Positions 1 through 64,000 of a stretch of DNA of 64,000 bases are shown here, one piece after another. Below the pieces are notes generated by a model. The model worked only from the letters and a program-made list of their open reading frames with translations, made no database searches and was not told the origin of the DNA. The DNA comes from Flavobacterium supellecticarium (GTDB taxonomy: Bacteria; Bacteroidota; Bacteroidia; Flavobacteriales; Flavobacteriaceae): the NCBI RefSeq assembly GCF_004801375.1, contig NZ_SSNZ01000002.1:558001-622000 (forward strand). Reading direction: 5' to 3'. Position 1 is the first letter of the stretch, and every line of letters starts with the position of its first letter. A program made the translations under genes and the position numbers.

Positions 1-605
1 AATTTGTCGATTTTATCAATGTTAACAATAAACGATTTGTGAACCCGGATAAACTTATCTTTCGGGAGTTCGTTTTCAAACGCCTTCATGGTCGACAGTA
101 CCAGATGATTATCCTCGTCGGTAATTACTTTTACATAATCCCCGTAAGCTTCGATCCATTTAATCCTCGAAATGTAAATTTTAAGTTTTTTAAGATTGCT
201 CTTGATAAAAATAAACGGACTTTCCTCGTCGGAATTTTCTTTTCCGAGCAAAACAAAGTTCATCGCTTTTTTTACAGCAACATTAAATCGTTCGCGGGTA
301 ATGGGTTTGTGCAAATAATCGGTAGCGGCATAATCAAATGCTTTAACGGCATATTCCGTTTTTGATGTAATGAAAATCACCTGCGGTTTTGCCTTCAATC
401 CGTCTAGTAAATCAAAACCGTTTATAACCGGCATTTCGATATCCAGAAATACCAAATCCACATTTTTATTGGTAATGCAATTCTTTGCCTCAATGGCATT
501 AGAGAATTCGCCTACAAGGGAGAGATTTGGGTTCTCGGTTACGAGTTTGGTAATGGTTAAACGCTGAATACTACTATCATCAACTACAATACAGTTTATC
601 TTCAT
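1..605 (-). CDS. LytTR-family response regulator, partial at the window edge
   Basis: This is a DNA-binding response regulator of the LytR/AlgR type, acting in the cytoplasm downstream of a sensor kinase. The ATG is at 603-605 on the minus strand and the frame stays open to base 1, giving about 201 residues with the C-terminus missing. A CheY-like receiver is visible: acidic pair D9/D10, phospho-acceptor D55 in LVFLDIEMP, T80/S81 and K100 in LHKP. From about residue 135 a LytTR DNA-binding domain follows, with FIFIKSNLKKLKI and the conserved FIRVHKSFIVN. It is divergent from rpsF with a 177-base shared upstream region. Its partner kinase is probably outside the window. The short plus-strand ORFs inside it are antisense shadows. 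Confidence 0.9.
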   Translation of the reverse strand, partial: MKINCIVVDDSSIQRLTITKLVTENPNLSLVGEFSNAIEAKNCITNKNVDLVFLDIEMPVINGFDLLDGLKAKPQVIFITSKTEYAVKAFDYAATDYLHKPITRERFNVAVKKAMNFVLLGKENSDEESPFIFIKSNLKKLKIYISRIKWIEAYGDYVKVITDEDNHLVLSTMKAFENELPKDKFIRVHKSFIVNIDKIDK

Positions 606-719
606 ATTCTAATAAAATCAAATAAGTTTATTTTAGTAATAAAAATAGGAAAACAGATCGGATTGACAAAGGATAGTTCGGATAAAAACAGTATGGAAGG
701 TAAAAAAAAGAAAATACCC

Positions 720-749
720 TTGTAGATTAAATATAAATCGCTATTTTTG
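720..749 (+). promoter_or_regulatory. Promoter of the rpsF operon
   Basis: This is a full match to the Bacteroidota sigma-A promoter: TTG at 720-722, a 19-base spacer and TATTTTTG (TAnnTTTG) at 742-749. Transcription would start near 755, leaving a leader of about 28 bases before the rpsF ATG. That is too short for a structured ribosomal-protein leader. Confidence 0.75.
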
Positions 750-782
750 CACCCAATTTTATAACAAATAAATTTTATTCTT

Positions 783-1124
783 ATGAATCATTATGAAACT
801 GTTTTCATCTTGAATCCCGTTTTATCTGAGCAGCAGGTAAAGGAAACAGTAAGCAAATTTGAAGATTTTCTTACTTCTAAAGGAGCAGAGATGGTAGCGA
901 AAGAGGATTGGGGCTTAAAAAAATTAGCGTACGAAATCCAACACAAGAAAAGTGGTTTTTATCACTTATTCGAATTCAAAGCATCTGGAGATATCTTAGC
1001 TTCATTTGAAACGGAATTCCGTCGTGACGAAAGAGTAATGCGCTTTTTAACTGTAAGTTTAGACAAACATGCAGTAGCGTGGGCTGAAAGAAGAAGAGCA
1101 AAATTAAAATCTACAAAAGCTTAA
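783..1124 (+). CDS. rpsF: 30S ribosomal protein S6
   Basis: S6 is a small-subunit ribosomal protein that pairs with S18 on the central domain of 16S rRNA. The 113-residue product starts [16 protein letters not shown], the usual S6 beginning, and contains the conserved W-G-L-K-K-L-A-Y segment and the [10 protein letters not shown] motif near residue 80. It is the first gene of the rpsF-rpsR-rplI operon, five bases ahead of rpsR. A clear promoter lies at 720-749. Length and gene order are normal for Flavobacteriaceae. Confidence 0.97.
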
Positions 1125-1129
1125 TTAGT

Positions 1130-1426
1130 ATGTCAAGTATTGAGCAATCTGCAAAAGGAAAAAAAGACGGGGATATCAGATATCTTACGCCTTTAAACAT
1201 AGAAACAAACAAAACTAAAAAGTACTGTCGTTTCAAAAAAGCCGGAATCAAATATGTTGATTACAAAGATCCGGACTTCTTATTGAAATTTGTGAATGAG
1301 CAAGGTAAAATCCTTCCTCGTCGTTTAACAGGAACTTCTTTGAAATACCAAAGAAAAGTATCTGTAGCGGTAAAAAGAGCACGTCATTTAGCATTAATGC
1401 CATATGTGGCTGATTTATTAAAATAA
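1130..1426 (+). CDS. rpsR: 30S ribosomal protein S18
   Basis: S18 is the small-subunit partner of S6. The product is 98 residues, with a basic N-terminal extension before the conserved core: [18 protein letters not shown], then [18 protein letters not shown] and the C-terminal [12 protein letters not shown] signature. It sits between rpsF (5-base gap) and rplI (15-base gap) in the same transcription unit. Confidence 0.97.
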
Positions 1427-1441
1427 AAAAGAGGCGAGATT

Positions 1442-1885
1442 ATGGAACTTATATTAAAACAAGACGTACAAAATTTAGGTTTTAAAGACGATGTAGTATC
1501 TGTTAAGCCAGGTTACGGTCGTAACTTTTTAATTCCTCAGGGTTTTGCTATTTTAGCAACTCCATCGGCTAAAAAAGTATTAGCTGAAAACTTAAAACAA
1601 AAAGCGCACAAAGAAGCTAAAATCGTTGCTGATGCGAAAAGTTTAGCTGAAGCGCTTAAAGCTTTAGAGATCAAAATCACAGCTAAAGCTGGTGGTGAAA
1701 AATTATTCGGATCTGTTACTAATGCAGATATCGCTGAAGTTTTAGAGAAAAACGGACATGCAATCGATAGAAAATTCATCACTTCTGGTATCGTTAAACG
1801 TACAGGAAAATACAATGCTTCTATCCGTTTACACCGTGATGTAATCGTAGAATTAGCATACGAAATTGTTGCTGAAAAAGCATAA
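1442..1885 (+). CDS. rplI: 50S ribosomal protein L9
   Basis: L9 is a large-subunit protein with two globular domains joined by a long helix. The 147-residue product begins MELILKQDVQNLGFKDD and has the signature V-K-P-G-Y-G-R-N-F-L-I-P-Q-G at about residues 21-34. A charged, Ala/Lys-rich helix and the C-terminal rRNA-binding domain follow. It is the last gene of the operon, and a strong intrinsic terminator follows the stop codon. Confidence 0.97.
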   Translation: MELILKQDVQNLGFKDDVVSVKPGYGRNFLIPQGFAILATPSAKKVLAENLKQKAHKEAKIVADAKSLAEALKALEIKITAKAGGEKLFGSVTNADIAEVLEKNGHAIDRKFITSGIVKRTGKYNASIRLHRDVIVELAYEIVAEKA

Positions 1886-1902
1886 TTTTAGCAAAATAAA
1901 GC

Positions 1903-1934
1903 AAAAGCCTTCCCAGTCGGGAAGGCTTTTTTTT
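1903..1934 (+). terminator. Terminator of the rpsF-rpsR-rplI operon
   Basis: A stem of AAGCCTTCCC with GGGAAGGCTT closes on a short loop and is followed by eight T residues. It begins 17 bases after the rplI stop codon. Confidence 0.9.
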
Positions 1935-1993
1935 ATACCTTTATGTTTTGCCGGCCATCGGAAGCATCCGGTTGCGGTACTAAAACAATAACA

Positions 1994-2464
1994 ATGAGAT
2001 ATACGCGATTAACAAAAGAACAACTGGAAGAACTGCACCCGGAATTTGTAAATTTTCTGGCCACGCAATCGGTCGATAAAGCCGAATGGGATAAAATTAA
2101 AGCACAAAACCCGGAAGTCGCCGAACAGGAGATCGATGTTTTTTCCGATCTGATCTGGGAAGGTGTGCTAACCAATGCCAAATACTTGGAACACTATTCG
2201 AGGCACCATATTTTTCTGTTTCATTGCAGTGATATTCACATGCAAACCATTGTAATCCATTCGCTGGTTGCGGAAGTCGATTTTTTAACCAAAGAAGGAC
2301 TGGACTGGCTTAGTGATAATCTGTTTACGGATAATGTTGAAATCCAGAAAGGACAAAAGGTTTTTGTCGACGAACGCAACGACGAAATATTCGGACTGGT
2401 TCGTCAGGGAGCCATTCTGTGTGACGGCGATTTGTACCGTCAAATGGAAAATATACTCGAGTAA
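1994..2464 (+). CDS. DUF6495-type conserved hypothetical protein
   Basis: This is a soluble protein of 156 residues without signal peptide or membrane segment. It resembles the flavobacterial family annotated as DUF6495, whose function is unknown. The ATG at 1994 (MRYTRLTKEQLEELHPEF) is preferred. The frame opens at an earlier ATG at 1943, but those 17 residues lie just behind the rplI terminator and look non-coding. The protein is acidic and rich in aromatic and His residues (HYSRHHIFLFH). It sits just upstream of ligA in the same direction. No role can be read from the sequence. Confidence 0.8.
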   Translation: MRYTRLTKEQLEELHPEFVNFLATQSVDKAEWDKIKAQNPEVAEQEIDVFSDLIWEGVLTNAKYLEHYSRHHIFLFHCSDIHMQTIVIHSLVAEVDFLTKEGLDWLSDNLFTDNVEIQKGQKVFVDERNDEIFGLVRQGAILCDGDLYRQMENILE

Positions 2465-2467
2465 TAG

Positions 2468-4546
<2,079 letters not shown>

Positions 4547-4688
4547 GTACGTTATTGTCAGGAGAATTATAGAAATTAACGTTTTTTTTTGATCCTAATC
4601 GATGGAATCTGCTTTTCCCGGAATTTTTGCGTTATTGTAGGGTGTCCTATTGTAACTTGCGGCAAAAATCTTTCATTTTTAATCTGTT

Positions 4689-5405
4689 ATGTGGTGTAGT
4701 ATGGAGCAAAAAGTAAAAGACGGAATAAGTGGGATTCTGATTTTGTTTTATTTTTTGATTGGCGGGATTTCGGTATTGAGTGAATATATGCAGGATCATT
4801 TTCTGACGTATATTTCGAAACCCTTCCTGATGCCAATATTGTTTTATCTCTATTACTTAAACTCCGAAAAGCGGAACAATGCTTTTGTACTCGCCCTTTT
4901 TTTTAACTGGATAGCCAATATTGCCTTTGTGGCGGCGACAAAAGATACGGTTTATTTCGGATCGCTGTTTTTTCTGTTGTACCGCGTGATGGTAGTTTAT
5001 ATGTTGGTGGAGCGGATTGCTTTTCCGAAGATCATCCCATTTTTGATAGGCTGTATCCCGTTTTTCTTTATTTATATTACCGTTACCAACCTTGTAAATG
5101 CTGAAATTGAAAACGGAATTTACCTGTTTTGGGTGAATGGGATTTTTATGATTTTTCTGGGTGGTTTTACCCTCGCTAATTATATATTAGATAACAATAA
5201 GGTAAATACCTTGTTACTGATAAGTACCTTATTGTTTACGTTTATCCAGTTTCTCGTAACGATCAACCTGTATTATCTTACGCTGTCATTGTTTCAGCCG
5301 ATTTCGCTGGCGATGTTTGTAGTGGCGCAGTTTCTGCTTTATAAATCCGTTTTGATAATGGATTATAAAAGAGTGTTATACGACAATACTTCTTCCGGAG
5401 TGTGA
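4689..5405 (+). CDS. YhhN/TMEM86-like integral membrane protein
   Basis: This is an inner-membrane protein of 234-238 residues with about eight hydrophobic helices. The spacing and the early K-P-F-L-M-P motif (residues 43-48) resemble the YhhN/TMEM86 family, whose animal members are lysoplasmalogenases. The family call is moderate, and the bacterial substrate is unknown. The start may be the ATG at 4689 or the second Met at 4701. The gene converges on the metallophosphatase gene: the two reading frames overlap by 30 bases at their 3' ends (5376-5405), with no terminator between them. Confidence 0.65.
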   Translation: MWCSMEQKVKDGISGILILFYFLIGGISVLSEYMQDHFLTYISKPFLMPILFYLYYLNSEKRNNAFVLALFFNWIANIAFVAATKDTVYFGSLFFLLYRVMVVYMLVERIAFPKIIPFLIGCIPFFFIYITVTNLVNAEIENGIYLFWVNGIFMIFLGGFTLANYILDNNKVNTLLLISTLLFTFIQFLVTINLYYLTLSLFQPISLAMFVVAQFLLYKSVLIMDYKRVLYDNTSSGV

Positions 5406-6293
5406 TTTCGTTTTGTTCGCGTCGAAATAAAAATCGATACGTCCTAAATTGATACCGTAACAACCTACCTGGTTGATCAATACTTCTTTGCCTTCCAGAT
5501 TTTTTTCAATAACCGGTTTACTTAGGAAAGTGTGTGTATGTCCTCCAATAATCAGGTCGATGTCTTTGGTTCTTCGTGCCAAAAGAATATCACAGATACG
5601 CTCCGGTTCGTTGTTATATTTAAAACCGATATGGGATAAGCAAATCACCAGATCGCATTTTTTCTCGTGCTTCAGGATACGGGTCATTTCGGTCGCGGTT
5701 TCCACCGGATCGTTATAAATGGTTTCCTTATAAAGCTTTTTGTCCACAAGTCCCTGTAGTTCGACACCCAATCCAAAAACACCGATTTTAATACCGTCTT
5801 TTTCGAATATTTTATACGGTTTAACAATGTCGTTTAGAACCGTGTTTTTAAAATCGTAATTGGCTGAAACGAAATCGAATTTGGCATGCGGTAACTGCGC
5901 GTAAAAACCGTCAATTCCGTTGTCGAAATCGTGGTTACCCATAGTGGCCAGATCGTATTGCAGCATGCTCATCAGTTTGAATTCCAGTTCGCCGCCATAA
6001 TAATTAAAATAAGGCGTTCCCTGGAAAATATCGCCGGCATCCAGTAGTAATACATTTGGATTTTCTTTGCGGATTTCCTGTATCAGACTGGCACGACGCG
6101 CCACGCCACCCATATTTGGGTTTTTGGGATCTGTAGCTGGAAACGGGTCGATATGACTGTGAACGTCATTGGTATGTAATATTGTAATCTTTTTAATATC
6201 CGGGGCAGTTGTAAAGCTGCTTAGTGAAAGGCCTCCAACGGTAACCAGAGCAGAACTCGCCAATGTGCCTTTTAAAAATTCTCTTCTTTTCAT
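5376..6293 (-). CDS. Metallophosphoesterase, N-terminal half of a split UshA-type 5'-nucleotidase
   Basis: This is a periplasmic calcineurin-like metallophosphatase of 305 residues that hydrolyses nucleotides or related phosphoesters. It begins with a twin-arginine-type signal (KRREFLKG, then a hydrophobic stretch). The metal-binding motifs are complete: ILHTNDVHSH near residue 39, LLLDAGDIFQG, TMGNHDFDNG and LIIGGHTHTF. The UshA C-terminal substrate-binding domain is absent here and is encoded by the adjacent gene at 6306-7088. The two are transcribed together, 12 bases apart, with the C-domain gene first. The two products probably work together, but this is inferred from context. Confidence 0.88.
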   Translation of the reverse strand: MKRREFLKGTLASSALVTVGGLSLSSFTTAPDIKKITILHTNDVHSHIDPFPATDPKNPNMGGVARRASLIQEIRKENPNVLLLDAGDIFQGTPYFNYYGGELEFKLMSMLQYDLATMGNHDFDNGIDGFYAQLPHAKFDFVSANYDFKNTVLNDIVKPYKIFEKDGIKIGVFGLGVELQGLVDKKLYKETIYNDPVETATEMTRILKHEKKCDLVICLSHIGFKYNNEPERICDILLARRTKDIDLIIGGHTHTFLSKPVIEKNLEGKEVLINQVGCYGINLGRIDFYFDANKTKSHSGRSIVV

Positions 6294-6305
6294 CTTCTTA
6301 ATCTT

Positions 6306-7088
6306 TTATTCCAGGATAATTCTTTCGGTTGTGATAACAGGTATAGTGTCGACTTTTTTAAAGTAATCGATCAACAGATTGCGGAGTTTATAATCCATAT
6401 CGTAGGATTGAATTCCCTTTTTAAAGAAATTCATGCTGTCGCCACCATTGGATAAATAATCGGAAGTAGCTACATAATATACCTGATCCTCCTGTAGTGG
6501 TTTTCCGTTTACGGTTAATGATTTGATGCTTAAAGTGTTCTTGTCGGCTACAATTTTTAATCCGGATAACGGATGCGGTTTGCGTTCTTTTAAAATATAT
6601 TCGGCCATTTCGCGAATCTGAGCGCCTTTTAATGCAACAATGATCAAACTATTTTCAAAAGGCATGATTTCAAAAGCGGTACGCGTGGTAACATCGCCTT
6701 TTGGCAGTGGTGCGCGGATTCCGCCATGGTTCAACAGACAGATATCAATATTTTTTTTCTCGCGTGACTGGAAAATCGGGTTGCCCATTTCGATGGTTGC
6801 ATCGGCCAATAGGTTTCCGATGGTTGTTTGCCAGGTTCCTTTGCTTTTGTCTAAGGTTTCGGGACAATAGGCCAGTACATGGTCGAGTTCCTGGTTGATG
6901 TGATTGCGGTAAGGCGCTACATAATCTTCGATAGATTTAACATCCGGGTAAACATTTGTGACACCGATTTGTTTTCCTTCAATTTTGGTGTTGTAGTACT
7001 TTTGCGTGGTACAGGAAACCGATAAAAAAATGCCCGTAAGGACAATAATTGAAGTTAAAATACGGTTATACTTTCTTAATTTTGTCAT
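6306..7088 (-). CDS. Lipoprotein 5'-nucleotidase C-terminal domain protein
   Basis: This protein of 260 residues corresponds to the substrate-binding C-terminal domain of UshA-type 5'-nucleotidases. It is anchored as a lipoprotein: a hydrophobic signal ends at S-V-S-C around residue 26. Recognisable family segments are NLLADATIEMG, LLNHGGIRAPLPKGDVT, TAFEIMPFENSLI and the C-terminal YYVATSDYLSNGGDSM. It lies upstream of, and in the same operon as, the metallophosphatase half, so the domain order on the DNA is the reverse of that in fused UshA. A divergent DUF6913-like gene starts 48 bases away. Confidence 0.86.
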   Translation of the reverse strand: MTKLRKYNRILTSIIVLTGIFLSVSCTTQKYYNTKIEGKQIGVTNVYPDVKSIEDYVAPYRNHINQELDHVLAYCPETLDKSKGTWQTTIGNLLADATIEMGNPIFQSREKKNIDICLLNHGGIRAPLPKGDVTTRTAFEIMPFENSLIIVALKGAQIREMAEYILKERKPHPLSGLKIVADKNTLSIKSLTVNGKPLQEDQVYYVATSDYLSNGGDSMNFFKKGIQSYDMDYKLRNLLIDYFKKVDTIPVITTERIILE

Positions 7089-7136
7089 TTGTTATAATCC
7101 TTATTTAATTAACTTTGTATTCCAAGTAAAAGTACT

Positions 7137-7655
7137 ATGTTTTTAAAAACAATAAAGGATTTTTCCCTAAAAAAAATCATTAAAAAAAGATTACCAAACT
7201 ATAAACTGACCGTTACAACAGAGAAAATACAAACGATTGGTTTATTGCTGGATGAAAGTTATTTTTCGGCTCAGGACAATCTGATAAAGGAGTTGGTTGC
7301 ACAGGGAATCCCGGAAAAAAACATTTCTGTTTTGATTTATAAAGATAAGATTAAGAAAAAAGAGGTCTTTAATTATCCTTTTTTTAGCAGAAAAGATATT
7401 GCTTTGGGAGGAGAACCGGTTAAAAAGGAAATACTGGATTTTTGCGAAAATCCGTTTGATATGCTGATTGGATATTATGATGTGGAAAAAGCACCGCTGG
7501 TTTGGGTGACATTACAGTCGAAAGCCAAATTTAAAGCCGGATTTGCTACGATCGATAAACGATTACATCACTTTATGATCGCTACGGTAGCCGAAAAGTA
7601 CCAGGAATTTGTATCGGAATTGTTTCGATACCTGAAAATTTTAAACAAAATATAA
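7137..7655 (+). CDS. DUF6913-like conserved protein
   Basis: This is a soluble 172-residue basic protein without signal peptide, resembling the family annotated DUF6913 in Flavobacteriia. That family is usually found just upstream of dapA, as here (9-base gap). The N-terminus is Lys-rich (KDFSLKKIIKKRLPNYK). A predicted alpha/beta core follows, with TIGLLLDESYFS, NISVLIYKD and a conserved FDMLIGYYDVEKAPLVW segment near residue 115. No catalytic motif is evident and the function is unknown. Confidence 0.75.
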   Translation: MFLKTIKDFSLKKIIKKRLPNYKLTVTTEKIQTIGLLLDESYFSAQDNLIKELVAQGIPEKNISVLIYKDKIKKKEVFNYPFFSRKDIALGGEPVKKEILDFCENPFDMLIGYYDVEKAPLVWVTLQSKAKFKAGFATIDKRLHHFMIATVAEKYQEFVSELFRYLKILNKI

Positions 7656-7664
7656 AAAATAACC

Positions 7665-8546
7665 ATGCAATCATTAATAGGAACCGGTGTTGCGCTTGTT
7701 ACACCATTTAAAAAAGATTTTTCGGTAGATACTGAAGCATTGACCCGAATTGTAAATTATGTTGTAGAAGGCGGCGTAGAATATTTGGTCGTTTTGGGAA
7801 CAACGGGCGAATCGGCAACATTAAGCCATGACGAAAAAGAATTGGTAATCAAAACGGTTATCGAGGCCAACAACGGTCGGTTGCCATTAGTATTGGGTGT
7901 TGGTGGAAACAACACGCATAAAGTGGTGGAAGAGCTAAAAACACGTGATTTTTCGGCTTTCCAGGCGGTACTTTCGGTGTCACCTTATTATAATAAACCA
8001 ACTCAGGAGGGGATTTACCAGCACTTTAAAGCGGTAGCGGAAGCATCACCAATACCGGTTATTTTATATAATGTACCGGGAAGAACGGCAAGTAATATGG
8101 CACCATCGACGGTAATCCGATTGGCAAATGATTTTAAAAATGTGATCGGAATTAAAGAAGCGGCAGGTGACATTGTGCAGGCTATGAAATTGATTCAGCA
8201 CAAACCGGAAGGCTTTTTGGTGATTTCCGGGGACGATATGATTACACTACCAATGGTTTTGGCCGGTGGTTCCGGAGTGATCTCTGTAATTGGTGAAGGA
8301 TTTCCAAAAGAGTTTTCAGAAATGGTACGTTTAGGCTTGGAACGAAAAGTTGATGAGGCTTATAAATTACATTATCTGTTGGCCGACAGTATCGATATGA
8401 TTTTCGAACAAGGTAATCCGGCCGGAATCAAAGCAGTGTTTAAATCACTGGGGTTATCGGAAGATACGGTGCGTTTGCCATTGGTAAATGTTAACGAAGA
8501 TTTAGCAAAACGCATTGACGATTTTGTAAAGAAAATAGTAAATTAG
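7665..8546 (+). CDS. dapA: 4-hydroxy-tetrahydrodipicolinate synthase
   Basis: DapA condenses pyruvate with aspartate semialdehyde in the lysine/diaminopimelate pathway. The product is 293 residues, the normal length for this class I aldolase. Visible catalytic residues are the T46-T47-G-E motif, the Tyr of YNVPGR (Y135) and the Schiff-base Lys164 in GIKEAAGD. The substrate-binding loop [13 protein letters not shown] is present. It follows the DUF6913-like gene by 9 bases and precedes ferritin by 23 bases, so the three are probably co-transcribed. Confidence 0.96.
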
Positions 8547-8569
8547 CCTTTAATTAAAAAAAGAAATAT

Positions 8570-9082
8570 ATGTTATCAAAAACTATTGAAGCAGCTGTTA
8601 ATAACCAGATTAAGGTAGAAGCGGATTCGTCACAGATATACTTGGCAATGGCATCTTGGGCTGAAGTTCAGGGTTTTGAAGGGATTGCAACATTTATGTA
8701 TGCACAGTCGGACGAAGAAAGAATGCACATGCTAAAGCTTGTGAAATATGTAAACCAACGTGGCGGTCAGGCACAAATTCCGGCTGTTATTGAGCCGTCA
8801 TTGGACTATTCGTCTTTTAAAGCATTGTTTACACAATTGTTCGAACACGAAGTAATGGTGTCGGCAAGTATCAACGAATTGGTTCACGTTTCCTTATCGG
8901 AAAGAGACTACGCAACGCATAACTTCCTGCAGTGGTATGTTTCGGAACAAATCGAAGAAGAAGCTACGGCACGAACTATTTTAGATAAAATCAATCTTAT
9001 TGGAGACGATAAAGGCGGATTGTACCTGTTTGATAACGATATGAAAAACTTCAGCGGAAATCAGCCGTCATCAGCACAATAA
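8570..9082 (+). CDS. ftnA: Ferritin (FtnA type)
   Basis: This cytoplasmic iron-storage ferritin has 170 residues in a four-helix bundle. The ferroxidase ligands match bacterial ferritin: E17, E50 and H53 (DEERMH), with the second pair of helices supplying E94-region acidic residues (FEHEVMVSAS) and Q127-region residues (SEQIEEE). No Met haem ligand of the bacterioferritin type is evident. A strong terminator follows. Confidence 0.93.
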   Translation: MLSKTIEAAVNNQIKVEADSSQIYLAMASWAEVQGFEGIATFMYAQSDEERMHMLKLVKYVNQRGGQAQIPAVIEPSLDYSSFKALFTQLFEHEVMVSASINELVHVSLSERDYATHNFLQWYVSEQIEEEATARTILDKINLIGDDKGGLYLFDNDMKNFSGNQPSSAQ

Positions 9083-9102
9083 TTTTACAAAAAACAAGTT
9101 TA

Positions 9103-9133
9103 AAAAAGATGTCATTTTACGGACATCTTTTTT
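9103..9133 (+). terminator. Terminator after ferritin
   Basis: AAAAGATGTC pairs with GACATCTTTT around an 8-base loop and is followed by a T run. It separates the dapA-ferritin unit from the bamD operon. Confidence 0.88.
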
Positions 9134-9157
9134 GTTTTTCGGCTAAAAAAAAAGATT

Positions 9158-9186
9158 TTGTAATCTCTAATTAATAACTAAATTTG
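9158..9186 (+). promoter_or_regulatory. Promoter of the bamD operon
   Basis: TTG at 9158-9160, an 18-base spacer and TAAATTTG at 9179-9186 match the Bacteroidota consensus. The leader to the bamD ATG would be about 54 bases. Confidence 0.7.
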
Positions 9187-9245
9187 CATTTGCTTTCGGA
9201 AAAAGACTTTTTCGGGTTTTGAAGGCATAAAAACTGATAAATAAA

Positions 9246-10052
9246 ATGAGTAAATTTCTATACGTTTTTCTTGTTGCGGTTCTGTTAACATCGTGTAGCC
9301 AGTATCAAAAGGCTTTAAAATCGGAAGATTTGGCTATGAAATATGAAGTGGCAACCAAAATGTACGACGCCGGAAAATATTCCAAAGCGATACGTTTGTT
9401 CGAACAGATAGCGGCGCCAAACCGGGGGAAACCTCAGGCGGAAAAACTGTTTTATATGTTTGCACAGTCCTACTATAAGACGAAACAATACTATTTGTCA
9501 GGTTACCAGTTCGAATCGTTTGTAGCGGGTTATCCGAAAAGTGAAAAAAGAGAAGAAGCCGCCTTTTTAGGCGCCAAAAGTTTCTATCAGTTATCACCGG
9601 TTTATTCGATAGACCAGACCGATACACAAAAAGGTATTGATAAATTACAAGAGTATATTAATGCCTACCCGGATTCGCCAAACATGGTCGAAGCGAATAA
9701 AATGATCACCGAATTACGTCAGAAGTTGGAGAAAAAAGCATTCGAAATCGCAAAACAATACAACACTATCGGAGAATGGTCACGTGATTATAATGCAGCG
9801 ATCAAGGCATTGGACAATTTTATCGTTGACTATCCGGGAACAATCTATAAAGAAGATGCTTTGTTTTATAAGTTCGATTCAACCTATAAACTGGCAATAA
9901 ACAGTATTCATTCCAAAATGGAAGACCGTTTGCATACGGCTAAAACAGCCTATTCGGCACTGATCCGTTTTAAGGAAGATACCAAATACAAAGCAAAAGC
10001 CGATGAAATGTTGGCTACTATTGATAAAGAATTACAACAATTTTCTAAATAA
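9246..10052 (+). CDS. bamD: Outer membrane assembly lipoprotein BamD
   Basis: BamD is the essential lipoprotein partner of BamA in outer-membrane beta-barrel insertion. The 268-residue product has a lipoprotein signal ending in L-L-T-S-C at about residue 17. Tetratricopeptide-like repeats follow, beginning KMYDAGKYSKAIRLFEQI, with QSYYKTKQYYLSGYQFESF and further units toward the C-terminus. It is the first gene of the run bamD - omega - coaBC - DUF4835 - recN, an order characteristic of Flavobacteriaceae. Confidence 0.93.
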   Translation: MSKFLYVFLVAVLLTSCSQYQKALKSEDLAMKYEVATKMYDAGKYSKAIRLFEQIAAPNRGKPQAEKLFYMFAQSYYKTKQYYLSGYQFESFVAGYPKSEKREEAAFLGAKSFYQLSPVYSIDQTDTQKGIDKLQEYINAYPDSPNMVEANKMITELRQKLEKKAFEIAKQYNTIGEWSRDYNAAIKALDNFIVDYPGTIYKEDALFYKFDSTYKLAINSIHSKMEDRLHTAKTAYSALIRFKEDTKYKAKADEMLATIDKELQQFSK

Positions 10053-10063
10053 TTAAGAACGTC

Positions 10064-10381
10064 ATGGATTTAAAAAAGACTACTGCTCCAGTTAACACGG
10101 TTACCTATAATAAGAGTAAGATTGAAGAACCGACAGGAAACGTGTATGAAGCGATCACCATTATGGCAAAAAGAGCAAATCAGATTAATTCCGAAATTAA
10201 AAAAGAATTGATCGATAAGCTTGACGAGTTTGCTACTTACAATGACAGTCTTGAGGAAATTTTTGAAAACAAAGAGCAAATCGAAGTTTCCAAGTTCTAC
10301 GAAAAACTACCAAAACCACATGCTTTAGCAGTACAAGAGTGGTTGGATGGTAAAATCTATTACAGAGACTCAAATAAATAA
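10064..10381 (+). CDS. rpoZ: RNA polymerase omega subunit, Bacteroidota type
   Basis: This 105-residue protein matches the diverged omega subunit of Bacteroidota, which helps assemble and stabilise RNA polymerase. The omega-like segment is VYEAITIMAKRANQINSEIK (residues 28-47), in which the R-A-N-Q-I part corresponds to the conserved core. A charged C-terminal part follows. It lies 11 bases after bamD and 5 bases before coaBC, the normal context in this family. Confidence 0.85.
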   Translation: MDLKKTTAPVNTVTYNKSKIEEPTGNVYEAITIMAKRANQINSEIKKELIDKLDEFATYNDSLEEIFENKEQIEVSKFYEKLPKPHALAVQEWLDGKIYYRDSNK

Positions 10382-10386
10382 TCCTA

Positions 10387-11595
10387 ATGTCTGTTTTAAG
10401 CGGTAAAAAAATAATACTGGGTGTTTCTGGTGGAATTGCCGCATATAAAACGGCAACATTAGTTCGACTTCTTATCAAAGCAGGTGCTCAGGTTCAGGTG
10501 ATCATGACGCCTGCTTCTAAAGATTTTGTAACGCCCTTAACGCTGTCGACCTTATCCAGGCGACCGGTTTTTTCGTCTTTTTTTAACGAAGAAGATGAGA
10601 ATGCCGTTTGGAACAACCATGTCGATTTAGCGCTGTGGGCCGATCTGATCGTAATTGCACCGGCTACGGCCAATACCCTTTCTAAAATGGTAAATGGCAA
10701 TTGCGATAATCTACTCATTGCAACCTATCTTTCTGCAAAATGTCCGGTTTATTTCGCTCCGGCGATGGATCTGGATATGTATAAACATCCGTCTACCATT
10801 GCGGGTTTTAACGCGCTTCGGGATTTTGGAAATCATATTATTCCGGCCGAAAAAGGTGAATTAGCCAGTGGACTTTCCGGCGAAGGTCGTATGGCCGAAC
10901 CCGAAAATATTGTCGCTTTTCTCGAAAAAGACCTGGAAGATCAATTGCCATTACGCGGAAAAAAAATACTGGTAACAGCAGGTCCTACATACGAAGCAAT
11001 CGATCCGGTGCGTTTTATTGGAAATCATTCGTCCGGAAAAATGGGCTATGATATTGCCAAAGCTGCCGCCGATGCCGGAGCCGAGGTGATTTTAGTATCC
11101 GGGCCAACACATTTGGATATCCAGCATGAACACATTCAGATCCGACGGGTGCAATCGGCACAGGAAATGTATGACGCGTGTCACGATTGTTTTGATCAGG
11201 TCGATACGGCTGTTTCGGCTGCTGCGGTTGCGGATTATCGTCCGAAAAATGTCGCCAGTCAGAAAATAAAAAAGAATGATGCCGCGTTTTCCATAGAACT
11301 GGAAAAAACAAAAGATATACTCGCTTCGCTGGGCGAGGTCAAAAAAAATCAGTTTTTGATTGGATTTGCACTGGAAACCGAAAATGAAATTGAGCATGCC
11401 AGGCAGAAAATTCAGAAAAAAAACTTAGATTTGATAGTTTTAAATTCATTAAACGATACCGGTGCCGGTTTTGGTAAACCCACCAATAAGGTAACGTTTA
11501 TTGATAAGGATTTTTTAGTCGAGCCGATGGAACTTAAAACCAAAGAAGAAGTCGCTCAGGATATTGTCAACAAAATAATAGCTCATTATGCGTAA
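10387..11595 (+). CDS. coaBC: Bifunctional phosphopantothenoylcysteine decarboxylase / phosphopantothenate-cysteine ligase
   Basis: CoaBC performs two consecutive steps of coenzyme A synthesis. The 402-residue protein has the FMN-dependent decarboxylase domain first: VSGGIAAYK, the active-site His in NNHVDLALWADLIVIAP, and PAMDLDMY. The ligase domain follows from about residue 190, with VTAGPTYEAIDPVRFIGN, the S-S-G-K-M-G motif and the K-I-K-K segment. The last 8 bases overlap the DUF4835 gene, which suggests translational coupling. Confidence 0.96.
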   Translation: MSVLSGKKIILGVSGGIAAYKTATLVRLLIKAGAQVQVIMTPASKDFVTPLTLSTLSRRPVFSSFFNEEDENAVWNNHVDLALWADLIVIAPATANTLSKMVNGNCDNLLIATYLSAKCPVYFAPAMDLDMYKHPSTIAGFNALRDFGNHIIPAEKGELASGLSGEGRMAEPENIVAFLEKDLEDQLPLRGKKILVTAGPTYEAIDPVRFIGNHSSGKMGYDIAKAAADAGAEVILVSGPTHLDIQHEHIQIRRVQSAQEMYDACHDCFDQVDTAVSAAAVADYRPKNVASQKIKKNDAAFSIELEKTKDILASLGEVKKNQFLIGFALETENEIEHARQKIQKKNLDLIVLNSLNDTGAGFGKPTNKVTFIDKDFLVEPMELKTKEEVAQDIVNKIIAHYA

Positions 11596-12475
11596 CTGGA
11601 TACTACTTATACTTACTTTTTTATCGTTAAACAGCTTTGCGCAGGAACTGAATTGTAGTGTAAGTGTAAATTACAGTCAGATTACAAACGTAAACCCGCA
11701 GATTTTTAAAACCCTGGAAAAGCAGGTGACGGAGTTTATGAACAATACCAAATGGACTGAAAAAACCTTTAAGCAAAACGAACGAATCAACTGTGTGGTT
11801 TTTATCACGGTAAACGGTTTCGATTCCAATAACTTCGATGCGACCATTCAGGTGCAATCGTCCCGACCAATTTACAATTCGACCTATTCGTCGCCGGTGT
11901 TTAATATTAACGACAAAGATTTTAAATTCCGTTATGTCGAGTTTGAAAATATGTATTTTAACCCGAATAGCTTTGATTCCAACCTGATTTCGGTTTTGGC
12001 ATTCTATGCCAATATGATTATCGGAATCGATGCCGATACCTATCAGAATATGGGCGGTGCAAAATATTTGGATGCGGCTTTGGCAATTGCCAATGTGGCG
12101 CAATCCAGCGGTTATGAAGGATGGGTACAATCGGAAAAACGAAATACGCGTTACTATTTGATCAATGATATGTTATCGAATACCTATGCGCCTTTTAGAG
12201 AAGCGATGTACCAGTATCATTTACAGGGATTGGATCGAATGGCTGAAAATCAGAAAACAGCCAAGGAAAAAGTAATCGCTTCGATTGAAACCCTTTCAAA
12301 AGTACACGACGTACGTCCGAATTCATTCCTGATGCGGGTGTTTTTCGATGCTAAAGTCGACGAATTGGTAAGCATGTATTCCGGCGGACCAAATGTGGAT
12401 ATTGTACAACTGACTGAAAAATTAAATAGAATATCTCCATTAAATTCTTCTAAATGGAGTAATATAAAATACTAA
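11588..12475 (+). CDS. DUF4835 family secreted protein
   Basis: This 295-residue protein carries a cleavable signal peptide (MRNWILLILTFLSLNSFAQ) and matches DUF4835, a Bacteroidota family regularly placed between coaBC and recN. Its function is unknown; a periplasmic or outer-membrane location is inferred from the signal. Two segments are prominent: residues around NSTYSSPVFNINDKDFKFRY, and IDADTYQNMGGAKYLDAA. It overlaps coaBC by 8 bases. A -7-type box (TAAATTTG) overlaps its stop codon and may serve recN. Confidence 0.88.
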   Translation: MRNWILLILTFLSLNSFAQELNCSVSVNYSQITNVNPQIFKTLEKQVTEFMNNTKWTEKTFKQNERINCVVFITVNGFDSNNFDATIQVQSSRPIYNSTYSSPVFNINDKDFKFRYVEFENMYFNPNSFDSNLISVLAFYANMIIGIDADTYQNMGGAKYLDAALAIANVAQSSGYEGWVQSEKRNTRYYLINDMLSNTYAPFREAMYQYHLQGLDRMAENQKTAKEKVIASIETLSKVHDVRPNSFLMRVFFDAKVDELVSMYSGGPNVDIVQLTEKLNRISPLNSSKWSNIKY

Positions 12476-12480
12476 ATTTG
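12473..12480 (+). promoter_or_regulatory. Possible -7 promoter element ahead of recN
   Basis: TAAATTTG fits TAnnTTTG and overlaps the DUF4835 stop codon, 26 bases before the recN ATG. No TTG sits at the usual upstream distance, so this is only a candidate internal promoter. Confidence 0.35.
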
Positions 12481-12506
12481 TGTTTTACTAAACCGCTGCA
12501 CAAATT

Positions 12507-14162
12507 ATGTTAACATCCTTATCGATTAAAAATTTTGCGCTGATTGAACAGTTGGATATTCGTTTTTCTAACGAATTTTCAATTATAACCGGAGAAACCG
12601 GAGCAGGAAAATCGATCTTATTGGGCGCGTTAGGCCTGGTGTTGGGTCGTCGTGCGGATTTAACCTCCCTAAAAGATAAAGAACAGAAATGTGTGATCGA
12701 AGCACATTTCGACATTCAACCGTACGCATTACAGCCTTTTTTTGAGGAAAATGATCTCGATTACGAAGAGACCACCATTATTAGAAGGGAAATCCTACCA
12801 TCGGGTAAATCCAGAGCTTTCGTCAATGATAGTCCGGTAAACCTACAGGAATTACAGGAGTTAGGCGATTTTCTACTGGATATTCATTCGCAGCACCAAA
12901 CACGGGAATTAACCGATGAGGCCTATCAGTTACAAATTCTGGATGCCTTAGCCGGTCACCAGGATTTATTGCAGGATTATAGAGCCCGTTTGTCGCGTTA
13001 TAAAGCCATCCGTTCGCAATTAAAACAATTGCTGTCGGAAAAAGACGCCTTGTTAAAAGAGCAGGATTATAATAGCTTCTTATTGGAAGAGCTATTGGCA
13101 GCCAATTTAAAAGACGGTGAGCAGGAAGAACTGGAAGCTGCTTTCGAACGACTAAACAACGTGGAGTTTATCCGGGAAGCACTGGACAAATCGATAATGA
13201 TTGCCAATGAAGAGCAAATCGGACTTATTCAGAACTTAAAAGAAGTCAAAGCGACCTTGCTAAAAATAGCACCGTTGTCTATAGAATATCAGGATTTGTC
13301 CGACCGGGTTTCCAGTGTGCTGATTGAGTTTGATGATATTGCCGATGAATTACAACGGCATTCCGAAGCCTTGATGAGCGACCCGGAACAATTGGAACTG
13401 ACTAATCAGAAATTACAAAATATCTATTCGCTTCAGAAAAAACATCAGGTGAATACCGTTGCCGAACTATTGGAAATCCAACAGTCGCTTGACCAAAAAG
13501 TCGTTCAGGCGGACGATATGGATAGCCGGATTGACACCTTAAACCGGGAAGAAACGGAGTTAAAAGAAAGTTTAAACGGATTGGCGGAAACGATTTCGGC
13601 AAACCGGACAAAAGCAGCACCGGTTTTAATCGGACAAATAACCGAAATACTCGCGGAACTGGGCATGCCAAATGCCCGTTTTGAATTCGATATCCGCCCG
13701 TCGGAAACGTTTTTGCCATTGGGGAAAGATGAAGCGCAATTGTTGTTTTCGGCCAACAAAGGAACCAGTTTCGGACTGCTGAAAAAAGTGGCTTCCGGAG
13801 GGGAAATGTCGCGGATTATGCTGGCTGTAAAAGCCATTCTGGCCAATTATACCAAATTGCCTACTATTATATTTGATGAAATCGATACCGGAGTTTCCGG
13901 GGAAATTGCCCATAAAATGGGGGATATTATGAAAAAGATGAGTCGGAAAATGCAGGTTTTTGCCATTACCCATTTACCGCAAATTGCCGCCAAAGGAAAC
14001 CAGCATTATAAAGTATTCAAATTCGTTCAGGGAGAAACTACGGTTTCCGAATTAAAACTGCTGACCAATGAGGAGCGTATTGTGGAGATCGCGGAAATGC
14101 TTTCCGGAAAAGACATCTCCGATTCGGCACGTAACCACGCCCGATCGTTATTAATGGATTAA
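12507..14162 (+). CDS. recN: DNA repair protein RecN
   Basis: RecN is an SMC-like ATPase that acts in double-strand break repair. The 551-residue protein has the N-terminal Walker A GETGAGKSIL near residue 30 and the early LLDIHSQHQTRELTDE segment. A coiled-coil middle region is followed by the C-terminal ABC signature VASGGEMSRIMLA and Walker B PTIIFDEIDTGVSG. Length is typical. It is preceded by DUF4835 and followed, in the same reading frame and only 12 bases after its stop codon, by a TPR protein gene. Confidence 0.96.
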   Translation: MLTSLSIKNFALIEQLDIRFSNEFSIITGETGAGKSILLGALGLVLGRRADLTSLKDKEQKCVIEAHFDIQPYALQPFFEENDLDYEETTIIRREILPSGKSRAFVNDSPVNLQELQELGDFLLDIHSQHQTRELTDEAYQLQILDALAGHQDLLQDYRARLSRYKAIRSQLKQLLSEKDALLKEQDYNSFLLEELLAANLKDGEQEELEAAFERLNNVEFIREALDKSIMIANEEQIGLIQNLKEVKATLLKIAPLSIEYQDLSDRVSSVLIEFDDIADELQRHSEALMSDPEQLELTNQKLQNIYSLQKKHQVNTVAELLEIQQSLDQKVVQADDMDSRIDTLNREETELKESLNGLAETISANRTKAAPVLIGQITEILAELGMPNARFEFDIRPSETFLPLGKDEAQLLFSANKGTSFGLLKKVASGGEMSRIMLAVKAILANYTKLPTIIFDEIDTGVSGEIAHKMGDIMKKMSRKMQVFAITHLPQIAAKGNQHYKVFKFVQGETTVSELKLLTNEERIVEIAEMLSGKDISDSARNHARSLLMD

Positions 14163-14174
14163 AAGGATTTTATT

Positions 14175-14699
14175 TTGGAAGAAAATATTAGTTACTACGA
14201 AAATCAGTTCATCCGGGCTGATGCTTTGATTTCGGATGGAAATGTTTCCGAAGCAAAGGAAATTCTAGAAGAAATCCTGGATCAGTATCCGGATTTTGGG
14301 AAAGCACACAATCACCTGGGGTGGATCTATTATACAAAGCTGAGTAATCACGAAAAAGGGGCTTATCACTACAAACTGGCCATGCGTTTTGATCCGAATT
14401 ACCCGGCGGCTTACCTGAATTATACCTATTTATTAGTCGATCTGGGACGATTGGAGGAAGCCAAAGAGCATATCGCCGAAACGCTAAACACACTTGAAGG
14501 AGCGGATAAAGCATCCTATCATAGCGAATTGGGACGGATTTATGAAATGGAATTTAACCTGATTCCGGCTTACGAAGCCTATAAAAAAGCGGCATCCTAC
14601 GGATTTGGCGCTCAGTTTATTGAGAATATGAAGATGAATATGAACAGGGTGAAAGATAAAATGACTATTTTTGAAAAATTAAAATTGAAATTTACTTAA
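14175..14699 (+). CDS. TPR-repeat protein
   Basis: This is a cytoplasmic tetratricopeptide protein of 174 residues without signal peptide. Repeats are visible: ALISDGNVSEAKEILEEIL, AHNHLGWIYYTKLSNHEKGA, and a unit ending PAAYLNYTYLLVDLGRLEEA. The start must be a non-ATG codon. The frame is opened by the recN stop at 14160-14162, and the only reasonable initiator is TTG at 14175 (an ATT lies at 14172); the next Met is far inside. It is likely co-expressed with recN. The binding partner is unknown. Confidence 0.82.
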   Translation: MEENISYYENQFIRADALISDGNVSEAKEILEEILDQYPDFGKAHNHLGWIYYTKLSNHEKGAYHYKLAMRFDPNYPAAYLNYTYLLVDLGRLEEAKEHIAETLNTLEGADKASYHSELGRIYEMEFNLIPAYEAYKKAASYGFGAQFIENMKMNMNRVKDKMTIFEKLKLKFT

Positions 14700-14709
14700 A
14701 AACATAGCT

Positions 14710-15540
14710 ATGTACAATTTATTAAAAGGAAAAAGAGGGATCATTTTTGGAGCGTTAGATGAGAATTCAATCGCCTGGAAAACGGCAGAGCGCGTACATG
14801 AAGAGGGAGGAATATTCGTTTTGTCCAATGCTCCGATCGCAATGCGTATGGGTACGATCAACCAGCTGGCAGAAAAAACAGGTTCCCAGATAATTCCGGC
14901 CGATGCTACTTCCGTTGCAGATTTGGAAAACCTGGTAGAAAAGGCAATGGAAATCCTTGGTGGTAAGATTGACTTCGTTTTGCACTCCATCGGGATGTCT
15001 GTAAATGTAAGAAAAGGAAACCACTATACGAATCAGAATTATGATTTTACAGAAAAAGGATGGGACGTATCTGCGGTATCCTTTCATAAAGTAATGCAGG
15101 TTTTATACAAAAAAGACGCCATGAACGAATGGGGAAGTATTGTAGCTTTAACCTATATGGCGGCGCAACGTGTATTCCCGGATTATAATGATATGGCCGA
15201 TAATAAAGCCTATTTAGAATCGATTGCGCGTAGCTTCGGATATTTCTTCGGAAGAGATAAAAAAGTACGTGTAAACACGATTTCACAATCACCTACACCA
15301 ACGACTGCCGGTCAGGGAGTAAAAGGTTTCGGTGGATTTATTGCTTTTGCCGATAAAATGTCACCGCTAGGGAATGCTTCTGCTTTAGATTGTGCCAACT
15401 ATACCGTAATGATGTTCTCGGATCTTACTAAAAAAGTAACGTTGCAAAACCTGTTACACGATGGAGGATTCTCGAATATGGGTGTAAGTCAGGAAGTAAT
15501 GGAAGCTTTCGAAGAAGGATTAGCCAATAAAAACGACTAA
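14710..15540 (+). CDS. fabI: Enoyl-[acyl-carrier-protein] reductase FabI
   Basis: FabI catalyses the last reduction in each cycle of type II fatty-acid synthesis. The 276-residue SDR protein has the divergent NADH-binding start G-K-R-G-I-I-F-G-A-L-D-E-N-S-I-A-W typical of FabI. It also has FVLHSIGMS and the catalytic Tyr-x6-Lys arrangement around NDMADNKAYLESIA. A terminator follows, so it ends the bamD-recN-fabI run. Confidence 0.95.
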   Translation: MYNLLKGKRGIIFGALDENSIAWKTAERVHEEGGIFVLSNAPIAMRMGTINQLAEKTGSQIIPADATSVADLENLVEKAMEILGGKIDFVLHSIGMSVNVRKGNHYTNQNYDFTEKGWDVSAVSFHKVMQVLYKKDAMNEWGSIVALTYMAAQRVFPDYNDMADNKAYLESIARSFGYFFGRDKKVRVNTISQSPTPTTAGQGVKGFGGFIAFADKMSPLGNASALDCANYTVMMFSDLTKKVTLQNLLHDGGFSNMGVSQEVMEAFEEGLANKND

Positions 15541-15573
15541 AAGTATAGCGTAATTGAAAATAGAATTACTCGT

Positions 15574-15602
15574 GAAAACCATCTCTTTGAGGTGGTTTTT
15601 TT
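15574..15602 (+). terminator. Terminator after fabI
   Basis: AAAACCATCTC pairs with GAGGTGGTTTT across a three-base loop and is followed by a T run, 34 bases after the fabI stop. Confidence 0.88.
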
Positions 15603-15642
15603 CTTTTTATAAAGTTTATCTTTGTTAAAAAATAAAGAACCC

Positions 15643-16641
15643 ATGTATTTTTCATTGATAATTCCGGTTTATAACCGACCGGATGAAATTGAGGAACTGT
15701 TGCAAAGTTTGGAGCGACAGAATTATAACGAAGCTTTCGAAGTTGTGATAGTGGAAGACGGCTCTACTATTCCGTGTGAAACGGTTGTAGACGCGTTTAA
15801 AAGCAAATTGTTTATTTCCTATTACAACAAACCCAACTCCGGACCGGGCGATTCCCGTAACTATGGAATGCGAAAAGCTATTGGACAATATTATATTATT
15901 TTGGATTCCGATTGCATCTTACCGGAAAATTACGTAACTTCCATAGCCAATAACCTACAAAAAAACTATGTAGATTGTTTTGGCGGGCCTGACAATGCTT
16001 TGGATTCTTTTTCAGACATTCAAAAGGCGATTAATTTCACGATGACATCGTTTTTGACCACGGGCGGTATTCGTGGTGGTTCCGAAAAAATAGGCAAATT
16101 CCAGCCGCGTAGCTTTAATATGGGCTTGTCTAAAAAAGCATTTATAGCATCCGGTGGTTTTGGAAACATTCACCCGGGAGAAGATCCGGACCTGTCGATA
16201 CGACTGTGGGAAATGGGATTTGAAACCAGATTGTACAAAGATTCGTATGTATATCATAAAAGGCGTATTGATTGGAGTAAATTCTATAAACAGGTCAATA
16301 AATTTGGAAAAGCAAGACCGATATTGGATTCCTGGTATCCAAAATACCGGAAAATAACCTTTTGGTTTCCAACCTTATTTTGCCTTGGATTTCTGGTTGC
16401 CATAGCACTTTATGCCTTTGGAATTCCGTTGCTTTTTCAGTGTTATGCATTATATTTTGCGATTTTATTCCTGTCCGGAATCATTGAAAATGCGAGTTTA
16501 AAGATTGGATTTTTAGCGGTTATAGCTGCTGTAATTCAATTTTATGGCTACGGAATCGGCTTTTTTAAATCGTTTTTTAGGATAACTGTACTAAAAAAAC
16601 AACCGGAAAAGGCATTTCCGGAATTATTTTTTAAAAAATAA
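15643..16641 (+). CDS. Family 2 glycosyltransferase with C-terminal membrane segments
   Basis: This inverting GT-A glycosyltransferase has 332 residues and starts at the ATG at 15643 (MYFSLIIPVYNRPDEIEELL). The frame upstream, with a TTG at 15622, is not conserved. GT2 hallmarks are IIPVYNRPDE, VIVEDGS, the nucleotide-binding ILDSDC, and an acceptor-side motif GFGNIHPGEDPDLSIRLWEMG. Two or three hydrophobic helices lie from about residue 240, so it is probably membrane-attached. The sugar donor and acceptor cannot be inferred. It precedes coaE by three bases. Confidence 0.87.
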   Translation: MYFSLIIPVYNRPDEIEELLQSLERQNYNEAFEVVIVEDGSTIPCETVVDAFKSKLFISYYNKPNSGPGDSRNYGMRKAIGQYYIILDSDCILPENYVTSIANNLQKNYVDCFGGPDNALDSFSDIQKAINFTMTSFLTTGGIRGGSEKIGKFQPRSFNMGLSKKAFIASGGFGNIHPGEDPDLSIRLWEMGFETRLYKDSYVYHKRRIDWSKFYKQVNKFGKARPILDSWYPKYRKITFWFPTLFCLGFLVAIALYAFGIPLLFQCYALYFAILFLSGIIENASLKIGFLAVIAAVIQFYGYGIGFFKSFFRITVLKKQPEKAFPELFFKK

Positions 16642-16644
16642 GAG

Positions 16645-17229
16645 ATGACAAAAATTATTGGACTCACCGGTGGGATCGGAAGTGGGAAGTCGACCATCGC
16701 GGAATATATTCATTCGAAAGGTATTCCGGTTTATATAGCTGATGATCAGGCGAAAAAGATAATGGACGATCCTGAAATTGTAAAAAAAGTCCGGGAAATT
16801 TTTGAAGAGAATGTTGTAGAAAATGAAAAATTAAATCGTAAAAAAATTGCGGAATTAGTGTTTTCTTCACCTAATTTATTAAAAAAATTAAATGAAATTA
16901 TACATCCTGCTGTTAGGGAGAATTTCAATAAATGGTTAAAAAATAATGAAAAAAGTAATTTTATAGTTAAAGAAGCTGCAATTCTTTTTGAGAGTGGCAG
17001 TTATAAAGATTGTGATAAAATCATATTGGTAACGGCTCCGCAAGATATTCGTATTGAGCGGGTTATGAATCGGGATAAAGTAAGCCGTGAACAGGTGCTC
17101 GACCGGATGAAAAATCAGTGGAGCGATGAACAGAAAGCAGCATTTAGCGATTATATAATAGACAACACCGATTTGTCCATTTCCTTGAAAGAAGTGGATT
17201 TAATTCTTAAAGAATTGAATAAAATGTAA
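16645..17229 (+). CDS. coaE: Dephospho-CoA kinase
   Basis: CoaE phosphorylates dephospho-CoA in the final step of CoA synthesis. The 194-residue P-loop kinase starts MTKIIGLTGGIGSGKST, with Walker A near residues 8-16. It continues with IPVYIADDQAKKIM, the IHPAVRENFNKW segment, KEAAILFESG and RIERVMNRD of the lid region. It follows the glycosyltransferase closely. The separate coaBC gene lies about 5 kb upstream. Confidence 0.95.
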   Translation: MTKIIGLTGGIGSGKSTIAEYIHSKGIPVYIADDQAKKIMDDPEIVKKVREIFEENVVENEKLNRKKIAELVFSSPNLLKKLNEIIHPAVRENFNKWLKNNEKSNFIVKEAAILFESGSYKDCDKIILVTAPQDIRIERVMNRDKVSREQVLDRMKNQWSDEQKAAFSDYIIDNTDLSISLKEVDLILKELNKM

Positions 17230-17287
17230 AAACCGCCATAGATGTTAATCTTTGGTTAATGTTTTTAAGGAATAAATGTTAAAATGT

Positions 17288-17295
17288 TAATTTTG
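17288..17295 (+). promoter_or_regulatory. Possible -7 element of the sensor kinase gene
   Basis: TAATTTTG fits TAnnTTTG and lies just before the ATG at 17301, which would give an almost leaderless transcript. No TTG is found at the normal spacing upstream, so the call is weak. Confidence 0.35.
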
Positions 17296-17297
17296 TT

Positions 17298-18887
17298 TTG
17301 ATGAATAAAACGAGATTCCTCTTATTGATAATCCTGATGAGCCTGTCGTTGGTGGGTATTATTCTGGTACAATTATTCTGGATTAATACTTCCTACAAGA
17401 ACAACGAAGAACAATTCAAGTATCACGTGCAACAGGTTATCGGTAGTGTAGCGAATAAACTACAACAACAGGAGTACTTTGAGTTCTATGAAAAGTTCAA
17501 CAAGTTAAAGGACAGTATTGGAAAAGTACCGCGACAAAGCGATTTGTTAGAGTATTTTTATGTAAAACGCGATCCGAAAACCAACGAGCAAATTATTTAC
17601 TCCAATACCATCGTTTTAGAAGATTACAATTTAAACCGTTCGTTCTTTGATAAAAGATCTGACTCCGTTTCGCTCAAAAGTTTCGTAGCGAAGCGAAAAA
17701 CAGAAATCTATAATGGAAATGTGGTCGATAATGCCGCAACTTTTCAGAAAGCGCCCATGCCGGATGTAACGATCGAAAAAGAAGGAAATCTCGATATCCT
17801 GGATAAAGCCCAGTTTGAGATCTACTTTAAGGATATCGTAGGTTTAAAACCGATTCAGGAGCGTGTTTCAAAAGAAAAATTGCATAGTATGTTGCAAAAC
17901 GAACTCAGTCAGTACGGTGTCAATACCCCTTTTGAGTTTGGAATTTACAGCAATATGCTGGCGACCAAAGTAAAATCGGAAAATTTTAATTACGATAAAA
18001 ACTCAACCTACAGTATTCCGGTGTTTCCGGACAACGAAGGCCAAAGCAAATACCAGTTATTGCTGAGTTTTCCGCAGAAAAATAAATTCCTTTTTTCGTC
18101 ATTGGTCGGCATAACCACGCTTTCCATCATCTTTACGCTGGTCATTATTGTAGCTTATTTTAGCGCACTAAACCAGCTGATACGACAGAAACAGATTTCG
18201 GAGATCAAAACCGACTTTATCAACAATATGACTCATGAGTTTAAAACACCTATTGCCACGATCAATCTGGCTTTGGATGCGATTAAAAACCCAAAGATCA
18301 TTGACGATAAAGAAAAAGTACAACGCTACCTGCAAATGATACGGGATGAGAACAAACGAATGCACGCTCAGGTAGAAAATGTACTCCGGATTTCCAAACT
18401 CGAAAAACGGGAATTGGAAATCAGTAAAGAACCTACAGATGTTCATACGATAATAGAAGACGCAATGGAGCATGTTAACCTGATTGTGGAAGACCGTGGC
18501 GGGATCATTAAAGAACATCTGAATGCCAAACGAACCACAATATTGTTAAACGACGTACATTTTACGAATGTAATCGTTAACATACTGGATAATGCGATAA
18601 AATATTCACCGGAAGCACCGATAATTGATGTGACAACAGAAAATGTCAAGGATTTTATACTGATCAAAGTAAAGGATCACGGAGCGGGAATGAGTAAAGT
18701 AGCTCAAAAAAGAATTTTTGAGAAATTTTACAGGGAACATACCGGCGATTTACACAATGTAAAAGGACACGGGCTTGGATTAGCCTATGTAAAGCGAATT
18801 GTAGATGACCATAACGGTCAGATATTCGTTGAAAGTGAGAAGGGAAAAGGAAGTACCTTCATTATAAAAATGCCACTAATAAATTAA
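17298..18887 (+). CDS. Sensor histidine kinase (RprX-like)
   Basis: This is an inner-membrane sensor kinase of 528-529 residues; the ATG at 17301 follows a TTG at 17298. It has a membrane helix at residues 6-28, a periplasmic sensor region of about 230 residues and a second helix near 264-290. The HisKA domain has its phospho-accepting His at about residue 312 in NNMTHEFKTPIA. The HATPase domain shows N-box LDNAIKYSP, G1 KDHGAGMS and G2 GHGLGLAYVKRIV. It is four bases ahead of an OmpR-type regulator. The pair resembles RprX/RprY of Bacteroides. The signal is unknown. Confidence 0.9.
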   Translation: MMNKTRFLLLIILMSLSLVGIILVQLFWINTSYKNNEEQFKYHVQQVIGSVANKLQQQEYFEFYEKFNKLKDSIGKVPRQSDLLEYFYVKRDPKTNEQIIYSNTIVLEDYNLNRSFFDKRSDSVSLKSFVAKRKTEIYNGNVVDNAATFQKAPMPDVTIEKEGNLDILDKAQFEIYFKDIVGLKPIQERVSKEKLHSMLQNELSQYGVNTPFEFGIYSNMLATKVKSENFNYDKNSTYSIPVFPDNEGQSKYQLLLSFPQKNKFLFSSLVGITTLSIIFTLVIIVAYFSALNQLIRQKQISEIKTDFINNMTHEFKTPIATINLALDAIKNPKIIDDKEKVQRYLQMIRDENKRMHAQVENVLRISKLEKRELEISKEPTDVHTIIEDAMEHVNLIVEDRGGIIKEHLNAKRTTILLNDVHFTNVIVNILDNAIKYSPEAPIIDVTTENVKDFILIKVKDHGAGMSKVAQKRIFEKFYREHTGDLHNVKGHGLGLAYVKRIVDDHNGQIFVESEKGKGSTFIIKMPLIN

Positions 18888-18891
18888 TGAT

Positions 18892-19608
18892 ATGGATACG
18901 ACTAACAAAAAAATTCTTTTAGTAGAAGATGACCCCAATTTTGGAGCAGTGCTCAAAGATTACCTTTTAATAAATGATTTTGAAGTTACTTTAGCCAAAA
19001 ACGGAATGGAAGGTTTCGAAAAATTCAAAAAAGACAACTTCGATTTATGTATTTTGGACGTAATGATGCCTTACAAAGATGGTTATACCTTAGCGAGAGA
19101 AATCCGCGAAAAAAATAAAGAAGTGCCGATTATCTTTTTAACGGCAAAATCAATGAAAGAAGACGTTTTAAAAGGCTATAAAGTAGGTGCAGATGATTAT
19201 TTGAACAAACCTTTTGACTCGGAAGTATTATTGATGAAGATCAAAGCGATCATTCAGCGTAAAGCTTCGGAAGTAAAAACAGACAATACAAAATTTGAAT
19301 TCCAGATTGGTAAATTCCACCTGAACTCCAAATTACGTTTCTTATCGTTCCAAAATGAGGAGCCGATCAAATTGTCGCCAAAAGAAAATGAATTGCTAAA
19401 AATGTTGGCTTTACACGAAAACGATTTGATGCCAAGAGAATTAGCATTAACCAAAATCTGGAGAGACGACAACTACTTCACCTCAAGAAGTATGGACGTT
19501 TATATTGCCAAATTGCGTAAATACCTAAAACAGGATGAGGATGTTGAAATCCTTAACATCCACGGAGAAGGTTTCCGTTTGGTAATCAAAAATAAAGTTA
19601 CAGAATAA
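18892..19608 (+). CDS. OmpR-family response regulator (RprY-like)
   Basis: This is a transcription regulator of 238 residues and the partner of the kinase just upstream. The receiver has the acidic pair E12-D13, phospho-acceptor D56 in LCILDVMMP, T-A-K near residue 87 and K in GADDYLNKPF. The C-terminal winged helix includes KLSPKENELLKMLALHEND and the SRSMDVYIAKLRKYLK recognition region. Overall it resembles RprY. The gene is followed by a very strong terminator and a copy of the dispersed palindrome. Confidence 0.92.
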   Translation: MDTTNKKILLVEDDPNFGAVLKDYLLINDFEVTLAKNGMEGFEKFKKDNFDLCILDVMMPYKDGYTLAREIREKNKEVPIIFLTAKSMKEDVLKGYKVGADDYLNKPFDSEVLLMKIKAIIQRKASEVKTDNTKFEFQIGKFHLNSKLRFLSFQNEEPIKLSPKENELLKMLALHENDLMPRELALTKIWRDDNYFTSRSMDVYIAKLRKYLKQDEDVEILNIHGEGFRLVIKNKVTE

Positions 19609-19631
19609 AAAGCACCCAAGCTACTTAGAAA

Positions 19632-19669
19632 AAAAAAAGCGCCCGGATTTGAATCCGGGCGCTTTTTTT
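19632..19669. terminator. Strong, probably bidirectional terminator after the regulator gene
   Basis: GCGCCCGGATT pairs with AATCCGGGCGC around a two-base loop, flanked by an A run and a T run. It lies between convergent genes and could stop transcription from either side. Confidence 0.9.
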
Positions 19670-19684
19670 ACGATTTATTTAGTT

Positions 19685-19717
19685 ACACCTGACAGGTTTT
19701 CGAAACCTGTCAGGTGT
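19685..19717. repeat. Dispersed palindromic repeat, copy 1
   Basis: This is a 33-base inverted repeat: 15-base arms ACACCTGACAGGTTT / AAACCTGTCAGGTGT with loop TCG. It lies between the convergent response-regulator and thioesterase genes. Related copies occur at 33567, 37006 and 43782. A T run follows the 3' arm, so it may also act as a terminator. Confidence 0.9.
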
Positions 19718-19731
19718 TTTTAGGCGGATTT

Positions 19732-19751
19732 AAAAAACTGTCAGGTGTTTT
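19732..19751. repeat. Degenerate half-copy of the dispersed palindrome
   Basis: AAAAAACTGTCAGGTGTTTT matches the right arm of copy 1 with one C missing. No left arm is present, which suggests decay of a second copy. Confidence 0.6.
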
Positions 19752-19762
19752 ATAGGGTTCGC

Positions 19763-20506
19763 TTATTTCCAATCCAGTTGTAACGCAAAACAAGTCTTAT
19801 CAGCTTTAGTAACCGAAAAATAAGCCGGTTTCACTTCCGGTGTTTTATGAATCGAAATCACATCATTCAGATTCAGTTCCCGTAAAAAATTCATTTCAAA
19901 GCTTTTGATTTCCTGTTTCAGGACGGCTTTGGCATCGAGCGTATCCAAACACCATTCCAGGTATTTTACGTTGTTTACGTGATTCACAATGTCCAGATCA
20001 GACAACACTACATTTCGGTTGGCTACCGTTTCTGTATCGCGGGAAACATTGATTTTAGAAAAGTGCTGTTCGGTGGCATGCCATTCCGGATATTTTTCAA
20101 AATGTTCGTGTGGTAAGGCCAGGGCCTCGGCTTTTCGGAGTTTGGTATTAAAAACAGCCCAAAATGTAGACGCTCCGGCTACTTTTTTTCCATTCAGATA
20201 CATTTCGATATTTCGGATGGAACGCGAACCCTGTAGGTCTTCGATCCAGGTTTTAACCGTTACCTTGTCCATCCATTTGGGAAGAACGTCGGTTATTTCT
20301 ACGCGAATACGACTCAAAACCCAGGCCTGATCGTGTTGTTGCATATCATTAAAACTCAGTCCACCGTGAATGGAATGTTCTGCTGCTGTCAATTGTAATA
20401 TATTACACAAATCAACATATTTCAGGTAACCAAAAGGCGTACATTGTGTAAAATTAATTTCCCATTCGTGTTCGTAAACGGAAGTAAAATCAGGGGATAT
20501 AGGCAT
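19763..20506 (-). CDS. Acyl-ACP thioesterase
   Basis: This is a double hot-dog acyl-ACP (FatA/FatB-like) thioesterase of 247 residues that releases fatty acids from acyl carrier protein. The first domain has the early YVDLCNILQLTAAEHS and QAWVLSRIRVEI segments. The second has NRNVVLSDLDIVNHVNN, followed by KYLEWCLDTL, the region that carries the catalytic Asn/His in plant homologues. It is the downstream partner of miaA, with two bases between them. The physiological role in bacteria is not well defined. Confidence 0.86.
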   Translation of the reverse strand: MPISPDFTSVYEHEWEINFTQCTPFGYLKYVDLCNILQLTAAEHSIHGGLSFNDMQQHDQAWVLSRIRVEITDVLPKWMDKVTVKTWIEDLQGSRSIRNIEMYLNGKKVAGASTFWAVFNTKLRKAEALALPHEHFEKYPEWHATEQHFSKINVSRDTETVANRNVVLSDLDIVNHVNNVKYLEWCLDTLDAKAVLKQEIKSFEMNFLRELNLNDVISIHKTPEVKPAYFSVTKADKTCFALQLDWK

Positions 20507-20508
20507 TT

Positions 20509-21438
20509 TTATTTATTTTGGATTTGTTGATCCGCATACGCGATAATTTGCGCGATCGGAGTTGTATAATCGAACCATTGAGCGTTTTCGGTACGCTTAA
20601 ACCAGGTAAGCTGCCGTTTGGCAAAACGTCGCGTGTTCTTTTTAATCTCTTCGATGGCAAAATCGAGTGTGTAATCACCGTCAAAATAACTAAATAATTC
20701 CCGATAACCGACAGTTTGTAAGGCGTTTAACGTTTTGTTGGGATAAAGTAATCGGGCTTCTTCAAGCAAACCGGCGTCCAACATCAGATCCACACGACGA
20801 TTGATACGGTCGTACATCACCTCGCGCGCGGCTTCCAGTCCGATAACTACCGGAATAAAGTTGCGTGCATTTTTTTTCTGATTCAGAAAGGAAGAATACG
20901 GTTTTCCGCTACCAAGGCTAACTTCCACAAAGCGCATCATACGCTGTGGATTTTGTAGTGTCTGCGGATTTTCGGAACTTATTTTACGATAATATTCCGG
21001 ATCGAGTCGTTCGAGTTGCTCCTGAAGGTAGCTAATCCCTTTGTTTTCGTAGTTTTCCCGAATGTTTTCCCGAACACAAGAAGCTATATCCGGAAAATCG
21101 TCAAAGCCCTTTAAAATGGCGTCTACATACAAACCGGAGCCGCCCACCATAATCTGCACATTGTTTTCAGCAAACAGTTCATCGAGTTTTGTTATGGCTT
21201 CTCTTTCGAAATCGCCAACGGTATACGGATCGAAAACCGAAATATGCTGGATGAAATGATGCGGTGCTGCGGCAAGTTCGGCTTCTAATGGAACCGCGGT
21301 ACCGATAGTCATTTCTTTAAAAAACTGCCGACTGTCACAGGAAAGGATATCGCATTTAAAGTGTCGGGCGAGTTCAATACTTAAAGCCGTCTTGCCAATA
21401 GCGGTCGGGCCTATAATGGTGATCAGGTAATTAGCCAT
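20509..21438 (-). CDS. miaA: tRNA dimethylallyltransferase MiaA
   Basis: MiaA adds a dimethylallyl group to A37 of tRNAs that read codons beginning with U. The product is 309 residues, with P-loop IIGPTAIGKTALS at the N-terminus and catalytic-region motifs LSCDSRQFFKEMTIGTA and IMVGGSGLYVDAI. The tRNA-binding part has LNALQTVGYRELF and TRRFAKRQLTWFKR. Its first 8 bases overlap the end of the ion-channel gene, indicating one transcript running leftward. Confidence 0.95.
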   Translation of the reverse strand: MANYLITIIGPTAIGKTALSIELARHFKCDILSCDSRQFFKEMTIGTAVPLEAELAAAPHHFIQHISVFDPYTVGDFEREAITKLDELFAENNVQIMVGGSGLYVDAILKGFDDFPDIASCVRENIRENYENKGISYLQEQLERLDPEYYRKISSENPQTLQNPQRMMRFVEVSLGSGKPYSSFLNQKKNARNFIPVVIGLEAAREVMYDRINRRVDLMLDAGLLEEARLLYPNKTLNALQTVGYRELFSYFDGDYTLDFAIEEIKKNTRRFAKRQLTWFKRTENAQWFDYTTPIAQIIAYADQQIQNK

Positions 21439-22270
21439 TTGTTAATTTTTCGCCACAATGATGGCAATATCTGGAATCTTCGTTATAAATGATAGTCGTA
21501 CAGGACGGGCATTTTCGTTTTCCGTCCATATCGGGAGTATTTCGTTTGGCATTGGCAAACTCGGCTGTTACAATACCGGTTGGAACCGCAATGATACCAT
21601 AACCCATGATCATAATAAAAGCCGCAATAACCTGACCTAAAGTGGTCACCGGTGCAATATCACCATAGCCTACGGTTGTGAGGGTAACGATACACCAGTA
21701 AATACTTACCGGAATACTGGTAAAGCCACTTTCCGGCCCTTCGATAACATACATAATCGCACCAAGTAAAATAGAAACGACCAATATAAAGTAGATAAAT
21801 ACGATGATTTTGGTCCGGCTGGCTTTAATGGCCAGTTTCAATTGAGATTCCTGTCCGGTAAAATGCACCAGATTCAAGATTCCAAATAAACGAAGTAGTC
21901 GTAAGGCTCTGATAACCGACAACATTCGCGATCCCGGAACAAAAAAGGACAAATACATCGGTAAGATGGAAATAAGATCCACAATACCGTAGAAACTAAA
22001 AACATATTTCAGCGGACGCTTGTTACAAAGGATCCGAAGTGCATATTCGATACTGAAAAATACCGTAATAATCCATTCCGAAACCACAATAAAGGTGTGG
22101 TATTTCGCATCGAGTTTTTCGATCGATTCGAGCATAACGAGCAAGACACTCAGTAGGATAACGCCCAGTAAGGCCAAATCGAAAAGACGCCCGGCAAACG
22201 TATTGGAACCATAAATAACAATATACGTTTTTTGTTTAAAAAGATCGTATTTGGTTTTTAAAGCTTTCAA
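21431..22270 (-). CDS. Voltage-gated potassium channel family protein with C-terminal zinc ribbon
   Basis: This inner-membrane ion transporter has 279 residues and six predicted helices. It includes an S4-like segment rich in Arg (SRMLSVIRALRLLRLFGIL) and a pore with the potassium filter T-T-V-G-Y-G-D. After the last helix a short cytoplasmic tail contains a CPSC...CHHC motif, a compact zinc ribbon not needed for channel function. It lies upstream of miaA. Potassium selectivity is inferred from the filter; the role of the zinc ribbon is unknown. Confidence 0.88.
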   Translation of the reverse strand: MKALKTKYDLFKQKTYIVIYGSNTFAGRLFDLALLGVILLSVLLVMLESIEKLDAKYHTFIVVSEWIITVFFSIEYALRILCNKRPLKYVFSFYGIVDLISILPMYLSFFVPGSRMLSVIRALRLLRLFGILNLVHFTGQESQLKLAIKASRTKIIVFIYFILVVSILLGAIMYVIEGPESGFTSIPVSIYWCIVTLTTVGYGDIAPVTTLGQVIAAFIMIMGYGIIAVPTGIVTAEFANAKRNTPDMDGKRKCPSCTTIIYNEDSRYCHHCGEKLTNG

Positions 22271-22282
22271 AACGGTTTGGTG

Positions 22283-23644
22283 TTAAAACGTTACTACTTT
22301 GTTGACTTTTTTCTTCCGCAGGAAATTCTGAATAATATTGCGGGTATCCCGGTTGTTTTCCATCGGGATAATGATCTTTTTTAGAATATCGATGTTGTTG
22401 ATCTGGTAATTCAGATCGTAAAAACAATAGCCTTTATAGATGCCGTTTTCCACCAATATGGCCGTTCGTTCGTCGATACTGCGACCACGGTCCACAATAA
22501 CCATATTCTGGTTCTGAAACTGATAGTTATCGATAAAATCCTGTACGCGTACATTGTACTCTGCAGGACTTTCCTTGCCGATGCAGGCGCCGTTACATTG
22601 TTTGATGTCGTATTGAAAACAGCCTTTTTTAGTATCGTACAAACCGTTGATCTTCTGGCACAACTGGTATTCGGCGGTAATCTTATGCAGGAAGTTTTTA
22701 CCTTCCACAACGGTTACAAAAGAAGTGATTTCTTTTTTGCGACCATCGGCTTTTGCCAGACGAAGACTCAAATAACCTTCGTTGTCTTTTTCAACATATA
22801 AAGCCCACGGAAATATGGTTTTGCGTTGTGCACGGTTGTAAATCGGTTTGTTGATCTTGATTTCTTCGCTTTCTTTTAAAAGCGCAATCAATTCGCTACC
22901 GGTTTCTTCAAAAGTGACGGCGTAAACCTCGTTTTGTATTTTTTTAGCCTTACGGGAAGTTCCGGTAAAATGCTGGTTAACACGTTTTTTAATGTTTTTG
23001 CTTTTGCCGATATAAATAATGGTTCCGTCTTCACGATGGATGTAGTAAATGCCGGTTTTGGATGGAATACCTTCCACAATATCCAGCAATTTTGGTGACA
23101 TTCCGGATTTGATTTCTTTTTTGATAAAAGTCGTAACGATTTCCTTTTTAAGATCCTTGGACAAAAGCATTTTAAACAGCTTTACGGTGGCCATCGCATC
23201 GCCGGTCGCACGATGACGGTCGGCTATAGGAATTCCAAGACTACGAACGAGTTTTCCAAGACTGTAGGAAGGCTGATCGGGAATTAGTTTTTTAGATAAC
23301 TCTACCGTACACAGCGTATTGCGGTTGAATTCATAACCCAATCGTCGGAATTCCATACGGAGTACGCGATAGTCGAAAGCCGCATTGTGCGCCACGATAA
23401 TACAATCCTGTGTAATTTCGATGATACGTTTGGCGACTTCATAAAATTTAGGAGCCGAACGTAGCATGGCATTATTAATACCGGTCAGTTTAACTACAAA
23501 CGGTTGTATGGGAATTTCAGGGTTTACCAGACTAATAAACTGATCAACCACTTCATGGCCGTCGAAACGATAGATGGCAATTTCGGTAATGCCCTCTTCG
23601 TTGTATTGTCCTCCTGTCGTTTCTATGTCAAGTATAGCGTACAA
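22283..23644 (-). CDS. DnaQ-like exonuclease fused to a GIY-YIG nuclease domain
   Basis: This 453-residue two-nuclease protein has an N-terminal DEDDh 3'-5' exonuclease domain: YAILDIETTGG, IIVAHNAAFDYRVLRME, and HRATGDAMATVKLF with the catalytic His/Asp. From about residue 195 follows a UvrC/Cho-like GIY-YIG domain (KTGIYYIHREDGTIIYIGKS, then KNIKKRVNQHF). The C-terminal part is rich in Cys (CQKI...KKGCFQYDIKQCNGAC), as in Cho-type proteins. A role in DNA repair is likely from the domain content. It heads the run toward the channel, miaA and thioesterase genes. Confidence 0.9.
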   Translation of the reverse strand: MYAILDIETTGGQYNEEGITEIAIYRFDGHEVVDQFISLVNPEIPIQPFVVKLTGINNAMLRSAPKFYEVAKRIIEITQDCIIVAHNAAFDYRVLRMEFRRLGYEFNRNTLCTVELSKKLIPDQPSYSLGKLVRSLGIPIADRHRATGDAMATVKLFKMLLSKDLKKEIVTTFIKKEIKSGMSPKLLDIVEGIPSKTGIYYIHREDGTIIYIGKSKNIKKRVNQHFTGTSRKAKKIQNEVYAVTFEETGSELIALLKESEEIKINKPIYNRAQRKTIFPWALYVEKDNEGYLSLRLAKADGRKKEITSFVTVVEGKNFLHKITAEYQLCQKINGLYDTKKGCFQYDIKQCNGACIGKESPAEYNVRVQDFIDNYQFQNQNMVIVDRGRSIDERTAILVENGIYKGYCFYDLNYQINNIDILKKIIIPMENNRDTRNIIQNFLRKKKVNKVVTF

Positions 23645-23672
23645 TTCTGTGTCTGAGTTTTAAAATTCGCGG

Positions 23673-24332
23673 TTAGCGGGAGCCAAAAATACTGCTTCCG
23701 ATCCGTACCATTGTACTGCCGCAGTCGATAGCAATCGCATAATCGCCCGACATGCCCATCGATAAAATGGAAAGGTCAGTAGTTAGGGTCTTATTATTTT
23801 TATACGTGTCAAAGATAGCTTTTAAACGGCTAAATTCTTTTTTAATTTGCGCTTTACTATCGGTAAAGGTTGCCATTCCCATTAAACCTTTAATTCGCAC
23901 GTTTTGTAAGTCGTGTAAAGCATCAGAAGTGAGCACTGTTTTTAATTCATTTTCATCCAATCCGAATTTGCTTTCTTCTTCGGCTATATATATCTGCAGC
24001 AGGCAATCGATAACCCGATTGTTTTTTTGCGCCTGCCTGTTAATTTCCTGTAGTAGTTTTAAACTGTCCACACCGTGAATAAGGCTCACATAAGGTGCCA
24101 TATATTTCACTTTATTGGTTTGAACATGTCCAATCATATGCCATTGGATATCCTTAGGCATTTGCTCCCATTTTTCGGTCATTTCCTGGATCTTATTTTC
24201 CCCGAAAATACGCTGACCGGCGTCATAGGCTTCCATTAAATCGGAAACGGGTTTGGTTTTGGAAACGGCTACCAGCGTAACCTGTTCCGGTAAGCCTGCT
24301 TGTATTGCTGTAAGATTTTCACGTATTGTCAT
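23673..24332 (-). CDS. yggS: YggS/PLPBP-family pyridoxal phosphate homeostasis protein
   Basis: This single-domain PLP-binding protein of 219 residues is involved in vitamin B6 and amino-acid homeostasis. The ATG at 24332 (MTIRENLTAIQAGLPEQ) is chosen. An upstream Met at 24377 in the same frame would overlap the DUF1015 gene and adds residues not seen in the family. Motifs are the PLP Lys in VAVSKTKP, RIFGENKIQEM, WHMIGHVQTNKVKY, and the C-terminal LSMGMSGDYAIAIDCGSTMV that binds the PLP phosphate. Confidence 0.93.
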   Translation of the reverse strand: MTIRENLTAIQAGLPEQVTLVAVSKTKPVSDLMEAYDAGQRIFGENKIQEMTEKWEQMPKDIQWHMIGHVQTNKVKYMAPYVSLIHGVDSLKLLQEINRQAQKNNRVIDCLLQIYIAEEESKFGLDENELKTVLTSDALHDLQNVRIKGLMGMATFTDSKAQIKKEFSRLKAIFDTYKNNKTLTTDLSILSMGMSGDYAIAIDCGSTMVRIGSSIFGSR

Positions 24333-24357
24333 AGCGTCATTACTGTTTTTGCCAAAA

Positions 24358-25578
24358 TTAAATTTCATAAACCACAAGACCGCTTCTGAACTTCGGTTCG
24401 ATAAACGTACTTTTTGGTGGCATGATCAAATTGGCATCGGCCAGATCCTTAATTTCTTTAATACTAATCGGGAAGAGCATAAAACCGACTTCAAATTCGC
24501 CATTATCGACCTGTTCTTTGATGGTTGTAATGGATTTTGTACCGGGAACATATGCAATTCTGTCGTCCGTTCGCAAATCGTCAATACCCAGTATCGGTTG
24601 TAAAACCGTTTTGTAAAGGATCTGAGCATCTAACCCGGACAGGGCATCATCAAAGATAAAGTTTTCTTCTTTAAGTTTTAAAGAATAAAAATCGTTATCC
24701 AGATACATACCAAATTCAAATTTATGCTTTGGTTTCCACAATTCCTGTTTTTTGCTTTTGATCACAAAATTATCGGCCAGTTTTTTGATAAAATCCTCTT
24801 TGGAAAAACCATTCAAATCGCGGATCAATCGGTTGTATTCGTAAATTTTTACGTTACTATCGGCAATCAGATAACTCATAAAATAATCCAGATTCTGATT
24901 TCCGGAATTTTTATCCTGCTCGTATAGTAATTCCGCCGATGCGGAACGATGATGGCCGTCGGCAATATACAAATCGCCAATACTTTTAAATTGTTCCTGC
25001 AGCCATTGGATTTCGTTTTCGTCTGCAATCTTCCAGAGCGTATGTTTCTCTTTATTCGTTGTAGAAAAATCCAATAGTGGACGTTCCTGTGATTTCGCTT
25101 TGATCCATTCGCTTAAAGCGGTAGTACTGTTATAGGTCATCAATACAGGTTCGGTATTAAAACCGGTTTGATGTAAATAATCTTTAAATAAATCCACGCG
25201 ATACTGTAGCGTATCCTCGTGTTTTTTGATCACGTTATCCTGGTAATCCTTGATGGAAGTTCCGGCCAGGATTCCGATAAACGCATGGTTTTTGGATTCG
25301 ATCTGATACAGATACAATACCGCCTTTTCTTCCTGAACCAGAATTCCGTCCCGCTTAAAATCGGCATATTTATGCGCCACGGCTTTAAAGCGTTTGTCAA
25401 AACCGATTTTTTGCTGGTTCATATAGGCCGGATTTAAAATATGCAAAAAGGAAAACGGATTAAACTCCAGGTAAGCAGCCAACTCGGTTGCTCCGTAATC
25501 GTCGTACGAACGGGAAGTCACCAGACTTACTTTGTCTGCCGTAGGATGGACCGCTTTAAAAGGTTGTATTATAGCCAT
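24358..25578 (-). CDS. DUF1015 family protein
   Basis: This cytoplasmic 406-residue protein matches DUF1015, a family often linked to the serine biosynthesis genes serA/serC. Here serC/serA are not adjacent. Recognisable pieces are AIIQPFKAVHPT at the N-terminus, LYLYQIESKNHAFIGILAG, the conserved DLYIADGHHRSASAELLYEQ with its His pair, and the C-terminal MLFPISIKEIKDLADANLIM and MPPKSTFIEPKFRSGLV. The biochemical activity is not established. Confidence 0.88.
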   Translation of the reverse strand: MAIIQPFKAVHPTADKVSLVTSRSYDDYGATELAAYLEFNPFSFLHILNPAYMNQQKIGFDKRFKAVAHKYADFKRDGILVQEEKAVLYLYQIESKNHAFIGILAGTSIKDYQDNVIKKHEDTLQYRVDLFKDYLHQTGFNTEPVLMTYNSTTALSEWIKAKSQERPLLDFSTTNKEKHTLWKIADENEIQWLQEQFKSIGDLYIADGHHRSASAELLYEQDKNSGNQNLDYFMSYLIADSNVKIYEYNRLIRDLNGFSKEDFIKKLADNFVIKSKKQELWKPKHKFEFGMYLDNDFYSLKLKEENFIFDDALSGLDAQILYKTVLQPILGIDDLRTDDRIAYVPGTKSITTIKEQVDNGEFEVGFMLFPISIKEIKDLADANLIMPPKSTFIEPKFRSGLVVYEI

Positions 25579-25593
25579 TGAATCGAAATTAAA

Positions 25594-25629
25594 ATTGGCA
25601 ATTGATAACCGAAATTACCAATTGCCAAT
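25594..25629 (-). terminator. Inverted repeat between the dehydrogenase and DUF1015 genes
   Basis: A perfect 11-base inverted repeat, ATTGGCAATTG / CAATTGCCAAT, has a 14-base loop. Read on the minus strand it follows the dehydrogenase stop codon and is followed by TTTTAATTT, so it is a likely terminator with a modest T tract. Confidence 0.6.
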
Positions 25630-25644
25630 CGGGTATACGTATAA

Positions 25645-26532
25645 TTAAGCGAACATTTTCGCTACTTTCTCTGCTTTTTTGCTTTCGGAATAATCGTAGA
25701 AACCTTCACCGGATTTCACACCCAGTTTTCCGGCCATTACCATGTTTACCAATAAGGGACAAGGCGCGTATTTTGGATTTTTAAATCCGTCGTACATTAC
25801 ATTCAGGATCGAAAGACAAACGTCCAATCCGATAAAATCGGCCAATTGTAATGGTCCCATTGGATGCGCCATTCCCAGTTTCATTACCGTATCGATTTCG
25901 GCTACACCGGCTACGCCATTGTATAAGGTTTCGATAGATTCGTTGATCATTGGCATTAAAATACGGTTGGCTACGAATCCAGGGTAATCGTTTACTTCTA
26001 CTGGTGTTTTCCCCAGTTTTACAGACAAGTCCATAATCGTTTTGGTTACTTCGTCTGTTGTGTTATAACCGCGGATGATTTCGACCAGTTTCATAATTGG
26101 CACCGGGTTCATAAAGTGCATTCCGATAACACGTGCCGGGTTTTTCACCACAGAAGCAATCTGCGTAATGGAAATGGAAGAGGTATTGGAAGCCAAAATC
26201 GTATTTTCGTTACAAACCTCGCTTAATTGTTTGAAAATGTTCAGTTTTAACGTTACATTTTCCGTAGCTGCTTCTACAACCAGGTCGGCATTTACCACAC
26301 CGTCTGCAATATCGGTATAGGTGATGATATTTTCGATAGTCGCTTTTTTGTCGGCTTCGGTAATGGTTCCTTTGGCAATCATACGATCCAGGTTACCTAC
26401 GATGGTAGCCATTCCTTTTTCCAGAGATTTTTCGGAAATATCAATTAATAATACTTTAAAACCGCTTTGTGCAAAAGTATGCGCAATTCCGTTGCCCATT
26501 GTTCCGGCTCCGATTACAGCTATGTTTTTCAT
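25645..26532 (-). CDS. 3-hydroxybutyryl-CoA (3-hydroxyacyl-CoA) dehydrogenase
   Basis: This NAD-dependent oxidation enzyme of 295 residues acts on 3-hydroxyacyl-CoA in fatty-acid or butyrate metabolism. The Rossmann motif IAVIGAGTMGNGIAHTFA is at the N-terminus. The catalytic His lies in VIGMHFMNPVPIMKLVEI, with the Asn/Glu partners nearby. The C-terminal dimerisation domain has YPGFVANRILMPMINE and HPMGPLQLADFIGLD. Length is that of Hbd/PaaH. It ends one base before the MscS gene and shares that transcript. Confidence 0.93.
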   Translation of the reverse strand: MKNIAVIGAGTMGNGIAHTFAQSGFKVLLIDISEKSLEKGMATIVGNLDRMIAKGTITEADKKATIENIITYTDIADGVVNADLVVEAATENVTLKLNIFKQLSEVCNENTILASNTSSISITQIASVVKNPARVIGMHFMNPVPIMKLVEIIRGYNTTDEVTKTIMDLSVKLGKTPVEVNDYPGFVANRILMPMINESIETLYNGVAGVAEIDTVMKLGMAHPMGPLQLADFIGLDVCLSILNVMYDGFKNPKYAPCPLLVNMVMAGKLGVKSGEGFYDYSESKKAEKVAKMFA

Positions 26533-26533
26533 T

Positions 26534-27046
26534 TTATGGTTGTTTTTTAATGTTTGTTATGATTCCGTTTGATAGTAACGTATTCGGGATGATAATCCTG
26601 TTTTGGGTATCGTCCAGAATAATGGTGTCGTGTAAATTTACTTCCAGTACACGTCCCGATTTGCCCTGAAATTCGATATAATCGTTTACGCGAAACGGTT
26701 TGAAAATCAGGATAAAAATGCCGCCTACAATATTACTCAGTGCCTGTTGTGAAGCAAATCCGGCGATTAAGGTGGTGACACCGGCACCGGCGAGTAACGA
26801 ATGACCGTAGGTTTTGGCGATCGGTAAGGTGAGCAAGGCCCATCCAAATCCGAAAAGATAGATAATAGCAGTCGCAAAATGTTTAAAAAAAACATAATTC
26901 GTCGGATCGCTGTCTATGATGTTGGATTTTTTGTAGATCAGTCGCTTTAGATACAAATTGGCAAAATACGAAAATAGCAATGTCAGTCCGCAAATAATTG
27001 CGAAATGTACCAGCGTTTCTGTATCCTGAAGCAACTTTTGGATCAT
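26534..27046 (-). CDS. Small MscS-type mechanosensitive channel
   Basis: This inner-membrane mechanosensitive channel of 170 residues is a minimal member of the family. It has three hydrophobic segments. The pore-lining helix region includes LLAGAGVTTLIAGFASQQAL, and the start of the beta domain has GGIFILIFKPFRVNDYIEF. The C-terminal vestibule is short. It is sandwiched between the dehydrogenase (1 base) and the Gfo/Idh gene (2 bases) in one operon. Protection against hypo-osmotic shock is the expected role. Confidence 0.9.
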   Translation of the reverse strand: MIQKLLQDTETLVHFAIICGLTLLFSYFANLYLKRLIYKKSNIIDSDPTNYVFFKHFATAIIYLFGFGWALLTLPIAKTYGHSLLAGAGVTTLIAGFASQQALSNIVGGIFILIFKPFRVNDYIEFQGKSGRVLEVNLHDTIILDDTQNRIIIPNTLLSNGIITNIKKQP

Positions 27047-27048
27047 GG

Positions 27049-28014
27049 TTATTTTTTAAAACAGTCGATAATCTGATGAGCCACCCGAAGCGCCTCTGTT
27101 CCGTCTTCCAACGTTACAATTGGTGTTGTATTGTTAGTGATAGCATCGGCAAAAGTCTCCAGTTCGTCCAGAATAGCATTGTTTTGTTCCACTTCTGGAT
27201 TGTCGTAATAGATTTGTTTTTTGATACCTTCGGCATTTTGAAGGATCATATCAAAATCGCCGGGTACTTCCGGAGCGTCTTTCATTTTGACTACTTCGCA
27301 GATTTTGTCGAGGTAATCCACCGAAATATAGGCATCTTTCTGGAAAAAGCGCGCTTTACGCATGCTTTTCATCGAAATCCGACTGGAGGTTACGTTGGCC
27401 ACACAACCGTTTTCAAATTCGATACGGGCATTGGCAATATCCGGAGAATCACTGATCACCGAAACACCGCTGGCGCTAATATTTTTGACTTTGGATTGAA
27501 CGACACTTAGAATAGCGTCAATATCGTGAATCATCAGATCCAGTACTACCGGAACGTCGGTACCACGGGGATTAAACTCCGCCAGACGGTGCGTTTCGAT
27601 AAACATCGGATTCTCGATTTTGTCTTTTACCGCTTTAAACGCCGGATTAAAACGTTCTACATGACCCACCTGACCTTTAACCTGATGTTTGGTTGCCAGT
27701 GCTATAATTTCCCGGGCTTCATCAACTGTGTTGGCGATAGGTTTTTCAAGGAAAATGTGCTTTCCGTTTTCGATGGCTTCTTTGGCACAATCGAAATGGG
27801 AAAGGGTTGGGGTTACAATATCCACCACGTCAACAGCCTGAATCAGTGCTGTGATCGAGTCGAATTTTTGGTAACCGAATTCCTGAGCCACTTTTTCGGC
27901 ATTGTCGGTATTCGGGTCGTAAAATCCTACTAATTCATATTTTTCAGATTGATTGAGTAATCGTAAATGTATTTTTCCAAGGTGGCCGGCACCTAATACG
28001 CCAACTTTTAGCAT
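27049..28014 (-). CDS. Gfo/Idh/MocA family oxidoreductase
   Basis: This NAD(P)-dependent oxidoreductase of 321 residues starts at the ATG at 28014 (MLKVGVLGAGHLGKIHLRLL); a second Met lies two codons upstream. The Rossmann motif is GVLGAGHLG. The family signature HIFLEKPIANTVDEA, with the catalytic E-K-P, is at about residue 95. The C-terminal part carries a conserved LDLMIHDIDAILSV segment with the active-site His-Asp. The substrate is unknown, probably a sugar or cyclitol. It is the first gene of the operon with mscS and the dehydrogenase. Confidence 0.88.
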   Translation of the reverse strand: MLKVGVLGAGHLGKIHLRLLNQSEKYELVGFYDPNTDNAEKVAQEFGYQKFDSITALIQAVDVVDIVTPTLSHFDCAKEAIENGKHIFLEKPIANTVDEAREIIALATKHQVKGQVGHVERFNPAFKAVKDKIENPMFIETHRLAEFNPRGTDVPVVLDLMIHDIDAILSVVQSKVKNISASGVSVISDSPDIANARIEFENGCVANVTSSRISMKSMRKARFFQKDAYISVDYLDKICEVVKMKDAPEVPGDFDMILQNAEGIKKQIYYDNPEVEQNNAILDELETFADAITNNTTPIVTLEDGTEALRVAHQIIDCFKK

Positions 28015-28139
28015 GAGCATCTATTTTCAACAAAAATAAAAGATTTCGACGTAAAAACTTCTATTTCAAATTTAAAAGTTAGGGGATTTTTTTTAAGAGA
28101 AGCACGTGTTAATAATTTCCGGAGATGGATTTCAAATTG

Positions 28140-28147
28140 TAAATTTG
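28140..28147 (+). promoter_or_regulatory. Possible -7 promoter element of pcm
   Basis: TAAATTTG fits TAnnTTTG and is 36 bases before the GTG start codon. A TTG at the usual distance is missing. Confidence 0.35.
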
Positions 28148-28182
28148 TTTGTTATTTTTACCCTTTAATAATTGCCATAAAA

Positions 28183-28824
28183 GTGAGAGATACTGCCAAA
28201 CATCAAGGACTTCGAAATCAGCTGGTAACCGTATTACAACAAAAAGGTATTACGGACAGAAATGTATTGGAAGCCATTAAAAAAATCCCGAGACATCTGT
28301 TTTTAAATTCAGGATTTGAAGATTTTGCCTACCAGGATAAGGCCTTTCCGATCGGAGCCGGGCAGACGATTTCACAACCCTATACGGTAGCCTTCCAATC
28401 GGAATTATTACAGGTGAAAAAAGACGACAAAGTATTGGAAATCGGAACCGGTTCGGGTTACCAAACGGCCGTTTTGTGTATGATGGGTGCAAAAGTCTAC
28501 AGCGTGGAACGTCAGAACGAGTTGTTTAAAAGTACGTCCTTATTATTGCCAAAACTGGGAATTCGTCCGAAACAATTGTCATTCGGCGATGGTTATAAAG
28601 GATTGCCCAATTTTGCACCATTCGATAGTATTATCGTTACGGCCGGCGCACCGTTTATTCCGCAACCGCTTATGGCACAACTTAAAGTGGGTGGCCGATT
28701 GGTTATTCCATTGGGAGAAGATGTTCAGGTAATGACCTTGCTGATCCGTAAAAACGAAACACAATTTGAAAAGCACGAATTCGGCGACTTCCGATTCGTT
28801 CCTTTACTGGAAGATAAAAATTAA
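28183..28824 (+). CDS. pcm: Protein-L-isoaspartate O-methyltransferase
   Basis: This SAM-dependent methyltransferase repairs isoaspartyl residues in damaged proteins. The 213-residue product starts at GTG 28183 (MRDTAKHQGLRNQLV). Family motifs are IPRHLFL, the substrate motif FPIGAGQTISQPYTVAF near residue 60, the SAM loop VLEIGTGSGYQTAVLCMMGA, and IIVTAGAPFIPQPLMAQLKV. It is monocistronic, followed by a hairpin terminator shared with the convergent Fic gene. Confidence 0.95.
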   Translation: MRDTAKHQGLRNQLVTVLQQKGITDRNVLEAIKKIPRHLFLNSGFEDFAYQDKAFPIGAGQTISQPYTVAFQSELLQVKKDDKVLEIGTGSGYQTAVLCMMGAKVYSVERQNELFKSTSLLLPKLGIRPKQLSFGDGYKGLPNFAPFDSIIVTAGAPFIPQPLMAQLKVGGRLVIPLGEDVQVMTLLIRKNETQFEKHEFGDFRFVPLLEDKN

Positions 28825-28826
28825 TG

Positions 28827-28854
28827 AAAGCGCCCGACTCGTCGGGCGTTTTTT
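28827..28854. terminator. Terminator between pcm and the Fic gene
   Basis: CGCCCGAC pairs with GTCGGGCG around a two-base loop, with AAAG on the left and TTTTTT on the right. It serves pcm and perhaps also the convergent Fic gene, whose stop codon touches it. Confidence 0.85.
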
Positions 28855-29905
28855 ATTGATGAACCAAAAGGTTGAGGTAGCGCTCCAGACTTTCCTTTTC
28901 TGCCTGAGCAACGATTAACAATAGCTTTTCTTTATTTTGAGTGGAATGGGCTTCATGCAGTGCATTTTCAAACACTATTCGCGATGCCGCATCACCTTTG
29001 ATCAACGCATAAAGATAACCGTGTTGGATTAAAATGGAATTCATCACCAAACGGCCGACTTTATTATTTCCGTGCGTAAAAGCCTGTATAAAACCAAACT
29101 GCGCAAGGACTTCACCGGCCAGAATCACCGGATGCAATTTGTTTTTATTGGTTTCGTACCATAAAAAGAGATCGTCCATCAGTTTGGGAATACTGTTGGC
29201 ACGTGGTAAGGTGTCGGAATTGTGGTTTGGTATGTTGTCGCTACTTCTGTATTTTCCGGATTCATCGGGAGCTATACCACGGACGATCAGATTGTGAAGC
29301 GTAAAAATATCCTTTTCGGCTATAAAGCTATTCTTTTCCGGAAGACTTTCGAGGTAACGAATGGCTTCCTGATGGTTGATCGCTTCGAGGTGTTCCCGCA
29401 TACTTTTGCCGGAAATGGTTTCGCCTTTCTGAATTACGGCTCGGGTTTCGTCCAGTGAAAAAGCGGCTCCGTCCAATTGATTACTGCAAAAAATATAGTC
29501 AAGTGCCAGAGTTTGTCGGATCGCTTCGGTTTCGAACGACCGGAAGCGCGTTACTTTTTCCTTTAAATTGTCGATTTCGTGTAGTAGGATTTGCAGCGCG
29601 GCCGGAATAAAATAGGTCTTGGTAAAAGCGTTGCGTTTGAGTTCTTCCTCGGCCATTTGTATCGCTTTTAAAGCCAATTCGTCCTGACCAACTTCATAGA
29701 GAATCTTTTCTTTAAGCCAGTTGACCAATATGGTGTCAAAATCGATTTCGAGTAAAGTAGCCAGTTTAACGAGTTGCTCGCGTGTGGGTTTACGCTGTCC
29801 GTTTTCGAATTTACTGATCAATGCCTGATCGATATGAAGCAGCTGCGCCACTTCGCGGGTTTTAAGTCCTTTTTGTTCGCGGGCGTTTTTAAGTAGATCT
29901 TTCAT
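28853..29905 (-). CDS. Fic-fold protein with N-terminal XRE helix-turn-helix and substituted active site
   Basis: This 350-residue protein has an N-terminal XRE-type helix-turn-helix (residues 5-57: AREQKGLKTREVAQLLHIDQ, ISKFENGQRKP) and a Fic domain from about 125 to 325. The Fic active-site loop, canonically HPFxDGNGRxGR, reads Q274-A-F-T-H-G-N-N-K-V-G-R285. The catalytic His is Gln, the Asp is His, and the first Arg is Lys. The inhibitory-helix motif appears as S141-N-Q-L-D-G146, with Asp in place of the usual Glu. AMP transfer by the standard mechanism therefore looks impaired. A palindrome in its own promoter region suggests autoregulation. Confidence 0.85.
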   Translation of the reverse strand: MKDLLKNAREQKGLKTREVAQLLHIDQALISKFENGQRKPTREQLVKLATLLEIDFDTILVNWLKEKILYEVGQDELALKAIQMAEEELKRNAFTKTYFIPAALQILLHEIDNLKEKVTRFRSFETEAIRQTLALDYIFCSNQLDGAAFSLDETRAVIQKGETISGKSMREHLEAINHQEAIRYLESLPEKNSFIAEKDIFTLHNLIVRGIAPDESGKYRSSDNIPNHNSDTLPRANSIPKLMDDLFLWYETNKNKLHPVILAGEVLAQFGFIQAFTHGNNKVGRLVMNSILIQHGYLYALIKGDAASRIVFENALHEAHSTQNKEKLLLIVAQAEKESLERYLNLLVHQ

Positions 29906-29920
29906 GTTTCCGGCTATTTC

Positions 29921-29937
29921 ATGACAATTTTAGTCAT
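29921..29937. promoter_or_regulatory. Candidate operator of the XRE-Fic gene
   Basis: ATGAC-N7-GTCAT is a 17-base palindrome starting 16 bases before the XRE-Fic start codon. Its centre, read on the minus strand, is TAAAATTG, one base from the -7 consensus. A dimeric XRE repressor bound here would cover the promoter. Inference only. Confidence 0.4.
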
Positions 29938-29972
29938 AAATCAGCAAATGCAAAACACTTTTAAACGATAAA

Positions 29973-30425
29973 TTAGTGTGATTTTTTGATACGATCCAGA
30001 TCCCGTTTGTTATCACGGTCTTTGATAGTATCCCGTTTGTCGAAATTTTTCTTACCACGACAAAGGGCGATGTCCAGTTTCGCCAGTCCTTTTTCGTTGG
30101 TAAACAAACGAAGCGGAATAATGGTAAGTCCTTTGTTTTGCATGCTTTTTAAAAGACTTTTCAGTTCTTTTTTGTTTAGCAATAACTTACGCTCACTTTT
30201 GGCTCTATGGTTGTAATGCGTACCGTATAGGTATTCTTCGACATTGGAGTTGATCACAAACAGTTCATGACCGTGGAATTCGCAGAAACTCTCGGCTATA
30301 GAGGCTTTACCCAAACGAATCGATTTGATTTCCGTTCCGGTTAATACGATTCCTGCGGTATACTTTTCGAGTATTTCATAATCGAATTTCGCTCTCTTAT
30401 TAAGTATGTTAACTGTTTTTAGCAT
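29973..30425 (-). CDS. smpB: SsrA-binding protein SmpB
   Basis: SmpB binds tmRNA and delivers it to stalled ribosomes (trans-translation). The 150-residue protein has the N-terminal NKRAKFDYEILEKYTAGI segment. It continues with LTGTEIKSIRLGKASIAESF, FVINSNVEEYLYGTHYNHRA, and KLLLNKKEL, with a basic tail (DTIKDRDNKRDLDRIKKSH). Length and motifs are normal. No tmRNA gene was recognised in this window. Confidence 0.95.
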   Translation of the reverse strand: MLKTVNILNKRAKFDYEILEKYTAGIVLTGTEIKSIRLGKASIAESFCEFHGHELFVINSNVEEYLYGTHYNHRAKSERKLLLNKKELKSLLKSMQNKGLTIIPLRLFTNEKGLAKLDIALCRGKKNFDKRDTIKDRDNKRDLDRIKKSH

Positions 30426-30520
30426 AGGACGGCAAATGTAAGAACAAAAAGCGAATCGTAAAAATTTTGTGATTCCAATTACTAATGAAAAAGTTTTTGT
30501 ACTATGATTTTTGTCAGTTT

Positions 30521-30547
30521 TTGCGCGTTATTATGCGGTTACTTTTG
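30521..30547 (+). promoter_or_regulatory. Likely promoter of the OmpW-like porin gene
   Basis: TTG at 30521-30523 and TACTTTTG at 30540-30547 are separated by 16 bases, one short of the usual 17-23 range. The leader would be about 20 bases. Confidence 0.45.
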
Positions 30548-30570
30548 TCCTGTAATAATTAACTGATTCA

Positions 30571-31269
30571 ATGATGAAAAAAATAACTTTATTAGCAGCA
30601 GCAGTATTCCTATTTGGTGCAAATGTAATGCAGGCACAGGAAACCAATACAAAATATAAGACCGAAGATTTTAAAAGATGGCAGGTTCGACTACGCGGTG
30701 TAGGTGTGGTACCAAACGAAAGTGCCGATATCAGTACGATTGGTGGCGATGTTTCCATTTCGAACACCATTATTCCGGAGCTGGATTTCTCGTATTTCTT
30801 TACTAAAAACTTTGCCGTGGAATTAATTCTGGGAACCTCAAAGCACGATGTACATACGGTAGGTTCCGATATTTCGGCCGTTGGCGGACCAACAAAAGCG
30901 AATGTCGATCTGGGTTCGGTACGTTTATTACCACCAACCTTGATGGCGCAGTACCATTTTTATCCGATGAACGAAAAAGTATTTAAACCGTATGTAGGTG
31001 CCGGACTAAACTATACCATCTTTTATGATGTAAAGGCCGGAAATACGGTTAAAGATGTGAAATACGACAATGCATTAGGCTATGCGGTTCAGGCAGGTTT
31101 TGACCTTATGGTGACCGATAAGTTCTTTATCAATGCCGATGTAAAACGATTATTCTTGAAAACAGATGTCACAGTGGATGCTTCCAATTTAGCCGATGGT
31201 TTAAGTATTCCGGCGGATGTTAAAATAAATCCATGGTTATTAGGGTTAGGGGTTGGAATGAAATTCTAA
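30571..31269 (+). CDS. OmpW-family outer membrane beta-barrel protein
   Basis: This outer-membrane protein of 231-232 residues has a signal peptide ending near MQAQ (residue 23). The OmpW pattern is visible: an initial WQVRLRGVGVVPNESADIS strand pair, LDFSYFFTKNFAVELILGTS, LPPTLMAQYHFYPMNEKVFK, KPYVGAGLNYTIFYDVKA, and a C-terminal strand ending WLLGLGVGMKF with the final Phe expected for barrel insertion. OmpW proteins form small eight-stranded barrels that pass hydrophobic compounds. A terminator follows. Confidence 0.9.
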   Translation: MMKKITLLAAAVFLFGANVMQAQETNTKYKTEDFKRWQVRLRGVGVVPNESADISTIGGDVSISNTIIPELDFSYFFTKNFAVELILGTSKHDVHTVGSDISAVGGPTKANVDLGSVRLLPPTLMAQYHFYPMNEKVFKPYVGAGLNYTIFYDVKAGNTVKDVKYDNALGYAVQAGFDLMVTDKFFINADVKRLFLKTDVTVDASNLADGLSIPADVKINPWLLGLGVGMKF

Positions 31270-31296
31270 TCCATGGTTTAGTGGTTTTTTGATAAG

Positions 31297-31324
31297 AAAG
31301 GTTGCCAACTGGCAACCTTTTTCT
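31297..31324. terminator. Bidirectional terminator after the OmpW-like gene
   Basis: AAAGGTTGCC pairs with GGCAACCTTT around a four-base loop, with T runs beyond. It lies between the convergent OmpW-like and histidine phosphatase genes. Confidence 0.88.
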
Positions 31325-31327
31325 TTT

Positions 31328-31810
31328 TTAAAACTGTAGCAGATAATCGGTAATGCTATCGCCTTTAATGACTACGAGGTATAGGTTTCCGAATACACTT
31401 TCGTCAATTTCTTTGTATTTCGACTGACCAATCAGCGCGTTGACAAAACCAGGGATGGAATTGCTATGTCCCACAATGAGCACATTTTTCCCTAAAGTTT
31501 CCTTTTTAAACTTTGAAATGTCGAGGTCTTTATGGTTGTAAACGATGATGTCCTTATGATTCCGATTCGCGGTTGGCTGAGCGGTTTGTTGTGTTCGTTT
31601 GTATACAGTACCATACACCGCATCAAAAGAAATATTTTGTAAAATACTATCCCATTTGGCCGCGCGTTCAAGGCCTTTTTCAGACAGATTGGTGTCTTTT
31701 GACGAATCGGCTTTTTCAGCATGACGGATTAAAAAATAGGAGGTCGTAACTTCTTGTGCGTGGAGTACCTGTGCCATGATCAGGGAAAAAATAAATAGTA
31801 AATTTTTCAT
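31328..31810 (-). CDS. Secreted histidine phosphatase family protein
   Basis: This is a phosphoglycerate-mutase-like phosphatase of 160 residues with a signal peptide. The ATG at 31810 (MKNLLFIFSLIMAQVLHAQ) is chosen over a Met ten codons upstream because it directly begins the signal. The catalytic R-H motif is YFLIRHAEKADSS, and the second His is in NVLIVGHSNSIPGF. The location is presumably periplasmic. The substrate is unknown. Confidence 0.87.
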   Translation of the reverse strand: MKNLLFIFSLIMAQVLHAQEVTTSYFLIRHAEKADSSKDTNLSEKGLERAAKWDSILQNISFDAVYGTVYKRTQQTAQPTANRNHKDIIVYNHKDLDISKFKKETLGKNVLIVGHSNSIPGFVNALIGQSKYKEIDESVFGNLYLVVIKGDSITDYLLQF

Positions 31811-31872
31811 TTTAGCATCTTTAGTGCTTAAAGGTAACATTATTTTATAAAACCAGTAGTAGTAAGGGTTTG

Positions 31873-31904
31873 TTGTTTTTTATTGTTGTATTTGAGTATT
31901 TTTG
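31873..31904 (+). promoter_or_regulatory. Promoter of the S8 protease gene
   Basis: TTG at 31873-31875, a 21-base spacer and TATTTTTG at 31897-31904 match the Bacteroidota consensus. The predicted leader is about 67 bases. Confidence 0.6.
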
Positions 31905-31976
31905 TTATAAATATTTTGTTTTTGTGTTAAAAATATTGTTATTTTTAGAAAATGTAATCCCAAAAACAGATAAATA

Positions 31977-33500
31977 ATGAAAAAAAATTATGTTGTAGTG
32001 GCACTGCTGAGTGTAGTGCTTTTTTCGGCCTGTTCTAAAGATGAAGATCGCTATTCGGGTGCCAACCAATCCGGGCAGGAGTTATTTCAAAAAGATACCC
32101 TGTCTAAAGCAGCGATCAATTCCCGTATTGATCAAATTAGCAATGAAAAAGGATCGTTTCATTGGAAAGATGGTGGCTACCAGATGTTATGGAGTGCTAT
32201 TATCCGCGGAAACAACACCGTTACGATCGGGTATGGTGTGAATGCCGATGATTTCGACAGCCACAAATCCGGGAAAGGACGTGAAATTAAAGCCCGTTTG
32301 AAAAGTATTATTCTGGAATCTGAAAAAGGATCCGAAAAAGAGGTGATTTTCAAAGAGGATGATGATCTAAACCTTATGGATGTGGTGATTAAAAAACGCG
32401 AAACATTGGAAGCGTTATTAAAAGAACAACATATCCGTTATATCGAACCAGCCGATTACCGTTATTTTGATACTGTAGAGGCACGTCCGGTTTATGGACC
32501 GGAAGTAAGTTCGAGTTCGGGTTGCGGTTTTTCATCGGCTACCATTGCGACAGCCGATTATACAACGGTAACACCGAATGCGCGAGTGCCGTGGAATTTT
32601 TACAAGCACAATATCCCGGGAGCCTGGAATTACAGTACCGGAAGCGGGATCACCATTGGGGTTGTCGACACCGGATTATCGCCGCAACAAAGCCTGATGG
32701 GAAGCAGTTTTAACTCCGGCGCTTCGTCCGGCAGAACCGTACAGCGTTTTGGTGTTTATGTCGATTCGATCTGGCCGTGGTCTTCGGGATTTGACGGACC
32801 GGATGATCAATGCGGACACGGAACCAGTATGGCATCGGTGGCAACAGCACCAAGAAACAATAGCGGATTACCGGTGGGTGTGGCCTATAATGCCAGTCTG
32901 ATTACGTATAGAGCGGCTTCGAATGTGGTTCTGGACGGTTATCACGAACAGGAAGGCGTTAAACTGGCCTTTACCGCTCTTGGAAATAACAACAATGTTA
33001 AAATCATTTCGATGTCGATGGGGCATATTATTTCGGTTGGAAAAATTGAAGACGGTGTAAAATATGCCTATAGCAAAGGAAAACTGATTTTCTGCGCCGG
33101 TGGAACCTCTACCAGTTTTACCAACTTTGCGGGTGTGATCTTCCCGGCTTCGATGAGCGAGGCGGTTGCGGTAACCGGTGTTAAAGAAGGCACGACTTTT
33201 CAGGAATGTGATGTGTGTCATAAAGGAGGTAAAATCGACTTTACAATCGTAATGGAACGCGCTGGAACCAACAACAATGTTCCGGTATTGAGCTACTACA
33301 ATAACCAGGCGAATTACGTAGGCGGATCGTCGGTGGCTACTGCGACGACAGCTGGTATCGCGGCTTTGGTTTGGGCTAAAAATCCGGGCTGGACACGCGA
33401 TCAGGTGTTGACAAAAATGAAGCAGTCGTCGACATTCTATCCGACTAAAAATGCCGATTTCGGACATGGAAATATCAATGCGCAGCTAGCGGTGCAATAA
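31977..33500 (+). CDS. S8 (subtilisin-like) serine protease lipoprotein
   Basis: This surface or periplasmic lipoprotein has 507 residues with lipobox F-S-A-C around residue 19. A propeptide-like N-terminal part precedes the S8 domain. The catalytic triad is visible: D231 in GVVDTGL, H281 in CGHGTSMAS, and S452 in GGSSVATATTAG. The segment that normally carries the oxyanion-hole Asn (AAGN) reads C-A-G-G, so that residue is not evident. Four cysteines occur (SSGCGF, QCGHG, ECDVC). No T9SS domain is seen at the C-terminus. The gene has its own promoter and terminator. Confidence 0.9.
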   Translation: MKKNYVVVALLSVVLFSACSKDEDRYSGANQSGQELFQKDTLSKAAINSRIDQISNEKGSFHWKDGGYQMLWSAIIRGNNTVTIGYGVNADDFDSHKSGKGREIKARLKSIILESEKGSEKEVIFKEDDDLNLMDVVIKKRETLEALLKEQHIRYIEPADYRYFDTVEARPVYGPEVSSSSGCGFSSATIATADYTTVTPNARVPWNFYKHNIPGAWNYSTGSGITIGVVDTGLSPQQSLMGSSFNSGASSGRTVQRFGVYVDSIWPWSSGFDGPDDQCGHGTSMASVATAPRNNSGLPVGVAYNASLITYRAASNVVLDGYHEQEGVKLAFTALGNNNNVKIISMSMGHIISVGKIEDGVKYAYSKGKLIFCAGGTSTSFTNFAGVIFPASMSEAVAVTGVKEGTTFQECDVCHKGGKIDFTIVMERAGTNNNVPVLSYYNNQANYVGGSSVATATTAGIAALVWAKNPGWTRDQVLTKMKQSSTFYPTKNADFGHGNINAQLAVQ

Positions 33501-33520
33501 TTTAAGTATGATCAAATATA

Positions 33521-33552
33521 AAGGGTTGCCCAATGAAGGCAACCCTTTTTTA
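33521..33552 (+). terminator. Terminator after the S8 protease gene
   Basis: AAGGGTTGCC pairs with GGCAACCCTT around a seven-base loop, then a T run. A palindrome copy follows 15 bases later. Confidence 0.88.
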
Positions 33553-33566
33553 TTTGTAACTTCTTC

Positions 33567-33599
33567 AGACCTGACAGGTTTTCGAAACCTGTCAGGTCT
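33567..33599. repeat. Dispersed palindromic repeat, copy 2 (left border of the RiPP island)
   Basis: Arms AGACCTGACAGGTTT / AAACCTGTCAGGTCT enclose the loop TCG. Compared with copy 1, the second base pair from the outside is swapped on both arms, so pairing is kept. It marks the left edge of an A/T-rich stretch. Confidence 0.9.
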
Positions 33600-33763
33600 T
33601 TTAGAAAGTATTTTTATTGATCAAATAAAAACTAAAGACAATTCAGTACAAATAGGAACCATTAAAACTAATGGTATTTCTGATAGATTGTTTTGATTTA
33701 ACTTTAAGATACGACCTAAGAAAAATACAGATCGAATATCATTAAGGAATTAAATAAGTAAAG

Positions 33764-34375
33764 ATGGGAAGGATTTTAAAAAAAATATCTTTTTATGGAA
33801 TAATTTGTTTTGGTTTTATAATGATACTATTCACATCATGTAGTTGTTCAAAACCCTATTCTGAGGAAATGAAGACTGAATTGGCTAGAATGTTTAAAAA
33901 AGATCAAGAACTTCAGGATTGGGATGTCAAGCGATTAGAGGATCGTAAATATACAGATTCTATGCAAACTGAAATGTCTAAAACTGTTAGAGCGAATTGT
34001 GAGACGATTAAAAAATATTATAAGGAATGTGGTTATCCGGGTTTAAAAGAGAATGGTAGGGATGCCTGTGTAAGATTTTGGTTAGTTGTACAACATAGTG
34101 ACCACGATGTAATATTCCAGGAAAAAATGCTAAAGGCTCTTAAAAGGCAATTAAAGAAAAAGAACGCTCTGGTAAGAAATTATGCGTATTTGTATGACAG
34201 AGTAATGAAAAATAAAGGGAAAAAGCAAAAATACGGAACACAACTGGGACGTCGTACTGGTGGAGAAAAAATGCATCCAATTCCGGAACTTGAATTTCCT
34301 GATAAGGTTGATGAACTGAGGAAGGAAATGGGATTGGGGACATTAAAAGAATATGTCGATTCGTTTGAAAATTAA
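33764..34375 (+). CDS. Lipoprotein with DUF6624-like features
   Basis: This is a predicted lipoprotein of 203 residues: a hydrophobic signal ends at F-T-S-C around residue 27. The remainder is charged and helical, and the late Q-K-Y-G-T-Q segment (near residue 158) resembles the conserved YGTQ of DUF6624 proteins. The WLVVQHSDHDVIFQEKMLKA stretch also fits that family. Function is unknown. The gene ends 31 bases before the RiPP precursor, in the same A/T-rich island and direction, so it may be transcribed with it. Whether it takes part in that system is not shown. Confidence 0.65.
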   Translation: MGRILKKISFYGIICFGFIMILFTSCSCSKPYSEEMKTELARMFKKDQELQDWDVKRLEDRKYTDSMQTEMSKTVRANCETIKKYYKECGYPGLKENGRDACVRFWLVVQHSDHDVIFQEKMLKALKRQLKKKNALVRNYAYLYDRVMKNKGKKQKYGTQLGRRTGGEKMHPIPELEFPDKVDELRKEMGLGTLKEYVDSFEN

Positions 34376-34406
34376 ACAGCTATTTATTAACTAAAATGTA
34401 TATGTT

Positions 34407-34580
34407 ATGAGAAAATTAGAATCTTTCAAAAAAGAAATCTTCACTAAAGAAGAAATGAAAACAATCAAAGGTGGCTTAATATATGCTAGTCCTACTAAAA
34501 CAAAGTGTAATGGAACAACTACTGGACTTCCAGATGGTACTCGTGTCCAAGATTGCGGTGACAGTGATAACATTGATTAA
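34407..34580 (+). CDS. RiPP precursor peptide with GG leader (grasp-with-spasm type)
   Basis: This 57-residue peptide is too short for standard ORF calling. The leader MRKLESFKKEIFTKEEMKTI ends in K-G22-G23, the double-Gly site of Bacteroidota natural-product precursors. The core of 34 residues starts LIYASPTKTKCNG, then TTTGLPDGTRVQDC, and ends with an acidic tail (GDSDNID). It is rich in Thr and Asp and has two Cys (C34, C50). Thr plus Asp fits ester or amide crosslinking by an ATP-grasp ligase. A terminator hairpin follows and then the two maturases. The function of the mature product is unknown. Confidence 0.85.
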   Translation: MRKLESFKKEIFTKEEMKTIKGGLIYASPTKTKCNGTTTGLPDGTRVQDCGDSDNID

Positions 34581-34595
34581 TTAGATTAATTGTTT

Positions 34596-34637
34596 AAAAA
34601 TGTAAAGACTGGTTTATTAGTAGTCTTTACATTTTTT
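34596..34637 (+). terminator. Internal terminator/attenuator between precursor and maturases
   Basis: AATGTAAAGACT (34599-34610) pairs with AGTCTTTACATT (34622-34633), extended by three A-T pairs, around an 11-base loop and followed by T residues. It ends 18 bases before the ATP-grasp ATG. Partial termination here would give more precursor than enzyme mRNA. Confidence 0.85.
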
Positions 34638-34654
34638 AGAAATTACTTTAATAT

Positions 34655-35692
34655 ATGATATTAATACTTTCCCATGAGCATATCGATGAACCGACTAATA
34701 CGATTATTGATTGGCTAAGTTTTTACAATGCGCGTTTTTTGCGTTTAAATGGTGATGACTTTTTACAAAATAAATATGTAAAAATTGATATTAATAATAC
34801 TACTGTTATAACGAACTACGGACAAGTAATCAATTCCAATGAAATCAGTATCGTTTGGTATAGGAGATGGATTAAGCCAACAGAGAAAAAAACTTTTTTC
34901 GAAAAATTTAAGCAACTGAACTTTACCAATGAAGAAGCGCTTTTAGTGGAGACCTATGATAAATATTTACAAAAGGAATCAACAACTTATGTTAATGGCA
35001 TTTTTTCAGTATTTAAGGATAAATTATGGATACCAAAGCCGAGTAAAGCCAGAGGAAACATTAATAAGTTAGATGTACTCTTACGAGCAAAAGATATAGG
35101 GATGAAAATTCCAAATACTATTGTGACATCTTCAAAAAAAGAAGTTGCATTATTTTTGAAAGCAAATGGTAGTATAATCACTAAGCCTATCTATGAGGCA
35201 AATTGTTTTGATTATAAAGGAGAATCGGCACCAATGTATACTAAAGAAGTTTCCGAGAATGATGTAAAAGCTTTTCCTCAATTATTTTTTCCGTCATTAT
35301 TTCAAAAAAAGATTGACAAGCAGTTTGAAATAAGGACATTTATTCATCGAAATAAAGTTTACTCTATGGCAATGTTTAGCCAAAATGATGTACAAACAAG
35401 TATCGATTTCAGAAATTATAATTGGGTAAAACCTAATAGATATGTTCCTTTTAAATTACCACAGAAGGAAGAAGAAAAGCTATTAAAGTTATTAAATGAC
35501 CTTGATTTAAATACGGGTTCCATTGATTTAATTTATGATGATAAAGGGAACTATGTATTCTTGGAAATCAATCCGGTTGGACAATTCGGAATGGTCTCTA
35601 TAAATTGTAATTACAATTTAGAAAAAATCATTGCAAACGACTTGATAGCATTGAGTAACGAACAAAAAAGAACCGATGAAAGAGATAATTAA
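34655..35692 (+). CDS. ATP-grasp peptide maturase (grasp-with-spasm system)
   Basis: This ATP-grasp ligase of 345 residues is predicted to form side-chain links in the precursor encoded just upstream. The start MILILSHEHIDEPTNTIIDW and FLRLNGDDF is characteristic of the grasp-with-spasm maturases. It is followed by IVWYRRWIKP, the K-P-I-Y-E-A nucleotide-binding region, FQKKIDKQFEIRTFIHRNKV, and the metal-binding D-L-I-Y-D-D and FLEINPVGQFG near the C-terminus. The ATP-grasp core looks complete. Its stop overlaps a 56-residue ORF by 17 bases. Codon use is markedly A/T rich. Confidence 0.9.
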   Translation: MILILSHEHIDEPTNTIIDWLSFYNARFLRLNGDDFLQNKYVKIDINNTTVITNYGQVINSNEISIVWYRRWIKPTEKKTFFEKFKQLNFTNEEALLVETYDKYLQKESTTYVNGIFSVFKDKLWIPKPSKARGNINKLDVLLRAKDIGMKIPNTIVTSSKKEVALFLKANGSIITKPIYEANCFDYKGESAPMYTKEVSENDVKAFPQLFFPSLFQKKIDKQFEIRTFIHRNKVYSMAMFSQNDVQTSIDFRNYNWVKPNRYVPFKLPQKEEEKLLKLLNDLDLNTGSIDLIYDDKGNYVFLEINPVGQFGMVSINCNYNLEKIIANDLIALSNEQKRTDERDN

Positions 35693-35846
35693 AGTTTTAG
35701 AATTAGAATATGATGTTCCATTCCAATTAACATTAGTAAATCCAAAAAGTAGTAAAACGAATAATTTAGTTTTGAAGTTTTGTTATTCAAGTTCTCATAA
35801 AACGAGGCATCTTATTGTTAGGCCATTCTATAAAAAGACATTCTGA
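35676..35846 (+). CDS. Small uncharacterised ORF between the two maturase genes
   Basis: This 56-residue ORF starts at the ATG at 35676 inside the end of the ATP-grasp gene (17-base overlap, different frame) and stops at 35844-35846. That is eight bases before the ATG of the SPASM gene. The product, beginning MKEIIKVLELEYDVPFQLTL, is basic and has one Cys, with no signal or membrane helix. I do not recognise it. The tight spacing suggests translational coupling. It could instead be a remnant of a longer gene or a chance ORF. Confidence 0.45.
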   Translation: MKEIIKVLELEYDVPFQLTLVNPKSSKTNNLVLKFCYSSSHKTRHLIVRPFYKKTF

Positions 35847-35853
35847 TTTTGAT

Positions 35854-36873
35854 ATGAGAAATTTTCTATCAGACATTCCGTTTCATTTATTTGCTTGCTG
35901 TATTTTGGTTAAAGGTTACAATAGATCGTGTATTTATGATTTGCAAAGAGACGATTTTGAATACATTCCGAATTCGCTGTACGATATTTTAAAAGAGTCG
36001 AAAAATCTAAGTTTTGATGCTCTTTTAAGCTCATTTGACCAGAAAGAAGATAAGGAGACTTTGTTAGATTATTTTAAATTTTTATGTGACAAGGAGTTTA
36101 TTTTTTTCTCGAATTTGGATAGCTCTTTTTTTCCTAAATATGAAATTGAATTTTCAAAGCCTTATCATGTTTCTACAATGGTAGTCGATATTGATGTCTT
36201 TGAATTAGCCTATATCAATAAATTATTAGATACTATTTTTAAGGTAAAAGTGGAGTGTTTAGTATTGCGTTTTATTGCTACTACTTATGAAAATATTATA
36301 AAAGTATTGAAAGAATTTAATGATATGCCTACTCGAATACTACAGGTATTGATTGATAAAAATACCAGTGTTGAAAGAGAATTAGTGGAAGGAGTTTTTA
36401 AAACCAACGATAGAGTCTCATTAATTGTTAGTTCAAGCGATGAAGAAGAGTACATTGATCAATTTGATAGAGGTGTATTCTTTAGTACAAAGAGGGATAT
36501 CATTAATGAAAAAAAAGGGATAACTGATATAGCTGATTTTACGCCGAATCTGGACTTGTATATGGAATCTAACTTTTATAATACATTTTATAACAGAAGA
36601 GTTTACATTGACCGTAATGGAAATATATTAAGATATGAAGGTGATACAATGACTTTTGGAAATAGTATTGATGTCGAATTAAGTATGATATTACAATTGC
36701 CCGACTTTAAAAAATATTGGAATATAAAAAAAGATGATATTCAAAAGTGTAAAGACTGTGAATATCGGTATATGTGCGTAGATAATAGATTGCCAATAAA
36801 AACGAACAATGATATTTGGGGATTTGATGAAGAATGTAATTACGATCCGTATCAGTCAGAGTGGAAAAAATGA
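35854..36873 (+). CDS. SPASM-domain peptide maturase (grasp-with-spasm system)
   Basis: This 339-residue protein starts at the ATG at 35854 (MRNFLSDIPFHLFACCILVK). A TTG 13 codons upstream opens the frame but is not family-like. The conserved N-terminus continues CIYDLQRDDFEYIPNSLYDI. The middle resembles a radical-SAM barrel, yet the expected CxxxCxxC cluster motif is absent. The C-terminal SPASM module is intact: C-K-D-C-E-Y-R-Y-M-C, then D-N-R and EECNYDPY. It is therefore expected to bind an auxiliary iron-sulfur cluster and probably to handle the precursor peptide, but not to cleave SAM. It is the last gene of the locus. Confidence 0.87.
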   Translation: MRNFLSDIPFHLFACCILVKGYNRSCIYDLQRDDFEYIPNSLYDILKESKNLSFDALLSSFDQKEDKETLLDYFKFLCDKEFIFFSNLDSSFFPKYEIEFSKPYHVSTMVVDIDVFELAYINKLLDTIFKVKVECLVLRFIATTYENIIKVLKEFNDMPTRILQVLIDKNTSVERELVEGVFKTNDRVSLIVSSSDEEEYIDQFDRGVFFSTKRDIINEKKGITDIADFTPNLDLYMESNFYNTFYNRRVYIDRNGNILRYEGDTMTFGNSIDVELSMILQLPDFKKYWNIKKDDIQKCKDCEYRYMCVDNRLPIKTNNDIWGFDEECNYDPYQSEWKK

Positions 36874-37005
36874 TCGATTAGCTTATAGTGATTTTAGAAA
36901 TATGATATACATCAGATATATTTTGTTATTGGTGTCAAAAAATATATAATGTCGCTTTACATTGAAAAAGATTTGTGAATAGCAAAATTCCAACGTCTAT
37001 TTTTT

Positions 37006-37039
37006 AACACCCGACAGGTTTTAAAACCTGTCAGGTGTT
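37006..37039. repeat. Dispersed palindromic repeat, copy 3 (right border of the RiPP island)
   Basis: ACACCCGACAGGTTTT is followed directly by AAAACCTGTCAGGTGT, with one mismatch in the arms (C for T) and no loop; a T run follows. It lies between the convergent SPASM and GNAT genes. The 132 bases before it (36874-37005) hold nothing I recognise. Confidence 0.9.
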
Positions 37040-37053
37040 TTTTTATAAAGTTT

Positions 37054-37605
37054 TTATTTTTTATTGATCAATGAATATACATAGCTATCCAGATATTGAC
37101 CGTTCCAGTAGGTATCTTCTTTAAAATGGCCTTCGCGGATAAAATCGTTTTTTTCCAGTAATTTCCAGGAAGCATAATTTTCCGGAGCGGTAATCGCTTC
37201 GATGGAATGTAGTTTCATTTCGTTAAAACCATAATCGATAGCTCTTACCAATGCTTCCTGCATAATCCCTTTTCCGTGATAATCGGGTGATAACATATAA
37301 CCGATTTCGGCACGATGGTTTTCCGGTTTCGGACGGAAATAGCCAATCAGACCCACTATGATATCTTCGTCTTTAAAGGTAATGCCCCAGTTTACACATT
37401 CGTTATTCAACCGTAGGTCATTCATATAATTGATATGCGCAATGGCATCGTCGATCGTTTTAGGTAACTCCCGCGGAATATATTGCATGGTTTCGGGATT
37501 GGAACGAAGTTGGAACATTTGTTCGGCATCCGTTTCAACGATTTGACGCAATCGTAAGCGATCTGTTTCCAGAATCGGAAAAGGGGAGAAATTCAAATGG
37601 AGCAT
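37054..37605 (-). CDS. GNAT family N-acetyltransferase (RimJ/RimL-like)
   Basis: This acetyl-CoA-dependent acetyltransferase has 183 residues. It has the RimJ/RimL-type start ILETDRLRLRQIVETDAEQM and the middle strand VGLIGYFRPKPENHRAEIGY. The acetyl-CoA loop HGKGIMQEALVRAIDYGF is near residue 110, followed by HSIEAITAPENYASWKLLEK. Such enzymes acetylate ribosomal protein N-termini, amines or antibiotics; the substrate cannot be read here. Confidence 0.9.
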   Translation of the reverse strand: MLHLNFSPFPILETDRLRLRQIVETDAEQMFQLRSNPETMQYIPRELPKTIDDAIAHINYMNDLRLNNECVNWGITFKDEDIIVGLIGYFRPKPENHRAEIGYMLSPDYHGKGIMQEALVRAIDYGFNEMKLHSIEAITAPENYASWKLLEKNDFIREGHFKEDTYWNGQYLDSYVYSLINKK

Positions 37606-37663
37606 AGTATCAGAATTTAAAATCGAAATAAAAGTATAAAAACTTTTGATTCAAAAAACGATT

Positions 37664-39946
37664 TTAGCGCAACATTGAAAAATGTCCTTTAATAACGCGT
37701 CCGCTGTCAAACGTTACCGTAAACCAATAATCGGTCGAAGGCAGATCGCGGCCGTTGTATTTTCCATTCCAGCCACTGCCGTTTCCTTTAAAAAAGTAAA
37801 GCAGTTTTCCGAAGCGGTCAAAAATAGCCACCTGTGCGGTTGGATAACGGTTGAGGTACGGAATGCGCCATACGTCGTTATAGCCATCACCGTTTGGCGT
37901 GAAAAAGCGCGGATAATCCAAAACAAAAAAAGTTTTAGTCGTGATACCACATTCTTTTTTGTCTTTTACCGTTACGGTATATTCACCCGAATCCAGATTG
38001 GTAAAAGTAGGCGATGCCTGGAAATGAACGCCGTCTAGCGAAAATTCGTAATCGCCAATTCCCTGATAATTTACAGTAGCACTGTTTTGCCCGGATTGAA
38101 AATCGTCCACCGTAACCGATAGGATGGTAGCCGGTGCCGAAGCCACTACGGTAAAGGTTTTGATCACGGAACAACCGTCGGAATTGGTAATTTTTACACT
38201 AAAAGTACCTGCCTGAGCCACGGTAATATGCTGACCGGTTTGTGTTGGATCATTATTCCATTCGTAGGTAAAACCAGCCGGAGCATATAGAGATAGTAAA
38301 GTGTTTGGACAAATCGTTTTGGTTTCGTCCTGAATATTGGAGCCGTTAAAATTATTCACCACCAGCGAAACGGGAGCGATACCATAGCAATCGGAACCGT
38401 TTACCACGCGGGCATAAATGGTGGTACTGGCAGTGTTATAAGGAGAATTGAGCGGGTTAACTAATAAAAGGGCGTCATTCGCCGAGGCAAAATACTGTAT
38501 CGTAGCGCCTGCCGGTAGGCCGGTAAACATTGCAGTCATTGCATTCAGATCAAAATTGGCTTTACCGTCGCCATCGTTATCACATTCGCTTTGCGGACCA
38601 ATAGGAGTAATCGTGTTGTTTACAACCTGTAAGGTTACCGTTGCATAATCCACACAACCGTATTGGTTTTCAACACGGGCTACAACGGTAGTATTTGAGG
38701 CGTTATATTGATAATCGTCCGGATTGGTGATTAAGTTAGTTTGCGCCTGAGCATTGGCTAAAGTTGGATAAAAAGCCACACTAAGATTGTTTCCGCCAGC
38801 GGTAATGGTCGGATTGGCAAGCGTGAGATTAAATTTTGTTGGCCCGCTAGGAGCGGCACATTGGATCAAAGTAGCGTTGTTTGCCGTTACCGGAGCATAT
38901 TCGATAGTCACTTCGCTACTGGATGTACAACTTCCGCCGGACGTAGTAATCGTGGTTTCCACGCGATAGGTTCCCGGAGCAGTTACGTTATAAATCGGAT
39001 TCGTCTCACCGGTAATAGCTCCAGTAGCATCAAACCACTGATAGGTAACATTAGTACCCGTTACCGTTGCATCCAGTGGATAGCTGCTTCCGGGGCATAA
39101 TGGATTTCCGGTAGCAATAAGTCGGTTCGGGCCTAAATCGGTTGCAATATTAAAACTACCGCCTTTTAGGAAAATAGCCGAATCGTAATATTGATTTCCC
39201 TGATCGGCAATAACCATTTTAATATGATAGGTCACACCCGGGGTTACGGTCGCTTCCGCGCGTAAGGTTTGAGTTTGTCCGTTGTAATTGGTTGGACTGT
39301 TTACATCGTTAAATCCACCAAAATATTGTGGATTCGCCTGCGGGCAAATAGTTCCCGGTCCGCGAACGGTAGTTACTTTAACCGGGATATTGGTTCCTGG
39401 AACTACGGCCAGATTTTGGTATTGTGGCGTAGTCGCTTCCCGTAGTAAAAAAGCAAAACCATCCGAGTAATTACATTGATTAGCACTCGGATTGGTTAAA
39501 TATTGTTCGGATGCAAAGACGTAGTCAAAGCTCATTTTATTGGAAATCGGTACAAAGTCGAATTCTAAAACAGTAGCATTAATCGTGTTGTGTTCGTTAA
39601 TGGCTTGTTCCAGATCCGGATCACCGAGCCAGCTGGCCGGGCCTTCACTCAAAATCGAGGAATTCGGACCTACTGCCGATATCGCTTTCCCTGTGGTGAT
39701 GATTACACCGTCGTTAAAAGGAAAACCGTTGTAACCCTGGAAGTAGCCATAACTTTTGGCGCCATCCGAAAAAGTGTATCCATTGATCGCAATATTGGAA
39801 ACCTGTGCACAGGAACTGTTAAATAGTTTATCAAGAACGAGTTGATCGTCTGTGTAATTCTCGGTTACTTGTATGTATTGTGCCCATATCGTTGAGGAAA
39901 ACAACAATACTATTGCTGTAAAAAAACGGGAGATCTGTACCTGCAT
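37664..39946 (-). CDS. T9SS type B sorting domain protein with choice-of-anchor L domain
   Basis: This 760-residue surface or secreted protein has a signal peptide (ending near S-T-I-W-A-Q). Residues about 28-270 match the choice-of-anchor L domain (TDDQLVLDKLF, FDYVFASEQYL, CNYSDGFAFLLR). Several immunoglobulin/PKD-like repeats follow, including YQWFDATGAITGETNPIY and GFTYEWNNDPTQTGQHITV. The end is a gliding-motility-associated C-terminal domain: RFFTPNGDGYNDVWRIPYLN, IFDRFGKLLYFFKG, and WNGKYNGRDLPSTDYWFTV. This directs export by the type IX system. An adhesin or matrix role is likely but unproven. Confidence 0.92.
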   Translation of the reverse strand: MQVQISRFFTAIVLLFSSTIWAQYIQVTENYTDDQLVLDKLFNSSCAQVSNIAINGYTFSDGAKSYGYFQGYNGFPFNDGVIITTGKAISAVGPNSSILSEGPASWLGDPDLEQAINEHNTINATVLEFDFVPISNKMSFDYVFASEQYLTNPSANQCNYSDGFAFLLREATTPQYQNLAVVPGTNIPVKVTTVRGPGTICPQANPQYFGGFNDVNSPTNYNGQTQTLRAEATVTPGVTYHIKMVIADQGNQYYDSAIFLKGGSFNIATDLGPNRLIATGNPLCPGSSYPLDATVTGTNVTYQWFDATGAITGETNPIYNVTAPGTYRVETTITTSGGSCTSSSEVTIEYAPVTANNATLIQCAAPSGPTKFNLTLANPTITAGGNNLSVAFYPTLANAQAQTNLITNPDDYQYNASNTTVVARVENQYGCVDYATVTLQVVNNTITPIGPQSECDNDGDGKANFDLNAMTAMFTGLPAGATIQYFASANDALLLVNPLNSPYNTASTTIYARVVNGSDCYGIAPVSLVVNNFNGSNIQDETKTICPNTLLSLYAPAGFTYEWNNDPTQTGQHITVAQAGTFSVKITNSDGCSVIKTFTVVASAPATILSVTVDDFQSGQNSATVNYQGIGDYEFSLDGVHFQASPTFTNLDSGEYTVTVKDKKECGITTKTFFVLDYPRFFTPNGDGYNDVWRIPYLNRYPTAQVAIFDRFGKLLYFFKGNGSGWNGKYNGRDLPSTDYWFTVTFDSGRVIKGHFSMLR

Positions 39947-39962
39947 AATGCCTGCAAAGATA

Positions 39963-40802
39963 CTACAAATCTCGTTTTTTTAGAATTTTATACGATATTA
40001 ACATAAAAATAACGGTCCAGACAAGCACAATGGTTACGTCGCCAAAATGAACACTGTAGTCTTTTGCCATGTCTTGTCCGCTAATGGTGCTGCTCAGGTT
40101 TTTAATAACCGAAAGACGGCTAAAAGGCTCTTTAATCAGATTGCTCATCGATTCTAAAGGAAAAAACTGACTAACTTTTTGGTAAACATCCGTGTCTTTG
40201 AAAAATTTCCAGCGCATTAACCCGATGGCGATCGCTTCTAAAATACTCCATAATAAAAGGAAACCAAGTGCAAAGGCCGAACGTTTTACTAAAATACCCA
40301 ATAACAAACAGAACGAGAAAAAGGCGGTTAGTTTTATAAAATAGGCAAATAGATATTCCATATCGGAAAAAACAATGCCGAATTCATTATAGGACGAATA
40401 ACTATAGCCTAAAATAAGGGACATTAGGAATACAAAAACAGTCGATCCAAAGGCAAAAAGCAACACCGTCAGGAATTTGGACTGGATAAACTCTTTTTTA
40501 CTTAAACCATCGATAAGATTTTGTTTTAGTGTACCATAGCTATATTCATTTGCCATCATGGAAACGATTACAATGGCCAGGAAAAGTTTAAAAATGGACG
40601 CTATCCAGGTATTAAAGTGCCAGATAAACGGGAAATTAAAAATTCCTTGTTCGGCAATATGCAGTCTGAAGTTTCCAAAATCGAATTTGATAGCTGCGAT
40701 TAAAGCGATAAACGATAATAAAATAAAATAGGAAAGAATCAGTACTTTACTGGCTCTGTTTTTCCATAGTTTTTGAAGTTCGATTTCTAAAAGACGTTTC
40801 AT
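39963..40802 (-). CDS. ABC transporter permease (ABC-2 type)
   Basis: This inner-membrane permease of 279 residues has six predicted helices and starts MKRLLEIELQKLWKNRASKV. It has no large extracytoplasmic domain and the general layout of ABC-2 permeases (bacitracin or lantibiotic-immunity type). Segment NEYSYGTLKQNLIDGLSKKE is a typical cytoplasmic coupling motif. It is 25 bases downstream of the ATPase gene, and both belong to one transcript. The exported substrate is unknown. Confidence 0.87.
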   Translation of the reverse strand: MKRLLEIELQKLWKNRASKVLILSYFILLSFIALIAAIKFDFGNFRLHIAEQGIFNFPFIWHFNTWIASIFKLFLAIVIVSMMANEYSYGTLKQNLIDGLSKKEFIQSKFLTVLLFAFGSTVFVFLMSLILGYSYSSYNEFGIVFSDMEYLFAYFIKLTAFFSFCLLLGILVKRSAFALGFLLLWSILEAIAIGLMRWKFFKDTDVYQKVSQFFPLESMSNLIKEPFSRLSVIKNLSSTISGQDMAKDYSVHFGDVTIVLVWTVIFMLISYKILKKRDL

Positions 40803-40827
40803 AAGATGCGATTGTGATTGATGAGAA

Positions 40828-41724
40828 TTAGTGCTTGCTGGTTAATTGTAAAAACTGTTCTTCGAGACTGTGCTTGCGTTTTACAAGGTGATTCAGGACA
40901 ATATTGTGCTGAAACAGAAAGCGATTGAGTTCCGAAGCTTCCAATGGAGCATTGAGATAGACCAGCAATTTACCTTCTTCCTCTTCAATTTTATCAATAG
41001 CGGTAAGGTTTGTAAGCGTCGATTTTAGAATTTCGTGATCGTCCGATTGCAGTTCAAAGAAGCCTTCGTTCGAAATAATACCATCAACGGTACCGGTATA
41101 CAGGATTTCGCCTTTGCGAAGTACGACCACATGTGAACATACTTTTTCAACTTCGTCCAATAAGTGCGAAGCCAATAGAATTGTGGTGCCCATTGAGGCA
41201 ATATGTCGGATAATATCACGAATCTGACGGATTCCCTGTGGATCCAATCCATTGGTAGGTTCGTCCAGAATCAGGATTTCCGGATCGTTTAAAAGTGCCG
41301 ATGCAATGGCAAGACGTTGTTTCATTCCTAGTGAAAAAGTTCTGAATTTGCTGTCTTTTCGTTCGTAAAGCCCTACAACTTCCAGCTTTTCTTTTACTTT
41401 ATCATACGAAACGCCTTTGATTTTACAAACCAGTTTTAGGTTTTCTTCAGCGGTTAAATACGGATAAAAATTAGGACGTTCGATAATGGCACCGACTTTT
41501 TTAAGCGCATGATGCGTGTCCAGTTTGCCATCGAACCAGGTGTAATTTCCGGATGTTTTGTTAACCACATTCAGGATAATACCCAATGTAGTGGATTTTC
41601 CACTACCGTTCGGTCCTAAAATGCCATATACATTTCCTTTTTTGATCTCGAAAGAGACATTTTTTACGGCATGTACATTCCCGAACTTTTTATCTAAGTT
41701 TTGAATAGTAAGGATTGTTTCCAA
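40828..41724 (-). CDS. ABC transporter ATP-binding protein
   Basis: This ATPase of 298 residues has Walker A GILGPNGSGKST, signature F-S-L-G-M-K-Q-R, Walker B ILILDEPTNGLDPQG and the switch His in LLASHLLDEVEKV. I place the start at TTG 41724 (product begins METILTIQNLDKKFGN). The frame is open 64 codons further upstream, but that part reads across the gap and into the end of the BamA-like gene and is not conserved. It partners with the permease at 39963-40802. The C-terminal tail of about 80 residues resembles that of bacitracin/lantibiotic exporters. Confidence 0.88.
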   Translation of the reverse strand: METILTIQNLDKKFGNVHAVKNVSFEIKKGNVYGILGPNGSGKSTTLGIILNVVNKTSGNYTWFDGKLDTHHALKKVGAIIERPNFYPYLTAEENLKLVCKIKGVSYDKVKEKLEVVGLYERKDSKFRTFSLGMKQRLAIASALLNDPEILILDEPTNGLDPQGIRQIRDIIRHIASMGTTILLASHLLDEVEKVCSHVVVLRKGEILYTGTVDGIISNEGFFELQSDDHEILKSTLTNLTAIDKIEEEEGKLLVYLNAPLEASELNRFLFQHNIVLNHLVKRKHSLEEQFLQLTSKH

Positions 41725-41791
41725 AGTATATTTTTTTGATTGATAAAATATATGACGAACCACCAACCAATTTGTTACGACAAAAATAAAA

Positions 41792-43648
41792 TTATTGATA
41801 CGGAACCACGGTAGGGTTTCCCATCTGGAAATTCTGTAAACCGAAATCGGTGTTTTTAAAGGAATTTGTCTTAAAAATATTATCTCCGTTTCCGGGAATC
41901 GTAGGGTAGAAGGCAAACGACAATTGGAAGCTGTTAAAAACGAGGTAATCGTTACTGATCAGTACTCCCAAACCGAATTTAGAATAGAGTCGGGTGGAAA
42001 ACAGATGGTTTTCATCGCCTAACATACCAAATGAAAAGTTGGCAAACGGACTAAAACGGAAACCGTACCAACTTCCCGGCATATACGATTGTGTTTGAAC
42101 CGTAAACTGCCATCTCCGACTACCATAGAGATCGACGCTATCAAAACCCTGGATGCCATTAGTGCCGGATAAGGTTAATAAATCCCGTTCTGTAGGCAAA
42201 CGATGGCTACCAATAATCAGTTCGGGTTTTATAAACTGACGGAATTTCCAGCTTCCGAGTTCAATCAGTTTGGTGAAATAGTTAAGTTCGAAGCGGAATA
42301 CCGTTTGTTCGGTAGATGCACCGTTAAAATAAGCACCCCATTCGACAGTAGTGCCTAAAAATCCGAAATTATAATAATCGCCGGATGATAATCGGCCGCC
42401 CAAATACAGACGTTTCAATTGGTTTTTATGATGAATTCCGGTGGTAATCGAATACACACGTCCTACCGGGACGTCTTCAATAATACCGTAGTTAAATAAA
42501 AACCGTTCCTGAACAAAACTACGGGTGGTAATTCCGATACTGGCCAGATACAATTGGGTATTGGAAAAGAAATTGATGGAATCGTATTGTATTCCGGGTT
42601 TTTCGATAAACTTGAGGTTGTAATATCGAGCTGTGGTTACCAGATTAGTTACCCGATTGTCTTCCGATCGGTCTTTAAAAATACGGAACGCATGACCAGC
42701 CCAGATATTTTGTCCTTCGGCTTTAAAATTTTGGAAAACCGTATTCGGGTTGCCTTCATCGTCGAAAGTACCGTCTTTAAATTCTTCTTTATGAAAGTTT
42801 TGTTCAAAACCATAGCCGCCGGCCCATCGGGTTAAGGGTGAAAAGAACCCACGTTCTACGGCAAAACCTTTAATATAATCGTCTTCCAGTCCGTATTCGT
42901 AGCGAAGCGTTGTATTGATATAGGTATTCCGGATGTTTGGAATTGTATATTTCGCACTATAGGCACTTTTATTATCGGAAAAGCGTTGTTTAAAATTATT
43001 TTCGAATTCATGTCCCAATCCCAGAAAATTTCGTTCGGTTAATTCCAGGTTACTTTGCGAACTGGAAATGGCTCCGGTAGGTACAAAACTCCAGGAATCG
43101 AGTACGCGGATTACGACATCGACCGAATCGGGGCTTGTGGTAGGAACGGGTTTTACGACCACGCTGCGCACATAACGCTGGCGACGGATCAGACGTTCCG
43201 ATTCCCGCATTTTTAGCGAGTCGACCGTTTCGTTTGGCTTAAAAAGTAACAGATTGCGCACCGTCCAGTTTTTGGTGCGTATATGAATCCGGTTTCCAAA
43301 ACGTTCGATCCATTTTCGCGGCGCCTCACTTTCATTGGTAACGGAATAACCAAACGGATCCAGTGTTTCGATTTTGATGTTACGGATTACTTTTCCTTCA
43401 AACGGTAAATAGGAAGCTGCTTTGGGTGGCGGTACGTTTTTAATTTCCTTTTTTGGAGTGGTTACGCTACGGGTTGGCCTGAAAATAAGCCGGTGAATAA
43501 AGCTGGTAAATTTTTTCTTTTTGGAAAACTTTTCGATATCCTGATAAATGGCTTTTGTTGAATCGGCTTTGGTTTTGTTGTCCTGCGCATATCCATGTGA
43601 TGCGAGAACGAGAAATACAACCAGAAAAGCAGCAATTTTTTGTAACAT
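41792..43648 (-). CDS. BamA/TamA-like outer membrane beta-barrel protein
   Basis: This 618-residue outer-membrane protein has a signal peptide (ending GYAQ, about residue 22). A POTRA-like domain follows around residues 80-190: FEGKVIRNIKIETLDPFG and RLIRRQRYVRSVVVKPVP. A C-terminal barrel is rich in Tyr/Phe strands and has LTLSGTNGIQGFDSVDLYGS near residue 500, the L6-loop region. It is shorter than true BamA, with only one or two POTRA repeats, so it is more likely a surface-antigen-type relative. The last residues are not a typical Phe-terminated strand. Confidence 0.8.
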   Translation of the reverse strand: MLQKIAAFLVVFLVLASHGYAQDNKTKADSTKAIYQDIEKFSKKKKFTSFIHRLIFRPTRSVTTPKKEIKNVPPPKAASYLPFEGKVIRNIKIETLDPFGYSVTNESEAPRKWIERFGNRIHIRTKNWTVRNLLLFKPNETVDSLKMRESERLIRRQRYVRSVVVKPVPTTSPDSVDVVIRVLDSWSFVPTGAISSSQSNLELTERNFLGLGHEFENNFKQRFSDNKSAYSAKYTIPNIRNTYINTTLRYEYGLEDDYIKGFAVERGFFSPLTRWAGGYGFEQNFHKEEFKDGTFDDEGNPNTVFQNFKAEGQNIWAGHAFRIFKDRSEDNRVTNLVTTARYYNLKFIEKPGIQYDSINFFSNTQLYLASIGITTRSFVQERFLFNYGIIEDVPVGRVYSITTGIHHKNQLKRLYLGGRLSSGDYYNFGFLGTTVEWGAYFNGASTEQTVFRFELNYFTKLIELGSWKFRQFIKPELIIGSHRLPTERDLLTLSGTNGIQGFDSVDLYGSRRWQFTVQTQSYMPGSWYGFRFSPFANFSFGMLGDENHLFSTRLYSKFGLGVLISNDYLVFNSFQLSFAFYPTIPGNGDNIFKTNSFKNTDFGLQNFQMGNPTVVPYQ

Positions 43649-43781
43649 TTATCGGTAATAATCGGTACTTGATGTTATAAAGATACGTTAATGAACGGAA
43701 AAAAACGAATGTTGTTATCTTGTGGAATAAAAAAAACAGGGAAGTACCTTTTTATTTTTTGTGAGGGAAATTTGATTAGTA

Positions 43782-43814
43782 ACACCTGACAGGTTTTTAA
43801 AACCTGTCAGGTGT
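43782..43814. repeat. Dispersed palindromic repeat, copy 4
   Basis: Arms ACACCTGACAGGTTTT / AAAACCTGTCAGGTGT have a single T in the centre. It lies between the start of the BamA-like gene and the end of the nucleoid protein gene, both on the minus strand, close to a terminator. Confidence 0.9.
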
Positions 43815-43823
43815 GGTTATTGC

Positions 43824-43864
43824 TAAAAAAAAAAGCGGCTGTTCACTTTTGAAACAGCCGCTTT
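43824..43864 (-). terminator. Terminator of the nucleoid protein gene
   Basis: AAAGCGGCTGTT pairs with AACAGCCGCTTT around a nine-base loop. On the minus strand it is followed by a run of T (the A run at 43825-43834). It begins eight bases after the stop codon. Confidence 0.9.
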
Positions 43865-43872
43865 GTTGTGTA

Positions 43873-44931
43873 TTAGCTTTTTTGTTCTTTGTTGAAGTAT
43901 ACTAAGTAGTAATACATCTGTTTTTCTTCGTCCCAGCCTTTTTCTACGAATTTTTCGGCACTTTCCGGGTTAATAAAGTCCAGTTTGATCTGAATATTGG
44001 TATCCAGCTCGATGATGTTCTTCATTTTTTTACGGGCATCCGATACGGCCGCATTGGCAATCGGGAAGTTGGTCAGGTCTTCAATACTGTATTTCTCACC
44101 TTTGTCAACTTTATAGTTTTTGAATTCGGAAATCAAATCCGGATTGTCGATTACCTCATTTAGGAAGTTGGTTTCTTCGAACTCGTCATTTTTAGCAAAA
44201 TAATTTACCGAACGGTTCATAAACATAACCTCTTCTTTTTTGTCTTCGGCCGGTAAAACAACTTCTTTTGCAAAATCCTGGCAGAATTTCAGGTATTTTT
44301 TAGTCATAAAGTTTTCGTCCTGAAACGCGTCCACCGATAGGAAATGCTCCAACCAGTATCGCGCATCATAACGGTTACTGTCGATCGTTAAAATTTTATA
44401 ACCTTCTTCTTTTTTATAGTTAAAGATCAAACAACCTTTGTCCAGTTTGTTCAGGTTGATTCCCTGTTGCAAAATCATCTCCAAAGTCGAACCTTTTTCT
44501 TCAAATTGAAGGAAATCGGCTTTTAACTCGCTTTTAAAAATTCCGATCGCATCCACTACATTATTGTCGATCGAAACATTGGTCAGGTAGGTTACATACA
44601 CCTCTCCGTTTTTGATATGCGGATGATTGGACTGTTCAAAAAGGTGTTTGGTTATTTTTTTAGAAACATCGTGAATGCTTCCCGGATTGGCAAAAATCTC
44701 GTTCGAGAAATTGTACATTTCGTTATAATCCAAATCCACATCGTGTGCAAACTGAAAGTAATTTTCCTCTTTTTCGCGGAAAGGTTTGAAAAAATACTCT
44801 TTTAATAAAGGCATAATCTCATCATTCAGACCATAAGGTGTTTCTGAAAGAAAGATGGCCTCACTGCGGCTTTTATTTCCTACTCTGTGGATAGAAAGGT
44901 TGTCGATGTGGGTATTAAATAAGTTTATCAT
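43873..44931 (-). CDS. Nucleoid-associated protein (NdpA/YejK-like)
   Basis: This cytoplasmic protein of 352 residues is in the 37-kDa nucleoid-associated protein family. The N-terminus IDNLSIHRVGNKSRSEAIFLS is typical. VYVTYLTNVSIDNNVVDAIG and KSELKADFLQFEEKGSTLEM fit the core domain, and GCLIFNYKKEEGYKILTIDS follows. DNA binding is expected from the family, but the exact role in Bacteroidota is not established. It stands alone, with terminators on both sides. Confidence 0.87.
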   Translation of the reverse strand: MINLFNTHIDNLSIHRVGNKSRSEAIFLSETPYGLNDEIMPLLKEYFFKPFREKEENYFQFAHDVDLDYNEMYNFSNEIFANPGSIHDVSKKITKHLFEQSNHPHIKNGEVYVTYLTNVSIDNNVVDAIGIFKSELKADFLQFEEKGSTLEMILQQGINLNKLDKGCLIFNYKKEEGYKILTIDSNRYDARYWLEHFLSVDAFQDENFMTKKYLKFCQDFAKEVVLPAEDKKEEVMFMNRSVNYFAKNDEFEETNFLNEVIDNPDLISEFKNYKVDKGEKYSIEDLTNFPIANAAVSDARKKMKNIIELDTNIQIKLDFINPESAEKFVEKGWDEEKQMYYYLVYFNKEQKS

Positions 44932-44951
44932 GGTGTTATAATTGCTGTGGC

Positions 44952-44985
44952 AAAAAAAACCGACTGTTTTTTAGTCGGATTTTTT
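44952..44985 (-). terminator. Terminator of the pRiA4b ORF-3-like gene
   Basis: The stem CCGACT/AGTCGG has a seven-base loop, with an A run on the left that reads as a T run on the minus strand. It lies 45 bases after the stop codon of the 45030 gene. Confidence 0.7.
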
Positions 44986-45029
44986 ATGCCGGATATAGTA
45001 TTGATGTGGTTGTATTTTTAAAGCGATTT

Positions 45030-45575
45030 TTAGTTCCAGTTTTCTTCAAAACCGTAATCGTTAAAACTGTCGTCTCCGTCGAACATATCAAGATCTTCCT
45101 CGTCAAAATCGTCTTCAAACTCTCCATACATATCGTCGCTCGATACGATAGGACTATTGAAATCTTTGGTTGGTGCATCTGTTGGTAATTCGCCATGCGC
45201 AAACAACAGATCCGGATAGGTTACCCCATTTTCAGGTTCTTCTACAGCGGCCAATTCTACGAAGAACGTCCACATATTTAAGAAATCGTATACATAGATG
45301 ATTTTAGTACTGGCTTCGTCCAAAATGGAAGAAAGCGGATAATCCGCCATGGTTCTTTGTTCGCCAGGAACATCACCGGTATCAAACAACGGGATTTCAT
45401 CTTCCTGTGTCCATTCGTCATCGCAAGTATAAAATGAAGCGATTTCCATTCCGTCAAAGCCAAAAGCGTTTACGATAGCATTGTGTAAATCCTCCAGAGA
45501 ATCGTCTTCAAGAATGGCAATGTCCCTGAAAATGTCTTCTTCGGCGTCGAGTATAACTCTAAATTTATAAACCAT
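45030..45575 (-). CDS. Plasmid pRiA4b ORF-3-like protein with acidic tail
   Basis: This 181-residue protein of the pRiA4b ORF-3 / IS1096 TnpR-like family has an early MVYKFRVILDAEEDIFRDIA and the characteristic LEDLHNAIVNAFGFDGMEIA helix, with ASFYTCDDEWTQEDEIPLFD following. The last 40 residues are very acidic, dominated by Asp/Glu (EDDFDEEDLDMFDGDDSFND). Despite the family name, no transposase or repeat ends are present, so it is not evidence for a mobile element. The function is unknown. Confidence 0.85.
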   Translation of the reverse strand: MVYKFRVILDAEEDIFRDIAILEDDSLEDLHNAIVNAFGFDGMEIASFYTCDDEWTQEDEIPLFDTGDVPGEQRTMADYPLSSILDEASTKIIYVYDFLNMWTFFVELAAVEEPENGVTYPDLLFAHGELPTDAPTKDFNSPIVSSDDMYGEFEDDFDEEDLDMFDGDDSFNDYGFEENWN

Positions 45576-45723
45576 AACCTTATTTGTTTTAAAAAGCCAA
45601 AGTTACGGTTAATACTTTTGAATCCAATTAGTGTTGATAATTTTTTGATGAAGTTTTGTAAGTTGTTTAATTGTAGTGATTTAAGTGTTTTTCTGATCTG
45701 CTGCTGTTTCGGATGTGAAACGT

Positions 45724-46113
45724 TTATTTTTCGTAGAATTCGATCGGAAGATCGTCCGGATCGGCGATAAAGAAAAAGCGTTTTCCGGTATATTCATCCA
45801 CGCGAATGGTTTCGGTTTCGATTTTACGCTCGGAAAGATACTGCTGTGTTGCGACAATATTGTCGACTTCAAAAGCCAGGTGGCGCAATCCGGCAGCTTC
45901 CGGTCGGGAAGGGCGTTGCGGCGGATCGGGAAAAGAAAAAAGTTCAAGGCAATAATTTCCGTTAATCGCCAGATCCAGTTTATACGATTGGCGTTCGCTT
46001 CGGTATACTTCCTGAAGGACGCTTAATCCTAAAATTTCGGTATAGAAATGTTTGGAAACGGTATAGTCCGAACAGATAACGGCAATGTGGTGAATTTTGT
46101 TAAGCGATAACAT
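45724..46113 (-). CDS. VOC family protein (glyoxalase I-like, YaeR type)
   Basis: This single-domain vicinal oxygen chelate protein of 129 residues starts MLSLNKIHHIAVICSDYTVS and has the metal His in the first strand. Next come KLDLAINGNYCLELFSFPDP, GLRHLAFEVDNIVATQQYL with the second His, and ends RFFFIADPDDLPIEFYEK with the Glu ligand. This pattern is that of the YaeR/SMU1112c-type subgroup. The reaction is unknown. Confidence 0.87.
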   Translation of the reverse strand: MLSLNKIHHIAVICSDYTVSKHFYTEILGLSVLQEVYRSERQSYKLDLAINGNYCLELFSFPDPPQRPSRPEAAGLRHLAFEVDNIVATQQYLSERKIETETIRVDEYTGKRFFFIADPDDLPIEFYEK

Positions 46114-46123
46114 GGAATAGAGA

Positions 46124-46152
46124 AAGAAAAAGCCTGGTGTTAACCAGGCTTC
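46124..46152 (-). terminator. Terminator of the 46159 gene
   Basis: AGCCTGGT pairs with ACCAGGCT around a four-base loop, followed on the minus strand by TTTTTCTTTC. It lies just after the stop codon of the secreted protein gene. Confidence 0.8.
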
Positions 46153-46158
46153 TGTAAA

Positions 46159-46593
46159 TTATTTTTTAGCTTTTGGAGCTGGAGCGGCACTTTTAGCCTT
46201 TGCAGTTCCGTTTACTGTATTTAATACTGTTTGGTACGAATCGTTTACTTTGGTAAGCGCTTTTAAAATCGCATCATTAGAACCTTTACTGTTAATGATG
46301 TCATTTAAGTTTTTGGTTTCGTTGTGTAGTGCTTCTACCTTTTCCGTTAAACCGGATGTTCGGGTTACGTGCTCCGGAAATTTGTTGGCATCAATAGCTA
46401 CTGCATATTGTACCAGAGATTCTCCATTTCCTTTAAGCGGAGTGAAATTCCCTTTCTGAGCGTCACGGGATACTTTGGTTAATAAATCCTGAAAATTTTT
46501 CATTTCCGGCCATTTATCGGTAACGGACTGTGCTGAAATCGTGTTTAATGCGAATAATGCAACGATAACTAATAAAGATTTAAAGTATTTCAT
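46159..46593 (-). CDS. Secreted hypothetical protein
   Basis: This is a small exported protein of 144 residues with signal peptide MKYFKSLLVIVALFALNTIS followed by A-Q. The mature part is helical and hydrophilic (FQDLLTKVSRDAQKGNFTPL, EALHNETKNLNDIINSKGSN) and ends in a Lys/Ala/Pro-rich tail (AKAKSAAPAPKAKK). I do not recognise a family. The Pro-Ala-Lys tail could contact nucleic acid or peptidoglycan, but this is only a guess from composition. It has its own terminator. Confidence 0.75.
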   Translation of the reverse strand: MKYFKSLLVIVALFALNTISAQSVTDKWPEMKNFQDLLTKVSRDAQKGNFTPLKGNGESLVQYAVAIDANKFPEHVTRTSGLTEKVEALHNETKNLNDIINSKGSNDAILKALTKVNDSYQTVLNTVNGTAKAKSAAPAPKAKK

Positions 46594-46722
46594 AGTTTAA
46601 GGTAGTTAATATTGTTTTGCAATACTAAGAAAATTAATTTTATAATTATAATATTTTAAGAGTAATTAAAATATTGATATCATTTTGTTATTAATTCGCA
46701 CTTTTAGCAGCACTTTGTTAGT

Positions 46723-47319
46723 TTAAGGTTTTAACCGGCTGATGATGCTTTTCTTAAAATGAGTAAACTTCGGATGCGTAGGATACTGTCGGTTGGAGGT
46801 CATATTGTTAAAGAGGAGTGCCACTACCAGCAATACCAGTGCTCCTGTTAACACCGGCGAAACCACATACCAGTAACCGAGTTCCTTAATCTGAGGCGAA
46901 CCGGTAACCGCGATTAATGCTGTGGCGCCTCCGGGTGGATGTAGCGTTTTGGTGATTTGCATCAGCACAATCGACAGGGAAACAGCTAAAGGAGCCGAAA
47001 TCCATAAAATATCCGGAATCAGTTTTTGTAAGGTAACACCAATCAGTGCGGAAATAAGATGACCACCTACCAGATTGCGCGGTTGTGCCAGCGGACTCTG
47101 AATCACACCATAAACCAGTACGCACGACGCACCAAAAGAACCGATCAGGAAGGTATAATCCTGAGGCGTAAACAAACCATATTGGAAGTAGGAAATAATC
47201 CCCAATCCGACCAACGATCCGAGGAAAGCCCAAAAATGTTCTTTATAATCGATTAAGGTTTCTTTGTAAAGCACATAACGGGCCTTGCGGTAATTGCGTT
47301 TGATTTTAGGGGTAGGCAT
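46723..47319 (-). CDS. HPP family membrane protein
   Basis: This inner-membrane protein of 198 residues has four or five helices and matches the HPP family. The family motif appears as KTLHPPGGATALIAV at about residue 127. Other elements are FLIGSFGASCVLVYGVIQSP and the cluster QPRNLVGGHLISALIGVTLQ. Its start is one base before the end of the chloride channel gene, so the two are co-transcribed. HPP proteins have been linked to nitrite transport in chloroplasts and cyanobacteria; the substrate here is unknown. Confidence 0.88.
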   Translation of the reverse strand: MPTPKIKRNYRKARYVLYKETLIDYKEHFWAFLGSLVGLGIISYFQYGLFTPQDYTFLIGSFGASCVLVYGVIQSPLAQPRNLVGGHLISALIGVTLQKLIPDILWISAPLAVSLSIVLMQITKTLHPPGGATALIAVTGSPQIKELGYWYVVSPVLTGALVLLVVALLFNNMTSNRQYPTHPKFTHFKKSIISRLKP

Positions 47320-47320
47320 A

Positions 47321-48592
47321 TTAAACTCGGGAATAGTTGTAAACAGTATATGGATAAATGAATTTAGCAGTAGTTTTCGATACCAGACAAACCATCAGGA
47401 TCGGGAAAAATAACGTATAATCGCCAATGGCTTCACAAACCAGAAATAAAGCGGTAAACGGAGCATGGATACTGGCACTTAACATCGCTGCCATTCCAAT
47501 GACCATAAAATTAATTGGTAAGACATTGGCGTGGAAAAACGTATTTAAAACGGAGGCAGTTAGTAAGCCTAAAAAGGCACCGATAAACAAACTCGGTGCG
47601 AATACACCGCCATCGCCACCGGAAACCAGGGTCAATGAGGTAACGATTGGTTTTAGTAAAATTACAAAAACCAACGTTGCGGCCAGCGATACGGTGAGTG
47701 TAAGATTGCCCGATTGTAGCGTCAGTTCTTTTACCGCGTGATAGCCTTCCCCGTAAAGTTGCGGGAAAACAAGCAGCGCGAGACTAACCAATCCGGCACC
47801 AATGATAATACGAAAATGATGCTGATCAATTTTGGCGAATTTCTTTTTAAAAAGCAAAACACATCGATTCAGATATACGGCATTCACACCGGCTATCATT
47901 CCTAGGAGGATCATATAGGGAAGAGCATGCAAATGCCAGGGCAATACGTTAATATTAAAAAGGGGCTGATTGTCTACAAAATACGTAAAGGCAAAAGCGA
48001 CTGCTACCGCAACGCCATTGGTCAGTAAAAACGATCGGGACCATTTTCGGGAAATCACTTCATAAGCGAAAATCAGTCCGGCAAGCGGGCTACCAAAAAG
48101 CGCGGTGATTCCGGAAGCAATTCCGGCACAAATAAGTTGCGTTTTATAACGTTTAAACAGATTTTCCTTTTGCTGAACCACCGAACCGATCGCCGCCGAA
48201 GCCACTACGGTAGAAACTTCAATCCCGGTTGAGCCACCAAAAATAACCGTGATCAGGCCATTTAGGAAATGCGAAGTCACTTTATAGGCCGGCAGGTTTT
48301 TGTTTTTGGATTCGGTACTCTCGTAAATTTCCTTGATGCCTTTGTTTTCCTTTTTACGGAATAGTGTCTGCCTTAAAAAATAAATGATCGAAAAACCCAA
48401 GATCGGGAACAATAAATACAAAAGCCAGTGTTGTTGTGCCAGTGTAAAGAAAATAGCTTCGTAATGTTCCGTTATTTTTTTGAGCGTATTGCCCAGTAAG
48501 GCACTTAAAAAACCGATAACAGCAGATATTATGATCAACTTTTGAAGAATAATCAGACGATGGTTCTTTTTGATCCGGGTTGTTTTTTTCAT
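47321..48592 (-). CDS. ClC-family chloride channel/transporter
   Basis: This inner-membrane protein of 423 residues starts at the ATG at 48592 (MKKTTRIKKNHRLIIL). The frame opens 34 codons further upstream, but that segment overlaps the VOC gene. Ten or more hydrophobic helices are present. The motif normally GREGP reads FGGSTGIEVSTVV, keeping the gating Glu. The third selectivity motif, GGDGGVFAPSLFIGAFLG, is complete. No C-terminal CBS domains are present. It shares an operon with the HPP protein. Confidence 0.88.
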   Translation of the reverse strand: MKKTTRIKKNHRLIILQKLIIISAVIGFLSALLGNTLKKITEHYEAIFFTLAQQHWLLYLLFPILGFSIIYFLRQTLFRKKENKGIKEIYESTESKNKNLPAYKVTSHFLNGLITVIFGGSTGIEVSTVVASAAIGSVVQQKENLFKRYKTQLICAGIASGITALFGSPLAGLIFAYEVISRKWSRSFLLTNGVAVAVAFAFTYFVDNQPLFNINVLPWHLHALPYMILLGMIAGVNAVYLNRCVLLFKKKFAKIDQHHFRIIIGAGLVSLALLVFPQLYGEGYHAVKELTLQSGNLTLTVSLAATLVFVILLKPIVTSLTLVSGGDGGVFAPSLFIGAFLGLLTASVLNTFFHANVLPINFMVIGMAAMLSASIHAPFTALFLVCEAIGDYTLFFPILMVCLVSKTTAKFIYPYTVYNYSRV

Positions 48593-48672
48593 TTCAGGGG
48601 AACTAGGAATGCAAAATTTGATACGCAAAAATAACCATTGAAATGCTAAAAAACGGAATAAAAACGTTAAAG

Positions 48673-49044
48673 TTACGGTGTAACAACCCACCATTGGTTT
48701 CCAAAAGGATCTTCAAAACCAGCCGTATAGCCGTAATTCTGGCGAACAGGTGGCATTAACGAGACCGCTTTTTGTAGTAATGCTTTTTGATAGACAGTAT
48801 CCACATCGGCTACATAAATAAACATCCCGCAGGAGCGAGTCTCATAGTTGTCCGGTTTCTGGGCAAACATGATTACCGCGTCTCCAATCCGAATTTCGCC
48901 ATGCATAATCGTTCGGTTGCCTTCACCGGGAACGATAAGCTGCTCCCGGGCATCCAGTACTTTTTTAGTAAAATCGAGAAAAGCCTCGGCATGGTCAGTA
49001 ATGATATACGGCATGACTGGTAAGTATTGGTCGGGTATTTTCAT
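48673..49044 (-). CDS. VOC family protein (PhnB-like)
   Basis: This 123-residue PhnB-type VOC protein starts at the ATG at 49044 (MKIPDQYLPVMPYIITDHAE). The longer frame adds 46 residues that read through the neighbouring gene. It has IMHGEIRIGDAVIMFAQKPD, MFIYVADVDTVYQKALLQKA and the end YTAGFEDPFGNQWWVVTP. The substrate is unknown. It lies 20 bases downstream of the MmcQ/YjbR gene. Confidence 0.87.
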   Translation of the reverse strand: MKIPDQYLPVMPYIITDHAEAFLDFTKKVLDAREQLIVPGEGNRTIMHGEIRIGDAVIMFAQKPDNYETRSCGMFIYVADVDTVYQKALLQKAVSLMPPVRQNYGYTAGFEDPFGNQWWVVTP

Positions 49045-49064
49045 GGTTTTGTTTTTTTGGATTA

Positions 49065-49406
49065 CTATAGTGAAGCCTGAACTTTTGCTGACAGTTTTCC
49101 TTTGATCAGTCGATAGGACTGCGCGATATAGTGTTCCCACTCTTTTGATGTTAGTACGGAACTGTCTTCTACCAATACCCATTTATACCGGGCCATATAC
49201 GGAGCCGGTTTTATATGCAGTCGTGTGGTTAATTGATCAAAATCTTCTTCGGTCGTTTTAAACGAAACCGTTAGCGGTGTGCTATCAAGACCGATAACAC
49301 AAAACATTTTATTGGCGATCAGAAAACACAGATCATTTCCCCATTTGATGTCCTCCGTTACACCCGGAAAAGAGGAACAAAGGATTTGTAGTTCTTCAAT
49401 ATTCAT
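49065..49406 (-). CDS. MmcQ/YjbR family protein
   Basis: This is a small cytoplasmic protein of 113 residues with the CyaY-like fold of the MmcQ/YjbR family. It starts MNIEELQILCSSFPGVTEDI, with KWGNDLCFLIANKMFCVIGL, the LTVSFKTTEEDFDQL strand and the end HYIAQSYRLIKGKLSAK. The family is described as DNA-binding-like but has no established role. It is the first gene of a two-gene unit with the VOC gene. Confidence 0.9.
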   Translation of the reverse strand: MNIEELQILCSSFPGVTEDIKWGNDLCFLIANKMFCVIGLDSTPLTVSFKTTEEDFDQLTTRLHIKPAPYMARYKWVLVEDSSVLTSKEWEHYIAQSYRLIKGKLSAKVQASL

Positions 49407-49478
49407 ACGATAATAACTTGGATTCCTGCTAATTTACGCCATTTTGCGACAAAAGAAAAGCACGCTTCTAAATAATTT

Positions 49479-49509
49479 ACAATTCATCCTAAGAAAACTA
49501 CAGTTCGGT
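49479..49509 (+). promoter_or_regulatory. LytTR-type direct-repeat operator upstream of the TonB receptor gene
   Basis: ACAATTCAT (49479-49487) and ACAGTTCGG (49500-49508) form a direct repeat with 21-base period. The established LytTR consensus is two 9-base copies of [TA][AC][CA]GTTN[AG][TG] spaced 12-13 bases. The second copy matches fully; the first has A for G. It is 32 bases upstream of the -7 box, and the same arrangement is found at 51722. Confidence 0.65.
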
Positions 49510-49541
49510 ATCCTTTTTTATTAAATGAAAACCAACTGTTG

Positions 49542-49549
49542 CAATTTTG
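49542..49549 (+). promoter_or_regulatory. -7 element of the TonB receptor gene
   Basis: CAATTTTG differs from TAnnTTTG by one base and has no TTG at the -33 position, as expected of an activator-dependent promoter. It lies 32 bases after the operator and 19 bases before the start codon. Confidence 0.45.
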
Positions 49550-49568
49550 AGGCACTAAAAAACAAGAA

Positions 49569-51722
49569 ATGATGAAAACGATACTTACAATTTGTAGTCT
49601 TTTATGTTGTCTGGTATTTCAGGCGCAAACAAAAATTTCCGGAAAACTGGTTGATCAAAAAGGGAAACCGCAGGAGGGGGTGAATGTGTTTATAGAAGGA
49701 ACCTATGACGGAGCGCCATCTGCAGCCGATGGTACCTTTTCATTTGAAACCGATGCCAAAGGAAGCCAGGTTTTGGTGATCAGTTCGTTACTGTTCGAAA
49801 CCATTCGGGAAGCTATTGTAATAGAGACTTACAAATCCCGTTCGTTTACGGTAAAATCCAGTGCGAATGCTTTAAATGATGTAGTGATTTCTGTAGGTTC
49901 GTTTCAGGCCGGAGCTACTACAAAAGCATCGGTTTTAAAACCACTGGATATTGTCACTACAGCCGGTTCTCCCGGTAATATAATCGGAGCCTTGCAAACC
50001 CTTCCGGGCGCGCAGATTGTAGGAGAGAGCGGTCGTTTGTTTGTTCGCGGTGGGGAATCTGATGAAACCCAAACCTATATTGATGGTATCCGGGTCGCAC
50101 AGCCTTATGGCGCTTCGGCCAATAATCTGCCAACCCGGGGACGTTTTTCACCTTTCTTGTTTAGTGGAATGTCTTTTACAACCGGAGGTTATTCGGCCGA
50201 ATTTGGCGATGCTTTATCCAGTGTGTTGTTATTGAATACGATTGATGAACCGGATCAGGAAAAAACAGATATATCCCTGATGACTGTTGGTTTGGGTGTC
50301 GGGAATACGCAAAAATGGGGGAAAGGATCTTTTAGTTTTAATACAAGCTATATCAATCTGGAGCCGTATCAAAAGGCGATCCAACAAAATGTAGACTGGA
50401 TCAAACCGTATCAGTCCATGTCGGGGGAAATGGTTTTCCGTCGTCAGTTTAAAAACGGGTTGTTTAAATTTTATACGGCTTATGATTATGCCAATTTTGA
50501 ACTCAATCAAAAAGATATTAATTATGAAGACCCGATTCGTGTAGCTATTCAAAATAATAATCTGTATCTGAATGCATCTTATAAAGGAAATTTTGGCGCC
50601 AACTGGACGATACAAACCGGAATAGGTTATGGTTATAGTCTGACCAAAACGGATTTGGATAGTAATGCGGTAAAAGATCAGGAAAATGCCGCACACCTAA
50701 AACTAAAACTGGGTAAAAAGTTTTCGAATAAAGTACGAATGATTTTCGGTGGGGATTATTTTACAACGGATTTCGACGGAAGTTACCGCCAGCCGTCAAA
50801 TGAATTTAAAACCGGTTATACCAGTGGAATCGGAGCCTTATATGCTGAAACGGATATTGTACTAACATCAGACTTTGCCGTAAAAGCCGGACTTCGCGGA
50901 ATGCACAGCGATTTATTAGGAACATCGGTATTGGAACCGAGAGCTTCTCTGGCTTACAGAACCAATAAAAACGGGCAATTGTCACTGGCGTATGGCGATT
51001 TTAATCAGTTGCCAAAACAGGATTACCTGAAATACACGTCGGCGTTCGAACCGGAAAAAACAGCACATTATATACTGAATTACACCTATAACCCGAACGG
51101 AAGAACACTACGTGCCGAATTGTATTATAAGGATTATAGCAATCTGGTAAAATACAACACCGATTTGCCACAATACAACAGTATTTATACCAACAACGGA
51201 AGCGGATATGCCAAAGGATTTGATCTTTTCTGGAGGGATAATAAAACGGTTAAAAATCTGGAATATTGGTTGTCCTACTCGTATATCGACAGTAAAAGGG
51301 ATTATAAAAACTATCCGGATAAAGTAACGCCCAATTTTGTAGCGAACCATACGCTTTCGATAGTAGGAAAATACTGGATCAATGATTTGCGTTCGCAGTT
51401 GAGTGTGACGAACAGCTTTGCTACCGGACGTCCGTATAACAATCCGAATGAAATGACTTTTATGAATGGAAAAACGACAAGTTATAACAGTTTGAGTCTG
51501 AGTTGGGCATACTTAATGTCGCCACAAAAAATACTATACCTATCGGTTTCAAATGTAATGGGAAAAGACAACGTTTTTGGTTACCAATATGCCAATTCAC
51601 CAGATGTAGGCGGACAGTTTCAACGTCAGGCGATAGGACAGGCTGCCGACCGGTTTTTCTTTATCGGTTTCTTCTGGACCATCAGTCAGGATAAGAAATC
51701 CAACCAATTGGAAAACCTGTAA
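49569..51722 (+). CDS. TonB-dependent outer membrane receptor
   Basis: This 717-residue outer-membrane receptor takes up a substrate with energy from TonB. After a signal peptide ending F-Q-A-Q, a carboxypeptidase-regulatory-like domain (KISGKLVDQKGKPQEGVNVF) covers about residues 22-105. The plug follows, with NIIGALQTLPGAQIVGESGR and LFVRGGESDETQTYIDGIRV. The barrel extends to the C-terminus, ending FFFIGFFWTISQDKKSNQLE. No SusD-like partner follows, so it is not a typical polysaccharide-utilisation SusC. The promoter region carries a LytTR-type operator, and the stop codon overlaps the operator of the next gene. Confidence 0.93.
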   Translation: MMKTILTICSLLCCLVFQAQTKISGKLVDQKGKPQEGVNVFIEGTYDGAPSAADGTFSFETDAKGSQVLVISSLLFETIREAIVIETYKSRSFTVKSSANALNDVVISVGSFQAGATTKASVLKPLDIVTTAGSPGNIIGALQTLPGAQIVGESGRLFVRGGESDETQTYIDGIRVAQPYGASANNLPTRGRFSPFLFSGMSFTTGGYSAEFGDALSSVLLLNTIDEPDQEKTDISLMTVGLGVGNTQKWGKGSFSFNTSYINLEPYQKAIQQNVDWIKPYQSMSGEMVFRRQFKNGLFKFYTAYDYANFELNQKDINYEDPIRVAIQNNNLYLNASYKGNFGANWTIQTGIGYGYSLTKTDLDSNAVKDQENAAHLKLKLGKKFSNKVRMIFGGDYFTTDFDGSYRQPSNEFKTGYTSGIGALYAETDIVLTSDFAVKAGLRGMHSDLLGTSVLEPRASLAYRTNKNGQLSLAYGDFNQLPKQDYLKYTSAFEPEKTAHYILNYTYNPNGRTLRAELYYKDYSNLVKYNTDLPQYNSIYTNNGSGYAKGFDLFWRDNKTVKNLEYWLSYSYIDSKRDYKNYPDKVTPNFVANHTLSIVGKYWINDLRSQLSVTNSFATGRPYNNPNEMTFMNGKTTSYNSLSLSWAYLMSPQKILYLSVSNVMGKDNVFGYQYANSPDVGGQFQRQAIGQAADRFFFIGFFWTISQDKKSNQLENL

Positions 51723-51752
51723 CAATTCATCCCTTAAAAATGACAGTTGGGT
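51722..51752 (+). promoter_or_regulatory. LytTR-type direct-repeat operator upstream of the TPR protein gene
   Basis: ACAATTCAT (51722-51730) and ACAGTTGGG (51743-51751) have a 21-base period. The site shares ACAATTCATCC-N10-ACAGTTnGGT with the site at 49479. It overlaps the receptor's stop codon and is 32 bases upstream of the -7 box. Confidence 0.65.
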
Positions 51753-51784
51753 CAGGATTAATTTTAAAGTCGCTCCGGTCAAAA

Positions 51785-51792
51785 TACCTTTG
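51785..51792 (+). promoter_or_regulatory. -7 element of the TPR protein gene
   Basis: TACCTTTG fits TAnnTTTG. No TTG occurs at the -33 spacing, and the operator lies 32 bases upstream. Confidence 0.5.
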
Positions 51793-51864
51793 GACTATAA
51801 ATAAAGAACAACGTTTCAATCATCAAAAAAAGAAATCAATAAACCAACTAAAAAACAAAAAACC

Positions 51865-52491
51865 ATGACACGAATTATCACCGCATTAGCCTTATTTATC
51901 TGCCATATGGCATTTTCGCAAACACAATATGAGCAAGGAATGAAAAAAGCCCTTGGTTTGTGGGGAGAAGGAAAACCTACCGAAGCGGCAGCCCTTTTTG
52001 AACGTATCGCATTAGTAGAAAAAGACAACTGGCTACCGAACTACTACGTAGCTTTGATCAACACAACTGAAGCCTTTGTTCCTGCCAATCGTGACAAAGT
52101 TTCGGCTTTATTGGAAAAAGCACAACAAGCCGAAAACGACGCCAACATGATCAGTCCGAATAATCCGGAATTAATGGTCATGCAGGCACTGATTTACACT
52201 GCCTGGATTGTATACGATCCGCAATCGAATGGAATGAAATATAGCGGGAAAACGATGGAACAATATTATAAAGCACTGGCTTTGGCACCGAATAACCCGA
52301 GAGTTGTATTTTCGAAAGCCGAATTTGAAATAGGTGGCGCCAAATTTTTCGGAAAAGATACCAAACCAATGTGTGCGCAAGTTGCGAAATCAATTGAACT
52401 TTTTGCTACTTTTAAACCAGAATCGCCTTTTCATCCGAACTGGGGATTGGACAGAGCGCAGGAAGTGCTGCAAAACTGCAACACAAAATAA
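51865..52491 (+). CDS. Secreted TPR-like protein
   Basis: This exported protein of 208 residues has signal peptide MTRIITALALFICHMAFSQ. The mature part is helical, with TPR-like units: GMKKALGLWGEGKPTEAAAL near residue 25 and MEQYYKALALAPNNPRVVFS near 130. Two Cys occur near the C-terminus. It has its own LytTR-type operator and a -7 box, separate from the upstream receptor gene. The role is unknown; co-regulation suggests it works with the TonB receptor. Confidence 0.8.
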   Translation: MTRIITALALFICHMAFSQTQYEQGMKKALGLWGEGKPTEAAALFERIALVEKDNWLPNYYVALINTTEAFVPANRDKVSALLEKAQQAENDANMISPNNPELMVMQALIYTAWIVYDPQSNGMKYSGKTMEQYYKALALAPNNPRVVFSKAEFEIGGAKFFGKDTKPMCAQVAKSIELFATFKPESPFHPNWGLDRAQEVLQNCNTK

Positions 52492-52532
52492 AAACAAACC
52501 GGCGGAATAGCCACGAATAAACAGAAAATAAA

Positions 52533-53873
52533 ATGAGCTTTTACCTGAGACATTTTTTACGAGCCATAGGTATTGGAACGGCCATCATTGGTGTATTGCT
52601 TTTGCTGCGATGGATTAATGGAAACCCGGTACCAATTAACGATGCTTTCTGGCTAAATGTTGAGTTTACAATGCTCTATACGGTAGCATTATATATGGCA
52701 AATATGGCTGTTTTCGTGGTGCTGGACCGGATATTTAAGCAAGATCGTTTTGCTTTGAAAAGAGTAATAATAGGGTTTTTAAGTTCCTTTGTGGTTTCTA
52801 TAGCGGTCATTTTTTTATTACGGGCTTTTGAAGAAATACAATTTAACGGACTGACATTCCGGGCGTTTTTAGAAAAAGAGAAACCTGGGAATTATCTTAT
52901 ATCGATCATTATTACATTTATTATTACGCTGATTCTCCATATGATCTATTTTTATAGAGCGTATCAGGAAAACCGTTTTAAACAGCAAAAAATCATCGCC
53001 GGTACGGCCTCTGCCAAATTTGAAAGTTTAAAAAACCAGATCGATCCGCATTTTTTGTTTAACAGTCTGAATGTACTGAGTTCGTTAATCGAGGAAAACC
53101 CGGATAATGCACAACGTTTTACGTCTTCTTTATCGAAAATATACCGCTATGTGCTGGAACAAAAAGATAAGGAACTGGTTAGTGTGGAAGAGGAACTTGC
53201 CTTTGCCAAGACGTATATGAACTTATTAAAAATGCGTTTTGAAAACAGTATTTACTACGAACACCCGGAAAAATCAGCAAATCCGGAGGCGAAAGTGGTT
53301 CCGTTATCGTTGCAGTTATTATTGGAAAATACGATAAAACACAATATCGTTAGCGAACAAAAGCCATTACACATTCGCATATTCGAACAAAACGGCTACC
53401 TCGTAGTACAAAACGATCTGCAAAAAAAGGAAGTTTTAAAAGACCGACAAGGTGTTGGTTTGCAAAACATCATCGACCGTTATGCGATTCTCACGGAACG
53501 TAAGGTAAAAATAGAACAAACTGAAAAAACATTCACGGTACAACTACCGATGTTAACCAAACAAATTGGTATTATGGAAACCTATCAGCAACATGACGAT
53601 ACGGCTTATTACCGGGCTAAAAAGAAAGTAGAAGCTTTGAAAGGATTTTACGGAAATCTGATGTCCTATTGTTTAGTAATTCCGTCCCTCATATTTATTA
53701 ATCTTTATTTTTCATCGGGTTTCCAATGGTTTTGGTTTCCGATGTTGGGATGGGGTATGGGGCTTTTTATCCACGGATTTAGCGTATTGGGATATGGCGC
53801 CAGCTGGGAAGAACGTAAGATCCGGGAACTGATGGAAAAACAGGATACCGACAGTAAAAAGAACTGGAAATAA
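52533..53873 (+). CDS. LytS-type sensor kinase with C-terminal 2TM domain
   Basis: This 446-residue inner-membrane kinase has four N-terminal helices (within residues 10-155). The His_kinase module has phospho-His H173 in QIDPHFLFNSLNVLSSLIEE. The ATPase part has LLLENTIKHNIVSEQK and GVGLQNIIDRYAILTE. After the kinase, residues about 355-435 form a 2TM domain: YYRAKKKVEALKGFYGN, two helices, then WEERKIRELMEK. That domain is repeated in the next two genes. The LytTR regulator four genes on is the evident partner. Confidence 0.9.
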   Translation: MSFYLRHFLRAIGIGTAIIGVLLLLRWINGNPVPINDAFWLNVEFTMLYTVALYMANMAVFVVLDRIFKQDRFALKRVIIGFLSSFVVSIAVIFLLRAFEEIQFNGLTFRAFLEKEKPGNYLISIIITFIITLILHMIYFYRAYQENRFKQQKIIAGTASAKFESLKNQIDPHFLFNSLNVLSSLIEENPDNAQRFTSSLSKIYRYVLEQKDKELVSVEEELAFAKTYMNLLKMRFENSIYYEHPEKSANPEAKVVPLSLQLLLENTIKHNIVSEQKPLHIRIFEQNGYLVVQNDLQKKEVLKDRQGVGLQNIIDRYAILTERKVKIEQTEKTFTVQLPMLTKQIGIMETYQQHDDTAYYRAKKKVEALKGFYGNLMSYCLVIPSLIFINLYFSSGFQWFWFPMLGWGMGLFIHGFSVLGYGASWEERKIRELMEKQDTDSKKNWK

Positions 53874-53888
53874 TGTAAAAGAATATTC

Positions 53889-54200
53889 ATGGAGCCTAAT
53901 TATAACGAACAGGAACGCTATCAGCAAGCGCGTAAACGAGTGGAAGAAATCAAAGGTTTTTACGGAAATCTTACCGCTTATATTGCTGTAAATCTTACAT
54001 TGTTAGCAATCAACCTGCTAACGTCCCCGGAGCATTTATGGTTTTTTTATCCGATGATCGGATGGGGAATTGGAGTGGTTTTCCACGGGATGAAAGTTTT
54101 CAACTATATGCCCTTTTTGGGGCGTGACTGGGAAGCCCGAAAAATGAAAGAATTTTTAGAGGAAGAAGAAAAGCAAAAACACAAACAAAACTGGAACTAA
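53889..54200 (+). CDS. 2TM domain protein
   Basis: This small inner-membrane protein of 103 residues is formed by one 2TM domain: a charged helix YQQARKRVEEIKGFYGNLTA, two hydrophobic helices, then HGMKVFNYMPFLGRDWEARK and a Glu/Lys-rich tail. It is homologous to the C-terminal domain of the kinase just upstream and to the next gene. It begins 15 bases after the kinase stop. The role is unknown; it may interact with the kinase through the shared domain. Confidence 0.9.
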   Translation: MEPNYNEQERYQQARKRVEEIKGFYGNLTAYIAVNLTLLAINLLTSPEHLWFFYPMIGWGIGVVFHGMKVFNYMPFLGRDWEARKMKEFLEEEEKQKHKQNWN

Positions 54201-54201
54201 G

Positions 54202-54537
54202 ATGCGCCGCAAATACAAATCATGGGAAGAGCAATACAGTAGCGATAGTCGTTATGAAGAAGCTGCCAAAAGGGTAAAACGAATCAAAGGATTCTATACG
54301 CACCTGATGATATACCTATTGGTAAATCTGTTTATCGTATTTTTAAACTTTCGGGATTTAAAAGTAGGGGAAAGTTATTTTCAGTTTAAAAACTTCTTTA
54401 CCGCGATATGTTGGGGCATCGGATTGCTTGCACACGGATTGCGGGTTTTTGGATACGATTTTTTCTTTGGAGGTGACTGGGAAGCCCGCAAAATCAAAGA
54501 ATTTATGGAAAAAGAGAAAAATGAAAAATGGGAATAA
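54202..54537 (+). CDS. 2TM domain protein
   Basis: This 111-residue membrane protein is the third 2TM domain in the operon. It has YEEAAKRVKRIKGFYTHLMI, then two helices, then HGLRVFGYDFFFGGDWEARK and an acidic/basic tail. The linker between the helices is longer than in the preceding copy. It starts one base after the previous gene's stop, so translation is probably coupled. Tandem duplication of the domain is the simplest origin. Confidence 0.9.
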   Translation: MRRKYKSWEEQYSSDSRYEEAAKRVKRIKGFYTHLMIYLLVNLFIVFLNFRDLKVGESYFQFKNFFTAICWGIGLLAHGLRVFGYDFFFGGDWEARKIKEFMEKEKNEKWE

Positions 54538-54561
54538 TCACAAAATAGGAATACGAATACG

Positions 54562-55317
54562 ATGAATATTATAATTATAGAAGACGAAAAACCGGCTGCG
54601 CGATTATTACAGCGAAAAGTTGAAAAACTGGGATTAAACGTCCATACCATGTTGCATTCGGTAGAAGAATCTTTACAATGGTTTCAAACCAATCCGCATC
54701 CGGATCTTATCTTTCTCGATATCCAGCTTTCCGACGGACTTTCTTTTGAAATCTTTGAACAGATCGATATCAAAAGCGCGGTTATTTTTACAACGGCCTA
54801 CGACGAATATGCGTTAAAAGCCTTTAAATTAAACAGTATTGACTACCTGTTAAAACCAATAGACGAAGACGATCTGGAAGTGGCATTAAACAAATACCGA
54901 CAACGCAATCCGGAGCCGCAACAATTGTCACTGGATTTTGAAATGATCAAACGAATGCTCGTGAATCCGGTGGATAAATCGTATAAAAAGCGCTTTACGG
55001 TAAAAATCGGTCAGCAGTTAAAAGTAATTCCGATAGAGGAAGTCGAATGTTTTTATAGCGAAAACAAAGGAACCTATGTTCATACGACTGATAACCGCGA
55101 TTATTTACTGGATCAGGCATTAGAGCAATTGGAAACCGAATTGGATCCAAAAGATTTCTATCGCGTGAGTCGTAAATTTATCATTCCGATGCGCGCGATA
55201 AAGGAAATCGTACTCTATAGCAATTCCAGACTAAAAGTCATTTTGCCAACCTATAAAGGCGATGAGGTTATTGTGAGCCGCGAAAGGGTTAGTGATTTTA
55301 AAGAATGGATCGGTTAG
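54562..55317 (+). CDS. LytTR-family response regulator
   Basis: This 251-residue transcription regulator is the last gene of the unit with the LytS-type kinase. The receiver shows E7-D8, phospho-acceptor D53 in LIFLDIQLSDG, TT near residue 77, and K in DYLLKPIDEDD. From about residue 145 the LytTR domain has KRFTVKIGQQLKVIPIEEVE, YSENKGTYVHTTDNRDY and FYRVSRKFIIPMRAIKEIVL. The LytTR-type operators at 49479 and 51722 are the obvious candidate targets. Confidence 0.93.
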   Translation: MNIIIIEDEKPAARLLQRKVEKLGLNVHTMLHSVEESLQWFQTNPHPDLIFLDIQLSDGLSFEIFEQIDIKSAVIFTTAYDEYALKAFKLNSIDYLLKPIDEDDLEVALNKYRQRNPEPQQLSLDFEMIKRMLVNPVDKSYKKRFTVKIGQQLKVIPIEEVECFYSENKGTYVHTTDNRDYLLDQALEQLETELDPKDFYRVSRKFIIPMRAIKEIVLYSNSRLKVILPTYKGDEVIVSRERVSDFKEWIG

Positions 55318-55327
55318 GATCCATTTT

Positions 55328-56347
55328 TTATACCGTTTTATTTTTTCGGGCTTCCAGAATCATATAAAACTGCACTCCGAATAAAATCGAGGCAAGTACC
55401 AAATGAATTGTCTGACTTCCAAATGGGAAATGCAGGTAATACATGGCAATTCCGGAGGCGATTTCCAATGCTAATAGCAGCATCACCCAGTTGATTTTTG
55501 AAAAGCCCAAACCCAATCGTTTGTTGCGTAAATACAGAAACAGACTCGATAAAAATACCACTACGGAAAACGTACGGTGAAAGTAAAAACTCACTTCGGG
55601 TTTACTTAACCAAAGGGTTTCATTTCCGATTCCGGATTTTACCTGTTCGTCTACAAATTGGCGTACCTGAGTTCCTAAAACCACCTGAATTAACGTTAAT
55701 CCAAGTGAAACCCAAAGGATAGTCAAAAACATCGGATTCGCAATTTTATCCGACGAAACCGGTTTGGCCAATCGGATGATATATAAGATAACGGCAACGA
55801 TTACCAGTGCCATTACCATATGAACGGTGATTTTTACCGGGTTTAATACCGAATACACAACCGTTGCGCCCAACCATGCCTGGAATCCCATCATAAAAAC
55901 AACCAGCCAGGACAATAGGGTAATCTTTTTACTTTGTTTCCACAGTGAAAATGACGCAATAGCCATAATAAAACAAGCCAGACCGGCGAAAGCACCTACC
56001 AGTCGGTTGCCATATTCGGTCCAGGTATGCGAAGCATTAAAGATCGCATAATCGTGCTTGGTGTATTTTTTCCAATGGGAAGCGTCAAATTCCGCTCCGG
56101 TGGTAAAATCATCTTTGGCTACCAACAGACTTTCATCTTTAATGATCACCTGACCTTTTTTAAACGTGTGGTTTTCACTCCAGGTCAATTCCTTGATATC
56201 GGTTGGAGGAATATAATATCCAAAACATTTCGGCCAATCGGGACAACCCATTCCGGAACCGGTCATACGAACCAGCGCTCCGGCTACAATTACTAAATAG
56301 ACTAATACTAAAGCTGTTTTTGCGATGGTGGTGAAATGTTTTTTCAT
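55328..56347 (-). CDS. ctaA: Heme A synthase (COX15/CtaA)
   Basis: CtaA oxidises heme O to heme A for cytochrome c oxidase. This inner-membrane protein of 339 residues has eight predicted helices. It begins KTALVLVYLVIVAGALVRMT with the conserved GSGMGCPDWPKCFGYYIPP, which supplies Cys residues. His ligands are visible in EYGNRLVGAFAGLACFIMAI, ITVHMVMALVIVAVI, FYFHRTFSVVVFLSSLFL and QTIHLVLASILFGVQFYMIL. It lies alone, convergent with the regulator gene (10 bases). Confidence 0.93.
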   Translation of the reverse strand: MKKHFTTIAKTALVLVYLVIVAGALVRMTGSGMGCPDWPKCFGYYIPPTDIKELTWSENHTFKKGQVIIKDESLLVAKDDFTTGAEFDASHWKKYTKHDYAIFNASHTWTEYGNRLVGAFAGLACFIMAIASFSLWKQSKKITLLSWLVVFMMGFQAWLGATVVYSVLNPVKITVHMVMALVIVAVILYIIRLAKPVSSDKIANPMFLTILWVSLGLTLIQVVLGTQVRQFVDEQVKSGIGNETLWLSKPEVSFYFHRTFSVVVFLSSLFLYLRNKRLGLGFSKINWVMLLLALEIASGIAMYYLHFPFGSQTIHLVLASILFGVQFYMILEARKNKTV

Positions 56348-56378
56348 TTTTGTAAGCTTTTAAGTTTGAACCAGAAGG

Positions 56379-57812
56379 TTATTCGGTTGCCTTTTTTAAT
56401 CCTAGTTTTGCCGCTTTTTCCATCATAAAATCGTAAGCCGGCTGGTATTCATTCGGGATTTCTCCTTCGAGTATGGCTTCCTTGATGGCTTCTTTTAAAA
56501 GGCCGATTTCGCGGGAAGGTTTTAGATTAAAAATGGCCATGATCTCTTCTCCGGTAATAGGCGGTTGAAAGTTTCGAATATGGTCGCGTTCTTCCACTTC
56601 GACAATTTTCTGGCGGACGATTTTAAAATTATGATGATATTTTCGGAATTTCGACGGGTTTTTAGTTGTGATATCGGCTTCACACAAAATCATCAGATTT
56701 TCGACATCCTCACCGGCATCAAAAACCAAACGACGGACGGCTGAATCGGTTACAATATCCTGAGCCAGAACAATTGGTCGGGAACTCATCATAACCATTT
56801 TCTGCACGAATTTCATCTTGTGATTTAACGGCATATGCAAACGTTCGAAAATACGTTTTACCATTTTACCACCTAAAAATTCATGTCCGTGGAATGTCCA
56901 ACCCTGTTTTTTAGAAAAACGTTTTGTTGGTGCTTTACCGATATCGTGTAACAATGCCGACCAGCGTAGCCATACATCGTCGGTATTTGGACAAATATTG
57001 TCGACGACTTCCAGGGTATGATAAAAGTTGTTTTTATGGGTATGGCCTTCTATTTCTTCCACCTGATTTAAAGCGGTCAGTTCCGGTAAAATAATATCGA
57101 GTAAGCCGGTTTGATACAAAAGAAGGAAACCTACAGAAGGTTTGTCTGACAATAGGATTTTGTTTAATTCCTCGACAATGCGTTCTCCGGAAATAATGTT
57201 AATCCGATCCTTATTTCGGGAAATGGAAGCCAACGATTCCGATTCGATGGTAAAATTGAGTTGGGATGCAAAACGGATCGCACGCATCATACGTAACGGA
57301 TCATCTGAATAGGTAATATCCGGATCCAGCGGCGTTTTGATGCATTTGTTTTCCATATCGGCCAATCCGTTAAACGGATCAACCAGTTCGCCGTAGTTGG
57401 CTTCGTTTAGGGAAAGTGCCAAAGCGTTGATTGTAAAATCGCGACGGTTTTGATCGTCTTCCAGCGTACCATTTTCCACAACCGGATTCCGGCTGTCGAA
57501 ATGATAGGATTCTTTGCGGGCACCTACAAATTCGATATCCATATCCTCATAGCGAAGCATGGCGGTACCGTAATTTTTAAAGACCTGCACTTTCGGATTG
57601 TGTGGGATCAGTTCCGACACTTTTAAAGCCAATTCGATACCACTACCAACGGCCACGATGTCGATGTCTTTTTTATGATTGCGTTCCAGAATCAAATCCC
57701 TTACAAAGCCGCCAATAACATAGGAATCGACCTGTAGCTCTTTGGCCGCACGGGATATAATTTCAAAAATTTTGGACTGTAATGCCTCTTTATATGAAGT
57801 TTGTTTTTTCAT
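56379..57812 (-). CDS. cca: CCA tRNA nucleotidyltransferase with HD domain
   Basis: This enzyme adds or repairs the CCA end of tRNAs. The 477-residue protein has the nucleotidyltransferase head with [20 protein letters not shown] and the metal-binding D-I-D. Next come [40 protein letters not shown] and an HD domain ([35 protein letters not shown]). A C-terminal helical part follows. No A/CCA specificity motif can be assigned. Length is typical of Bacteroidota. It lies 33 bases downstream of the threonylcarbamoyl-AMP synthase gene. Confidence 0.92.
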
Positions 57813-57845
57813 TAATGGTCGCTCCGGTTTGCAGGGCTAAGCTGT

Positions 57846-58409
57846 TTATTTTCGTATAATTTTTACCTCACTGTTCCCAGACAGTTTTATGATAGTCGAC
57901 GGTTTACCGCCAATTTTATCGTGGTGCAAATTTACAACATAGTCGACGCCTTGCAAAATTGCGGGGCTTATTTCTTTAAACGATTTTGGAGTAGGTTCGC
58001 CACTGATGTTTGCCGAAGTGGAAACCAGCGGAACTTTCATCCGTTCCATTAGTTTAAAACAGAAAGGTTCTTTAACGATTCGCATCCCTAACGTATTATC
58101 CTGGCCGATGATATTGGGTGCGACATTTCGCGGATTATCCAGGATTAGTGTGGTTGGTTTTTCAGATAAATCGAGGATTTGCCAGGCTACTTCCGGAATA
58201 TCTTTAAAAACATTGTATACCATACGGTCTCCGTTCATCAGGACGATCATGCTTTTACTTTCTTCCCGTTGCTTTAGCACGTATATTTTTTTTACGGCTT
58301 CCGGATTGGTTGCATCACAACCGATTCCCCAAACGGTATCGGTTGGATACAGAATGATTCCTCCGTTTTTGATCACTTCGTATGCTTTGTGAATTTCTTC
58401 TGCAATCAT
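57846..58409 (-). CDS. L-threonylcarbamoyladenylate synthase (Sua5/YrdC family)
   Basis: This 187-residue enzyme makes threonylcarbamoyl-AMP for the t6A37 modification of tRNAs. I start it at the ATG at 58409 (MIAEEIHKAYEVIKNGGIIL); a Met 11 codons upstream is less family-like. Motifs are LYPTDTVWGIGCDATNPEAV, VLKQREESKSMIVLMN, LGMRIVKEPFCFKLMERMK and LVSTSANISGEPTPKSFKEI. It is a short, Sua5-domain-free form. It is followed by cca in the same direction. Confidence 0.93.
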   Translation of the reverse strand: MIAEEIHKAYEVIKNGGIILYPTDTVWGIGCDATNPEAVKKIYVLKQREESKSMIVLMNGDRMVYNVFKDIPEVAWQILDLSEKPTTLILDNPRNVAPNIIGQDNTLGMRIVKEPFCFKLMERMKVPLVSTSANISGEPTPKSFKEISPAILQGVDYVVNLHHDKIGGKPSTIIKLSGNSEVKIIRK

Positions 58410-58474
58410 TTTATATTTATTTAAACTGTTTTTATAAATCATTACAGGAAGCGATTCAAAACAATACTAGCGAC

Positions 58475-59470
58475 TTAATCAAAAAAAGTAGTCATTATTT
58501 TAGATAAATCGTTGTTAAAAACAGCTTCTTCCTGTTCAATTTTTTTGCGATAGCTATCGAAATGGCGGACTTCTTTTTCATATGCTGTAAAACAATTTTC
58601 TAACAAGTCAATAACATCACGTTCTTTACCCGGTATAAAATCTATTTTAAATTTGTCCGGTATCGGAATATCTTCTGCAAAGTTAGCACTTCCTTTTCTG
58701 TTTGTAACTATAATACAGCCACACATTGCAGCTTCTCTCGGAATACGGTCTTTACCGGGATGATTTCCAAAGTCGATATAAATTTTGGCGCTAAGTAACA
58801 ATTGTCGCACCTGCGACGGAGTGATGTTTTCTATCGGAAACCAATCAATATAAGGTGCTTTTCGGATCAACTCCAGCATATCACTAAATCCTTTTTTGGG
58901 ATTGTATACAATCCTGTTTTTTTTATTCTGGTTGGTAAAAGATCTTTCTTTTAATTTATCGATAAAAATAGCGTCAAGATAGTCGGATAAATTATAAATG
59001 TCAGTGACGCTTTTCGATTCCAGAAAATGCCGGGCATAATGCGATTGTACCCAATGGGAAAGCAAGGGTTCCTTTTTAAAATCATAATGGTACACTGTTG
59101 GTTTTAAACCCAAAAAGCGTCGTAAGGAAAAGGGTTTCGGCCTAATGGCAGCCAAAAAGAAATCGACACTTAACCACCAGATTACCTTATGGATTTTTTT
59201 ATAGTGATAGATCATCCCGGTATAGATTTCGGGAAAGATGGCGATATTTTCCGGAATATCTGTTATAATATTCGTATACGGGATTTTAAAGCGTTTGTAA
59301 AATTCATGTACCGGATTTATGTATGATTGCTGCCCGATATACATCATTTTGGCTTTAAATCCCATACCGATCAGTTTGGATGCCAGTTGGTGCATTAACA
59401 AGGGACCGCCCGAAGCAAAATTGGCCGGGGCTATCAGATAGAAAGTTGTGGTTGTTTTATTTAGTTTCAC
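58475..59470 (-). CDS. Glycosyltransferase of the surface polysaccharide cluster
   Basis: This is a putative glycosyltransferase of 331 residues. Its start is GTG at 59470, which overlaps the end of the mutase gene by 14 bases. The long frame further upstream is the mutase gene read in another frame. It starts MKLNKTTTTFYLIAPANFAS. The C-terminal half has LLLSAKIYIDFGNHPGKDRI and REAAMCGCIIVTNRKGS, in the style of GT-B enzymes. No transmembrane helix is evident. Donor and acceptor are unknown; its neighbour makes UDP-galactofuranose, which it might use. Confidence 0.75.
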   Translation of the reverse strand: MKLNKTTTTFYLIAPANFASGGPLLMHQLASKLIGMGFKAKMMYIGQQSYINPVHEFYKRFKIPYTNIITDIPENIAIFPEIYTGMIYHYKKIHKVIWWLSVDFFLAAIRPKPFSLRRFLGLKPTVYHYDFKKEPLLSHWVQSHYARHFLESKSVTDIYNLSDYLDAIFIDKLKERSFTNQNKKNRIVYNPKKGFSDMLELIRKAPYIDWFPIENITPSQVRQLLLSAKIYIDFGNHPGKDRIPREAAMCGCIIVTNRKGSANFAEDIPIPDKFKIDFIPGKERDVIDLLENCFTAYEKEVRHFDSYRKKIEQEEAVFNNDLSKIMTTFFD

Positions 59471-60569
59471 AATATTCGGTTTTAAATTTTCTAATGGCCG
59501 AAGCAATAATTTGATGCATATCGTAGTATTTATATTCGGCAAGTCGACCACCAAAAATAACCTTGGAATCCTTTGCCATGAGGCAATACTGTTTATAAAT
59601 CGCCTGATTCTTTTTATCATTAACAGGGTAAAAAGCTTCTTTTTTTGAAGACCAGGATTCCGGATATTCTTTGGTGATAACGGTTTGCGGTTGTTTGCCA
59701 AATTCGAAGTGTTTGTGCTCGATGATACGGGTAAAAGGAACTGTAGCATCATTATAATTGACCACGGCATTACCCTGAAAATTGGAGCTGTTGATAATTT
59801 CGTTTTCAAATCGGAGCGAGCGGTACTCGAGTTCTCCGAATTGATAATCGAAATATTCATCGATTTTTCCGGTAAATACAATAGTCTCGGCCAGCGATTC
59901 GAAATACGAACGATCGTCAAAAAAATCCGTATTTAAACGTATTTCAGTTCCTTCCAGCAATCCGTCAATAATTTTATTATAACCGCCAACGGGTATGCCC
60001 TGATAGGTATCGTTAAAATAATTATTGTCGAAAGTATACCGGATTGGCAACCTTTTAATAATAAAAGGCGGTAGCTCTGTAGCTTTACGCCCCCATTGCT
60101 TTTCCGTGTATTCTTTGATCAAAGTTTCATAAATATCCTTACCTACCATAGAAAGAGCCTGTTCTTCGAGATTTGCCGGATTTGCAACGCCAAACCGGTC
60201 TATCTGGACATTAATTTTTGCCCGTGCTTCTTCGGGAGTAATAGCACCCCATAACTGGTAGAATGTATTCATGTTAAAAGGCAGGTTGTAAAGCCTTCCT
60301 TTTGCAAGGGTCACGGGACTATTGATGTAATGGTTAAACGTGGTAAACTGATTGACATAATCCCAGATAAATTTATCGTTGGTATGGAAAATATGCGCAC
60401 CATATTTATGGATTGTAATGTCTTCTATCTTTTCACAATAAACATTACCGCCCCGATGGGATCTTTTGTCAATAACAAGGCATCTTTTGCCGATTTTAGT
60501 GGCTTCATGAGCAAAAACGGCTCCAAAAAGTCCGGAACCTACAATTAGAAGATCATAGTCAGTTGTCAT
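59457..60569 (-). CDS. glf: UDP-galactopyranose mutase
   Basis: Glf converts UDP-galactopyranose to UDP-galactofuranose, a building block of surface polysaccharides. The 370-residue flavoprotein starts with the FAD Rossmann motif YDLLIVGSGLFGAVFAHEAT. It has CLVIDKRSHRGGNVYCEKIE, KYGAHIFHTNDKFIWDYVN, EKQWGRKATELPPFIIKRLP, KIDEYFDYQFGELEYRSLRF and the C-terminal GRLAEYKYYDMHQIIASAIR. All conserved segments are present. It shows that galactofuranose probably occurs in the polysaccharide made by this cluster. Confidence 0.95.
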   Translation of the reverse strand: MTTDYDLLIVGSGLFGAVFAHEATKIGKRCLVIDKRSHRGGNVYCEKIEDITIHKYGAHIFHTNDKFIWDYVNQFTTFNHYINSPVTLAKGRLYNLPFNMNTFYQLWGAITPEEARAKINVQIDRFGVANPANLEEQALSMVGKDIYETLIKEYTEKQWGRKATELPPFIIKRLPIRYTFDNNYFNDTYQGIPVGGYNKIIDGLLEGTEIRLNTDFFDDRSYFESLAETIVFTGKIDEYFDYQFGELEYRSLRFENEIINSSNFQGNAVVNYNDATVPFTRIIEHKHFEFGKQPQTVITKEYPESWSSKKEAFYPVNDKKNQAIYKQYCLMAKDSKVIFGGRLAEYKYYDMHQIIASAIRKFKTEYCETK

Positions 60570-60582
60570 CTTATTTTTGGTG

Positions 60583-61701
60583 TTAAATGGAACGTGAATG
60601 CATATTGAGAACCGCTTGTTGTTCGGATTTTATGAAATTGGCTTTACGGAAGTTTAAAATTTGGTCCCAGGTGGTCACAATGTCCTGTTCTTCGTTTTCA
60701 AGGTTATATTTGTCGAGAATTGTTTGTGAGGCTTTGATTTGTTTTTCAAGAAAAAGGATAGGATCCTGTTCGTAAAGTGCCAGTACTTCTTCAATTTTGC
60801 GAACAAAATCAATGATGTCTCCATCGGAGACAGGATAGCAGAAGTCGGGATTAAAATATTCTTCACCGGCCCGTCCTGTATACCCGATAACGATACAGCC
60901 ACAAGCCATAGCTTCGGCAGGAGGAAGGCCAAACCCTTCGATATGGTTAAAACTCAGGAAAATATGGCTTTCCCTCAGAATCTGAGCCACTTCCTGTTCT
61001 GTTTTATTATCAATACTTACCAGTAACCAGTCCTGCAAACTATTTCGATATTTTAGAATATTGAAAATCTGTATAATGTCCTCTTTCATTTTACGAGGCA
61101 TAAAAGCAATCTGTTTCTTTTTCCGGGGTTGATAATAAAACGTGTTTTGATCAATACCTATTCGTATCCGATAGAGTTTTATATTGGGAATGGCAAAGGA
61201 TAGATAGTTTTTTGAATCTTCGGATACGACTATCGTCGCCAGGATATTTTGATCCGCATACTGCCTTTCGGTCGGGAGTTTTTCGAGTGTGTTATAGAAA
61301 AAAGAATAATAGCAGTTCTGATTGAAAACCACCTTTTGGATATCTTTTTTAATTTTTAAAAAACTCATAGTAAACACTTCGGGGAAAACAAATATGGCGT
61401 TCGTGTCGAGTTTAGAAGGCAAAAGACTTTGTATAACTAAAGTAATTTTGTAGAAAATTCTTTTCAGAAATGATACTTCCCCCATTCGGATACTTTGTTT
61501 GATCAACGAAAAGAAAGAAGCGCTATATTCTATCCCGGTTGTATTCTCAAACCACTTATGTCGGAAACCTCTTTTTCTATGAAGGATAGCCGCGTTAAAG
61601 CCATTTTTGTTTAAGATATCAACCTGTCGGTAGAGTTGTTTGATGCCTCCGATGGGCGCTTTGGTGTCGGGGCAAATAAAATAAATTTTTTGTTGCATCA
61701 T
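60583..61701 (-). CDS. Glycosyltransferase (GT4-like)
   Basis: This GT-B glycosyltransferase of 371-372 residues has N-terminal QKIYFICPDTKAPIGGIKQL, which carries the Gly-Gly acceptor loop. The C-terminal family-4 region is HIFLSFNHIEGFGLPPAEAM then ACGCIVIGYTGRAGEEYFNP, with the E-x7-E arrangement. The start is fixed by conservation at 61701 (MMQQ), so its first 83 bases overlap the end of the preceding gene in another frame. The substrate is unknown. Confidence 0.87.
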   Translation of the reverse strand: MMQQKIYFICPDTKAPIGGIKQLYRQVDILNKNGFNAAILHRKRGFRHKWFENTTGIEYSASFFSLIKQSIRMGEVSFLKRIFYKITLVIQSLLPSKLDTNAIFVFPEVFTMSFLKIKKDIQKVVFNQNCYYSFFYNTLEKLPTERQYADQNILATIVVSEDSKNYLSFAIPNIKLYRIRIGIDQNTFYYQPRKKKQIAFMPRKMKEDIIQIFNILKYRNSLQDWLLVSIDNKTEQEVAQILRESHIFLSFNHIEGFGLPPAEAMACGCIVIGYTGRAGEEYFNPDFCYPVSDGDIIDFVRKIEEVLALYEQDPILFLEKQIKASQTILDKYNLENEEQDIVTTWDQILNFRKANFIKSEQQAVLNMHSRSI

Positions 61702-62677
61702 AATGAAATATCTTTATAGTTGTTATGGAATGAACCCAATTTTCGAGTGTGTATTTTTGTCGAATGGCGATGGGGATTTCGGTATACGGCGTGGTGAAAA
61801 AAGAATCCGGAACGGAGAGAGTGGTATTGGTCCAGATAAAAATGTTATTCGGATTGTAGAAGTCGTAGGTTTTGATATGCGGATTGGTAGTGATTAATTT
61901 TTTCTTTAAGCCCATGGCTTCAAACGGACGAAAAGATAAGCCGGATTGATTGCGGTGGTGGATATCAAGGATAATCTGTGTATTGCCGCTATGAGCTACA
62001 ATCTCAGGGAATGGAATAATTTTATCCAGAAAGGAAATTTTTTGGGAAGTATGTTTTTTACGAATGTTTTTGTCTTTGGAAAATAATAAAGCCTTTGCAT
62101 TTTTTCCCTGATGGTTTAATTGCTGTATAATTTGTTTTATTTGGGTAAAACGATAGTCATAGGTACCGAGAAAAAGGACATCGTATTGGGGTTTTGACGA
62201 ATGATTTTCGGTAAAATAGAAATTGGGGGTAAAGTGTAAACCATATTGAGTACAGTCGTTTTGATCAAAACTATAATGGATATCAAAATAAGGCATGGTC
62301 TCTTTCTGACCTTTTATTTTGGAAAAACTATCCCAATAATGCGCAATGGAAAAGGTTGCTTTTTGGGCAATAAGCGCTAATAATTCAGTAGAGAGCATAT
62401 CGGGGCGGTTCACATAAACGATATCGTAAGTGGGATATTGATTTATTTTTTGGAGGATAACTTTTTGAGAATGGATTTTTTTGATATTCGTATGAAAACA
62501 CAGCTTTAAAAAGAAATTCAAACACCGTTCGCCAAGATTTTTATAGTGATACGAATATCCGTTGGATAAAACCATGACCACAGAATGATCGGTAAAATCC
62601 TGAAATCCTTTTAGGATGACTTTATAGAAGTCATAATGATCCGGAGCAATATATAACATCTTTTTCTTCATGGGCAT
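61619..62677 (-). CDS. Putative glycosyltransferase (CgeB-like)
   Basis: This 352-residue protein resembles CgeB/spore-protein-type glycosyltransferases. It starts MPMKKKMLYIAPDHYDFYKV and has YDIVYVNRPDMLSTELLALI, IHYSFDQNDCTQYGLHFTPN, QYDVLFLGTYDYRFTQIK, and C-terminal GLSFRPFEAMGLKKKLITTN. The last 27 residues (from about HYDATKN) read into the next gene and are not family-like. The stop codon may have been shifted by a small indel, or the overlap may be genuine. Identification as a glycosyltransferase is moderate. Confidence 0.7.
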   Translation of the reverse strand: MPMKKKMLYIAPDHYDFYKVILKGFQDFTDHSVVMVLSNGYSYHYKNLGERCLNFFLKLCFHTNIKKIHSQKVILQKINQYPTYDIVYVNRPDMLSTELLALIAQKATFSIAHYWDSFSKIKGQKETMPYFDIHYSFDQNDCTQYGLHFTPNFYFTENHSSKPQYDVLFLGTYDYRFTQIKQIIQQLNHQGKNAKALLFSKDKNIRKKHTSQKISFLDKIIPFPEIVAHSGNTQIILDIHHRNQSGLSFRPFEAMGLKKKLITTNPHIKTYDFYNPNNIFIWTNTTLSVPDSFFTTPYTEIPIAIRQKYTLENWVHSITTIKIFHYDATKNLFYLPRHQSAHRRHQTTLPTG

Positions 62678-62867
62678 GAATTTTAGTGGTTATTATTATG
62701 CTTTAGCAGGTACAATAAAAGTCTGGCCGGAGTGGAGAATATCCTTTTCCGGAATCGTTTTAAGATCTATTTTTATTGCTTTAATTAGGACAATACGAGC
62801 CATAGCCGAATTATAAACGCAGCGTTTAATCGATTAATAGTCGATTGTCCAATTGTTTGGGGCGGGT

Positions 62868-63171
62868 TTAGAATGTTATTTCAGGTAATTCTTTTTTGAT
62901 AACCGCAGGAACACCGGCAGCCATACAATTGTCCGGTAAATCTTTTATAACGAAAGCACCTGCAGCAATGACAACATTTTTTTCGATTGTAATTTTGGGA
63001 AGTATTGTCGCATTGGTTCCGATGTTACGATACGCACCGATTTTACAATTACCAGAAATATTTACACCTGGTGAAATTTCCGAAAATTCTCCAATATGAC
63101 AATCGGAACCGATGGTACAATCATGGTCTGTAAACGTTCTTTTCTGGACAATACCGGGCTTTTTTAGCGAT
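62868..63171 (-). pseudogene. Truncated duplicate of the NeuD-like acetyltransferase 3' end
   Basis: Directly after the acetyltransferase stop codon a second reading frame encodes about 90 residues of left-handed beta-helix closely similar to the C-terminal part of that gene (EISPGVNISGNCKIGAYRNI, IGTNATILPKITIEKN, DLPDNCMAAGVPAVIKKE). The DNA is also alike over most of it. No start codon lies in this part, and the frame upstream only continues into the neighbour in the wrong frame. It is best read as the remnant of a second, tandem acetyltransferase gene that lost its 5' portion. Confidence 0.75.
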
Positions 63172-63819
63172 TTAAAATACGATATCGGGACGTATTTTTT
63201 TGATGACAGCAGGAACACCGGCAGCCATACAATTATCCGGCAGGTCTTTGGTGACCACAGCTCCGGCTGCAACAATAACATTTTTACCAATCATAACCTT
63301 AGGAAGTATTGTGGCATTAGTACCAATAGTAGTATAAGATCCTATTTTACAATGTCCTGTAATGTTTACTCCCGGGGATATTTCGGTAAACTCTTGGATA
63401 TGGCTATCGTGGCTAATGCTGCAATTTAGATTGATCAGTACCCCTTTTTCAATCGTAATGCCATTGGTAATAATGGTTCCTGTCATGATATTACATCCCG
63501 AAGCGATCTGATTTCCAAAAGTGCCTATAGCAGTATGCGGGCAAATGGTAGAAGTGAAATCGCCTCCAATAGCTATAAATTTATCATAGAGAAGTCTTCG
63601 CAATACCGGATTACCTATGGCAATCGTAAAACGGTTATCGGTTTTCTGAAGATAAGCCTGTGCCTCGGTCAGATTGGTCAGTATCGGGAAGAGATCGTAT
63701 ACTTTGTCCGGGATATCCGTACTAACGTCATCATAAAAGACCAGATTTTCGGTCTGATTGTTCCGGTGAAGTACTTCCAGAATCTCTTTGGCAAATCCTT
63801 TGGCTCCAACTACTAACAT
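63172..63819 (-). CDS. NeuD-like sugar O-acyltransferase
   Basis: This 215-residue acyltransferase of the NeuD/PglD type has an N-terminal nucleotide-sugar-binding Rossmann part (MLVVGAKGFAKEILEVLHRN). The left-handed beta-helix follows (TIITNGITIEKGVLINLNCS, EISPGVNITGHCKIGSYTTI, NVIVAAGAVVTKDLPDNCMA). The His of L-N-C-S-I-S-H-D is the likely catalytic base. It acetylates an amino-sugar intermediate or a finished sugar. Its first 7 bases overlap the aminotransferase stop, and the two genes form one pathway step pair. Confidence 0.9.
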   Translation of the reverse strand: MLVVGAKGFAKEILEVLHRNNQTENLVFYDDVSTDIPDKVYDLFPILTNLTEAQAYLQKTDNRFTIAIGNPVLRRLLYDKFIAIGGDFTSTICPHTAIGTFGNQIASGCNIMTGTIITNGITIEKGVLINLNCSISHDSHIQEFTEISPGVNITGHCKIGSYTTIGTNATILPKVMIGKNVIVAAGAVVTKDLPDNCMAAGVPAVIKKIRPDIVF

Positions 63820-64000
63820 GCGTTCTGATTGATTATAGTGACAATTTGTTGTAATTCTTCTTCGGTTAGACCAACATACAAAGGTAAGGAGAGTATCCGT
63901 TTGGCAACCGATTCTGAAACCGGCATGGACTGATCCGGTTGGTTTACATATTCGATTGTATTTAACGAAGGGTAAAAATACCTTCTTGGGATAATATTGT
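63813..64000 (-). CDS. DegT/DnrJ/EryC1/StrS aminotransferase, C-terminal fragment
   Basis: The last 62 residues of a PLP-dependent sugar aminotransferase are visible before the window ends. They start IIPRRYFYPSLNTIEYVNQ and continue VSESVAKRILSLPLYVGLTE, which is the conserved C-terminus of this family. It overlaps the NeuD-like gene by 7 bases. With that acyltransferase it would make an acylated amino-sugar (viosamine or bacillosamine type). The N-terminal part lies beyond base 64000. Confidence 0.88.
   Translation of the reverse strand, partial: NIIPRRYFYPSLNTIEYVNQPDQSMPVSESVAKRILSLPLYVGLTEEELQQIVTIINQNAC

Follow-up and report, generated by a model that had tools for sequence, protein, structure and literature searches.

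A grasp-with-spasm graspetide operon of Flavobacterium supellecticarium and its likely non-radical SPASM partner protein

Gene Content and Boundaries of the Locus

The window analysed here is a 64-kb stretch of the Flavobacterium supellecticarium genome; it holds a Bacteroidota grasp-with-spasm graspetide operon, a known kind of locus that corresponds to branch 5 of PMC8939145. The initial annotation had placed a precursor, an ATP-grasp ligase and a SPASM protein in one unit—all three open reading frames (ORFs) are present at those positions, but the unit has five genes, a DUF6624 protein and a 56-aa LPL-type ORF having been missed. The features of the locus are:

33520..33548, no strand assigned: terminator-like hairpin 3' of the S8 protease gene (terminator scan); likely upstream boundary
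33764..34375, + strand: DUF6624 protein gene, 203 aa, first in the conserved unit (PF20329 50.9 bits, cut-off 27)
34407-34580, + strand: precursor gene, 57 aa (ORF listing)
34407..34475, + strand: precursor leader, 23 aa, ending in KGG
34476..34577, + strand: precursor core, 34 aa (ORF listing and ortholog comparison)
34596..34636, + strand: RNA hairpin in the precursor/ligase gap (folding energy of the whole gap)
34655..35692, + strand: ATP-grasp graspetide synthetase gene, 345 aa (TIGR04192)
35676..35846, + strand: LPL-type small protein gene, 56 aa, overlapping the ligase 3' end
35854..36873, + strand: SPASM-only protein gene without CX3CX2C, likely a pseudo-radical-SAM partner, 339 aa (TIGR04193 at cut-off, Cys census, AlphaFold)
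35875..36114, + strand: RRE-like domain at the N-terminus of the SPASM protein, spanning residues 8-87 (fold matches to the AlphaFold model)
36748..36837, + strand: Aux II-type cysteines C299, C302, C308 and C328, CX2CX5C ... C (motif spacing)
37013..37032, + strand: terminator-like hairpin 3' of the SPASM gene (terminator scan); likely downstream boundary

The order of the five genes (DUF6624, precursor, ligase, LPL, SPASM) is kept in G1142 and G841, both of the same genus. Three terminator-like sites were found against a mean of 1.1 in shuffled sequences; two of them are the 33520..33548 hairpin on either strand. An ORF at 33508-33696 (62 aa) was rejected as a gene, as it spans this hairpin and has no family match. 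The S8 protease (31977-33500) was not counted as a member of the unit: the hairpin follows it, and by eye it was not seen in the ORF list of locus L123, which surrounds the G841 operon. An S8 protease also lies upstream of the operon in G1142. The promoter motif TTG...TAnnTTTG was not found before the DUF6624, precursor or ligase genes, and sigma-70 sites were about as frequent as chance predicts (24 against 22.0).

The Precursor Peptide

The precursor core, LIYASPTKTKCNGTTTGLPDGTRVQDCGDSDNID, has 34 residues, including 6 Thr, 5 Asp and 2 Cys. The ORF listing bears out the 57-residue length, K-G-G leader end and Thr/Asp-rich core with two Cys described initially; that the precursor is too short for ORF calling was overstated, as a listing at 40 aa shows it. 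Its profile scores are below cut-off, at 17.0 bits for TIGR04149 (cut-off 25) and 17.6 bits for NF047798 (cut-off 23.5); TIGR04194 was not listed for it in the profile search, and the G1142 ortholog reaches 13.1 bits (cut-off 33). According to PMC8939145, TIGR04194/TIGR04149-type models recognised just 8 of the precursor clusters of branch 5 and missed 79 more.

We read the precursor as a gene because its orthologs are conserved. The comparison across the genus that had been proposed gave orthologs in both genomes, with purifying selection: that of G1142 is 77% identical (pN 0.149, pS 0.751; leader pN 0.07, pS 0.50), and that of G841 55% over 51 aligned residues (dN 0.36, dS 1.53). Within the core, all three orthologs retain T.T[KR]C and a DC.D.D..D tail, together with two Thr and four Asp; the G841 leader ends in KGA, not KGG. 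The window leader has no Pro and thus no Phhx(1,2)h motif, which PMC8939145 reports to be absent from branch 5 precursors also.

The gap between the precursor and ligase genes folds strongly (MFE -22.2 kcal/mol, z -5.7), and the same gap forms strong hairpins of unrelated sequence in G1142 (z -6.1) and G841 (z -7.2). The terminator scan did not call the 34596..34636 hairpin, which may act as an attenuator or 3'-end stabiliser. Among the 90-nt regions upstream of ligase genes—only 64 passed the filters, and related loci are not independent—z is below -3 in 20/64 (3/43 controls) and below -4 in 14/64 (3/43 controls); the Mann-Whitney p is 0.009.

The ATP-Grasp Ligase

The assignment of both enzymes to the grasp-with-spasm families holds: the profile search against maturase families matched the proteins to those models rather than returning nothing, with the ligase at 278.3 bits for TIGR04192 (cut-off 230) and the SPASM protein only at the TIGR04193 cut-off. 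The ligase keeps the DFR motif (D251-F-R253), K177, E225, R227, D291 and N306. Among 80 SPASM-linked ligases, 21 columns are at least 93% conserved, and the window ligase matches all but one of them, where it has Met240 in place of Ile. Because the motif and these columns are kept, ester or amide crosslinks of the core by the ligase are to be expected from its sequence. The solved relatives found are AMdnB (7m4s), 5ig9, 5ig8, CdnC (7mgv) and 9bou; two of these entries are named ATP grasp ligase and one is an MvdD-like protein.

It is improbable that the enzyme instead ligates amino acids or activates the C-terminus, forming no side-chain macrocycles. The leader without Pro, hence without the Phhx(1,2)h motif, would suit such a function, and the open-access literature searched yielded no product of any grasp-with-spasm locus; the initial view that the product is uncharacterised agrees with that literature, which cannot prove that nothing is in print. 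The solved relatives (AMdnB, two ATP grasp ligase entries, CdnC and the MvdD-like protein), the retained DFR motif and the two Thr and four Asp kept across three orthologs all argue for macrocyclization.

The chryseoviridin ligase CdnC and the microviridin-type ligases (7mgv, 5ig8, 5ig9, 7m4s) belong to the same family as the window ligase. Microviridin systems are not known to have a SPASM partner, and their leaders carry PFFARFL-type motifs; the window has a SPASM partner, and a PFFARFL-type motif was not seen in its precursor leader.

The LPL-Type and DUF6624 Proteins

In branch 5 loci (PMC8939145), the gene just before that of the SPASM protein encodes a small LPL protein, and ORF 35676-35846 occupies this place, with a degenerate LPL motif—VPFQL near the N-terminus, and FYKKTF at the end of the protein. 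Its orthologs are 66% (G1142) and 38% (G841) identical, and neither keeps the proline (VSFQL and VEFQL, respectively). By a permissive ORF rule without a random control, a small ORF lies at this position in 82/84 distinct ligase-SPASM junctions, and 55 of the 82 contain a hydrophobic-Pro-hydrophobic stretch.

The DUF6624 protein has a hydrophobic N-terminus followed by a Cys, lipoprotein-like by eye, and homologues sit at the same place in G841 (PF20329 48 bits) and G1142. From its position and description, it is probably the "cluster 23" lipoprotein-like family of PMC8939145. Its structural model (pLDDT 85.6) is mostly helical and has no clear match in the PDB, with Foldseek E no lower than 0.23 and Z no higher than 7.5. 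The Pfam DUF6624 model finds only two genes in the genome, that of the window and one on contig 10, and missed both DUF6624-like neighbours tested from this genome (L055, L162); with our own iterated profile, which may have drifted, such neighbours occur in 16/37 loci with at least 2.5 kb upstream.

The SPASM Protein: Cysteines and Family

The SPASM protein (339 aa) scores 174.7 bits against TIGR04193 (cut-off 175); in the genome scan its open frame scores 176.6 bits, and the G841 ortholog 183.5 bits. Its start is placed at ATG 35854; a longer ORF from TTG 35815 is also possible. The TIGR04193 cut-off is passed in 12/395 genomes sampled from the phylum and 17/397 from the family.

The radical-SAM motif CX3CX2C is absent from the window protein and from all 88 distinct family ORFs of at least 280 aa, and a looser CX2-5CX2-4C upstream of the SPASM cysteines is found in 0/88. 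The four weakest profile hits (L105, L113, L043 and L042; E 1e-8 to 2e-4) do carry CX3CX2C and were taken as other families, a judgement based solely on length and partial matches. Of the seven-Cys SPASM motif (CX9-15GX4C, CX2CX5CX3C, C), the window protein keeps only CX2CX5C and the last C. We assigned cysteines as Aux I- or Aux II-type from motif spacing and the anSME ligands given in PMC5491770, PDB sequence searches having returned no radical-SAM chain.

Counted in this way, 45 of the 88 have both sets (4+4), 37 have Aux II-type cysteines only (0+4) and 6 are mixed or cut; because the searches that yielded these loci used patterns of the group lacking Aux I, besides TIGR04192, TIGR04193 and the window protein, the share of this group is no natural frequency. 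The census took ORFs with E <= 1e-10, used a 110-residue stretch to tell distinct sequences apart and left out two family fragments at E 1e-10 to 1e-9; its members are related proteins, not independent events. The window protein falls in the 0+4 group, with 4/4 Aux II-type and 0/4 Aux I-type cysteines; the same genome also encodes a full-Cys paralog (C2:843 kb), which would be expected to hold two clusters. Exceptions are L154 (cut at the locus end), L079 (no last Cys), L103 (all eight absent) and L069, L071 and L078, which keep one or two Aux I-type cysteines. Loss of Aux I is spread over several genera, and in a tree of 68 proteins the 36 full-Cys proteins form one side of a branch (100/98). 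This topology may reflect a single loss of Aux I; the alignment included the Cys columns, the bootstrap was unsettled and 23/65 inner branches were open. The family clearly shows iron-sulfur ligands being lost in blocks from a radical-SAM/SPASM scaffold, and neither the lack of CX3CX2C nor the reversed Aux pattern in TIGR04193 was found in the literature searched.

A divergent SPASM protein that only just reaches the cut-off of its family and has no Aux I-type cysteines might also mark a decaying remnant in which this protein is losing function. We consider this very improbable: compared with G1142, four genes have a dN far lower than dS and the precursor a pN far lower than pS, and the same Aux I loss is seen in 37/88 relatives from several genera.

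The SPASM Protein: Predicted Fold

The AlphaFold model (pLDDT 86.3) comprises an RRE-like domain, a barrel and a SPASM domain. The RRE-like domain aligns with the PbtF RRE (8t19; Z 6.8, rmsd 2.4, 80 aligned) and with TbiB1 (5v1v; Z 6.7, rmsd 2.6, 80 aligned), where Z below 8 may reflect a common arrangement. Four Foldseek matches fall under E 0.001, with TM only 0.39-0.43. Three PDB sequence searches (the SPASM protein and two profiles) gave no radical-SAM chain and nothing better than E 0.11 except 7uek (chain named OT3), which matches at E 3e-4 over the barrel region only.

The model resembles CteB (5wgg; residues 13-332, Foldseek E 5.9e-5) and TigE (8vpo; residues 8-332, E 8.6e-6), which are radical-SAM RiPP maturases with SPASM domains; the window protein, in contrast, lacks the SAM-cluster motif and Aux I-type cysteines. 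PMC6231123 describes an RRE in CteB. The Twitch enzymes BtrN and SkfB have one auxiliary cluster, as is predicted here, and BtrN is the top VIA-align row for the model (Z 12.8, rmsd 4.1, 177 aligned). Twitch enzymes, however, keep Aux I and lack Aux II, whereas the window protein retains the Aux II-type set and has lost the Aux I-type.

Role of the SPASM Protein

Because the radical-SAM motif and Aux I-type cysteines are missing, a partner role suits the SPASM protein better than that of a second modifying enzyme. That it is a working radical-SAM maturase adding a second modification, such as thioethers on the core Cys, is scarcely credible and was rejected on the missing CX3CX2C (window and 0/88 family ORFs, as for the looser motif) and the Cys counts, the window protein being without Aux I-type cysteines too. 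Its best fold matches are nonetheless radical-SAM enzymes, among which are several peptide maturases; Cys is found in the core and in many candidate precursors of relatives; and PMC8939145 supposes such a function, calling the SPASM family of branch 5 radical SAM. This label would steer experiments toward radical modifications that the sequences say are impossible.

Alternatively, the SPASM protein might be more than a scaffold, its Aux II-type cluster acting on the peptide by redox or Lewis-acid chemistry or gating the ligase in response to oxygen or redox state. All four Aux II-type cysteines are present without exception in 28/28 aligned relatives, yet a structural cluster would be equally conserved, and L103 (reading frame unverified) lacks all eight Cys in the alignment; we regard this alternative as unlikely.

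Our preferred reading, to which we give a probability of roughly 0.6, is a grasp-with-spasm operon with a pseudo-radical-SAM partner: the SPASM protein is likely a non-radical partner that, judging from its model, presents the leader to the ATP-grasp macrocyclase. Five steps are proposed. First, the GG-leader precursor, a gene product supported by conservation, is made, and the hairpin that precedes the ligase gene probably keeps peptide in excess of enzyme. Second, the predicted RRE-like domain would bind the leader; the SPASM protein would perform no radical chemistry because its SAM-cluster cysteines are missing, and Aux II, kept while Aux I-type cysteines were lost in the window's group, is probably a structural centre. 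Third, the LPL protein may couple partner and ligase. Fourth, as its family suggests, the ligase would activate core Asp side chains and link them to Thr (ester) or Lys (amide). Fifth, a C39 transporter encoded elsewhere would cut after GG and export the peptide, the two core Cys (Cys34 and Cys50) presumably forming a disulfide rather than a thioether. Should the ligase depend on the SPASM protein, co-expressing the precursor with only the ligase would not work.

In other graspetides, the leader itself carries the proline-hydrophobic hook that engages the ATP-grasp ligase in cis. We tentatively suggest, as a possibility that we hold with some doubt, that in grasp-with-spasm systems the leader is split: the dead radical-SAM protein would capture it, and the LPL protein would give the proline-hydrophobic hook to the ligase in trans. 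If so, a former radical-SAM maturase now acts as a scaffold that presents the substrate to an unrelated ligase; the SAM cluster would have been lost family-wide, and Aux I from one large group.

Export and Comparison with Known Systems

No C39 transporter is encoded within the 64-kb window; our guess is export in trans by one encoded elsewhere in the genome. Another locus of the same genome encodes a C39-ABC transporter, HlyD, a VKOR protein, GG-type peptides and a neighbour matching our own DUF6624 profile. One of these GG-type peptides shares QDCGD with the window core, a short match that may be due to chance.

Grasp-with-spasm loci (TIGR04192, TIGR04193, TIGR04194; branch 5) have in common with the window an ATP-grasp ligase, a SPASM protein, an LPL-type protein directly upstream of it, a GG precursor and, probably, the lipoprotein-like gene; the window differs in a SPASM protein at cut-off without the four Aux I-type Cys and in a precursor below the TIGR04149 cut-off. 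Partner-dependence like that proposed here is described for rosaritide in PMC13097080, where the synthetase MirB requires MirC, whose N-domain is weakly RRE-like. Unlike the window protein, MirC has a SurA-like C-domain and no SPASM, and it belongs to another graspetide group (21).

The pseudo-rSAM proteins of GG-Bacteroidales systems (TIGR04150, presumably IPR026418) are, as here, radical-SAM relatives in GG-peptide loci. They co-occur with a true radical-SAM enzyme according to PMC10352776, whereas the partner in the window is an ATP-grasp ligase. The G841 SPASM ortholog matches TIGR04150 weakly, at 24.1 bits (cut-off 250).

Operon extent and members

The initial annotation had joined a 57-aa precursor, an ATP-grasp ligase and a SPASM protein in one RiPP unit, and all three ORFs are found where it placed them; it missed two further members—a 56-aa LPL-type ORF and a DUF6624 gene. 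The unit, with its boundaries, reads as follows:

33520-33548, terminator-like hairpin, likely upstream boundary
33764-34375, +, DUF6624 gene
34407-34580, +, precursor
34655-35692, +, ATP-grasp ligase
35676-35846, +, 56-aa LPL-type ORF, overlapping the ligase stop and ending 7 bases before the SPASM start
35854-36873, +, SPASM gene
37013-37032, terminator-like hairpin, likely downstream boundary

The grasp-with-spasm families, reportedly defined by Haft and Basu in 2011, had been proposed for both enzymes. This holds for the ligase (TIGR04192, 278.3 bits, cut-off 230); the SPASM protein lies only around the TIGR04193 cut-off of 175, with 174.7 bits from the ATG at 35854 and 176.6 as an open frame. 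The precursor is under the model cut-offs (TIGR04149, 17.0 against 25; NF047798, 17.6 against 23.5). The locus is of an ordinary kind, and its class is already described.

Two closely similar hairpins, ACAGGTTT...AAACCTGT, flank the unit at 33568-33598 and about 37008-37035; they may be copies of a terminator that recurs in this genome. Upstream, at 31977-33500, is an S8 family protease whose N-terminus looks like that of a lipoprotein; the same-genus genome G1142 has it in the same position.

The SPASM protein

The radical-SAM cluster motif CX3CX2C is absent from all SPASM-family ORFs checked (0/88 distinct ORFs of at least 280 aa; 0/68 in the first set), and judged by sequence the SPASM protein is not a radical-SAM enzyme; the four weakest profile matches do carry the pattern and were taken as other families. 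PMC8939145 calls the family radical SAM. NCBIfam names it simply 'SPASM domain peptide maturase', and the NCBIfam authors may therefore have known of the missing site; a statement that a grasp-with-spasm SPASM protein lacks the motif was not found in the open-access literature searched.

Auxiliary cluster cysteines were assigned from a motif published in PMC6231123 and the anSME ligands listed in PMC5491770 (Aux II C317, C320, C326 and C348; Aux I C255, C261, C276 and C330). Four Aux I and four Aux II cysteines are predicted in 45 of the 88 ORFs, none and four in 37, and a mixed or cut set in 6; the predicted Aux I cysteines thus appear to be kept or lost as a block. The window protein belongs to the group without Aux I and has all Aux II cysteines. 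The genome has two further grasp-with-spasm loci. Both combine a full-cysteine paralog with a candidate GG precursor and a neighbour matching our own DUF6624-derived profile:

C2:842030-844242, locus L055
C2:407841-410032, locus L056

The fourth Aux I-type cysteine lies upstream of the seven-cysteine motif, much as the first Aux I ligand of SuiB is described in PMC6231123 as coming from the linker before that domain. For the active enzymes discussed in PMC5491770, Aux II kept with Aux I lost was judged very unlikely; in the grasp-with-spasm SPASM proteins the Aux II-only state accompanies loss of the SAM site.

An AlphaFold model built on 28 sequences (pLDDT 86.3, pTM 0.82) gave four Foldseek PDB matches under E 0.001—TigE (8.6e-6) and three CteB chains (5.9e-5 to 1.7e-4), at TM 0.39-0.43. 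VIA-align matched residues 97-339 to BtrN (Z 12.8), PqqE (12.1), SuiB (11.9) and anSME (11.5), residues 8-332 to TigE (11.4), and residues 3-87 to the RREs 8t19 (6.8) and 5v1v (6.7); CteB reached Z 11.2. Because of these fold matches, the modelled protein reads as an RRE-like domain, a barrel and a SPASM domain, the layout of peptide maturases, from which it differs in lacking the SAM-cluster cysteines.

What is new is evidence that the SPASM member is a pseudo-enzyme of the radical-SAM type that likely carries an RRE, and evidence that Aux I ligands are missing as a block in a large SPASM group that includes the window's; because of both, the choice of first experiment is altered. PMC13097080 reports what its authors term the first partner-dependent graspetide synthesis, and states that graspetide group 14 members all co-occur with a SPASM-domain protein. 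The open-access literature searched yielded no grasp-with-spasm product, the graspetides of PMC9576775 being outside the comparison.

LPL-type and DUF6624 members

Of 84 distinct ligase-SPASM junctions, 82 hold a small ORF where the LPL gene lies. Aligned, these ORFs show Pro, within a weak L-P-L, in 89% of non-gap rows and Lys near the end, within FYKPISKI-like tails, in 93%. PMC8939145 sets an LPL family, likened to PqqD, directly upstream of branch 5 SPASM genes (branch 5 being a graspetide class), and the 56-aa ORF and its junction counterparts fit this family.

The DUF6624 protein (PF20329, 50.9 bits, cut-off 27) is encoded 31 bases upstream of the precursor and is probably the cluster 23 family of PMC8939145. 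By our own iterated profile, 16 of the 37 loci having enough flank hold a DUF6624-like gene nearby; PMC13097080 also mentions DUF6624 for groups 18, 20, 23 and 42 of the graspetides.

The ligase and the hairpin before its gene

Solved relatives of the ligase are AMdnB (7m4s), 5ig9, 5ig8, CdnC (7mgv) and 9bou. Among 80 SPASM-linked ligases, 21 alignment columns are conserved at a level of 93% or more, and the window ligase matches all but one of them (Met240 for Ile). Elsewhere in the genome, a tandem ligase pair (C1:123258-125281, loci L018 and L020; 134 and 128 bits, under the TIGR04192 cut-off) is perhaps, at a guess, a microviridin-like locus.

The precursor-ligase gap holds a strong hairpin in the window (z -5.7), in G1142 (-6.1) and in G841, a genome from the phylum sample (-7.2), with unrelated stem sequences. 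Across loci, z is under -3 in 20/64 ligase-upstream regions versus 3/43 controls. We read the hairpin as a putative read-through attenuator favouring the precursor.

Orthologs and selection

Some match to the SPASM protein occurs in 30 of 398 genomes of the genus, its own included; the only other full-length copy above 50% identity is that of G1142 (73%), the next reaching at most 36%. A second ortholog, 53% identical, was found in G841, and in both genomes the five genes run DUF6624, precursor, ligase, LPL, SPASM. Against G1142, dN/dS is 0.077/0.762 for the ligase (85% identical), 0.182/0.578 for LPL (66%), 0.152/0.913 for SPASM and 0.196/0.977 for DUF6624 (72%); between the precursors identity is 77%, with pN at 0.149 and pS at 0.751 (dS saturated). 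All three precursor cores keep T.T[KR]C and DC.D.D..D, which preserves Thr at two positions, Cys at two and Asp at four.

In G841 (locus L123, 7553-8093 and 14081-14950), inspection by eye shows transposase-like ORFs immediately after the ortholog operon and, on its opposite flank, an ORF resembling a lantibiotic dehydratase; these surroundings are a possible RiPP hot spot.

Export

The genome search gave two C39-peptidase matches, none within the 64-kb window. One of the two lies in this locus:

C2 about 194.9-203.1 kb (C2:198 kb; L162 4964-13096), minus, C39 ABC transporter with HlyD, VKOR and GG-type peptides

No ligase was seen beside this transporter. The HlyD protein scores 42.7 bits (cut-off 22.2) and the VKOR protein 49.9 (cut-off 27.5), its thioredoxin part falling under its own cut-off; a 337-aa protein is picked up by our DUF6624-derived profile though not by Pfam, and a 298-aa protein has no Pfam match. 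One of the GG-type peptides has GQDCGDN, and the window core VQDCGDSDN. L162 is a candidate shared export locus; the window peptide would then be exported in trans, and its two core cysteines would form a disulfide.
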